From Gammaproteobacteria bacterium (GTDB taxonomy: Bacteria > Pseudomonadota > Gammaproteobacteria > JAKDMP01): a stretch of 37,940 nt of DNA. A program made the position numbers and the translations under genes. Below the pieces are notes generated by a model, which did not search any database, was not told the origin of the DNA, and was given only the letters and a program-made list of their open reading frames with translations. The stretch is taken from assembly GCA_027018875.1 (NCBI GenBank), contig JALUYA010000046.1, forward strand, positions 1 through 37,940. Direction: 5' to 3'. Below are positions 1 to 37,940 of the stretch, piece by piece; position 1 is the first letter of the stretch; every line of letters starts with the position of its first letter.

Positions 1-1
1 G

Positions 2-76
2 CGGCTGGCAAGCGCCGTGGCCATGGAAATCTCCGAGGAGTGGGTGAGCGCTCGGATCTACCTGACCGCCGCCTGA
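2..76 (+). CDS. IS256-family transposase, C-terminal fragment (cut by window edge)
   Basis: The last 24 codons of a reading frame that enters from the left end and stops with TGA at 74-76. The peptide ends in ISEEWVSARIYLTAA. This resembles the usual C-terminus of IS256/Mutator-type transposases, which end with an acidic-Glu-Trp stretch followed by a short R-x-Y-L tail. Only the end is visible, so the catalytic DDE residues cannot be checked. It sits directly beside a truncated IS4-type gene, which suggests one element inserted into another. The call rests on a short match and could be wrong. Confidence 0.5.
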   Translation, partial: RLASAVAMEISEEWVSARIYLTAA

Positions 77-95
77 TCATGTGCGTCGAAAGGAA

Positions 96-125
96 CGTCA
101 AATTTACAGAACAGAAGTTGCTTTA
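96..125. repeat. Probable terminal inverted repeat of the IS256-type element
   Basis: Just after the transposase stop lies AAATTTACAGAACAG. IS256-family ends commonly carry a similar TTTACA-AC block shortly after the transposase stop. The IS4-type reading frame on the other strand loses similarity to its family at about 120-128, so this point is the likely element boundary. The partner repeat and any target duplication lie outside the window. Confidence 0.35.
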
Positions 126-455
126 TCCAACCCCCTGGCAGTGGCTCAACAGCTTGCCAAATAATGCCTCGTACAGCGCATAAGGCTTCCCGTCATTGAT
201 GCGGGATAAATTGGATCGAGACAATTTCGCACTACCCAGATGATAAAGACGGTGGGCCTGTGCGGAGAGGTTATCCACAATGTCGCGCAAGCTGTTCCGC
301 CCAGCCAGTTGGGCCATGGCCAGGGTCACGAACTGCGGCCAGCGCGAGGCCGTGCGGAAGGAACGCCCCGAATGATGGCGTTTTGCAAGGGTCTCGAATT
401 CATGTCTCGGCACGGGTTTTAGTATTTGGGAGAAGATTGTATTACAATGAGCCAT
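123..455 (-). pseudogene. IS4-family (DUF4372) transposase, N-terminal remnant
   Basis: The 110-residue product begins MAHCNTIFSQILKPVPRHEF and contains RWPQFVTLAMAQLAGRNSLR and LYHLGSAKLSRSNLSRIND. These are the DUF4372 N-terminal domain that precedes the DDE catalytic domain in one branch of IS4 transposases. Full-length members are about 370-390 residues, so only the first quarter or so remains. The family match ends near LLSHCQ, and the frame then stops in sequence belonging to the neighbouring IS256-type end. No catalytic domain remains here, so the fragment is almost certainly inactive. The missing part may lie to the left of the IS256 element, outside the window. Confidence 0.85.
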
Positions 456-526
456 GGCCTGATTCTCCTATCTGGTTCAATAAGTTATCGTTAAACCCAT
501 TGTACCAATTATGGCTGAATCAGGCC
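456..526. repeat. Inverted repeat GGCCTGATTC / GAATCAGGCC beyond the IS4 start
   Basis: A perfect 10-base inverted pair at 456-465 and 517-526, separated by 51 bases. The left arm touches the start codon of the IS4 remnant on the minus strand. It may be part of the IS4 element's outer end or a leader hairpin of its transposase mRNA. No matching terminal repeat on the other side is available to decide. Confidence 0.4.
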
Positions 527-599
527 TCCTTATTTGTTCGTTAACGGGACAGCAGTGCTGTTCAATAGACCTTTACTGAAGCACAGGAGTTCGAGTTTT

Positions 600-3026
600 A
601 TGACATCAACGACCCGTAAGGATATGGCCGACTGGAGAATCAAGGCTGTTGAAAATGCGGCAGATGGCATTTTGTTGACGGACGGTGCATCCATTCTCGA
701 TTGCAATCCGTCAGCACTCGGGCTCTTCCAGTGCCAGGGGCGCTCGGAACTCGTCGGTCAACTCCTGCATGAGCTCATTCCGGACCTGCGCGCGATGGGG
801 AAACCGTCGGATCAAACCGCATGGACGCTCGCCGCCGGTACGTATAATGTGCCCGTACTGCGTCGAGATGGAGCACGTTTTGCGGCTGCGGTAACGATCT
901 ACTCGCTGCAGGGCGGATCTTCTCCGCGTTTCGCGGTCCGGATTCGCGAAACGCCGGCGCCGCGTTCATCCGCGGCGAATGAAAGCTCGCTCGATCGCTC
1001 CTACCTGCAGGCGTTGTTCGAGTATTCGCCCGAAGCCATTGTGGTGCTCGATCGTAAGGGGAGGATACTGTCGGCCAATCGTCGGTTCTATAGCATGTTC
1101 GGATATGCAGCCGAGGAAAGCCTGGGATGCGATATCGATCGATTGATCGTCCCGGTGTCGCTCCGAAAAGAAGCTGGAGATCTGAATAAAACGGCTCTGG
1201 TCGGCATGGGAGCCGAGTACCAGACCATTCGGCATCGCAAGGATGGCATGACCTTGCCGGTGTCGATCCTGGCCGCTCCGATCCTGCATGATGGCAAAGC
1301 CATCGCTTACTACGGTATTTATCGTGATCTCAGTGCCCTCCGGGATGCCGAATGGCAACTCGAACAGACCCAGACCCGCTTGGATGCGGTCATCAACCAG
1401 GCCCCCATCGCGCTGTTCACCCTCGACACGAATGCCGTATTTACTTTTTTCGCCGGTAAATCCATGCAAGGTGCGGGCCTCACCGCACAGGAGCTGATTG
1501 GACGCTCGGCCTATGATCTTTTTAAAGAAATTCCCGATCTTCCTGCGGCGATCGGCCAAGCCCTGAAAGGCGAAAGTGTAGCGATTGTAGTCACGTTTCG
1601 GGAATTGACGTACGAGATTCAATGCAGCCCGCTCCATGACGCCCAAGGGGGGAGTATTGGGGTACTCGGGGTTGCGCGAGACATCACTGAGATACATCTC
1701 GCCCGCAAACAACTCGAATTCATGGCGCACCATGACATCCTTACGGGTCTGCCGAACCGGGCACTGTTCAATGATCGTGTTCAGGAAGCGCTGGTTCGTG
1801 CCAAACGCCACAGGGCCAAGGCGGCATTGTTATTCTTCGATCTCGACCGATTCAAGCAAGTCAACGACACGCTGGGGCATCAGACCGGAGACCGCCTCCT
1901 CCAGTGGGTGGCGCAGAAGGCCCGGACTGCGGTGCGTGATATGGACACCTTGTCGCGTTTCGGGGGCGACGAGTTCGCGGTGCTGGTCGAAGACATCGAC
2001 ACGACTCTGGGTGCCGCGGTCGTGGCGCAGCGGCTACTCGATGTCCTTGGTGAACCTTTCAAGGATGACGGGCATTCGATCATGACCGGCGCCAGTCTGG
2101 GGATCAGTCTGTATCCGGACGATGGGCTCGATGTGGAGACGCTGCTTAAACATGCCGATATCGCCATGTACCGGGCGAAGGATTGCGGCCGGGGTCGCTA
2201 CGAGTTCTTCTCGAAGGACATGAGCGAGATTGCGACTACGATCTTCACGAAGACGACCTGGATGCGTCATGCTCTGGAGCATGAAGAGTTCGTATTGCAC
2301 TATCAGCCGGTGGTAAGTCTCAAGGATGGAAGCCTGACCGGAGTCGAGGCCCTGATTCGACTCCGGCAACCTGACGGTACGCTGATGCCGCCACTTGAGT
2401 TTATCGCACTGGCGGAAGAAACAGGGCTGATTTTTCCCATCGGTCGGTGGGTGGTTCAGGAAGCCTGCCGGCAGTGGAAGGCGTGGCAGACTGAGGGCGG
2501 ACAGAATCTGCGGATGGCGATCAATCTCTCCGCGCGGGAGTTTCACGATCAAGCATTCGTACGTACTATCGGGGATACACTTGAAGCGCACGAGGTGCCT
2601 GCCGAACGGTTCATGGTCGAGATTACCGAGAGCATGATGTTCCCGGACGCCATCGAGGCGCGTGCCATGCTCGGCGAGCTGCGCGATATGAAGATTGCAG
2701 TCGCGATCGACGATTTCGGTACCGGTTATTCCTCCCTGGCCTATCTGAAAGACTTCCCGGCGGATTACGTCAAGATCGATCAATCCTTCATGGCCGGGTT
2801 GCCGGGGGACGAGAAGACGTGTGGCATCGTCCGTACCATCGTTGCCATGGCCAAGAACCTCGGGCTCGGCGTCATCGCGGAGGGGATAGAGACCGCGGCC
2901 CAGCACTGCTACCTGCAGGCGCTTGAGTGTGACGAAGCCCAAGGATTTCTGTTCGGGGTACCGGCCGAGGCGTCGATTTTCTCCCAACGATTGGAAAAGG
3001 GGACATACGTTATCAGAAGTCTTTAA
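600..3026 (+). CDS. PAS-PAS-PAS-GGDEF-EAL cyclic-di-GMP signalling protein
   Basis: An 808-residue soluble protein that makes and/or degrades cyclic di-GMP in response to a signal sensed by its PAS domains. Three PAS domains fill roughly residues 10-375. The GGDEF domain has an intact GGDEF motif at 455-459, preceded five residues upstream by RDMD (446-449), a match to the RxxD inhibitory site. The EAL domain has EAL at 583-585, DDFGTGYSSL near 703, KIDQSF, and a QGFLFG end motif, so both catalytic halves look competent. No membrane segments are seen. The ATG at 600 is chosen because AGGAG lies at 585-589. The frame stays open to an earlier ATG at 534, inside the presumed IS end. The gene stands alone next to IS debris. 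Confidence 0.93.
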   Translation: MTSTTRKDMADWRIKAVENAADGILLTDGASILDCNPSALGLFQCQGRSELVGQLLHELIPDLRAMGKPSDQTAWTLAAGTYNVPVLRRDGARFAAAVTIYSLQGGSSPRFAVRIRETPAPRSSAANESSLDRSYLQALFEYSPEAIVVLDRKGRILSANRRFYSMFGYAAEESLGCDIDRLIVPVSLRKEAGDLNKTALVGMGAEYQTIRHRKDGMTLPVSILAAPILHDGKAIAYYGIYRDLSALRDAEWQLEQTQTRLDAVINQAPIALFTLDTNAVFTFFAGKSMQGAGLTAQELIGRSAYDLFKEIPDLPAAIGQALKGESVAIVVTFRELTYEIQCSPLHDAQGGSIGVLGVARDITEIHLARKQLEFMAHHDILTGLPNRALFNDRVQEALVRAKRHRAKAALLFFDLDRFKQVNDTLGHQTGDRLLQWVAQKARTAVRDMDTLSRFGGDEFAVLVEDIDTTLGAAVVAQRLLDVLGEPFKDDGHSIMTGASLGISLYPDDGLDVETLLKHADIAMYRAKDCGRGRYEFFSKDMSEIATTIFTKTTWMRHALEHEEFVLHYQPVVSLKDGSLTGVEALIRLRQPDGTLMPPLEFIALAEETGLIFPIGRWVVQEACRQWKAWQTEGGQNLRMAINLSAREFHDQAFVRTIGDTLEAHEVPAERFMVEITESMMFPDAIEARAMLGELRDMKIAVAIDDFGTGYSSLAYLKDFPADYVKIDQSFMAGLPGDEKTCGIVRTIVAMAKNLGLGVIAEGIETAAQHCYLQALECDEAQGFLFGVPAEASIFSQRLEKGTYVIRSL

Positions 3027-3242
3027 CCACGGTTACGCGGGTTGCACTTGCATCCTGCCTAGAGAGACAACTACATCTTTTTTGGGAGACCGAGGCACAC
3101 TCTCTTCGTCACCTGGCATCGCCGATTGTGGGCAATGCCAATCTCCCTCTCTATGACTCATCATAATGGGCTCCTCCGTCACATGCCCCCATTAGAAAAA
3201 TGGTGGTATTACGGCTTTGGACTAACATCCAGCCCGGGGAGG

Positions 3243-3271
3243 TTGACCCGCTAAAAAGTTGGGGCTAAGCT
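3243..3271 (+). promoter_or_regulatory. Candidate promoter of the YHS protein gene
   Basis: TTGACC (3243-3248) is a five-of-six -35 match. It is followed after 17 bases by TAAGCT (3266-3271), a weak -10. The spacer carries a loose CCC...GGG dyad around an A run, which could be an operator. The rest of the gap from 3027 shows no gene. Confidence 0.35.
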
Positions 3272-3312
3272 GGAGCAACTCCTGAAATACCCATGAAAGG
3301 AGGTGAAACAAA

Positions 3313-3489
3313 ATGACGGAACAAGTCAAAGATCTCGTCTGTGGGATGACCCTGAATAAAGACCGGGCGGCGGCAACGGGCGAATACCAAGGCCACGCCT
3401 ACTATTTCTGCTCCCCAGGCTGCAAGGCCGAGTTCGAGAAGGCTCCGAAGAAGTACGCAGAAGCCACCGGTCAAACCCATCGGCATTGA
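3313..3489 (+). CDS. Small YHS-domain protein (58 aa)
   Basis: The product starts MTEQVKDLVCGMTLNKDRAA and contains YYFCSPGCKAEFE. This is the YHS domain: a D-x-V-C-G-M entry followed by a Y-F-C-S-x-x-C-K knuckle. YHS domains occur at the ends of copper-transporting P-type ATPases and as small stand-alone proteins, and are thought to bind metal through the conserved cysteines (Cys10, Cys33, Cys37 here). It has a near-perfect Shine-Dalgarno sequence, AAAGGAGGTG, at 3296-3305, so strong translation is expected. There is no signal peptide. It lies upstream of the secreted propeller-rhodanese gene on the same strand, with about 155 bases between them. The metal is not known; copper is an inference from the family. 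Confidence 0.85.
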   Translation: MTEQVKDLVCGMTLNKDRAAATGEYQGHAYYFCSPGCKAEFEKAPKKYAEATGQTHRH

Positions 3490-3577
3490 TAAGCTGACCA
3501 CCTTGCCGCCGCCGCGTCAAGGGGTAGGATCAGGGCGTCTCCAATCTTGCGCTTCTCTTCATTCGCCCGGTTATCTA

Positions 3578-3593
3578 GAAAGGAGATGAAACA
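3578..3593 (+). repeat. Second copy of the YHS leader/ribosome-binding motif
   Basis: GAAAGGAGATGAAACA differs by one base from GAAAGGAGGTGAAACA at 3295-3310, where it serves as the ribosome-binding region of the YHS gene. Here no suitable start codon follows at the right distance: the overlapping ATG at 3586 leaves no spacer. It could be the scar of a deleted duplicate gene or a regulatory site shared by the two transcripts. Confidence 0.5.
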
Positions 3594-3644
3594 GGGCTAC
3601 CCCGGTCCCTTCACTACCCAGGCACTTAGAAACGAGGAACCAAC

Positions 3645-4997
3645 ATGAATGTTAAACCGATTATCGCCGCTGTGCTCGCATTACCGCTTGGATTTCTGCC
3701 CTTCTCAGCCGCCCCGGCGGCCCCGGGACCTCAGCCCATGCTGGCCGTTGCCCTGGGAGGAGGCGGCCAGATTGCGCTGGTCAATACCGCCTCCGGCAAG
3801 TTGGTTAGGATCGACGTTGGTTCGGTGATTCACGGCGTGGGGGTGCTGCCCGATGGACGCACGGCCTACGCCGCCAGCCGCAACTCCGATGAAGTCTCGG
3901 TAATCGATCTCTCCCGGCGGAAGGTGATCAAGCGGATCGATGTCGGCGGCCGATCACACCATATCGCGGTAAGCCCCGACGGTCGCTGGGTCTACGTCAC
4001 CGTTGATGGCAACAATACCGTCGCCGTTATCGACGCCGGTACCGCCGCGTTGGCAACTTCTATTCCGGTGGGGGCTGGACCCACCTACACGGTTTTTTCT
4101 CCCGACGGTAGCCGGGCCTACGTGTCGAGCAAGAAAGCAGGAACCATCTCCGTGATCGATATGGCCCGGATGAAGGTCATCAAGAAGATCACGGCGGGTA
4201 AACAACCGGATCACCTGGCCCTCACCCCCGACGGGAACATCCTCTATGTGACCAATTATGGCTCCAACAATGTGAGTGCAATCGACACCCGCAGCGACCG
4301 GGTAATGGCCACCATCCCGGTGGGCAAAGGGCCGCATGGGATCGCCGTAGTCGAGCGTCGGGGACGGCTTCTGGTCGCCGTGGGCAACCTGGCAGAGACC
4401 TCGCTCTCGCTGATCGATGTGGCCACAAATCGCGTGGTTCAAACGATCGCTCTGGGCACCGCCCCGATGCACCTGACGGCCTCACCCGATCGCAACACGC
4501 TCTATATAGGCAGCATCCCCGCCAGGCAACTCCTGGTCTATGACGTCGCGCGCGGCCGGGTGATCAAGCGGATCAACCTGGGAGGAAAGGTTCAGATCCA
4601 CCAGATCGCTGTGATTAAAAAGCCAATAATGGGCGGTTCCAAGACCATCCAATCCCACGGCGGCAGCTATCACAATATCGACGCGAGGCAGCTGCGGGTC
4701 ATGATGCAGGACAAAGCCTTCCTGCTGATCAATGTTCATATCCCCTATCAGGGCGAGCTGCCGCGGACGGACCGGTTCATCCCCTTCAATAAGATCGAGC
4801 AAAATCTCGATCAACTGCCTAAAGACAAGTCAGCCAAGATCGTAGTCTACTGCCGCAGTGGAAGGATGAGCGCCATCGCCGCAAAAACCTTGGTGAAACT
4901 TGGCTACACCAACGTCTGGAACCTCAAACGAGGGATGCGCGGGTGGCAACAGGCAGGCTACCCTCTCTTAAAAAAGACCCATGGTTCTTCGGGGTGA
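3645..4997 (+). CDS. Secreted YVTN beta-propeller / rhodanese fusion protein
   Basis: A 450-residue protein with an N-terminal signal peptide (hydrophobic core about residues 7-22, Ala-rich end near 27), so a periplasmic location is expected. Residues about 30-320 form YVTN/40-residue propeller repeats, with recurring blocks such as GRTAYAASRNSDEVSVIDLS, GRWVYVTVDGNNTVAVIDAG and GNILYVTNYGSNNVSAIDTR. Residues about 340-445 are a rhodanese domain with active-site loop CRSGRMS and Cys403, followed by NLKRGMRGWQQAGYPL, a typical rhodanese end. Rhodaneses carry sulfane sulfur on that cysteine. The substrate here is unknown. The ribosome-binding site is GAGGA just before the ATG. The fusion of these two modules is uncommon as far as I know, and it follows a YHS metal-binding gene. 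Confidence 0.88.
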   Translation: MNVKPIIAAVLALPLGFLPFSAAPAAPGPQPMLAVALGGGGQIALVNTASGKLVRIDVGSVIHGVGVLPDGRTAYAASRNSDEVSVIDLSRRKVIKRIDVGGRSHHIAVSPDGRWVYVTVDGNNTVAVIDAGTAALATSIPVGAGPTYTVFSPDGSRAYVSSKKAGTISVIDMARMKVIKKITAGKQPDHLALTPDGNILYVTNYGSNNVSAIDTRSDRVMATIPVGKGPHGIAVVERRGRLLVAVGNLAETSLSLIDVATNRVVQTIALGTAPMHLTASPDRNTLYIGSIPARQLLVYDVARGRVIKRINLGGKVQIHQIAVIKKPIMGGSKTIQSHGGSYHNIDARQLRVMMQDKAFLLINVHIPYQGELPRTDRFIPFNKIEQNLDQLPKDKSAKIVVYCRSGRMSAIAAKTLVKLGYTNVWNLKRGMRGWQQAGYPLLKKTHGSSG

Positions 4998-5280
4998 GTG
5001 GGGGATGGCGACCTGGTGCATAGAACGAGCTGTTCGGCGAATGTTATCGCCCGAGCGGGCCGAGTAGTTCGTGCTCGAGGGTTTGACGCCATCTGGCTTC
5101 CCCGAGGCATAACGCAGAAGCCGGGGAAATTCCTCTTTTGGCTTACGGCACTTGTGAGAGAAAGCACGCCCTTAACTGCGGACCTGAACCGCAAAGATGA
5201 CCCCGTTCGAGTAGACGGCCAGACCGTCGGCGCATAGGCGAACCGCCGGACAAACCACCCCCCGGGCCGGCATCGGGCAC

Positions 5281-6528
5281 TCAGGCGGGCCGCACATCAT
5301 CGAACCGATCCACGTGGCGCAGTGCCGGGAAACGCCAGGCCCAGATCGCGACAACCGCCAAGGTTCCGATTCCGCCGAGCACCACCGCCGGCACGGTTCC
5401 GAACCAATGGGCCGTAAGCCCCGACTCGAATTCGCCCAATTCGTTTGAACTGCCGACAAAGAGCGCGTTGACCGCGCTCACCCGCCCCCGCATCTCGTCC
5501 GGAGTCGCCATCTGAACCAGGGTCAAACGGATCAGCACGCTCACCATATCGGCTCCGCCGGCTATTGCCAGCATAACCATCGACAACGTGAAACTTCGCG
5601 ACAACCCAAAGACCAGCGTTGCCAGTCCGAACAGGGCCACACACGCGAACATGATTCGCCCGGCCCCGTGCCTTAGCGGATGCCGCCCGAGATATAGGCC
5701 CATAAAGAGTGCGCCAACCGCCCCGGCGCTTCGCAACGCACCCAGTCCGAGCGGCCCGACATGCAGAATATCGCTCGCGAAAACCGGCAGGAGCGCGGTG
5801 GAACCACCGAACAGCACCGCAAACAGATCGAGCGAAATTGCGCCGAGAATCACCGGGTTGCGCCGCACATAAGCAATCCCCGCGGTGAACCGCTCAAACG
5901 CGGCCCGGTGCCGGGGATCGCGTCGCTGCCTGCGCCCGGCCCGAATGGTTGCCACCAGGGCTGCGGCTACAAGAAAAAGTGCCATGCAAATCCCGTACGC
6001 CACAACGGGACCCAGCAGATAGGCCGCTCCGCCCAGCGCCGGGCCGCCGATCACGGCCACCTGAAAAATGGAGGAGTTCCAGACAATCACACGGCTCAGC
6101 TCTCCGGGCGGTACCAGCAGGGGAAGATAGGACTGCATCGCCGGCCCCGCAAAGGCCCGGGCGACCCCGAATAAAGCCAACACGGCATAAAAAAACAGTA
6201 GCCTTGCCGGTTGTCCCAGCGATAACAGGAGCAACAGCCCACAGGCCAGCGCCTGCACCAACGCCGCCGCCGCAAGCAACCGCCTGCGGTTCAAGCGATC
6301 CGCGAGATCACCGGCCGGAAGCACCGCCAGCGCCATGGGGATGAACTGAGCAAGCCCGACCCAGCCCAGGGCCAGGGTGGAATGAGAGATAGCGTAGATT
6401 TGCCAGCCCACCACCACGGCCAACATCTGCGCGGCCACCGATCCCGAAAATCGAGCCACCAAAAGCGGGCGCACGCCCGCACGATACAGTACCGACCGGG
6501 GATTTAACCCCTCATGATTTTTATTCAT
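5281..6528 (-). CDS. MFS transporter, EntS-like (MFS_3) exporter
   Basis: A 415-residue integral membrane protein with about 12 hydrophobic segments. The loop-2 signature appears as GDLADRLNRRRLLAAAALVQ after the second helix, and MRGRVSAVNALFVGSSNELG lies near the C-terminal third. These features fit the MFS_3/EntS group, which exports small molecules such as siderophores, although substrates vary widely. The start at 6528 (MNKNHEGLNP) is chosen because AGGA precedes it by nine bases and the first helix follows shortly after. The frame is open further upstream, but that part is Arg/Pro-rich and lacks family character. The gene is divergent from the BNR-repeat gene. The substrate cannot be told from sequence. 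Confidence 0.88.
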   Translation of the reverse strand: MNKNHEGLNPRSVLYRAGVRPLLVARFSGSVAAQMLAVVVGWQIYAISHSTLALGWVGLAQFIPMALAVLPAGDLADRLNRRRLLAAAALVQALACGLLLLLSLGQPARLLFFYAVLALFGVARAFAGPAMQSYLPLLVPPGELSRVIVWNSSIFQVAVIGGPALGGAAYLLGPVVAYGICMALFLVAAALVATIRAGRRQRRDPRHRAAFERFTAGIAYVRRNPVILGAISLDLFAVLFGGSTALLPVFASDILHVGPLGLGALRSAGAVGALFMGLYLGRHPLRHGAGRIMFACVALFGLATLVFGLSRSFTLSMVMLAIAGGADMVSVLIRLTLVQMATPDEMRGRVSAVNALFVGSSNELGEFESGLTAHWFGTVPAVVLGGIGTLAVVAIWAWRFPALRHVDRFDDVRPA

Positions 6529-6832
6529 CGCGGACAATCCTATCAGCGTGCCAGCTTCCATTCCCCGGGGATCCCCCCTTAAAGGCCGGAGTCCGCGTTG
6601 CCTAATGCCCCACGCGCGCATCATGACCGGGATTGGTTCGCTCGAGCGGCGGCGGGCAAGGCGACTCCATCGCCTCGATCCCGGTGGCAATGGCGGCACC
6701 AACACCGCGCTGACGCCCAATTCCCGCAAGCGTTGCGAACCTGACGAAATAAAAAGAAGCGCCCTCCACAGCCGAAGAAATCTTTCTGATGGGGTGCTAT
6801 TCTTTAAAAATATGGTTTTTGCAGGGGCCTCG
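6529..6832. other. Divergent intergenic region between the MFS and BNR genes
   Basis: About 300 bases without a convincing gene. Both the MFS frame (minus) and the BNR frame (plus) stay open through it, but the translations are Arg/Pro/Gly-rich and unlike either protein. It should hold both promoters. An AT-rich patch near 6787-6820 is the best place for the BNR promoter, but I see no clear -35/-10 pair. Confidence 0.5.
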
Positions 6833-9800
6833 ATGATAACTCGAGTTCGCAATCTGGTTGTTGCCTTCGTTGTTCTCATGGCAGGTGCTTTAGTGCTACC
6901 TGCGGTTTCCACCCAGGCCACCGGGATCGCATCGCCCTGGCGGGGAGCGTTATCCTGGCGCCTTCTCGGCCCGTTACGTGGTGGCTGGGCCACGATGGCG
7001 ATGGGCGTTCCCAGCGAGCCGAACACGTTTTATTTCGGCAGTGCCGACGGCGGGGTGTGGAAAACAACCGATGCCGGGCGGACCTGGCACCCCTTGATGC
7101 AGCACCAACAGGCGGCGGCGATCGGCGCCCTGGCCGTGGCCCCCTCGAACCCGAACATTCTCTACGCCGGCACCGGACAGGTGGCGGCGCGTTACGATAT
7201 CGTCGCCGGAGATGGAGTCTATCGTTCCTCTAATGCGGGTCATACCTGGAGCCACATCGGGCTAGGCAAGACCCGCCATATCGGTCGCATCCTCATCGAT
7301 CCACACGACCCCGAGCGGGTTCTCGTCGCCGCCCTCGGTAATATCTTCGCTCCGAGCAATGCGCGTGGCGTCTACCTGACCACCGACGGGGGGAAACATT
7401 GGCAGCGGACACTATTCGTCAACCGCAATACGGGGGCGGTGGACCTTGCCTGGGATCCGACCCGACCCAGCGTGGTTTATGCCGCCACCTGGCAGATGCG
7501 TATGCATCCCTGGCTGGATTACTTCCAGCCCCAGGCGGGGCCCGGCTCGGGCATCTGGAAAAGCATCGATGCGGGCCGGCACTGGCGGCGCCTGCAGGGC
7601 CATGGACTACCCGCCGGAATCCTGGGAAGAATCGGGCTTGCGGTAGCCCGGGGCAGCGCCGGGAAAATTATTTACGCCACCATCGCCGTCGCCAGATCTC
7701 CTGCCGGAGATGGCATATCCAGCGGCGGCGGATCCGGCCTGTATCGCTCGATCGACGGCGGGGCAAGCTGGAAATTGGTGAACATAACCCCCGGCCTGGC
7801 AAGCAGTTACTTCGGTCGCCTGAGCGTGGCGCCGAACCACCCCGGCACCGTGTTCGTCATGGGTCGATCCATTCGGGAATCCACCGATGCCGGTCGACAT
7901 TTCCGGATCGTGAAGGGAGCGCCGGGTGGTGACGACTACCACTTCCTGTGGCTCAACCCAAGAGCGCCCGGGCACTGGATCGCCGCCGCGGACCAGGGCA
8001 GTACGGTGACGGTCAATGGCGGTAAAAGCTGGTCGAGCTGGTACAACCAGCCGACGGGGCAGTTCTACCATATCGCGACGGACCATCGTTTTCCCTACTG
8101 GATCTACGGGGGGCAGCAAGATTCGGGTACGGTCGCAATCGCCAGCCGGGGACCGAACGGCATCATCGGCCGGCGCGAGTGGCACCCGGTCGGCGGCGCC
8201 GAACGTGACTACGACGTGCCCGAACCGGGTCACCCCAACCTGGTCTTCGGCAGCGGGCTCGGCGGTTATGTCTCGCGCTATAACCAGGCCACGCACCAGG
8301 TGGTCGATATTGCCCCCTGGCCAGTTTCCAGCTATGGCGCCAACCCGCGCGGGGTCAAGTACCGATATACCTGGATCACGCCGCTCGGCTTCGGCTCCGG
8401 CAAGGCTCATCCGCTGTATTTCGCCTCCCAGGTGCTGTTCCGTTCCCTCGACGGCGGGATGAAATGGCAGGTGATCAGCCCCGATCTCACGGGCAAGAAA
8501 CCCGCTGCGAGCGGATGTTCTAATCCGGACCTCCCCGCGGCGAAACTCTGCGGTTTCGGCGTTATCTACACCATTGCCCCCTCCCCTTCGAACCCGGAAA
8601 CAATCTGGATCGGCACCGACGACGGCCTCGTGCAGATCACCACCGACGGGGGCACACACTGGCACGACATCACACCGAGGTCGCTGCCCCTCTGGGGCCG
8701 GGTTGACGCCATCGCCCTGCCCCGCTCCGTCCCCGGAACCGCCTATGTCGCCGTAGATGTTCATCGGCTGGGAGCCTCCTACCCACTGATCTACAAGACC
8801 ACGGATCGGGGGCGGCACTGGCGCAAGATCGTCCGCGGGCTACCCGGCGACGAATACGTTCTAAGCATCGCCACCGACACGAGGGACCCTCGGCTCGTCT
8901 TCGCCGGCACCAACCGCAGCGTGTATGTCTCGTTCAGCGGCGGAGCGCGCTGGCGCCCGCTGGGCTTGAACCTGCCGACGGTTTCGGTGCGTGACCTGCT
9001 GGTTCACGGCAATGACCTGGTCGCCGCCACCCAGGGGCGCGGCATCTGGTCCCTCGACGACATCGAACCATTGCGCGAAGCGAACGCAATGGCACCCCCC
9101 ACCCGGCTGCACCTGTTCCACCCGGTCGCGGCCTGGCGCCTACGGGCGAGCTTAAACCAGGACACCCCGCCGCCGCCTTCGAGCCCGGCGGGCGAGAACC
9201 CCCCCACCGGGGCCGTCATCGACTACGCCCTGGGGGCCAACATCAAGGGAGCGGTAACTCTCACCATCCGCGACTCGCACGGGAAGATTGTGCGGCGCTT
9301 CTCCTCCGTATCCCCACCGCCCCAACTGCCGGTATCGCGCTACTTTCAGAAGGGATGGCTGGGGCAAGCGCAACGCCTGTCCAGCTCCAAGGGATTGCAT
9401 CGATTCGTCTGGGACCTGCGTTACCCCCGCCCCGCGGCGATCGAGTATCACTATTCCATCGCGGCAATCTGGAAGCGGGATACCCCGGTCCTGCCGCAAG
9501 GCCCTCTGGTGCTGCCCGGCCATTACACGGTGAGCCTGAGCGCCGGCGGACGGAGCCAAACCGTTGAGTTGAGCGTGAAAATGGACCCGCGCGTGCACGT
9601 TTCCCTTGCCGCGTTGCGGGCACAACTCGATCTTGAACGCAAACTCGGTATCAGCCTGGCCCGGGCCGTCGCCGCTTACCACCAGGCCGGGGTCGAACTT
9701 GCCCGGCTGCAACGCGAAGGCGCTCCGGCCCGCCGGATCGAGGCGCTTCGCACCTGGCGCCAAACCGGTTCCGACTCGCTGGCCGCGGTCGCCGGCGTAC

Positions 9801-9961
9801 TCGCCGCCCTGGAAACCCGGGTGGAGCAAGCCGATGCCGCGCCCACCGCGGGCCAAATGGCGGTTTACCGGGACTACCGGAGCCGGCTGGCACGCCTGCT
9901 GGCACGCCGGCGGATGCCCGGCAACGCCGAGATCAAGCACGGCTCCGGCGACCCGGGGTGA
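6833..9961 (+). CDS. Secreted BNR/Asp-box repeat protein (sortilin/Ycf48-like propeller)
   Basis: A 1042-residue protein with a signal peptide (hydrophobic core about residues 8-24, then VSTQATG). At least ten Asp-box repeats of the form S/T-x-D-x-G-x-x-W are visible, including TTDAGRTWH, TTDGGKHWQ, SIDAGRHWR, SIDGGASWK, STDAGRHFR, SLDGGMKWQ, TTDGGTHWH and TTDRGRHWR. They run from about residue 70 to 720 and imply one or two beta-propellers. The last 300 residues hold a beta-rich segment and then an Arg/Ala-rich helical tail. Relatives are annotated as glycosyl hydrolase-like or sortilin-like proteins, mostly without proven activity. I therefore infer a secreted or cell-surface binding protein and not an enzyme. 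The ATG at 6833 has AGGGG upstream and gives a proper signal peptide. An earlier in-frame ATG at 6812 lacks a ribosome-binding site. Confidence 0.85.
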   Translation: MITRVRNLVVAFVVLMAGALVLPAVSTQATGIASPWRGALSWRLLGPLRGGWATMAMGVPSEPNTFYFGSADGGVWKTTDAGRTWHPLMQHQQAAAIGALAVAPSNPNILYAGTGQVAARYDIVAGDGVYRSSNAGHTWSHIGLGKTRHIGRILIDPHDPERVLVAALGNIFAPSNARGVYLTTDGGKHWQRTLFVNRNTGAVDLAWDPTRPSVVYAATWQMRMHPWLDYFQPQAGPGSGIWKSIDAGRHWRRLQGHGLPAGILGRIGLAVARGSAGKIIYATIAVARSPAGDGISSGGGSGLYRSIDGGASWKLVNITPGLASSYFGRLSVAPNHPGTVFVMGRSIRESTDAGRHFRIVKGAPGGDDYHFLWLNPRAPGHWIAAADQGSTVTVNGGKSWSSWYNQPTGQFYHIATDHRFPYWIYGGQQDSGTVAIASRGPNGIIGRREWHPVGGAERDYDVPEPGHPNLVFGSGLGGYVSRYNQATHQVVDIAPWPVSSYGANPRGVKYRYTWITPLGFGSGKAHPLYFASQVLFRSLDGGMKWQVISPDLTGKKPAASGCSNPDLPAAKLCGFGVIYTIAPSPSNPETIWIGTDDGLVQITTDGGTHWHDITPRSLPLWGRVDAIALPRSVPGTAYVAVDVHRLGASYPLIYKTTDRGRHWRKIVRGLPGDEYVLSIATDTRDPRLVFAGTNRSVYVSFSGGARWRPLGLNLPTVSVRDLLVHGNDLVAATQGRGIWSLDDIEPLREANAMAPPTRLHLFHPVAAWRLRASLNQDTPPPPSSPAGENPPTGAVIDYALGANIKGAVTLTIRDSHGKIVRRFSSVSPPPQLPVSRYFQKGWLGQAQRLSSSKGLHRFVWDLRYPRPAAIEYHYSIAAIWKRDTPVLPQGPLVLPGHYTVSLSAGGRSQTVELSVKMDPRVHVSLAALRAQLDLERKLGISLARAVAAYHQAGVELARLQREGAPARRIEALRTWRQTGSDSLAAVAGVLAALETRVEQADAAPTAGQMAVYRDYRSRLARLLARRRMPGNAEIKHGSGDPG

Positions 9962-10021
9962 AACGGGTTCCAACCGGGGATGGCCTGCGCTCCCGGGCGC
10001 CGAGCCGCAAACGCACGCATC

Positions 10022-10040
10022 CCGGGTAATGCTTACCCGG
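10022..10040. repeat. Perfect hairpin over the start codon of the small membrane protein
   Basis: CCGGGTAA at 10022-10029 and TTACCCGG at 10033-10040 are exact inverse complements separated by TGC. The ATG at 10029-10031 lies at the top of the stem and in the loop, so RNA folding would hide the start codon. No T-run follows, so it is not a standard terminator. Confidence 0.55.
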
Positions 10041-10232
10041 CTTCTGCTCGGACTGGTTTTCGCCTCGCTCGGGGCGGGATACTGGATCTACGGCAGGCGG
10101 CGGCAAGAAGTGGTTCCACTGATCTGCGGAACGGCCCTGATCGTTGTCTCAATATTCGTATCGACCCTATGGATCCTGGCCTTGATCGGCACGATATTCG
10201 TCTTGGTTCCCTGGCTGCAACGCTATATCTGA
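10029..10232 (+). CDS. Small two-helix membrane protein (67 aa), function unknown
   Basis: The product begins MLTRLLLGLVFASLGAGYWI, continues with the basic stretch YGRRRQ, and ends with two further hydrophobic stretches and WLQRYI. It therefore has two to three membrane segments with a positively charged loop. Similar short proteins are common in proteobacteria as uncharacterised inner-membrane proteins, and I know of no demonstrated role. It starts 68 bases after the BNR gene stop and could be cotranscribed with it. There is no clear Shine-Dalgarno sequence, and the start codon lies inside a perfect hairpin, so translation may be regulated or coupled. The reading frame is well supported by its hydrophobic pattern. 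Confidence 0.65.
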   Translation: MLTRLLLGLVFASLGAGYWIYGRRRQEVVPLICGTALIVVSIFVSTLWILALIGTIFVLVPWLQRYI

Positions 10233-10322
10233 CCCGAACCCGGGTGAGAGACAAACCGCGTAACGGCAGGCTGTTGCCACGCCATGTTAGAATCAGTTTA
10301 AGATCTATATTAGATTTATTTT

Positions 10323-10748
10323 ATGTACGATTATCAGTCAAAAACCCCCATGAAACTTAGGGACTTTGTCGCTACCGCCCAGGCGAATATTCGCGAAATT
10401 GAACCCGTGGAAGCGAACAAACTACGCACAAGCAATCCCGATCTGGTGATTATCGATGTCCGTGAACCCTTCGAGTATCAGCAAACCGGCCATATTCCGG
10501 GGGCGCGGCTCATCCCGCGGGGTATTCTCGAGGCCGCGGCCGACCCCTCCCACCCGATGCATACACCCGAACTTACCGCCGCCCGCGAACGCCCCATCCT
10601 GGTCTATTGTTCCAGCGGCGGGCGCAGTGCCATGGCCTGCGCAGTACTGCAACTGATGGGCTTCACCCGGGTCATGAATCTTCGCGGCGGCTTCATACGC
10701 TGGTGTGCGGAAAATCTGCCGCTACGCCAAGAGGCCCGCTACGAGTAA
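10323..10748 (+). CDS. Rhodanese-like sulfurtransferase (cytoplasmic, single domain)
   Basis: A 141-residue protein without a signal peptide. It has the rhodanese signature [20 protein letters not shown], the active-site loop CSSGGRS with Cys96, and the terminal [16 protein letters not shown]. Single-domain rhodaneses pass sulfane sulfur to acceptors such as thioredoxin, cyanide or sulfur-relay proteins. The acceptor here is unknown. The start at 10323 is uncertain because no ribosome-binding site is visible. The internal ATG at 10350 ([10 protein letters not shown]) is an alternative. The 3' end overlaps the convergent wrbA gene by ten bases. It is the second rhodanese in the window, the other being periplasmic. 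Confidence 0.9.
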
Positions 10749-11365
10749 CCCCGCTTCAGAGCAGCGGCGATTCCGGCCACGTGCCTACCCTGAAACCGCG
10801 CAATTGCCAACTCATTCTCGGTCGGGCGGCGCGAACCATCTCCCTTGGCTATCGTCGTCGCTCCGTAAGGCGTTCCCCCGGTAATTTCATCCATGTTCAT
10901 CAGGCGCTGCTCGCTGTAAGGCACCCCTACAACGATCATGCCATGATGAAACAATACCGTTTGGAAACTGGTGATGGTGGTTTCCTGGCCCCCATGCTGG
11001 GTGGCGGTGGAACCGAATACCGAGCCGACCTTGCCGATCAGCGCCCCCTTCATCCACAGACCACCGGTCTGGTCGAGAAAATTTTTCATCTGCGCCGCCA
11101 TGACGCCGTACCGGGTTGGTGTACCGAAAAGAATGGCATCGGCGGAGGCTAAATTCTCGATCGTCGCCACGGGGATATGCGCAAAAGCGGTACGGGTCTG
11201 CTTGGCACCGGAGCGCTCGAGTACGGTATCGGGAACCAGCTCCGCGACCTGAAAGAGGCCGACTTCGGTATCGGGTACCTCGCTCGCGCCCGCGGCGATC
11301 GCCTCGGCCATCTGGTACACGTGCCCATACATGGAATAGAAAATAACTTGCACCTTCGTTATCAT
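10739..11365 (-). CDS. wrbA: NAD(P)H:quinone oxidoreductase WrbA (flavodoxin-like)
   Basis: A 208-residue FMN protein that reduces quinones by two electrons, protecting against redox cycling. The N-terminal beta strand and phosphate loop read [20 protein letters not shown]. The WrbA signature [20 protein letters not shown] is present, followed by [14 protein letters not shown]. The length matches the family (about 200). The ATG at 11365 is preceded by AAGGAG with an eight-base spacer. It is transcribed away from the LysR-type regulator next door, an arrangement that suggests that regulator controls it. The 3' end overlaps the rhodanese gene by ten bases. Confidence 0.93.
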
Positions 11366-11534
11366 GGCAAACTCCTTACTGGGGCCGGGGAAAAAATCGC
11401 CGCGGCATGAATAACCCATCGGCCCGGCAAAAGGCCAACCAAGGCGGAGCCGGCCTGAGTATCCCGCCGCGACCGCATACCGCCAATTATAAGAATCCAG
11501 GCTTCATAAATCGCTAGAATGGCCGTACAAGTTA

Positions 11535-11549
11535 TTCGATAATTTCGAA
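11535..11549. promoter_or_regulatory. LysR-type operator candidate (T-N11-A dyad)
   Basis: TTCGA-TAATT-TCGAA is a perfect interrupted dyad that contains the T-N11-A core typical of LysR regulator binding sites. It lies between wrbA and the lysR-type gene, ending seven bases before the regulator's ATG. It would suit autoregulation and control of wrbA. Confidence 0.45.
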
Positions 11550-11556
11550 CGATTTC

Positions 11557-12468
11557 ATGAGCGCCTCACTGGATCTTGACCACCTCCGCGTCTTCGATGC
11601 CATCGCTCGCTATGGCTCCGTAACCGCCGCTGCCCGCAAGCTGTACCGAAGCCCGTCCACGGTAAGCTACATCGTGCGCCGGCTGGAATCCGCGCTGGGA
11701 GTCACATTGCTGGATCGCAGCGCGCATCGGGTCAACCTGACTCCACAGGGAAGGATGCTGGTTGTCGAAGCGCGATCCCTGCTGGCCCAGGCGGAGCGGA
11801 TAACCCACAAGGTACGCCGCGTGAATGCGGGCTGGGAACCAGAAATCGGTATCGCAATCAGCGACCTGGTCCCCCGGGGACGAGTGCTTTCGCTGCTGCA
11901 ACACTTTTATGCGGTCTCCCCCGACACCCGTATTCGCCTCACGCACGAGGTGCTTTCCGGAGGCTGGGATGCGCTGGCCGACGGGCGCACCGACCTCACC
12001 CTGGGGGTTCCCGCTGATGGAGCCCCGCCCCTGCCGCTGGAAATTCGCCCCTTGGGAAAAATTCAATTTATTTTTGTGACCTCACCAGATCATCCCCTGG
12101 CCCGCATTGACGCTCCCATCACCATAGAGGCCCTGCGCCGGCATCGGGCGATCGCCGTAGGCGACACTAGCCGCAACCTGCCGGTACGCACCCTGCGGAT
12201 TTTAGAAGCCCAGCCGGTTCTTTCCGTCCCCGACCAGGAAACCAAGCGCAAAGCCATTCTTGCCGGTCTCGGCGTGGGCTTCCTGCCTAAACGACTGATT
12301 GCGGATGACCTCGCCCGCCACCGCCTCGTAGCCCCCAGGCTCAGCTTCGCCGATATCAGCACCCATGAACTTTGCTACGCCTGGCGTGCGGGTGAGTCCG
12401 GCCGGGGGCTAGCCTGGCTCACCGATTATCTGGCCAACGAAGCACGTTATAGAGACTGGCATTGGTAA
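11557..12468 (+). CDS. LysR-family transcriptional regulator
   Basis: 303 residues. The N-terminal winged helix-turn-helix (residues about 6-65) includes LRVFDAIARYGSVTAAARKL and STVSYIVRRLESALGVTLLD. The effector-binding domain spans about 90-295. Family members bind a small ligand and act on a divergent promoter. The target here is probably wrbA, which starts 191 bases away on the other strand, so the ligand may be a quinone or redox-related compound; this is inference. No Shine-Dalgarno sequence is visible before the ATG. The region is instead occupied by a dyad that may be its own operator. Confidence 0.92.
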   Translation: MSASLDLDHLRVFDAIARYGSVTAAARKLYRSPSTVSYIVRRLESALGVTLLDRSAHRVNLTPQGRMLVVEARSLLAQAERITHKVRRVNAGWEPEIGIAISDLVPRGRVLSLLQHFYAVSPDTRIRLTHEVLSGGWDALADGRTDLTLGVPADGAPPLPLEIRPLGKIQFIFVTSPDHPLARIDAPITIEALRRHRAIAVGDTSRNLPVRTLRILEAQPVLSVPDQETKRKAILAGLGVGFLPKRLIADDLARHRLVAPRLSFADISTHELCYAWRAGESGRGLAWLTDYLANEARYRDWHW

Positions 12469-12505
12469 ACTTCGCCGCTTCCGGGGAGCGGATAGAATAG
12501 ACACC

Positions 12506-14491
12506 ATGCACGGCAAGGACGCCCTACTCAACCCCCAGCAACGGGATGCAATCGAATATCTCGGTGGCCCCTTGTTGGTTCTCGCCGGCGCAGGAAGCGG
12601 CAAGACCCGAGTCATCGCCCACAAAATCTCTCACCTCATCACCATCGCCGGGGTTCGCGCCGACGCCATAGCCGCCATTACCTTTACCCAGAAGGCAGCT
12701 CGACAGATGCAGACCCGGATTAAAGATCTCCTCGGAAACCGGGCGCGTGAACTCACCGTCAGCACCTTTCACGGTCTGGGACTGAGTCTGCTGCGGGAAG
12801 AGCACCGCAGCGCGAAGCTGCGCTCCCGCTTTTCGATTCTGGATCCCGAATCCGCACGCGTTTTGATCGCCTCCGAACTGGCCCGGGAACGGGCCGACAC
12901 GAATGACGCCATTCTTGCCGCACAAACCCGGATCTCGGCCTGGAAATCCTCCCTCGTGAGCCCGGATTCGGTCCAGGGAGAGCCGTATGGCGCCGCCTAC
13001 GCGGGTTACCAGCGCCGACTTGAAGCCACCAGCGCGGTAGACTTCGACGACCTGATTGCCCGCCCGGTCCAATTGCTGGAAAGTATTCCCGGGCTTGCCG
13101 AACGCTGGCACTCCCGGTTGTGTTATCTCCTGGTGGACGAATACCAGGATACCAACACCGCGCAGTATCGTTTTCTCAAGGCCCTGGCCGGGGATCGGGG
13201 AGCCTTCACCATCGTCGGTGACGACGACCAGTCCATATACGCCTGGCGCGGTGCGCAACCGGAAAACCTGCGACGCCTGGGAGAGGACTACCCAACCCTG
13301 AAAGTTATCAAACTGGAGGAAAATTACCGCTCCACGGCCAATATTCTCGATGCCGCCAACGCGTTGATCGACCATAATCCGCATTTATATGCCAAGCGGC
13401 TGCGCAGTGTGACCCATGCGGGTAAGCCCCTGCGGGTACTCGTGGCCCGGGATGCCGAGCATGAGGCCGCCCGGGTGGCCGCGACCGTACTGGATCTGAC
13501 CGGCCGGGAACGAATGCCCGCGGGTGAAATCGCGATCCTGTATCGCGGTAACCATCAATCGCGCCTGTTCGAACGCGCCCTGGCCGAAGCGCGCATCGCC
13601 TATCGGGTCAGCGGCGGTACCGCCTGGATGGATCGCAGCGAAATCAAGGATATCCTCGCCTACCTGCGTCTACTTGCCAACCCCGGAGATGACGCCGCCT
13701 TCCTGCGCATCGCCAACATCCCCCGCCGGGACATCGGCCCCGGCACCCTGGAGTCACTCGGCACCTATGCCCAGCGCCGCGACATATCGCTGTTTACCGC
13801 CTGCTTTGAAATGGGCCTGGGCCAGGCTTTACCCGAGCGCGGCCACAAGGCCGTTACCCGTTTCGCGCGGCTGATCTCGCGCCTTGCCGAGCGCGCCGAG
13901 CGTGAATCCCCAGCGGCCATTACCCAAGCCTTGCTGGAAATCATCGACTATCGGCAATGGCTCGACGACGAGACCCGTGACGAACGCGCCCGCAAGCGCC
14001 GCAACGAAAGTCTCGATGAACTCCTGGCCTGGATCGGCCGGGACGCGCAGGAGATGACCCTCGTCGAACGGCTGCGGCAATTAGCCATCACCGAATATGC
14101 CGAACGCGACTCCAAGGACCGGCAGATCGAGCGGGTACAGCTCATGACATTGCATGCCGCTAAGGGCCTGGAATTCACGGTGGTATTTCTGGTCGGAATG
14201 GAAGAGGGGTTACTGCCCCACCGCAACAGTACTGAAACGCACCAGATCGAGGAGGAACGCCGCCTTGCCTATGTGGGGATCACCCGCACCCGCCGGGAGT
14301 TATATTTCACTCTCACCGAACGCAGGCAACGCTACGGCGAGTGGGAAACCTCCGAACCCAGCCGCTTTCTCGGCGAACTACCCGAATCACTGCTAGCGTG
14401 GGAACGCCCGGATGGCAAAGACGCCGAGGCCCGGCGCGCCGCCGCGGCGCAAACCCATCTCGCATCGCTGCGCGAACGTTTTGCCTCTTGA
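12506..14491 (+). CDS. rep: ATP-dependent DNA helicase Rep
   Basis: A 661-residue superfamily 1A 3'-5' helicase that helps replication forks pass bound proteins. Motif I is AGAGSGKTRV (residues 27-36), motif II is LVDEYQDTNTAQY, motif III is VGDDDQSIYAWRGA, motif IV is IAILYRGNHQSRLFE, motif V is VQLMTLHAAKGLEF and motif VI is RRLAYVGITRTRREL. The sequence follows Escherichia coli Rep closely along its whole length, so it is Rep and not UvrD. A TAGAAT box at about 12493 may be its -10. A gene for cytochrome c5 converges on it, an arrangement I believe is common in gammaproteobacteria. Confidence 0.96.
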   Translation: MHGKDALLNPQQRDAIEYLGGPLLVLAGAGSGKTRVIAHKISHLITIAGVRADAIAAITFTQKAARQMQTRIKDLLGNRARELTVSTFHGLGLSLLREEHRSAKLRSRFSILDPESARVLIASELARERADTNDAILAAQTRISAWKSSLVSPDSVQGEPYGAAYAGYQRRLEATSAVDFDDLIARPVQLLESIPGLAERWHSRLCYLLVDEYQDTNTAQYRFLKALAGDRGAFTIVGDDDQSIYAWRGAQPENLRRLGEDYPTLKVIKLEENYRSTANILDAANALIDHNPHLYAKRLRSVTHAGKPLRVLVARDAEHEAARVAATVLDLTGRERMPAGEIAILYRGNHQSRLFERALAEARIAYRVSGGTAWMDRSEIKDILAYLRLLANPGDDAAFLRIANIPRRDIGPGTLESLGTYAQRRDISLFTACFEMGLGQALPERGHKAVTRFARLISRLAERAERESPAAITQALLEIIDYRQWLDDETRDERARKRRNESLDELLAWIGRDAQEMTLVERLRQLAITEYAERDSKDRQIERVQLMTLHAAKGLEFTVVFLVGMEEGLLPHRNSTETHQIEEERRLAYVGITRTRRELYFTLTERRQRYGEWETSEPSRFLGELPESLLAWERPDGKDAEARRAAAAQTHLASLRERFAS

Positions 14492-14522
14492 CCGAATCGC
14501 CGTGACTCCGGCTCGATGGCCC

Positions 14523-15059
14523 CTACCTGCTCTTGTCCACCATGTAATCGACCGCGGCATCGACTTGCGCATTGGTAAGGCCGGGAGCGCCGCCCTTGGC
14601 CGGCATAAACCCATGCTTCCCCTGAAACCCCCGAATCGCATGCTCATGCAGCAACGCCGGACTGGTTGAAGCCAGGATCGCCGTCCACCTTGCCTTATCC
14701 CCTATCTTGGGGGCACCGGCCACACCCGTGAGATGGCAAACCGAGCAATGTGCTTCCCAGACGGCCTTACCATTCGTCGGCGTATTCGTAGCCACTTGCC
14801 GCCGCGGAGCGGCGCCGGGAACAGTGGCGGGCACGGAGGCGGAACCTGCGCGGGAGATCGTGGAAACCGCCCCGCCCGTAACCGGCTTGCCGGGATGTTT
14901 TTGCAAGTATTGTACATAGGCATAGCCACTATGGCTTGGCCCGCCCGTCACGCCAACCAGAAAAAAGGCCAGGAATACAAAGAAGATCGTTCCCGCCACC
15001 AGCGCCAGCAACGCCCAGAAGAAATGGCGAATAAAGACGCGCTCTTCATGCACTACCAT
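14523..15059 (-). CDS. Membrane-anchored cytochrome c5-type protein
   Basis: 178 residues. One transmembrane anchor lies at about residues 13-37, followed by a flexible Ala/Pro/Thr-rich periplasmic linker (about 60-95), then a class I cytochrome c domain. The haem-binding motif is CSVCH at 105-109, and the axial methionine is probably in GFMPAKGG near 152, a cytochrome c5 feature. It should transfer electrons in the periplasm, for example to a terminal oxidase; the partner is not visible. It converges with rep, with 31 bases between the stops. Confidence 0.92.
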   Translation of the reverse strand: MVVHEERVFIRHFFWALLALVAGTIFFVFLAFFLVGVTGGPSHSGYAYVQYLQKHPGKPVTGGAVSTISRAGSASVPATVPGAAPRRQVATNTPTNGKAVWEAHCSVCHLTGVAGAPKIGDKARWTAILASTSPALLHEHAIRGFQGKHGFMPAKGGAPGLTNAQVDAAVDYMVDKSR

Positions 15060-15296
15060 GGTGCTTACCCTGCTTACGATAGGCCGATTATAAAGGAGGT
15101 TGCACCAACGGAAATTTTACCGTGCCTCAATATTTCCCCCGCCGGCATGGCGTTCAACCCATTTATTTGAGTTTTAGATTTCACCGCGTCGGGGATAAAT
15201 GGCCCGGTTCGGTTAAAATGATCTTCCGGGATCAATATTTATCGGCTCATACTTCGAGGCGATGAATATTCAAAAATGCTACCCTAATCACCCCAC

Positions 15297-15373
15297 GCGC
15301 CCGTAGCTCAGCCGGATAGAGTGTTGGCCTCCGAAGCCAAAGGTCGCGAGTTCGAATCTCGCCGGGCGCGCCA
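15297..15373 (+). tRNA. tRNA-Arg (anticodon CCG)
   Basis: A 77-base cloverleaf. The acceptor stem GCGCCCG (15297-15303) pairs with CGGGCGC (15363-15369), followed by discriminator G and an encoded CCA. The D stem is GCTC/GAGT, the anticodon stem is TTGGC/GCCAA with loop CTCCGAA, and the T stem is GCGAG/CTCGC with loop TTCGAAT. The anticodon CCG at 15331-15333 reads CGG arginine codons. tRNA 3' ends are frequent integration sites, but no integrase or repeated 3' end is seen next to this one. Confidence 0.97.
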
Positions 15374-15564
15374 TATCCAACCACAAACCGAAATTAACCC
15401 ATATCTCCGCTACCGCCCCGGCACCCATAGGCCGACATCCACCCTTTAGCCTCGGATCCACCTGGACCGTTTTTGCCGAGCTTCCCCAGGGATCTCTGGA
15501 ACCAACCTGTCGGCGAGACCCGGGAACGGCGACGGTATTTCCGATCCCCGGCTCACTACCGGAG

Positions 15565-16419
15565 TCAGACGGCGACGAACTCACCGGCGGCGGTAATACC
15601 TGCGCGTGCAAGCGCACTACTATTATAGGCAAATCCCGGCTCCCCGGTCGCAGCGATCACGATCACCCCCGCCTCGCCAAGCCCGCTAACACCAAGCCGT
15701 GCGATCGCCTGATCCGCCGCCTCTTGTGCCGTGGCCCCACGCTCGACCGCAAACGCGGCGAGTCGCGCCAGGGTGAGGCGAATAATCGCCTCACCCACAC
15801 CGGTGGCCGACACCGCCGCGACCCCGTCGGCATAGGTACCACAGCCGATCAGAGGCGTATCCCCAACCCGCCCCGGTAACTTGCCGAAGATGCCGCCGGT
15901 AGAGGTTGCAGCGGCAAGCTCACCCCCGCGGTCGCGCACCACGGCCCCCACTGTCCCGTGGCTTTGCTCCCAGCGTTCCCGCCGGGCGGGAACGACAAGA
16001 CTTTGCGGATCGACCAGATCAAACCCCCGGCTACGGGCAAACGCCAGGGCCCCCTCGGTGACCAGCAACACATGAGGGCTTTCCTCCATCACCGCCCGGG
16101 CGAGCCGGATGGGATTGCGGATTCCTTGCACCGCCCCGATTGCGCCCGCCGCCAAGGTGGCACCATCCATGATCGCGGCATCGGTCTCGACCCCTCCGTC
16201 GCGGTTAAGCACCGAGCCCGTTCCGGCATTGAATTCAGGATCGTCTTCAAGAATTACAACCGCGGCCTCCGCGGCCTCTACCGCACTGCCGCCCGCCTCG
16301 AGCACCCGCCATCCGCCCCGTGCGGCCGCCAAACAGCCACGGCGGCGGCGCCCGGCCCCGGCCGCATCCCCGGCTCCGGTCCCGGCGCCCCCATGCACCA
16401 GCACCGCGGCGTTTTTCAT
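15565..16419 (-). CDS. iaaA: Isoaspartyl peptidase / type 2 L-asparaginase
   Basis: A 284-residue N-terminal-nucleophile hydrolase that removes isoaspartyl residues from dipeptides and hydrolyses L-asparagine. The precursor begins MKNAAVLVHGGAG and has DDPEFNAGTGSVLNRDGGVE. The autocleavage site is HGTVGAV, so Thr156 should become the nucleophile of the beta subunit (alpha about 155, beta about 129 residues). GGIFGKLPGRVGDTPLIGCG is the conserved ligand-binding stretch. The ATG at 16419 gives the standard N-terminus. A TTG at 16443 would add eight residues without family support. It lies 43 bases after pmbA on the same strand and is probably cotranscribed with it. Confidence 0.92.
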   Translation of the reverse strand: MKNAAVLVHGGAGTGAGDAAGAGRRRRGCLAAARGGWRVLEAGGSAVEAAEAAVVILEDDPEFNAGTGSVLNRDGGVETDAAIMDGATLAAGAIGAVQGIRNPIRLARAVMEESPHVLLVTEGALAFARSRGFDLVDPQSLVVPARRERWEQSHGTVGAVVRDRGGELAAATSTGGIFGKLPGRVGDTPLIGCGTYADGVAAVSATGVGEAIIRLTLARLAAFAVERGATAQEAADQAIARLGVSGLGEAGVIVIAATGEPGFAYNSSALARAGITAAGEFVAV

Positions 16420-16462
16420 CGTCCGAAATCGGCAGGAATCCAATTCCCGACCCGACCCGGTT

Positions 16463-17824
16463 TCATGCGTGTTGCTCCCCGGCTATCGTCATCTCGGCGA
16501 CCAGTAACGAGCCGGTCTGAATATTGCTGCGCCGATCCACATCGATCCCGGCGCAAACGAGATTCTGTAACATCTCCCGAAGATTGCCGGCAATCGTCAC
16601 CTCCTCGACCGGATGGACAATCGCACCGTTTTCGACCCAGAAACCGGCTGCACCGCGCGAGTAGTCCCCGGTAACGGGATTAACACCCTGGCCGATCAGC
16701 TCGGTGACATAGAACCCGGTTCCCAGCGCCGCAATGGGTGAATCGGGCCGCTCTCCGCCCGGCATCATCCGGACGTTGGAGACCCCCCCCGCATTGCCCG
16801 TGGTCTCGAGTCCCAGGCGCCGGGCGGAATAACTCCCGAGGATATAGCCGCTCAGATTACCGTTGAGCACCAGGTTCCGATCCGCGGTAGCCACCCCTTC
16901 ATCATCGAAGGCGCGGCTACCGGGGCCACGCAGCAAATGAGGGTATTCATTGAGTTGCGCCCACGGCGGCATGATCCTGGATCCCGCTGCATTCAACAGA
17001 AACGAGGCTTGACGATATTGTGCCCCGCCCGAAACGGCCCCAAGCAGATGCCCAATCAGGCTCCGCGCCACTTCAGGCGCAAACAGCACTGCAGATTTGC
17101 GAGTCCCGAGAGGGACGGCCCCAAGCCGGGCCAGCGCGCGCCGGGCCGCCTCACGGCCGATCGCTTCGGGGGCCTCCATGTCTTCTGCCGCCCGGGCGGT
17201 TCCATACCAGTAATCACGTTGCATACCGTGATCATCACCGGCTATGACCGCGCAGGTAATCTCATGCCGGGTGCCCTCACGCACCCCCACGAAGCCGAGC
17301 GTATTGGCATAGACACTCAGGCCTTGGCCGGTATCCACCGTGGCGCCTTCGGAATTGACGATACGCCGGTCGACGCCGCGGGCACTATCCTCGCAGCGGC
17401 GCGCCAGCTCGATCGCCGCCTCGGGCTCCAGCAACCAGGGGTGGCACAGATCCAGCGGCGGAAATTCACGTGCCATCCGCTCCGCCGGGGCCAGGCCCGC
17501 ATACTTATCCTCGGCAGTATAATGGGCAATTTCCGTTGCTGCGGCAACGGTGTCCCGGATATCACCGCCAGTCAACTCGGAGGTATGCGCCTGCCCTTTA
17601 CAACGCCCGAAATAAACGCTGACACCGAAACTCCGGTCACGCTGACGTTCGATCGCTTCGACCTCACCCATGCGCACGGTCGCGCTCAGCCCCGTATTGA
17701 CGCTCAGCCGCACCTCGGCGTCACTGGCACCCAGGCGCCGGGCATAATCAATGGCCATTAGCGCTTGGTCTCTAAGCCGATCCGGGTCGAAAAAAGAAGA
17801 GTCTTCTCGGGTTAATTCATTCAT
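16463..17824 (-). CDS. pmbA: PmbA/TldE, partner subunit of the TldD metalloprotease
   Basis: 453 residues. TldD and PmbA form a heterodimeric protease that matures microcin-type peptides and degrades unfolded peptides; PmbA itself lacks the HExxxH zinc motif, and none is seen here. Recognisable stretches are ASDAEVRLSVNTGLSATVRM near the N-terminus, FDDEGVATADRNLVLNGNLS in the middle, and GFYVTELIGQGVNPVTGDYS and GAAGFWVENGAIVHPVEEVT towards the end. No tldD gene is in the window, so the partner must be elsewhere. It is divergent from gpmA across 84 bases and followed by iaaA, another peptide-processing enzyme. Confidence 0.94.
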   Translation of the reverse strand: MNELTREDSSFFDPDRLRDQALMAIDYARRLGASDAEVRLSVNTGLSATVRMGEVEAIERQRDRSFGVSVYFGRCKGQAHTSELTGGDIRDTVAAATEIAHYTAEDKYAGLAPAERMAREFPPLDLCHPWLLEPEAAIELARRCEDSARGVDRRIVNSEGATVDTGQGLSVYANTLGFVGVREGTRHEITCAVIAGDDHGMQRDYWYGTARAAEDMEAPEAIGREAARRALARLGAVPLGTRKSAVLFAPEVARSLIGHLLGAVSGGAQYRQASFLLNAAGSRIMPPWAQLNEYPHLLRGPGSRAFDDEGVATADRNLVLNGNLSGYILGSYSARRLGLETTGNAGGVSNVRMMPGGERPDSPIAALGTGFYVTELIGQGVNPVTGDYSRGAAGFWVENGAIVHPVEEVTIAGNLREMLQNLVCAGIDVDRRSNIQTGSLLVAEMTIAGEQHA

Positions 17825-17851
17825 GAGAATATTGTAGCCGCAGACCGAAAC

Positions 17852-17881
17852 GCGACAACTTCCCGCTCGGCCCGCTAAAAT
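17852..17881 (+). promoter_or_regulatory. Candidate promoter of gpmA-purE-purK
   Basis: GCGACA at 17852-17857 matches four of six -35 bases, and TAAAAT at 17876-17881 five of six -10 bases, with an 18-base spacer. The expected RNA start is about 20 bases before the gpmA ATG. Confidence 0.4.
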
Positions 17882-17908
17882 AGCTTATTTAGAATTTCTT
17901 TCCGTCTC

Positions 17909-18655
17909 ATGCCTCAACTTGTATTGCTTCGCCACGGCCAAAGTACCTGGAACCGGGAAAACCGCTTCAGCGGTTGGACCGATGTCGACCTCTCCCCCCG
18001 GGGCGAGGAAGAGGCCCGCGCCGCGGGTCGGATGATCGCCGCGGCGCACCTTGACTTCGACCAATGCTATACCTCGGTGCTGACCCGCGCGATCCGCACC
18101 CTGTGGCTCGTGCTGGGTGAACTCGACCGCATCTGGCTGCCGGTCGCCAAGGACTGGCGGCTCAACGAGCGTCACTATGGCGCGTTACAGGGTAAAAACA
18201 AGGCTGAAATGGCCCGCGAACAGGGAGAGGAACAGGTATTCCAGTGGCGCCGCGGCTACACGGTGCGCCCCCCGGCACTGGAAGACCAGGATCCGCGACA
18301 TCCGCGACACGATCCGCGCTATCGTCGACTGGCGCCAGACCTGCTGCCTGCCACGGAGTCCCTGGCCGATACCGTGGCCCGCTTTGTCCCCTACTTTGAA
18401 ACAACGATCGCCCCGGCCATCCGCATGGGCGAAAAAATACTCATCGTCGCCCACGGCAACAGCCTGCGCGCCCTGGTGAAATATCTTGACAAGATTTCCG
18501 ACGCGGATATCACCAAAATCAATATCCCCACCGGAATCCCTATGGTTTACGACCTGGATTCGAACCTACATCCGCGCAATCATCACTACCTGGGCGATCC
18601 GCGGGTTGCCGAGCGCGCCGCCGCCGCAGTCGCCGCACAGTCTCAACTGAAATGA
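17909..18655 (+). CDS. gpmA: 2,3-bisphosphoglycerate-dependent phosphoglycerate mutase
   Basis: A 248-residue cytoplasmic glycolytic enzyme interconverting 3- and 2-phosphoglycerate. The phosphohistidine motif is [20 protein letters not shown] with His9, followed by [12 protein letters not shown]. The second catalytic histidine is in [13 protein letters not shown] near residue 182. Length and motifs match GpmA and not the shorter phosphatase relatives. Its stop overlaps the purE start as ATGA (18652-18655), so the genes are probably translationally coupled. Confidence 0.95.
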
Positions 18656-19149
18656 ACAGACAACCCCACATCGGGATCGTGATGGGATCGCGTTCGGACT
18701 GGGAGACCATGGCGCATGCGGCCCGGATTCTGGATGAACTGTCCCTTGGGCACGAGGTACGCGTGGTTTCGGCTCACCGCACGCCGGAGCTATTGTTCGA
18801 CTACGCTGAAAATGCCGCTGAGCGGGGCCTCAAAATCCTGATCGCCGGGGCCGGAGGTGCGGCCCACCTACCCGGAATGCTGGCGGCAAAAACCCGGCTT
18901 CCGGTACTCGGCGTACCGGTAAAATCCCGGGCGTTAAGCGGCATGGACTCACTTCTTTCCATCGTGCAGATGCCCTGGGGCGTCCCCGTTGCCACGTTTG
19001 CCATCGGGACGGCGGGAGCGGCCAATGCGGCCCTGTTCGCCGCCGCCATCCTCGCACTGGATACCCCCGATGTGGCACAGCGGTTAGACGCCTGGCGTCG
19101 CGCCCAGACCGAAACCATACTCCAACATCCGGATCCGCGCGAGGAATGA
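18652..19149 (+). CDS. purE: N5-carboxyaminoimidazole ribonucleotide mutase PurE
   Basis: A 165-residue class I PurE, which moves the carboxyl group of N5-CAIR to give CAIR in purine synthesis. The substrate loop [14 protein letters not shown] is at residues 7-20, and the catalytic histidine is in [11 protein letters not shown] (His42). [20 protein letters not shown] and [10 protein letters not shown] are further family motifs. It overlaps gpmA upstream and purK downstream by four bases each (ATGA). Confidence 0.96.
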
Positions 19150-20237
19150 GAATCGGCGTTCTCGGCGCCGGCCAGCTTGGCCGCATGCTGGCGCTTGCGG
19201 GCTACCCGCTCGGTGTCCATTGCGTGTTCCTGGATCGCAATTCCGATGCCCCCACGGCCGGTCTGGGTAGGCTCATGGTCGGGGGGTTCGATCAACCCGA
19301 ACGGCTGGCGGAACTGGCCGGTGAGGTTGAGGTCCTGACCTTTGACGTAGAAAATGTCCCGGCCGCAGCGCTTCGGGCCGCCGGGGTTGAACCCCTCTGC
19401 CGGCCCGGCCTCCTGGCACTGGAAACCGCGCAGGATCGGCTGGCGGAAAAGCGTTGCTTTGAATCACTGGAAATCGAGGTCGCTCCCTATCGGACGGTCG
19501 ATTCCGCGGCCGATCTTCAGGCCGCACTCAAAACCGTGGGTTATCCCGCTGTACTCAAAACCCGGCGCCTGGGCTACGACGGCCGCGGGCAACGCTTCAT
19601 TCATCACCCCGAACAAGCCGCCGCAGCCTTACGTGAACTGGGTGGTATCGATCTAATTCTTGAGGGGTTTGTACCATTCGAGCGTGAAGTCTCCCTGTTG
19701 GGGGTTCGCTCACCACGGGGTGCCATGGCCTTTTATCCCCTAAGCGAAAATCACCATGCCCAAGGTATCCTGCGGCTGAGCAGATCTCCGGCCCCCAATT
19801 CAGCCCTGGCCGAAACCGCCCGTGAAAAGGTTGAACGTCTGCTGGTGCACTTCGACTACGCCGGGGTACTTGCGGTGGAGTTCTTCGAATCAGAAGGCCG
19901 GTTGATCGCTAACGAGATGGCGCCTCGGGTTCACAATTCCGGGCACTGGAGCATCGAGGGCGCGGTAACCAGCCAGTTTGAAAACCATATTCGCGCTATT
20001 CTCGATCTCCCCCTGGGGCGAACCGATGCCCTGGGATCAAGCGCCATGGTAAACCTGATCGGGGAAATACCCGCACTGGGGGATTTACTTGCAATCCCCG
20101 GATTGCATCTTCACACCTACGACAAGGCCGCGCGCGAGCGACGCAAACTCGGCCACGCCACGCTGGTCGCCCCCGACGATCAAAGCCTGGAGATACCGCT
20201 GAAACAATTACTGCGCCTGACGGCCGGGCAAAGGTGA
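19146..20237 (+). CDS. purK: N5-carboxyaminoimidazole ribonucleotide synthase PurK
   Basis: A 363-residue ATP-grasp enzyme that carboxylates AIR with bicarbonate and ATP, feeding PurE. The N-terminal [20 protein letters not shown] is diagnostic. The ATP-grasp core includes [14 protein letters not shown] and [14 protein letters not shown], and the active-site end has [19 protein letters not shown]. The start codon overlaps the purE stop. The gene ends 64 bases before rpsU. Confidence 0.96.
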
Positions 20238-20239
20238 AC

Positions 20240-20271
20240 TTGTCTCATTACAGAATCTGATAAGGTATAAT
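20240..20271 (+). promoter_or_regulatory. Candidate promoter of the rpsU-yqeY-dnaG-rpoD cluster
   Basis: A perfect -10 box TATAAT at 20266-20271, 30 bases before the rpsU ATG. The best -35 is TTGTCT at 20240-20245, but the 20-base spacer is longer than ideal, so the -35 is uncertain. Confidence 0.5.
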
Positions 20272-20283
20272 GCTCAATTCAGC

Positions 20284-20297
20284 AATAAAGTGTTTCC
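20284..20297 (+). repeat. Shared leader motif AATAAAGTGTTT before rpsU and rpoD
   Basis: AATAAAGTGTTTCC at 20284-20297, in the rpsU leader, recurs as AATAAAGTGTTTTCC at 22942-22956, just before rpoD. The two sites are 5 and 16-19 bases from their start codons. It may be a shared translational or transcriptional control element of the two genes in one cluster. Confidence 0.5.
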
Positions 20298-20301
20298 TTG
20301 C

Positions 20302-20517
20302 ATGCCGACGGTACGAGTACGAGATCACGAACAATTCGATGTGGCCCTGCGCCGCTTCAAACGCGCCTGTGAAAAGGCGGGAATCCTTTCCGAGCTTCGC
20401 CGCCGCGAACATTATGAAAAGCCCACCCAGGAACGTAAACGCAAGCGTGCCGCCGCGGTAAAACGTTATGCGAAGCGCATTTCCCGGGATCATTCGCGCC
20501 GCAGGCGCCTTTACTGA
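20302..20517 (+). CDS. rpsU: 30S ribosomal protein S21
   Basis: A 71-residue, strongly basic protein beginning [20 protein letters not shown] and ending in SRRRRLY, exactly the family length and layout. It helps base-pairing of the 16S rRNA 3' end with mRNA during initiation. It is the first gene of the macromolecular-synthesis cluster with yqeY, dnaG and rpoD, an arrangement found across gammaproteobacteria. The ATG at 20302 gives the standard N-terminus. Confidence 0.97.
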
Positions 20518-20529
20518 TTCTTGTATGCC

Positions 20530-20982
20530 ATGCACCCCAAGGCCCGTCTCAAGAATGATTTAAAAACCGCCCTTAAGACGCGGGATACCGACCGGGTCAG
20601 CGCCATACGAATGGCAATTGCCGCCATCCAGCAACATGAGATCGACAGCGGCACCCGAGAAGATTTGCCGCACGCCAAGGTCATCGGGATTCTCGAAAGA
20701 CTGATCAAGCAACGCCTCGAGGCGGCCACGCAATTCCGTAAGGCCGGCAGGGAAGAGCGCGCGCGTAAAGAAGAGGCTGAAGCCCGCCTGCTCGAGAGCT
20801 ATCTGCCGGAACCGATCGATGCAGAACATCTCGAGGCCGAGATTCGCAGCGTAATCCATGAAACCGGGGCCACCTCCAGCGCCGATATGGGCCGGATCAT
20901 GGGACTGCTCAAGGCCCGGCTTGCCGGGCGAGCCCGAATGTCCGAGGTCAGCCGCCGGGTACGCGAAATTCTCTCGCCCTGA
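20530..20982 (+). CDS. yqeY: GatB/YqeY domain protein
   Basis: A 150-residue protein with the YqeY fold, related to the tail domain of the GatB amidotransferase subunit, which contacts tRNA. It has LKNDLKTALKTRDTDRVSAI, a charged helix KAGREERARKEEAEARLLES, and SYLPEPIDAEHLEAEI. The exact role of stand-alone YqeY is not settled. It starts 13 bases after rpsU. The ATG at 20530 is preferred; a TTG three codons earlier is possible, and no clear ribosome-binding site is seen for either. Confidence 0.92.
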   Translation: MHPKARLKNDLKTALKTRDTDRVSAIRMAIAAIQQHEIDSGTREDLPHAKVIGILERLIKQRLEAATQFRKAGREERARKEEAEARLLESYLPEPIDAEHLEAEIRSVIHETGATSSADMGRIMGLLKARLAGRARMSEVSRRVREILSP

Positions 20983-21148
20983 GCCCTCACCCCACCACCC
21001 GTCGGCGGCCGCCGGGTGAATTTGCGGGTGGAGCCCGCCCCGACGCATCCCCCGGTGAACATCGTCTCGGCGTCTGCGCTATTCTTGCCACATGCCAAAC
21101 CATGCCCTTGCCCCCGAGTATGACCCACCGGCCTGCGGCCCGACCTGA

Positions 21149-22924
21149 ATGTCCGGACTGATTCCGAAAAACTTTATCGACGAGCTGGTCACCCGCGCCG
21201 ATATCGTTGAAATCATCGGGCGACGGGTACAACTAAAACGCCAGGGTCGCGAATTTGCCGGTCTGTGCCCATTTCACCAGGAAAAGACTCCCTCCTTCAC
21301 GGTCAGCCCTCAGAAACAGTTCTTTCATTGCTTTGGCTGCGGTACGCACGGCACCGTGATCGGCTTCATGATGCGCTACGAGCATCTGGAGTTTGTCGAG
21401 GCCATTGAACGCCTTGCCGCGGAAATGGGCCTTGAGGTGCCTCGCGACGGCACCCCGGTCAATCCCCACACCGAGATATTTGAAGTCTTGGCGCGAGCAC
21501 AGCGTTACTACACCGAGGCACTGACACATTCCGCCGAGGCAAAGGCCTATTTGACCCACCGGGGCATAGGCGCCGACGCCAGTGCAAACTACGGAATCGG
21601 GTACGCGCCGGGTGACGGTGATGCCCTCGCCAAGGCGCTATGCCAAACCCCGGTCTCTCCCGCTACCGCCTTGGCCGCCGGGCTGCTTTCCCGCAACTCC
21701 AGGGGCTACTATGACCGCTTTCGCCAGCGGCTGATGCTGCCCATTCGGGATACTCGCGGACGTACCGTCGGGTTTGGTGGGCGTGCCCTGGGCGATGCCC
21801 AGCCCAAATACCTTAATTCGCCTGAAACCCCGGTATTTCATAAGGGTCGCCTCCTGTATGGCCTCTATGAAGTCCGCCAGCGTAACCAACGCCTGACACA
21901 TATCGTGGTCGTGGAAGGCTATCTCGACGTAATTGCCCTGGCAGAGGCCGGTTACGGGGAAGTCGTCGCCACCCTCGGTACCAGCATCACCGAACGCCAG
22001 GTCGAGCAGCTGTTCCGCGCCGGCGCCGACGAAGTGATCTACTGCTTCGACGGCGATTCGGCCGGCAAACGCGCCGCCTGGCGTGCCCTGGAACAGACGC
22101 TCCCCCTGCTTACGCCGGGCCGCAGCGTCCGTTTTGCGTTTCTACCCCCGGGCGAAGATCCCGACAGCTTGGTCCGCCGCCAGGGGCTTGCCGCTTTCGC
22201 CGCAACCATCGATTCGGCTCAACCCGGTTCCGAGTACCTGCTGGCAAACCTGCACCCCGACCGGCTTGCAGGGGCCGAGGAACGTGCCCGATTTGCCGGA
22301 GCGCTGCGCCCGTTGCTGGCTCGCATTCACGATGACATCTATCGGGAAATGCTCACGGCCGAAGCCGCCGAACGAGTGGGATTGTCCGTCGAGCGGATGA
22401 TGCGATTGATGCAGGCCGAACGGGCACCCACCCGCGCAAAGCCAGCTTCACCCCATGTTGCGCGTCCACCACGTTGCGACCCGACAATCAAACGCGCAAT
22501 TGCCCTGCTGATCGCCGCTCCGGCCGAAATTGCCGCCAATCCACCGCAAGTCGACCTATCCAGCTTGACATTGGCGGGATCCGAAATTCTGCGGCAGCTA
22601 CTTGAAACCTTGGAACACAACCCCCATCTAAACACTGCCGGGTTACTGGAACGTTGGCGGACACATCCGGACGCATCTTTTTTAGGACGAATTCCGTACG
22701 AATACCGGGATTCGATCTGGCAATTGGCACAAGAGGGACAGGAATCCCGCCTGGCGGAGGAATTTCGTCACACCCTGTTCCATCTCGCCAGCGAGGCCGT
22801 GATCGGAGCCGAATATGAGCGCCTGGAAAATACCCTGAGATCGGGCCGGGAACTCGGGCCGGAAGAACGTCAACGATTGCGACAATTACAGATTCGAATG
22901 GCCAAACAAAAAACCCGGGAATAA
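21149..22924 (+). CDS. dnaG: DNA primase DnaG
   Basis: A 591-residue primase that lays RNA primers at the replication fork. The N-terminal zinc finger uses Cys40, His43, Cys61 and Cys64 (LCPFHQEKTPSF, HCFGCG). The RNA polymerase core and TOPRIM domain include VVEGYLDVIALAEAGYGEVV and YCFDGDSAGKRAAWRA. The C-terminal part is the DnaB-interacting helical region. It lies 166 bases after yqeY. That gap holds no gene; a CG-rich imperfect inverted repeat lies at about 21000-21016. Confidence 0.97.
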   Translation: MSGLIPKNFIDELVTRADIVEIIGRRVQLKRQGREFAGLCPFHQEKTPSFTVSPQKQFFHCFGCGTHGTVIGFMMRYEHLEFVEAIERLAAEMGLEVPRDGTPVNPHTEIFEVLARAQRYYTEALTHSAEAKAYLTHRGIGADASANYGIGYAPGDGDALAKALCQTPVSPATALAAGLLSRNSRGYYDRFRQRLMLPIRDTRGRTVGFGGRALGDAQPKYLNSPETPVFHKGRLLYGLYEVRQRNQRLTHIVVVEGYLDVIALAEAGYGEVVATLGTSITERQVEQLFRAGADEVIYCFDGDSAGKRAAWRALEQTLPLLTPGRSVRFAFLPPGEDPDSLVRRQGLAAFAATIDSAQPGSEYLLANLHPDRLAGAEERARFAGALRPLLARIHDDIYREMLTAEAAERVGLSVERMMRLMQAERAPTRAKPASPHVARPPRCDPTIKRAIALLIAAPAEIAANPPQVDLSSLTLAGSEILRQLLETLEHNPHLNTAGLLERWRTHPDASFLGRIPYEYRDSIWQLAQEGQESRLAEEFRHTLFHLASEAVIGAEYERLENTLRSGRELGPEERQRLRQLQIRMAKQKTRE

Positions 22925-22971
22925 TTTTCTACATTTGTTAGAATAAAGTGTTTTCCGCCTTTCTGGCGTGT

Positions 22972-24888
22972 ATGATGAGTGAAAATCGTAGCGAACAGAT
23001 CCGTAACCTGATCACCCTTGGCAAAGAACAAGGCTATCTAACCTATTCGGACATCAACGACCACCTTCCCGATGACGTGGTCGACCCGGAACAGATAGAA
23101 GACGTTGTCAACATGATCAACGACATGGGGATCACGGTTTTCGAAACCACGCCCGATGCCGATATGCTCATGCTGGCCGGGGAACAGATCACCGATGAAG
23201 ATACCGCCGAGGAGGCCGCCGCCGTTCTGGCTGCCGTCAACGTCGAACTGGGGCGAACCACCGATCCCGTACGGATGTATATGCGGGAGATGGGACAAGT
23301 CTCCCTGCTCACCCGAGCGGGGGAAATCAACATTGCCAAACGTATCGAGGCCGGGCTGGACCAAATGTTTTCGGCCATCGGCGCAATACCCACTGCTTCG
23401 GAACTATTGCTTTCCGAATACAATCGAGCCAAAACCGGTGAGCAACGTATAACCGAGATTTTAACCGGATTCAACGAATTCATCATTGCCGAGCATGAAG
23501 CGGAAACTGAAGAAGAAAAAGATAACGGCTCACCAACCATCGATCCAACCGATCTCATGGACGAAAGCATCGATGCCGACGATGGCGATATCAAGGCCGA
23601 GGTCAAGATCGAGTCTAAACATCCAAGCGGCAAGCAGCGCCGCCCGACCAACCCCGCCGAAGGCCTGGATCACAAGCGCCTCGGCGAACACATGGAATTG
23701 ATTGCCCGGCAGCATAAAAAGTTCGCTACTGCGTTGGCCCGTTATGGGCACGATGCAAAAAGTTCCCGGCACAACCGTGAGGAAATCGTCCGCCTGATGA
23801 AAGAACTCCGGCTTACCCCCCGCCTGCACGAACTTTTGCTTCAGCACGTTAAAGAGAAATTCAATTATATTCGTACCCGGGAACGCAAGATCATGCGCAT
23901 CTGCGTTGATGAAGCCGGCATGCCACGGCGGGATTTCGTCCGTAGCTTCCCGGGGCACGAAATCGACCTGGAGTGGGTCGAGCGCCAGATCCGGGCCAAG
24001 CGCAAATGGTCCGCAGCGATCCGGGCTCGTAAAGAGGAAATCCTTACTCTGCAGCAACAACTTATCGGGCTTGAGAAAGATCTGAGATTACCGATTTGCG
24101 AACTGAAGGAACTCCAGCGGCAAATCTCCATCGGCGAAGCCAAGGCCCGACGGGCGAAGAAAGAAATGGTCGAGGCCAACCTACGGCTCGTTATTTCCAT
24201 CGCTAAAAAATACACCAACCGTGGATTGCAATTCCTGGATTTGATCCAGGAAGGCAATATCGGACTGATGAAGGCCGTGGATAAGTTCGAGTACCGCCGC
24301 GGGTATAAATTCTCCACCTATGCAACTTGGTGGATCCGCCAGGCCATCACCCGATCGATCGCCGACCAGGCCCGCACTATTCGCATCCCGGTCCATATGA
24401 TTGAAACCATCAACAAGCTCAATCGCGTTCAGCGTCACCTGCTCCAGGAGTTGGGCCGTGACCCGACGCCGGAGGAACTTGCCGAGCAGATGGAAATGCC
24501 GGAGGACAAGGTACGCAAGGTCATGCGCATCTCCAAGGAACCGATTTCCATGGAAACCCCCATTGGCGATGACGAGGATTCACACCTTGGTGACTTCATC
24601 GAAGACATGGCGGTTACCGCACCGGACGACGCCGCCATGAACGAGGGCCTGCGCGAGGCCATGCACTCGGTACTGGCCACCTTGACCGCGCGTGAAGCCA
24701 AGGTGCTGCGCATGCGCTTCGGGGTTGGGACTCACACCGATCACACCCTCGAGGATGTGGGAAAACAGTTCGAGGTGACCCGCGAGCGAATTCGTCAAAT
24801 CGAAGCAAAAGCGATCCGCAAGCTCAAGCACCCATCGCGCTCTCAGCGGCTGCGCAGCTTTATCGACGAGGAATCCTCCTCCGGATGA
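22972..24888 (+). CDS. rpoD: RNA polymerase primary sigma factor RpoD (sigma-70)
   Basis: 638 residues. Region 1.1 begins [20 protein letters not shown]. Region 1.2 is [20 protein letters not shown], with the gammaproteobacterial acidic non-conserved region after it (residues about 160-240). Region 2 contains [20 protein letters not shown] and [20 protein letters not shown], and region 4.2 [20 protein letters not shown]. It directs RNA polymerase to housekeeping promoters. Start choice: tandem ATGs at 22972 and 22975 fit the family; a GTG at 22948 would add eight atypical residues. A TAGAAT at 22939-22944 could be a private -10. The 3' end overlaps convergent trmL by 46 bases. Confidence 0.97.
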
Positions 24889-25376
24889 GCTGCGCCGGGC
24901 GGGGATCGCCGGGTTTGAGCACCGGAAAATCCCTGCTGCCGCCAAGCCTCGTAAACCACCACGGCAACGGCATTGGACAGGTTGAGGCTGCGATTACCGG
25001 GACGTAACGGTATGCGCAGCCGCCTGTGCATCGGGACCGTCTCGCGCAGCATTCGTGGCAAGCCGCGGGTCTCGGAACCGAACACCAAGACGTCACCACA
25101 AACATAGTGGACCGCATCGTAGGCGACTTCCCCCCGGCTCGACAGCATAAACAACCGCCGCGGGCCCAGCCGGGCCATGCAGGTGGCAAAGTCGGGATGC
25201 TCGTGAACCACGGTCAATTCATGGTAATCCAGGCCGGCGCGCCTCAACCGCCGATCATCCAGACTAAACCCCAGGGGGTGCACCAAATGGAGTTGGGCGC
25301 CGACATTGGCCGCCAGCCTTATGATATTACCGGTATTAGGCGGAATTTCCGGATGATAGAGAACAATATCGAACAT
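24843..25376 (-). CDS. trmL: tRNA (cytidine/uridine-34 2'-O)-methyltransferase TrmL
   Basis: A 177-residue SPOUT-fold enzyme that methylates the wobble nucleotide of certain leucine tRNAs using S-adenosylmethionine. It begins [20 protein letters not shown], which is diagnostic. The knot motifs are [14 protein letters not shown] and [20 protein letters not shown]. The last 20 or so residues are polar and may be a lineage-specific tail that arose from the overlap with rpoD. Its ATG is only 30 bases from the divergent pyrD ATG, so its promoter must lie inside pyrD. Confidence 0.94.
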
Positions 25377-25406
25377 CGGCGGAGTGCGGCGGAAGACCCG
25401 CTCAGG

Positions 25407-26321
25407 ATGGACTTTCTCGGCTTGGCGTTCAACTCCCCCCTGGTGTTGCTCTCCGGTTGCGTGGGGTTCGGCCACGAATACCCGCGGATTGCGGGATTCT
25501 CCCACACCGAAGTCGGGGCGGTCTGCCTCAAGGGAACGACCCTGCGGGCACGCCTCGGCAATCCCCCCCACCGGGTCTATGAAACTCCGATGGGTATGCT
25601 CAATGCCATTGGCTTGCAAAATCCCGGCGCCCGGGCCGTGGTCGAGCGGATCCTGCCCGGCCTCGACTTTTCCGCCACCCGCTGGATCGCCAATATCGCG
25701 GGCGCAACGGTGAAGGAATACGCCGAGGTCTGCCGCGTCTTCGACGACTCGCCGATCGACGCCATCGAGATCAATATCTCCTGCCCCAATGTCAAGGAGG
25801 GCGGCATGATATTCGGTAACTCCCCGGCGATGTCCGCCCGGGTGGTCGAGGCCTGCCGGGCCGCAACCCGAAAGCCGTTGATCACCAAGCTATCGCCCAA
25901 CCAGGCGGATATCGCCGCCAACGCCCGGCGCTGTATCGAGGCGGGCAGCGACGGGCTTGCCGTAATCAACACCCTCTCGGGCATGGCAATCGATATCGAG
26001 CACCGCCGCCCGGTCATCGGCCATGGCCAGGGTGGGTTGTCGGGTCCGGCCATTAAACCGGTCGCACTGCTAAAGGTACATCAGGTTTATGCGGTCGCCC
26101 GTCGGCACGGCATCCCGATCATCGGCCAGGGGGGTGTGGCGGACTGGCACGATGCGGTCGAATTCCTGCTTGCGGGCGCCACCGCGGTCGGCATCGGTAC
26201 GGCCCTTTTTCGCGACCCCCTGGTGTGCCGGAAAATCAATGCCGGGATACGCGACTACCTTTCCCGGCATGGCCTCACCCGGGCCTGCGAACTGACGGGG
26301 GCGCTGAATAAGGAGGTTTAA
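25407..26321 (+). CDS. pyrD: Dihydroorotate dehydrogenase, class 1B-type catalytic subunit
   Basis: A 304-residue FMN barrel enzyme oxidising dihydroorotate to orotate in pyrimidine synthesis. It begins MDFLGLAFNSPLVLLSGCVG without a membrane anchor. The active-site base is a cysteine, Cys126 in IEINISCPNVKEGG, as in class 1 enzymes; the membrane class 2 enzymes of most gammaproteobacteria use serine. INTLSGMAIDIEHRRPVIGH and GGLSGPAIKPVALLKVHQVY are typical of class 1B, which normally works with the iron-sulfur/FAD subunit PyrK. No pyrK is in the window. The start at 25407 matches the family. The frame is open upstream over the trmL gene, but that part has no family similarity. Confidence 0.9.
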   Translation: MDFLGLAFNSPLVLLSGCVGFGHEYPRIAGFSHTEVGAVCLKGTTLRARLGNPPHRVYETPMGMLNAIGLQNPGARAVVERILPGLDFSATRWIANIAGATVKEYAEVCRVFDDSPIDAIEINISCPNVKEGGMIFGNSPAMSARVVEACRAATRKPLITKLSPNQADIAANARRCIEAGSDGLAVINTLSGMAIDIEHRRPVIGHGQGGLSGPAIKPVALLKVHQVYAVARRHGIPIIGQGGVADWHDAVEFLLAGATAVGIGTALFRDPLVCRKINAGIRDYLSRHGLTRACELTGALNKEV

Positions 26322-26399
26322 CCGGTAGCCCCGACGCCGGCAGGCCTGGGGCCTGCATGAGCCGCCTCCCTGGTTACCGCCTCGGCCACGGAACAAGAA

Positions 26400-27044
26400 T
26401 CAGCGTGACGGCAAGCTGCGGCGGCTCGCCAGCCAGGCCAGGATCGGCTCCCACTGGGCCCAATCCGGCCAGGCGATATAGGCCGGCAACTCGAATACGC
26501 TCTTGCCCTCGACCGCGGCGCGAACATAATTTTGTGTCTCCCGCAATTGGCCGATGAAGGGCTCGCGGCATTTCCGCAGCCAACCTTCGAGCACGCCGGC
26601 AATACGGGTATGCTCCAACACCCGGTTAGCCACCAGTCCGATGCGCGCCTCGCGCCGCTGAACCGACGGCACCGCAACCAACTCATCGAGAAACCGGGAG
26701 GCAGCATTTATATCGATTGGCGAGGGCAGAATCGGTATCAACAGCGTTTCCGCCCGGCGTACGAGATCGGTTAGCTCCGCACCGTGCAGCCGCGCCGGGG
26801 CATCAACGATCAACACCTCGGCGGCACGGGGCAAGTGACGCAACCCCGCGTCAACCGCGTCAAGCCCGATGATCGGGGGATAGTCAGGGCTCCGCGAAGC
26901 CAGCCAATCCATGCTGCCACGTTGGGGATCGAAGTCGGCCAGCACCACCTTCGCCCCCTCGTTGGCATAATGAGCCGCAATTTGCGTGGCCAGCGTGGTT
27001 TTCCCGCAGCCACCCTTGGCATTTAGCACTAATATCGTACGCAC
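26400..27044 (-). CDS. ParA-family ATPase (orphan, no ParB neighbour)
   Basis: 214 residues. The deviant Walker A box is NAKGGCGKTTLATQIA with the signature lysine, followed by VVLADFDPQRGSMDWLASRS (switch I) and VLIVDAPARLHG (Walker B). Such ATPases use the nucleoid or membrane to position plasmids, chromosomes or protein complexes. No parB-like gene or parS repeat is nearby, so the cargo is unknown. The GTG at 27044 is chosen because GGGAG lies five to six bases upstream and the P-loop then starts about residue 10. A TTG nine codons earlier lacks a ribosome-binding site. It is divergent from dapF. Confidence 0.88.
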   Translation of the reverse strand: MRTILVLNAKGGCGKTTLATQIAAHYANEGAKVVLADFDPQRGSMDWLASRSPDYPPIIGLDAVDAGLRHLPRAAEVLIVDAPARLHGAELTDLVRRAETLLIPILPSPIDINAASRFLDELVAVPSVQRREARIGLVANRVLEHTRIAGVLEGWLRKCREPFIGQLRETQNYVRAAVEGKSVFELPAYIAWPDWAQWEPILAWLASRRSLPSR

Positions 27045-27094
27045 GGAAACTCCCGCAGGATAATTTTCCAAAGTATAGCCTGCAATGACCGCTT

Positions 27095-27127
27095 TTGCCG
27101 TATGATCCGGCTCACTGCGTCTATAAT
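27095..27127 (+). promoter_or_regulatory. Candidate promoter of dapF operon
   Basis: A perfect TATAAT at 27122-27127 with TTGCCG at 27095-27100. The 21-base spacer is long, so only the -10 is reasonably supported. It lies in the divergent gap between the parA-like gene and dapF. Confidence 0.4.
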
Positions 27128-27207
27128 TGGTTTAAGTTTACTGGAGAACCCCCATCGTCGAATTGCCTGAACGCGAGAACAGAAAGCCTGCATCCGGTAT
27201 TCGCGGC

Positions 27208-28035
27208 TTGATTTTTTGCAAAATGCATGGACTGGGCAACGATTTCATCATCATCGATGCCATGAACACCCCGTGCTCCCTCGATCCCCGGCAGATCCGC
27301 ACGCTTGCCGATCGCCATCATGGCATTGGTTTTGACCAACTCCTGATCCTGGAACCCGGCGCCCGGCCGGCGGAGTTGGGGTATCGCATCTACAATGCCG
27401 ACGGCAGCCGCGCCGGGCAATGCGGCAATGGCATGCGTTGCCTGGCCCGCTACGCCTGCGAGCAGAACTACCTGGACGGTAAGACACTCATTTTCAATGA
27501 TGGACATCGCCGGGTCGAGGCCCGGATCGTGCCTGGCGGCCTGGTGACCATCAATATGGATCCTCCGCTGCTCACCCCGGCCGTCATCCCCTTCCTCGCC
27601 CCCCGCCAGGCACCCGGCTATGCCCTGGAAGTCAACGGACTTAACGTCGAGATCGGCGCGGTCTCGATGGGCAACCCGCATGCCATACTCAAAGTGGAGA
27701 ATCTCGCCGCGGCCCCGGTAACGGAACTGGGGGCGGCGATCGAGACCCATCCCCTGTTTCCCGAGCGCACCAACGTGGAGTTTCTCGAATTACGCGCTCC
27801 CAACCACATTGGCCTACGCGTCTGGGAACGCGGCACCGGAGAAACCCTGGCCTGTGGCAGCGGCGCCTGTGCGGCGGTGGTATGGGGTCGAATCAAGGGT
27901 TGGCTAGAATCCGAGGTTCAGGTTGAACTACCCGGCGGCAGTCTCAAGGTCTCCTGGAAAGGCCCCGGAGAAAGTGTCTGGATGACCGGCCCCGCGGTTC
28001 GTGTATTCCAAGGAGAGCTATATGACCGGCAATAA
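27208..28035 (+). CDS. dapF: Diaminopimelate epimerase DapF
   Basis: A 275-residue enzyme converting LL- to meso-diaminopimelate for lysine and peptidoglycan. The two catalytic cysteines, numbered from the TTG at 27208, are Cys72 (SRAGQCGNGMRCLA) and Cys216 (LACGSGACAAVVWG). The N-terminus is FCKMHGLGNDFIIIDAMNTP. The start is uncertain: TTG at 27208 gives the usual length, TTG at 27163 adds 15 residues, and an ATC at 27154 sits seven bases after GGAG. No in-frame ATG occurs before the conserved KMHGLGND. The 3' end overlaps the DUF484 gene by 14 bases. Confidence 0.93.
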   Translation: MIFCKMHGLGNDFIIIDAMNTPCSLDPRQIRTLADRHHGIGFDQLLILEPGARPAELGYRIYNADGSRAGQCGNGMRCLARYACEQNYLDGKTLIFNDGHRRVEARIVPGGLVTINMDPPLLTPAVIPFLAPRQAPGYALEVNGLNVEIGAVSMGNPHAILKVENLAAAPVTELGAAIETHPLFPERTNVEFLELRAPNHIGLRVWERGTGETLACGSGACAAVVWGRIKGWLESEVQVELPGGSLKVSWKGPGESVWMTGPAVRVFQGELYDRQ

Positions 28036-28711
28036 CCACCCGGACCCTGGAGCCGAGCTTTCGCCGCAGGCAATTGCCGATTACCTTTTGGCCCACCCGG
28101 ATTTCTTCCGCCAGCGCCGCAAGCTCCTGACCCAGCTTAGCATTCCCCATCCTTCCGGTGGCGCCGTTTCCCTGCTAGAGCGCCAGGTGGAAGTGCTGCG
28201 CCAGAAAAATCATCAACTGGAACGGCGCCTGGTGGATTGGATGGAGGTCGCCCGCGAAAACGACCACCTGCTGGCCCGGTTGCACAACCTCGCCACCGCC
28301 CTGCTGGAAAGCTCCGATGCATCCGCCCGACTGAGCATACTCAAGGAACGGCTCTGCGCCGAGTTCGAGATCAGTGCCGTAGATATCCTGATCTATCTCG
28401 ATGCGCCGCTGCGGATCCCTGCCGATATCCGACGGATCGCCCGCGATACCTTGCGCCTGGATGGTCTGGCCCAGTTACTGCACACTCACCCCGTGTGTCG
28501 GGAATTGTCCCAATCCCGCCGGCAAAGCCTCTTCCCGGGGAACACCCAACTCGCATCGGCCGCCTTTGTCCCGCTTGGCCCAAATGGAGACTGGGGGTTT
28601 ATCGCCCTGGCGAGTGATAAGGCCGGGCATTTCCACCCCGGTCTCGATACCACCTACCTGACCCGGCTCGGCACACTGGCAAGCGCCGCGGTAAGCGCAC
28701 TCCGGCAATGA
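28022..28711 (+). CDS. DUF484 family protein
   Basis: A 229-residue protein of the DUF484 family, which has a GAF-like fold and sits between dapF and xerC in most gammaproteobacteria. It has IADYLLAHPDFFRQRRKLL near residue 20, a coiled coil around SLLERQVEVLRQKNHQLERR (45-80), and a C-terminal GAF-like half. Its function is unknown; conserved position suggests a link to cell-wall supply or chromosome resolution, but that is only inference. AAGGAG precedes the ATG at 28022 within dapF. The stop overlaps the xerC start as ATGA. Confidence 0.92.
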   Translation: MTGNNHPDPGAELSPQAIADYLLAHPDFFRQRRKLLTQLSIPHPSGGAVSLLERQVEVLRQKNHQLERRLVDWMEVARENDHLLARLHNLATALLESSDASARLSILKERLCAEFEISAVDILIYLDAPLRIPADIRRIARDTLRLDGLAQLLHTHPVCRELSQSRRQSLFPGNTQLASAAFVPLGPNGDWGFIALASDKAGHFHPGLDTTYLTRLGTLASAAVSALRQ

Positions 28712-29643
28712 CTCCCCAATCCGACGCGACGCGCGAGCGTTTTCTCGATCACCTGACCCGGATCCGACGCCTGTCCCGCCACACCGTGGCGGCCTATCGC
28801 CGCGACCTGGAAACATTGGCCCGGTGGTGCACGGCGGCCGGCATCACCACTTGGGGCGACCTCACCCCCGCCGCCCTGACCCGCTACCTTGCCGAGCGCC
28901 ATCACCGCGGGATCAGCGCCCGGAGCCTTGCCCGTACCCTCGCGGCACTGCGTACCTTCTCCCGCTGGTCACTACGCCACGAAGCTTGGCCCACCAACCC
29001 CACCCGTGGGGTACGGGCACCTAAAAGCGTACGTCGCCTGCCACCTTGTCTCGACGTGGACGAAACCGCACGGCTGGTGGAAATCGACTCCTCCACCAGT
29101 CTCGAGGCCTGCCGTGATCGGGCCATACTGGAGTTGTTCTACTCTTCCGGGCTGCGGTTGGGTGAACTTGCCGCACTCGATCTCGGTGATATCGACCTCG
29201 GCGAACGACTGGTCCGAGTCACGGGCAAGGGCAGCAAGAGCCGCATCGTGCCGGTGGGTCACAAGGCTCAAGCCGCCATTCAGGTCTGGCTGCAGCGGCG
29301 AGCGGAAATTGCCGCCCCCGGTGAACCGGCCATTTTCGTTACCCGCCGCGGCGGACGCATGGCCCACCGCTCGATCGAGGCCCGTCTCGCCCATTGGGGA
29401 CACCGCCGCGGGCTAAACCGTCGGATACACCCTCACCTGCTGCGCCACGCATTTGCCACCCACCTGCTCGAATCCAGCGGCGACCTGTGTGCGGTACAGG
29501 AACTGCTGGGACATGCAAGCCTCGCTACCACCCAGATTTACACCCACCTTGATTTTCAACATCTTGCCCACACTTATGACCAGGCACACCCGCGTGCTCA
29601 ACGCCAACATGACGGCGACAAGATTGACCGCCGGGAACCCTGA
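28708..29643 (+). CDS. xerC: Site-specific tyrosine recombinase XerC
   Basis: A 311-residue recombinase that, with XerD, resolves chromosome dimers at dif. The core-binding SAM-like domain covers about residues 10-95 (LSRHTVAAYRRDLETLARWC). The catalytic domain shows Arg in YSSGLRLGELAALD, Lys in VTGKGSKSRIVPVG, His/Arg in HPHLLRHAFATHLL, His in LLGHASLATTQIY and the nucleophile Tyr in QIYTHLD. Its place after dapF-DUF484 separates it from XerD and from the integron-type recombinase at the right edge. It overlaps DUF484 by four bases. Confidence 0.95.
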   Translation: MTPQSDATRERFLDHLTRIRRLSRHTVAAYRRDLETLARWCTAAGITTWGDLTPAALTRYLAERHHRGISARSLARTLAALRTFSRWSLRHEAWPTNPTRGVRAPKSVRRLPPCLDVDETARLVEIDSSTSLEACRDRAILELFYSSGLRLGELAALDLGDIDLGERLVRVTGKGSKSRIVPVGHKAQAAIQVWLQRRAEIAAPGEPAIFVTRRGGRMAHRSIEARLAHWGHRRGLNRRIHPHLLRHAFATHLLESSGDLCAVQELLGHASLATTQIYTHLDFQHLAHTYDQAHPRAQRQHDGDKIDRREP

Positions 29644-29709
29644 GCCAAGTTGCCGTGTGGGCAGCGCCTCGCGCAAGCAACGAACTTACCCACCAAGGGG
29701 ACGGACACT

Positions 29710-30264
29710 ATGGATCAATACCACGGCACCACCATCCTTTGCGTACGCCGCGACGGGATAGTGGCAATGGCAGGCGACGGCCAGGTTTCGATGGGCGACA
29801 CCATTCTCAAAGGCAATGCCCGCAAGGTTCGACGCCTCGCCGACGGACGGGTGCTGGCGGGGTTCGCCGGGGGTACCGCCGATGCCTTCACCCTGGCCGA
29901 GCGCTTTGAAGGCGAGTTGGAGCGGGTAAGCGGCAACCTGACCCGTGCCGCGGTGGCGCTCGCCCGCGAGTGGCGCAGCGACCGGGTGCTGCGCCGGCTG
30001 GAGGCCCTGCTGGCGGTAGCCGATACCGAAACCTCGTTGCTGATTTCCGGCAACGGCGATGTTATCGAACCCGAAGACGGCATGATAGCGATCGGCTCCG
30101 GCGGTGCCTACGCCCTGGCCGCCGCCCGGGCCTTGATCCGGGAGTCCCAACTGCCCGCTCCCGCCATCGCCCGCACCGCATTGACAATCGCCGGTGAAAT
30201 CTGCGTTTATACCAATGCCCACCTGACCCTCGAGACCCTGACCACGGAGACCCCGCATGAGTGA
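29710..30264 (+). CDS. hslV: ATP-dependent protease proteolytic subunit HslV
   Basis: A 184-residue peptidase of the HslUV two-component proteasome-like machine. The N-terminal threonine nucleophile is Thr7 in [16 protein letters not shown], so removal of a six-residue propeptide is expected, whereas E. coli HslV loses only Met. [32 protein letters not shown] and [14 protein letters not shown] are family motifs. AAGGGG precedes the ATG. The stop overlaps the hslU start by eight bases. Confidence 0.96.
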
Positions 30265-31606
30265 AACCATGACCCCGCGCGAAATCGTCGCGGAACTCGA
30301 CCGCTATATCGTCGGCCAGGAGGCGGCTAAGCGGGCGGTTGCGTTAGCCTTGCGTGACCGCTGGCGGCGGATGCAGCTGCCTCGCGAATTACGCACCGAA
30401 GTCATGCCTAAAAACATCCTGATGATCGGCCCGACCGGCGTTGGCAAGACCGAAATTGCCCGGCGGCTCGCAAACCTGGCCGATGCCCCCTTTCTCAAGG
30501 TCGAGGCGACTAAATTTACCGAAGTGGGCTATGTGGGACGTGAAGTGGACTCGATCATTCGCGATTTAGTGGAAACCGCGGTAAAAACGGCTCGCCGCCG
30601 CGCGCTGACCGCGGTCCACATACGGGCCCAGGAAAGTGCCGAGGAACGCCTACTGGATGCGCTCTTGCCCCGCAGCTCCAACCCGGTTGGATTCGCCAAT
30701 GAACCCGCTCCACCCAACCCCGCTCATAACGAGACCCGCAACAAGCTCCGGACATTACTGCGCGAGGGAAAACTCGACGGACGCGAGGTTGAAGTGGAAA
30801 TCAGCCCCCCCCAGGCGGGATTCGAAATCATGGCGCCGCCCGGAATGGAAGAGATGACCGGCCAGCTCGAAAACATGTTCCGCGGCATCTCCGGACAACG
30901 GCGTGAAAAACGCCGGGTCAAGGTAGCCGAGGCCCGCAGCCTGCTCGAAGACGACGAGGCGACAAAACTCGTCAATGAAGACGACATCAAAAATGAAGCG
31001 GTGCGCCAATGCGAGGAAAACGGAATCGTATTCATCGATGAAATCGACAAAGTCGCCCGCAGAGCCGGCGAAAACACCGGCACCGATGTCTCCCGCGAAG
31101 GCGTGCAGCGCGACCTGCTGCCCCTGGTCGAGGGCTCCACGGTCAATACCCGTTACGGCATGGTGCGAACCGACCATATCTTGTTTATTGCCTCGGGAGC
31201 CTTTCACGTCACCAAGCCTTCGGACCTGATCCCTGAGCTGCAGGGCCGCCTACCGATCCGAGTCGAACTGAGTGCCCTCAGCGTCGAGGATTTCGTCCGC
31301 ATTCTGACCGAGCCCAAGGCCGCGCTCACCAAACAGTATGTCGCTATGCTTGCGACCGAAGGGGTGCAGCTACGCTTCACCACCGACGGAGTACGCCGGA
31401 TTGCCGAGCTGGCCCATCAGTTGAATGAGCATACCGAAAACATCGGTGCCCGGCGGCTGCAGACCGCCATGCAGCGACTGCTGGAAAACCTTTCCTTTGT
31501 CGCCCCCGACCGCTCGGGAAGCGAGGTGGAGGTGAATGCGGCCTATGTCGATGAACAGCTTGCGGATTTAGTCGAAGATGAAGACCTCTCCCGTTACATC
31601 CTTTGA
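30257..31606 (+). CDS. hslU: HslUV protease ATPase subunit HslU
   Basis: A 449-residue AAA+ unfoldase that feeds substrates to HslV. It begins [20 protein letters not shown]. Walker A is GPTGVGKT (58-65), Walker B is IVFIDEIDK near 260, and the pore loop follows in [19 protein letters not shown]. The inserted I-domain lies at about 110-240, and the C-terminus ends EDLSRYIL, the tail that docks into HslV. It overlaps hslV, so expression is coupled. Confidence 0.97.
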
Positions 31607-31668
31607 ATTCGCCCGAACCCCATGGCCGGCGGCAACCCCCGGCATCAAATCCCAGCCGCGAGAAACTC

Positions 31669-32034
31669 ATGCAATCCCCGCCCCCTATCCATCCCCCGCG
31701 TCCCGTTGAAATTCGCGCCCGCCGCGCGGAACGGGAGCTGTTCCTGCGCTTCGACGATGGGGTGGAATACCACCTGCCCTTCGAATATCTGCGGGTATTC
31801 TCCCCCTCGGCCGAGGTAACCGGACACGGCAAGCCGCGGCTGCTCATATCCGGTAAGGAAAATGTCGGTATCCGGGCGATCGAACCCGTTGGTCAATACG
31901 CGATCTGTATCATTTTTGACGATGGCCATGACTCGGGGCTGTATTCCTGGCGGCTACTGCGCGAGCTGGGGGAAAACTTCGAATCCCTCTGGCCGGCCTA
32001 TCAAAAGCGCCTGGCGCATGCGCTGGGACACTGA
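31669..32034 (+). CDS. DUF971 protein (gamma-butyrobetaine hydroxylase N-terminal-like)
   Basis: A 121-residue protein with the DUF971 domain: FLRFDDGVEYHLPFEYLRVF, GIRAIEPVGQYAICIIFDDG and HDSGLYSWRLLRELGENF. This domain is also found at the N-terminus of gamma-butyrobetaine hydroxylase and in iron-sulfur carrier proteins. Stand-alone forms occur between hslVU and ubiE in many gammaproteobacteria, with no proven role. The ATG at 31669 is chosen; a TTG at 31603 inside the hslU stop region would add 22 low-complexity residues. Confidence 0.88.
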   Translation: MQSPPPIHPPRPVEIRARRAERELFLRFDDGVEYHLPFEYLRVFSPSAEVTGHGKPRLLISGKENVGIRAIEPVGQYAICIIFDDGHDSGLYSWRLLRELGENFESLWPAYQKRLAHALGH

Positions 32035-32094
32035 AATTCCCAGTCACCCCTTCATGTCCCGTAAAATGAGATGTTTCCGCTCTCCGGGTCGTAC

Positions 32095-32838
32095 ATGATG
32101 GAAGAGACAACGGATTTCGGGTACCGCCAGGTTCCGCCCGAGGTAAAGACCCAACTGGTACGCGCCGTATTCGAATCGGTAGCGTCGCGCTATGACCTGA
32201 TGAACGACTTGATGTCATTCGGGTTACACCGGCTGTGGAAGCGTTTCGCGTTGCTTCATACCGGGTTGCGCCCCGGCAACCGGGCGCTCGACTTGGCAGG
32301 GGGGACGGGTGACCTCGCCCGCCTCATGACTCGCCAGGTCGGCCCCGAAGGCGAAGTGATACTGACCGACATCAATCCGGCCATGCTTACCCAGGGACGC
32401 GGCAAGCTACTCGATGCCGGGCTCGGCGGCCGGCTCCATTACGCCGTCGCCAATGCCGAGATTCTGCCTTTCCCCGATAATCATTTCCAATGCGTAACGA
32501 TTGGATTCGGGCTGCGCAATGTAACCCGCAAGGAAAGCGCGTTAGCGGAAATTCAGCGAGTACTGGCGCCGGGTGGCCGGGCGTTGGTGCTCGAGTTTTC
32601 CCGTCCCTATGGCCCGATTCGCCGCCCTTACGACCTCTATTCCTTCAGCGTGTTGCCTCGGCTCGGCCGCTACGTTGCCCGCGATGAATCCAGTTACCGC
32701 TACCTGGCCGAATCGATCCGCCGCCATCCGGACCAAAAGACGCTCAAGGCGATGATGCAAACCGCGGGACTGGAGCGCGTGCGGTACTACAACCTGGCCT
32801 CGGGCATCGTCGCCGTACATTTAGGGTGGAAACTATGA
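32095..32838 (+). CDS. ubiE: Ubiquinone/menaquinone C-methyltransferase UbiE
   Basis: A 247-residue class I methyltransferase that adds the C-methyl group in ubiquinone (and menaquinone) synthesis. The N-terminal [20 protein letters not shown] and [18 protein letters not shown] are diagnostic. The SAM-binding loop is [14 protein letters not shown], and [20 protein letters not shown] lies in the core. Tandem ATGs at 32095 and 32098 are both possible, and an earlier ATG at 32071 is less likely. The stop overlaps the ubiJ start as ATGA, and the order ubiE-ubiJ-ubiB is conserved. Confidence 0.95.
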
Positions 32839-33434
32839 ACGCTTCCAAATCGCTTCCACGGCTGCTGCTGGAGCCGCTCGAACGCATTCTCAATGCCGCC
32901 TTCGCCGCCGATCCGGTTGCCCAGCGCGGCTTATCCGAGCTAGACGGCCGCCAGTTCCTTGTCGAGATAGAGGATCTGCGCCTGATCGTTTCGATTACCA
33001 TTCAAGCTCGGGAACTCCATCTGGCCGGGTCCCTCGAAAATCCCCAAGCGACGGTTCGCGGACACCTGGGAAACCTAGCCGCGGCCGCCCGTAGCGGCAA
33101 CCCTCGCGGGCTGGATGTAAGTGGCGATGCCGAGTTGGTGCAAGGCCTGGCCCACCTCATGGCACGGGTTCCTCGCGCGGCTTGGGAAAGCATTTCCCAG
33201 CGTTTGGGTGATGGGCCGGCCCACGTGCTGGAACGTACCGCCGGCACCCTCTTCGCCCTTCTCAAAGACACTCGGCAACGGCTGGGAACCCAAGCCGGAG
33301 AATACCTCCAATATGAAACGCGGTTGCTGCCTTCGCGCGAAGAGATCGAGACCTTTTTCACCGAGGTTGAAAAACTTCGCGACGATGTTGAACGCCTAGG
33401 TAAACGCATCGAGCGGCTGGATCGTGGCGGATGA
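32835..33434 (+). CDS. ubiJ: Ubiquinone biosynthesis accessory factor UbiJ
   Basis: A 199-residue protein with an N-terminal SCP2-like lipid-binding domain (about residues 10-120, including [14 protein letters not shown] and [15 protein letters not shown]) and a C-terminal charged coiled coil ([20 protein letters not shown]). UbiJ binds ubiquinone intermediates and holds the soluble Ubi complex together with UbiK. The assignment relies on fold, length and its position between ubiE and ubiB, both overlapped by ATGA. Confidence 0.92.
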
Positions 33435-35083
33435 ATTACCTGCGTCAAATTCTCCGCTTTACCACCATCAACTGGACCCTGCTCCACTATGGACTCGATG
33501 ACCTGATCCTCGGCGCACCCTGGCTCCGCCCCTTTCGCTTTCTACGTTATCTCAGGCCCTGGGTCGTACTGCAAGTCCGGAGTGATCCCACCCCGGTACG
33601 AGTGCGCAAGGCCCTGGAAAGTTTAGGCCCGATTTTCGTCAAGTTCGGGCAAATGCTGTCGACCCGGGCCGATCTGCTGCCCCCCGCCTATGCGGCTGAG
33701 CTGGCCAAGCTACAGGACCAGGTGCCGCCGTTCGATGGCAAATTGGCACGCCGAATGCTCGAAGAAATCTATGACCAGAGCCTGGAGACGGCCTTTGCCG
33801 AGTTCGACGAAACCCCGCTCGCCGCAGCCTCCATCGCCCAGGTACATGCCGCCCGCCTGCACGACGGCCGCGAAGTCGTCATTAAAGTTCTCCGCCCGGG
33901 AATCCGCCGCGTAATCGAAACCGACCTCTCGCTCATGTACCTGTTTGCCGGGCTCGCCGAACGCTACCTGCCCGATGCCCGCCTGCTGCATGCCCGGGAA
34001 GTTATCGGCGAATATGACAAGAGCATTCACGACGAGCTCGACCTGGTCAAGGAGGGCGCCAACGCGGCGCAGCTGCGACGCGACTTCGAGGACTCCCCGC
34101 TGCTCTACATTCCCGAGATAGACTGGGATCATACCCGCCGCGGCGTACTGGTACTCGAGCGAATCCACGGGATTCCGATCGATGACATCGACGCGCTGCG
34201 CGCCGCCGGCGTCAACCTGCAGCGGTTAGCGGAATACGGGGTGGAAATCTTCTTCACCCAGGTATTCCGCTACAACTTCTTCCATGCCGACATGCACCCG
34301 GGTAATCTCTTTGTCGATGCCACGGATCCGGAGTTCCCCGTCTACCTCGCGGTCGATTTCGGCATCTGTAGCACCCTGAACCCCGAGGATCAGCGCTACC
34401 TCGCCGAAAATTTCCTGGCTTTTTTCAACCGCGACTACGACAAGGTGGCCAGGCTGCATGTCGAATCCGGCTGGGTACCGAAGGACACGCCGATCAACGA
34501 GTTTTCCGCCGGTGTCCGCTCGGTGTGCGAGCCGATCTTCAACCGCCCGCTCAAGAAAATTTCCTTTGCACAACTACTGCTCAGCCTGTTCCAGGTCGCC
34601 CGGCGCTTCAACATGGAAATACAGCCCCAGTTGACCCTGCTACAGAAAACCCTGCTGCACATCGAGGGGCTGGGACGGATGGTCTACCCGGATCTCGACC
34701 TGTGGCATACCGCCAAGCCCTACCTCGAAGAATGGATGCGCGAGCGCAGCGGTCCGCGCGGGACCTGGCGCGCATTACGGCGTGATTTATCCGAACTCGG
34801 GCCCATGCTGGCCCAAGGACCCCGGCTCGGGTTCAATGTCTTGCAGCGCGCCCTCGCCGGCGAACTCGAAGTGCGCCTTGACGATAAATCCCGGGCCGAG
34901 TTGCGGCGTGAATTCGCCCTGGAGCGGCGTAGCCACCGGCGTGAGCTGGCCGGCGCGGCGCTGCTCGTCTCCGCTGCCCTGCTCCTGGGTCTCGACTGGC
35001 ATCCCACCTGGGCCACCTGGGTAATCGCCGCCGCCGGCCTCTTGCTGCTAATTTGGCCGGGAACCCGCCCCCGCCGGGACTAA
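33431..35083 (+). CDS. ubiB: Ubiquinone biosynthesis kinase-like protein UbiB
   Basis: A 550-residue atypical kinase/ATPase of the UbiB/ADCK group, needed for ubiquinone synthesis. The KxGQ motif is FVKFGQMLSTRADLLPPAYA near residue 70, the Ala-rich loop is PLAAASIAQVHAARL, and the catalytic stretch is NFFHADMHPGNLFVDA with YLAVDFGICSTL. Two C-terminal transmembrane helices (about 500-545) anchor it in the inner membrane. The start overlaps the ubiJ stop. The gene is the last of the ubi cluster and is followed after 41 bases by convergent arsR. Confidence 0.96.
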   Translation: MNYLRQILRFTTINWTLLHYGLDDLILGAPWLRPFRFLRYLRPWVVLQVRSDPTPVRVRKALESLGPIFVKFGQMLSTRADLLPPAYAAELAKLQDQVPPFDGKLARRMLEEIYDQSLETAFAEFDETPLAAASIAQVHAARLHDGREVVIKVLRPGIRRVIETDLSLMYLFAGLAERYLPDARLLHAREVIGEYDKSIHDELDLVKEGANAAQLRRDFEDSPLLYIPEIDWDHTRRGVLVLERIHGIPIDDIDALRAAGVNLQRLAEYGVEIFFTQVFRYNFFHADMHPGNLFVDATDPEFPVYLAVDFGICSTLNPEDQRYLAENFLAFFNRDYDKVARLHVESGWVPKDTPINEFSAGVRSVCEPIFNRPLKKISFAQLLLSLFQVARRFNMEIQPQLTLLQKTLLHIEGLGRMVYPDLDLWHTAKPYLEEWMRERSGPRGTWRALRRDLSELGPMLAQGPRLGFNVLQRALAGELEVRLDDKSRAELRREFALERRSHRRELAGAALLVSAALLLGLDWHPTWATWVIAAAGLLLLIWPGTRPRRD

Positions 35084-35124
35084 CGGTGGCAACCGCCCCT
35101 GCCACATACGCAGCCACAACCCGG

Positions 35125-35478
35125 TCAGCAGCCGCAGGACGAGACCCGCGGCCGATCGGTCATGCTCTTTAGCCGCCCGGCATCCCCCGCATAAGGCTCG
35201 TATGAACCGACTCCCGCGGCGACCTCCGCGATCACTTGCCGGGCCCACCCGGGCAAGTCGGGATGCACCCGGTAAAAAATCCACAGCCCGTCGCGGCGAT
35301 CCTGCACCACCCCGGCCTCGCGCAACAGGGCGAGATGCCGCGAGACCTTGGGCTGCACCATCCCGAGCGCATGAGTCATTTCACATACGCACAGCTCACC
35401 CTGCCGCTGCATCAGCGCCAGGCAACGAAGCCGGGTAGTATCGGCAAGGGCACGAAAGAAGCCGGGAGGAGAAAACAA
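35125..35478 (-). CDS. arsR: ArsR-family metalloregulator
   Basis: A 117-residue winged-helix repressor that leaves DNA when arsenite or antimonite binds. The N-terminal part is FRALADTTRLRCLALMQRQG. The metal-binding helix reads ELCVCEMTHAL with Cys30 and Cys32; the third cysteine of the E. coli site is replaced. The recognition helix is QPKVSRHLALLREAGVV. The protein ends SSCGC, which could supply a second thiol site. No ATG is available: TTG at 35478 is the only start that keeps the domain whole, and there is no Shine-Dalgarno sequence before it. It is divergent from arsB, which it presumably controls. Confidence 0.92.
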   Translation of the reverse strand: MFSPPGFFRALADTTRLRCLALMQRQGELCVCEMTHALGMVQPKVSRHLALLREAGVVQDRRDGLWIFYRVHPDLPGWARQVIAEVAAGVGSYEPYAGDAGRLKSMTDRPRVSSCGC

Positions 35479-35518
35479 TATATAACTGATACTATATATA
35501 TGGATTAGAGGTTATAAT
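35478..35518. promoter_or_regulatory. arsR/arsB divergent operator-promoter
   Basis: A perfect inverted repeat ATATATA (35478-35484) / TATATAT (35493-35499) with an 8-base centre, overlapping the arsR start codon. A TATAAT at 35513-35518 is the likely -10 for arsB. ArsR binding here would block both genes. The -35 is not clear. Confidence 0.5.
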
Positions 35519-35550
35519 ACCGCTTTGCTTCACCACATACAAACATCCCC

Positions 35551-36858
35551 ATGCTCGCCATCGCGATTTTTGTCGTTACCCTGATACTCGTCATCTGGCA
35601 ACCCCGGGGCCTGGGCATCGGCTGGAGTGCGTTGGGCGGTGCCGCGATCGCGCTCGCCACCGGCGTGATCACCTTAAACGACATTCCCATCGTGTGGCAC
35701 ATCGTCTGGAATGCCACCTTTACCTTCGTAGCATTGATCATCATCTCGTTACTACTCGATGAAGCGGGCTTCTTTCACTGGGCCGCGCTGCACGTGGCCC
35801 AGTGGGGCGGCGGCAACGGAAGGCGGCTGTTTCTGCTGATCATCCTGCTCGGCGCCATGATTGCCGCCCTGTTCGCCAATGACGGCGCGGCGCTGCTGCT
35901 CACCCCCATCGTACTTGCGATCCTGCTGCGCCTCGGCTTCAAACCGGGGGCGGCCTTCGCCTTTGCCATCGGCACCGGCTTCGTCGCCGACACCACCAGC
36001 CTGCCACTGATAATCTCCAACCTGGTCAATATCGTCAGCGCCAACTACTTCGGCATTCTGTTCGATCGTTACGCGCGGGTCATGGTGCCCGTGGATCTGG
36101 CCGCTCTCGCCGCCACGCTCACCGTACTCTGGCTCTACTTCCGCCGCAGCATCCCTCGTGAATACCCCCTTGGCGGACTGGAAACCCCGGCCGCGGTAAT
36201 CCGCGATCGGCTCGTCTTCCGCGCCAGTTTCCCGCTGCTTGCCCTGTTGCTCGGCGCCTACTTCCTCACCGCGCCCTTCAACATTCCCGTCTCCTTCGTT
36301 ACCGGCGCCGGGGCCCTGGTGCTACTCGGCATCGCCGGGCGCTGGCATCACGCCGGGCGGGGCCGAGTGATCCCCGTGCGCAAGGTCCTGCGGGATGCCC
36401 CCTGGCAAATCGTGCTGTTCAGCCTCGGCATGTACCTGGTGGTGTACGGCCTGAGCAATGCGGGGCTCACCGCCTACGTCTCGCGCGCGTTCGAATGGCT
36501 GGGGGGGCACGGCCCGGTCACCGCGGCGCTCGGCACCGGCTTCATTGCCGCGGGGCTGGCATCGATCATGAACAACATGCCGAGTGTACTGGTCGGCGCG
36601 CTGTCTATCCACCAGGCCCATGGCCTCGGCGCCGGCGTCCGCGAGGCCATGATCTACGCTAATATTATCGGCAATGATCTCGGCCCTAAACTCACCCCCA
36701 TCGGCAGCCTCGCCACCCTGTTGTGGTTGCATGTGCTGGCCCGCAAAGGTCAGACGATCGGCTGGGGAGAATACATGAAAGTGGGGCTGATTCTCACCCC
36801 GCCCGTATTGTTCATCACCCTGCTCGCCCTGGCCGCCTGGCTGCCCCTCGTTCACTGA
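35551..36858 (+). CDS. arsB: Arsenite efflux transporter ArsB
   Basis: A 435-residue inner-membrane protein with about 11-12 hydrophobic segments of the ArsB/NhaD ion transporter group. [40 protein letters not shown] and [20 protein letters not shown] followed by [20 protein letters not shown] are hallmark ArsB motifs. It expels arsenite and antimonite. No arsC reductase or arsA ATPase is next to it, so it should run on the proton gradient. The ATG at 35551 has no visible Shine-Dalgarno sequence, and the leader would be short. Confidence 0.95.
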
Positions 36859-36979
36859 CCCGGACGGACATTCCCGCCTCCCGCGTATCCCTCAAAAGCA
36901 TCACCCCGGGCAACTGCAGCGGCGTGTCGCGGCGCCGGTCCCGACGTTGGAAGATTCCGACCCAAGGTGAACCCTTGTT

Positions 36980-37020
36980 CCGATTCAAAGTGAGCACTTT
37001 GCTGGATTCTCCGGAATCGG
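36980..37020. repeat. Nested inverted repeats between arsB and the integrase
   Basis: CAAAGTG (36986-36992) and CACTTTG (36995-37001) form one hairpin with a 2-base loop. CCGATTC (36980-36986) and GAATCGG (37014-37020) form an outer pair. The block resembles non-coding end repeats of IS21-type elements from memory, but it could also be a transcription or recombination structure. The surrounding 36859-37041 stretch shows no gene. Confidence 0.4.
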
Positions 37021-37041
37021 GGGTCATCTTCGCCATCAGCG

Positions 37042-37940
37042 CTATTGATCCAGCGGGCTACGCACACCGCGCCCGCCACGATTGAGCACATGCGTATAGA
37101 TCATGGTCGTCTCGACATGCTTGTGCCCCAGCAATTCCTGCACCGTGCGAATGTCATAACCGGATTCGAGTAGATGCGTTGCAAAGGAATGCCGCAGCAC
37201 ATGTGGCGAAACGGGCTTGCAAAGCCCCGCCCGCCGCGCCGCGCCCCGTACCGCGCGCTGAACCCGCTGCTCGTTCAGGTGATGCCGCCCTATGGCCCCC
37301 GAGCGGGGGTCGGTCGAAAAACGCGCCGCCGCAAACACATATTGCCAGGCCCATTCGGTCGCCGCGCGTGGATACTTGCGCGCCAAGGCATGCGGCAGCC
37401 ACACGGCGGCACGACCCTGCAGCCGGTCACGCTCATAGACCGAACGCCTGACCGTCAAATGCGCCCGCAAGGGCTCCACCAGGGTTTGCGGCAACACCGT
37501 GACCCGATCCTTCGCGCCCTTGCCGTCGCGCACCAGTATCTCGCCGCGTGACAAATCGAGATCCTTCACCCTGAGCCGCACCCCCTCCATCAAGCGCATA
37601 CCGGTGCCATACAGCAACCGGGCAATCAAGCCCGGCAGGTCGGCCGGTAATTCATACAGTAACCGCTGCACTTCGGAACGGGACAGAACGACCGGGCGCC
37701 GCTCGGGCTTCCTGGCCCGGGTAATCCCCTCCAGCCATGGCAAGTCCACACCGAGCACCTCGCGGTAAAGGAACAGAATGGCCGACAGCGCTAGGTTCTG
37801 GGTACTCGCGGCAACATTCCGGGCCACCGCCAAGTCACTCAAAAACGCCTCGATCTCGGCAGCACCCATCTCGCGCGGATGCCGTTTCTCATGAAACAGG
37901 ATAAAACGCTTGATCCAGTGCACATAGGACTGCTCCGTGC
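37042..37940 (-). CDS. intI: Integron integrase IntI (5' end cut by window edge)
   Basis: 299 visible residues of a tyrosine recombinase. The upstream codons at the edge read [20 protein letters not shown], matching the N-terminal domain of integron integrases. The catalytic residues are intact: Arg in [20 protein letters not shown], Lys in [13 protein letters not shown], His/Arg in [13 protein letters not shown], His in [13 protein letters not shown] and Tyr in [11 protein letters not shown]. The extra segment [18 protein letters not shown] with [20 protein letters not shown] is the IntI-specific insertion absent from XerC/D. IntI inserts and excises gene cassettes at attI by folding attC sites. 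attI normally lies upstream of intI, that is, to the right of this window. Confidence 0.93.

Follow-up and report, generated by a model that had tools for sequence, protein, structure and literature searches.

The CuZ centre of nitrous oxide reductase (NosZ) is a [4Cu:2S] cluster that has been described as unique to this enzyme (PMC11573801). In canonical NosZ, it is coordinated by seven His ligands; all blades but IV contribute, blade II supplies two adjacent His and the inner strand of the first blade is C-terminal (PMC11573801). NosDFY is so far no more than a predicted supplier of sulfide for CuZ (PMC6530538). Thiocyanate dehydrogenase (5F75 and others) is a seven-bladed propeller with a copper centre in a cavity (PMC6504805), and AztD is an extracytoplasmic metal-binding propeller that serves as a zinc metallochaperone (PMC6689063). 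A rhodanese-like protein and a propeller are associated in the PQQ-associated CXXCW pair (TIGR03865/TIGR03866), and YncE of E. coli has the YVTN seven-bladed fold.

Here we discuss two genes in a 37,940-nucleotide stretch of gammaproteobacterial DNA (the window), one for a small YHS protein and one for a propeller joined to a rhodanese. The fusion differs from each of the systems above. Thiocyanate dehydrogenase is a larger, TAT-exported enzyme and gives a weak local match (26 bits, PDB), whereas AztD has eight blades and other ligands (PMC6689063) and the fusion scores 28 bits vs. 400 with its model, NF038015. Both halves of the fusion match the CXXCW pair weakly, but below both cut-offs (183 vs. 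287 for TIGR03866). Relatives of the fusion are annotated as 'YncE family', however, the fusion reaches 106 bits with NF052280, which has a cut-off of 400. A Foldseek search of the PDB retrieved every propeller (more than 1,800 matches) and did not discriminate. No description of an arrangement of YHS with CsoR and copper, of rhodanese with copper resistance, or of CuZ with rhodanese was found in the open-licence literature. The reading that we favour, with somewhat better than even confidence and from sequence, is that of a trimmed, horizontally acquired copper-handling cassette. It likely carries a CuZ-like site; delivery of sulfur or Cu(I) by the rhodanese is less sure.

The YHS gene, the fusion gene and their leaders

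Both genes have orthologues, next to each other, in L006, a contig from metagenome run SRR4028170 that belongs to an uncultured bacterium. These orthologues and the substitution rates of the fusion against its counterpart (dN ~0.10, dS ~0.39) indicate that both genes are real. The YHS protein matches PF04945 over residues 5-51 (E=3.3e-17; 62.7 bits vs. a cut-off of 30.3). The Cys ligand positions of the domain are filled by C10, C33 and C37 and the tail is His-rich, and the protein is a predicted metal binder.

Table 1. Positions of the features in the window (fusion residues are numbered from its start)
Feature	Position	Strand	Basis or remark
Block common to L006, probably horizontally acquired	3258-5012	+	Nothing similar outside it
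Remnant of a CsoR-family (PF02583) gene, its final ~12 codons (KVGAKLEQLLKY-P-stop)	3255-3296	+	In frame with the C-terminal end of L006 csoR
YHS leader with ribosome-binding site (AAAGGAGGTGAAACA)	3296-3310	+	Sequence
YHS mini-protein gene	3313-3489	+	58 aa, Pfam PF04945
Leader motif, second copy (AAAGGAGATGAAACA)	3579-3593	+	Not in ribosome-binding-site position; missing in L006
Propeller-rhodanese fusion, predicted to be exported	3645-4997	+	450 aa
Putative export signal or membrane anchor, ~residues 1-30	3645-3734	+	Sequence reading; hydrophobic N-terminus in four fused proteins
Seven-bladed propeller, residues 32-324	3738-4616	+	AF2 model; Pfam YNCE
His63 codon, putative copper ligand	3831-3833	+	Invariant in 21 propellers
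His105-His106 codons, putative ligand pair	3957-3962	+	Invariant, 21-propeller alignment
Tyr148 codon, blade without His	4086-4088	+	Phe in one relative; Tyr in clade III NosZ
His190 codon	4212-4214	+	Invariant, 21-propeller alignment
His231 codon	4335-4337	+	Invariant, 21-propeller alignment
His276 codon	4470-4472	+	Invariant, 21-propeller alignment
His319 codon, closing strand	4599-4601	+	AF2 model; 21-propeller alignment
Rhodanese domain, residues 338-442	4656-4970	+	Pfam PF00581; copper-linked subfamily alignment
Active loop Cys403-R-S-G-R-Met408	4851-4868	+	Cys and Met invariant in 14 members

The fusion gene follows after a gap of 155 bp, and the N-terminus of its product resembles an export signal or membrane anchor. 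Pfam identifies a YncE-type propeller (E=1.3e-25) and a rhodanese (E=7.3e-12). The AF2 model, which was built on two sequences, has 28 strands arranged as seven four-stranded blades over residues 32-324 (pLDDT ~92), with the C-terminal strand 317-324 completing the first blade; the rhodanese part is of lower confidence. Cys403 is the only cysteine of the fusion. Two fused relatives from other genomes, G811 and G808, have Met-rich segments adjoining the propeller (MMMGMG and GMGMGMPMPM are examples from G811). Segments of this type are familiar in Cu(I) proteins.

The first-pass annotation had described a 58-residue YHS protein with a near-consensus ribosome-binding site, followed on the same strand by a propeller with an intact rhodanese and Cys403. 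The open reading frame, the Pfam match and a GGAGG located 9 nt 5' of the ATG agree with the first description, and Pfam, the reading frame and the AF2 model agree with the second. It had also proposed a combined periplasmic role. This fails for the YHS protein: it carries no export signal and is therefore probably cytoplasmic. A shared leader motif had been suggested as well. Two copies of AAAGGAGRTGAAACA do occur in the window, at 3296 and 3579, where 0.02 would be expected by chance, but the second is not kept in L006. It lies ~50 nt 5' of the fusion start, beyond the stretch conserved in L006, and so the motif does not qualify as a leader that the two genes share and conserve. The copy at 3579-3593 repeats the YHS leader exactly with no start codon at a workable spacing and is possibly a leftover of a duplication.

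Origin of the cassette

The fusion was searched for in a species-level scan (one genome per species) as well as in viral contigs and plasmids. Across these sets, a full-length relative was found in L006 alone (82% protein identity). Plasmid matches that covered both halves were rejected, being separate genes or weak. A search of 100 genomes from the phylum of L006 found two more fused homologues, those of G811 and G808, along with propeller-only and rhodanese-only relatives, and 369 genomes sampled from the class of the host contained no fusion. The fusion is thus rare, and the first-pass annotation, which a common fusion of known function would have refuted, withstands this check. The phylum of L006 may be Bipolaricaulota; it is not that of the host, since its set holds 100 genomes and the host belongs to a larger group. 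For another genome from run SRR4028170, the reported source is South Mid-Atlantic Ridge hydrothermal fluid (PMC10839748).

In L006, an MMPL transporter and a LolA-like protein come first, then a CsoR-family regulator (PF02583, 2e-22), YHS, the fusion, a methyltransferase and DUF302; the YHS gene overlaps the regulator gene. The third ligand position of this regulator (L006 5296-5595, + strand) is seemingly Tyr (SHMRHY) and not Cys, so its inducer may differ from the usual Cu(I).

The DNA of the window is 79% identical to L006 over 3258-3503 and 85% identical over 3627-5012, and the similarity ends sharply at 3258 and 5012. It begins inside the L006 csoR gene. The remains of this gene in the window were identified by tblastn (QVEAKMEELLEY vs. 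KVGAKLEQLLKY) and are flanked by stops on both sides. PF02583 has no match anywhere in the host genome, an intact CsoR-type regulator is absent from the window and no methyltransferase gene is present after the fusion. The sharp ends, together with fusions in the phylum of L006 and none in the sampled class of the host, argue for horizontal transfer. The simplest account is that a trimmed cassette was transferred across phyla and then came under purifying selection; the gene pair was probably acquired from a distant bacterium. The base composition of the cassette is not unusual for the window. In a check for misbinning or a chimeric assembly, host housekeeping genes were found on the right of the contig, and the genome is reported with 0% contamination.

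With csoR and the methyltransferase gone, the genes may be unregulated or unused in the host. The cassette could thus be a decaying remnant, as the csoR gene cut to ~12 codons in a genome with no PF02583 and the missing methyltransferase would suggest. However, the YHS and fusion frames are intact, dN is 0.10 vs. a dS of 0.39 against L006 and the YHS gene has a strong ribosome-binding site. We consider a remnant unlikely.

Several other features of the window were observed. A partial IS4-family transposase (123-455, − strand; NF033592, 44 bits vs. 115) lies upstream of a GGDEF/EAL-type gene, and that gene precedes the cassette. An integron integrase (37042-37923, − strand; TIGR02249, 440 bits vs. 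265) starts 17 bases from the contig end; its attI site and any cassettes fall outside the assembled sequence. A short distance from the integrase is an ArsB arsenite efflux pump (35551-36858, + strand; 649 bits).

The seven histidines and nitrous oxide reductase

The propeller was aligned with other copper-linked propellers from the phylum of L006 and from Pseudomonadota, 21 in all (four fused and seventeen unfused), with identity down to 28%. Twelve columns are invariant: H63, G64, H105, H106, P146, V160, H190, G227, H231, G232, H276 and H319. Seven of the twelve are His. Each of the seven starts the equivalent strand in its blade in the AF2 model, and the strand bearing the His lines the central channel in propellers of this fold. 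Control propellers from Rhodococcus, Streptomyces, Priestia, Azospirillum, a host paralogue and other class members retain 0-2 of the seven; the Azospirillum relative also has no copper neighbours. It is likely that the seven His form a CuZ-like multi-copper site.

Many proteins are YVTN propellers, with diverse functions, and the specific family models match the fusion only below threshold, as would be expected of an ordinary propeller joined to an ordinary rhodanese with no copper role and with His residues kept by accident of lineage. This explanation is disfavoured and very improbable, because the seven His and almost nothing else are strictly kept at 28-50% identity, the controls do not have them and copper neighbourhoods recur around the relatives vs. 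0 of 7 control loci.

Database names of the copper-linked propellers are generic ("YncE family protein", for instance). Cys is missing altogether from the six named unfused relatives. Unfused proteobacterial propellers (L071, L073-L076 and L106-L111) have an insertion with an (E/D)HxxHH-type motif (e.g. PEGVSQDEHEAHH); the fused proteins are without this His-rich insertion. The copper-island propellers of Paracoccus and Pseudomonas veronii were rejected as relatives since they are of a different type with 2 of the 7 His. This second type (L079 7248-8756 from Paracoccus yeei, annotated as DUF305, and L080 7968-9011 from P. veronii, annotated as 'cytochrome D1 domain') has its own conserved pattern, PHN, PAH, PHG and AHG.

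In NosZ numbering, the blades of the window protein present H319 (I), H63 (II), H105 and H106 (III), Tyr148 (IV), H190 (V), H231 (VI) and H276 (VII). Like canonical NosZ (TIGR04244/TIGR04246), the protein has seven His with one adjacent pair on six of seven blades, a silent blade IV and C-terminal closure. However, the pair of canonical NosZ is on blade II and that of the window protein is on the next blade, and the window protein lacks CuA and scores 24 bits vs. the TIGR04244 cut-off of 625. For clade III L-NosZ (NF052460), the order of blades is identical (H, HH, Tyr, H, H, H, H), and the seven-bladed propeller is likewise closed by an N- plus a C-terminal strand. Two true clade III NosZ proteins (>750 bits) show EPHN, DLHE, IHH, PDY, NPHG, GPLH and TGH. 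The fusion differs from these enzymes in having a rhodanese instead of the C-terminal CuA cupredoxin and in its copper-resistance context, and it scores 156 bits vs. the NF052460 cut-off of 700.

A profile alignment with clade III NosZ was confined to the propeller, since in a plain MAFFT alignment the full-length L-NosZ was displaced by one blade and its CuA segment was drawn in. The profile alignment has a probability of 99.4 (E=1.4e-20) and its top register matches the blade order. Repeat proteins can align one blade out of register, and here the next register, shifted by one blade, scores 106 vs. 112 for the top one. Because these scores are close, the blade-by-blade equivalence rests on the top register together with the shared N- and C-terminal closure. 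Pfam found only the propeller and the rhodanese in the fusion and no CuA cupredoxin domain. Without CuA, and with scores far under all NosZ cut-offs, the protein is not a nitrous oxide reductase, and that identity was rejected; the ligand architecture is shared.

Copper neighbourhoods, the rhodanese and possible roles

Copper genes recur around the relatives. In G811, genes for a methyltransferase and a His-rich P-type ATPase come after the fused gene, and that of G808 has a methyltransferase after it and a YHS domain upstream. Upstream of an unfused propeller in G804 are CsoR, a two-HMA copper-type ATPase and a cupredoxin. Propellers from the class of the host (~30% identity) are found in copper operons with multicopper oxidase, CopB and YHS-bearing ATPases. 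The order in Hoeflea (YHS, DUF5676, propeller, cytochrome c, copper ATPase) is a near-repeat of the window order. A YHS domain is located within ~5 kb at 9 of 15 copper-linked propeller loci, and copper markers including YHS are absent from all 7 control loci. The expectation that YHS neighbours recur is thus borne out, and so is the metal half of the sulfur/metal role first proposed, now narrowed to copper. The copper link of the cassette is strong.

The rhodanese has similar surroundings. In G169, its nearest stand-alone relative in the class of the host (55-57%) is preceded by a YHS-YHS-copper-type ATPase and a methyltransferase. Plasmid relatives (35-52%) from Deinococcus, Rubrobacter, Mycolicibacterium and Rhodococcus have as neighbours copper/heavy-metal ATPases, four-helix copper-binding proteins, a copper oxidase, CueP or CopC; a Pseudonocardia plasmid rhodanese has no such copper neighbours. 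The domain itself scores 46.1 bits vs. a PF00581 gathering cut-off of 22.2. Cys403 heads a CxxGxx(S/T)-type loop, CRSGRMS, with Met where Arg is usual. An ordinary rhodanese of the window (10323-10748) has the loop CSSGGRS, with Arg at the Met position. Fourteen aligned copper-linked rhodaneses share the signature (N/D)-x-H-x-P-x2-G-x4-T-(D/N) and the loop Y-C-x-x-G-x-M-S, in which Cys and Met are invariant. Lipoprotein-like N-termini in several actinobacterial members suggest that the subfamily is exported, and the fusion rhodanese belongs to this exported, copper-island-linked group. The Cys/Met pair could suit Cu(I), and a sulfur role is plausible.

Most likely, the seven His hold several copper ions in a CuZ-like site that acquires extracytoplasmic Cu(I), and the YHS protein binds metal inside the cell. 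Cys403 would hand sulfane sulfur or sulfide to the copper site or, alternatively, Cu(I) would be passed on via the Cys403/Met408 pair. Copper would then be kept as a copper-sulfur cluster. We hold the sulfur-donor step with minority confidence. Most seven-His propellers are unfused and copper-linked rhodaneses occur without a propeller, so neither strictly needs the other, and this weakens the case for sulfur donation. A broader proposal, that there is a CuA-less family of CuZ-type propellers for copper detoxification which here has its own sulfurtransferase and builds the copper-sulfide cluster in cis, is tentative and in our judgement rather doubtful. If true, CuZ chemistry would have a new biological use, and the protein would offer a self-contained model of sulfide delivery to such clusters.

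A rival reading, to which we give a little less than an even chance, is a periplasmic copper buffer or chaperone with 1-3 Cu on His and no copper-sulfide cluster, in which the Cys is a Cu(I) relay and not a sulfur donor. The copper-resistance context of the relatives would suit this role. The six Cys-free unfused relatives have no sulfur source of their own, AztD is a precedent for a propeller metallochaperone, albeit for zinc (PMC6689063), and the rhodanese loop has Met408 where Arg is usual. However, the ligand set matches that of an enzyme family with copper-sulfide and the rest of the rhodanese loop is intact.

A redox role has also been considered. Cytochrome c genes adjoin the propeller in Hoeflea and Roseibium and are close by in Roseovarius and Ruegeria; alphaproteobacterial copper-island loci with this arrangement are L106 (8956-10017), L108, L109 and L110. 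Such neighbours hint at a redox partner for the seven-His propeller, and a cupredoxin gene is near the propeller of L060. The propeller could then be a NosZ-like enzyme in which a cytochrome c or cupredoxin from outside replaces CuA, and it would reduce or oxidise a small substrate (N2O, Cu(I) itself or a sulfur compound). The NosZ-type ligands and the copper propeller thiocyanate dehydrogenases among the weak PDB matches are consistent with this, but CuA is missing, the neighbourhood is one of copper resistance and not respiration, and a standard TAT-type NosZ (999 bits) is already present in the host. We think an enzyme of this kind quite unlikely. The nos operon of the host (L100 1676-10936, host contig C48) also encodes a NosR-size protein, ABC genes and a NosL-like lipoprotein. 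With NosZ and a copper-type ATPase, the host handles extracytoplasmic copper clusters anyway.

Taken with the copper-handling cassette that we favour, the alignments suggest a family of seven-His, CuZ-patterned propellers in copper islands, one branch of which was fused to a sulfurtransferase and moved between phyla. If a similar site is bound, copper resistance would be a second, widespread home for CuZ-type chemistry, under 'YncE family protein' names. Seven-His propellers occur in tractable strains too, e.g. Ruegeria pomeroyi DSS-3, where SPO_RS21680 is an unfused relative, and the fused rhodanese opens the sulfur-donor question to a direct test with one protein and one cysteine mutant.

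Another propeller protein is encoded in the window at 6548-9961 (+ strand). It is a BNR/sortilin-type protein of 1137 aa with partial likeness to the F510_1955 glycosylhydrolase model, and in Pseudonocardia a gene named for F510_1955 glycosylhydrolase lies near the copper-type rhodanese.
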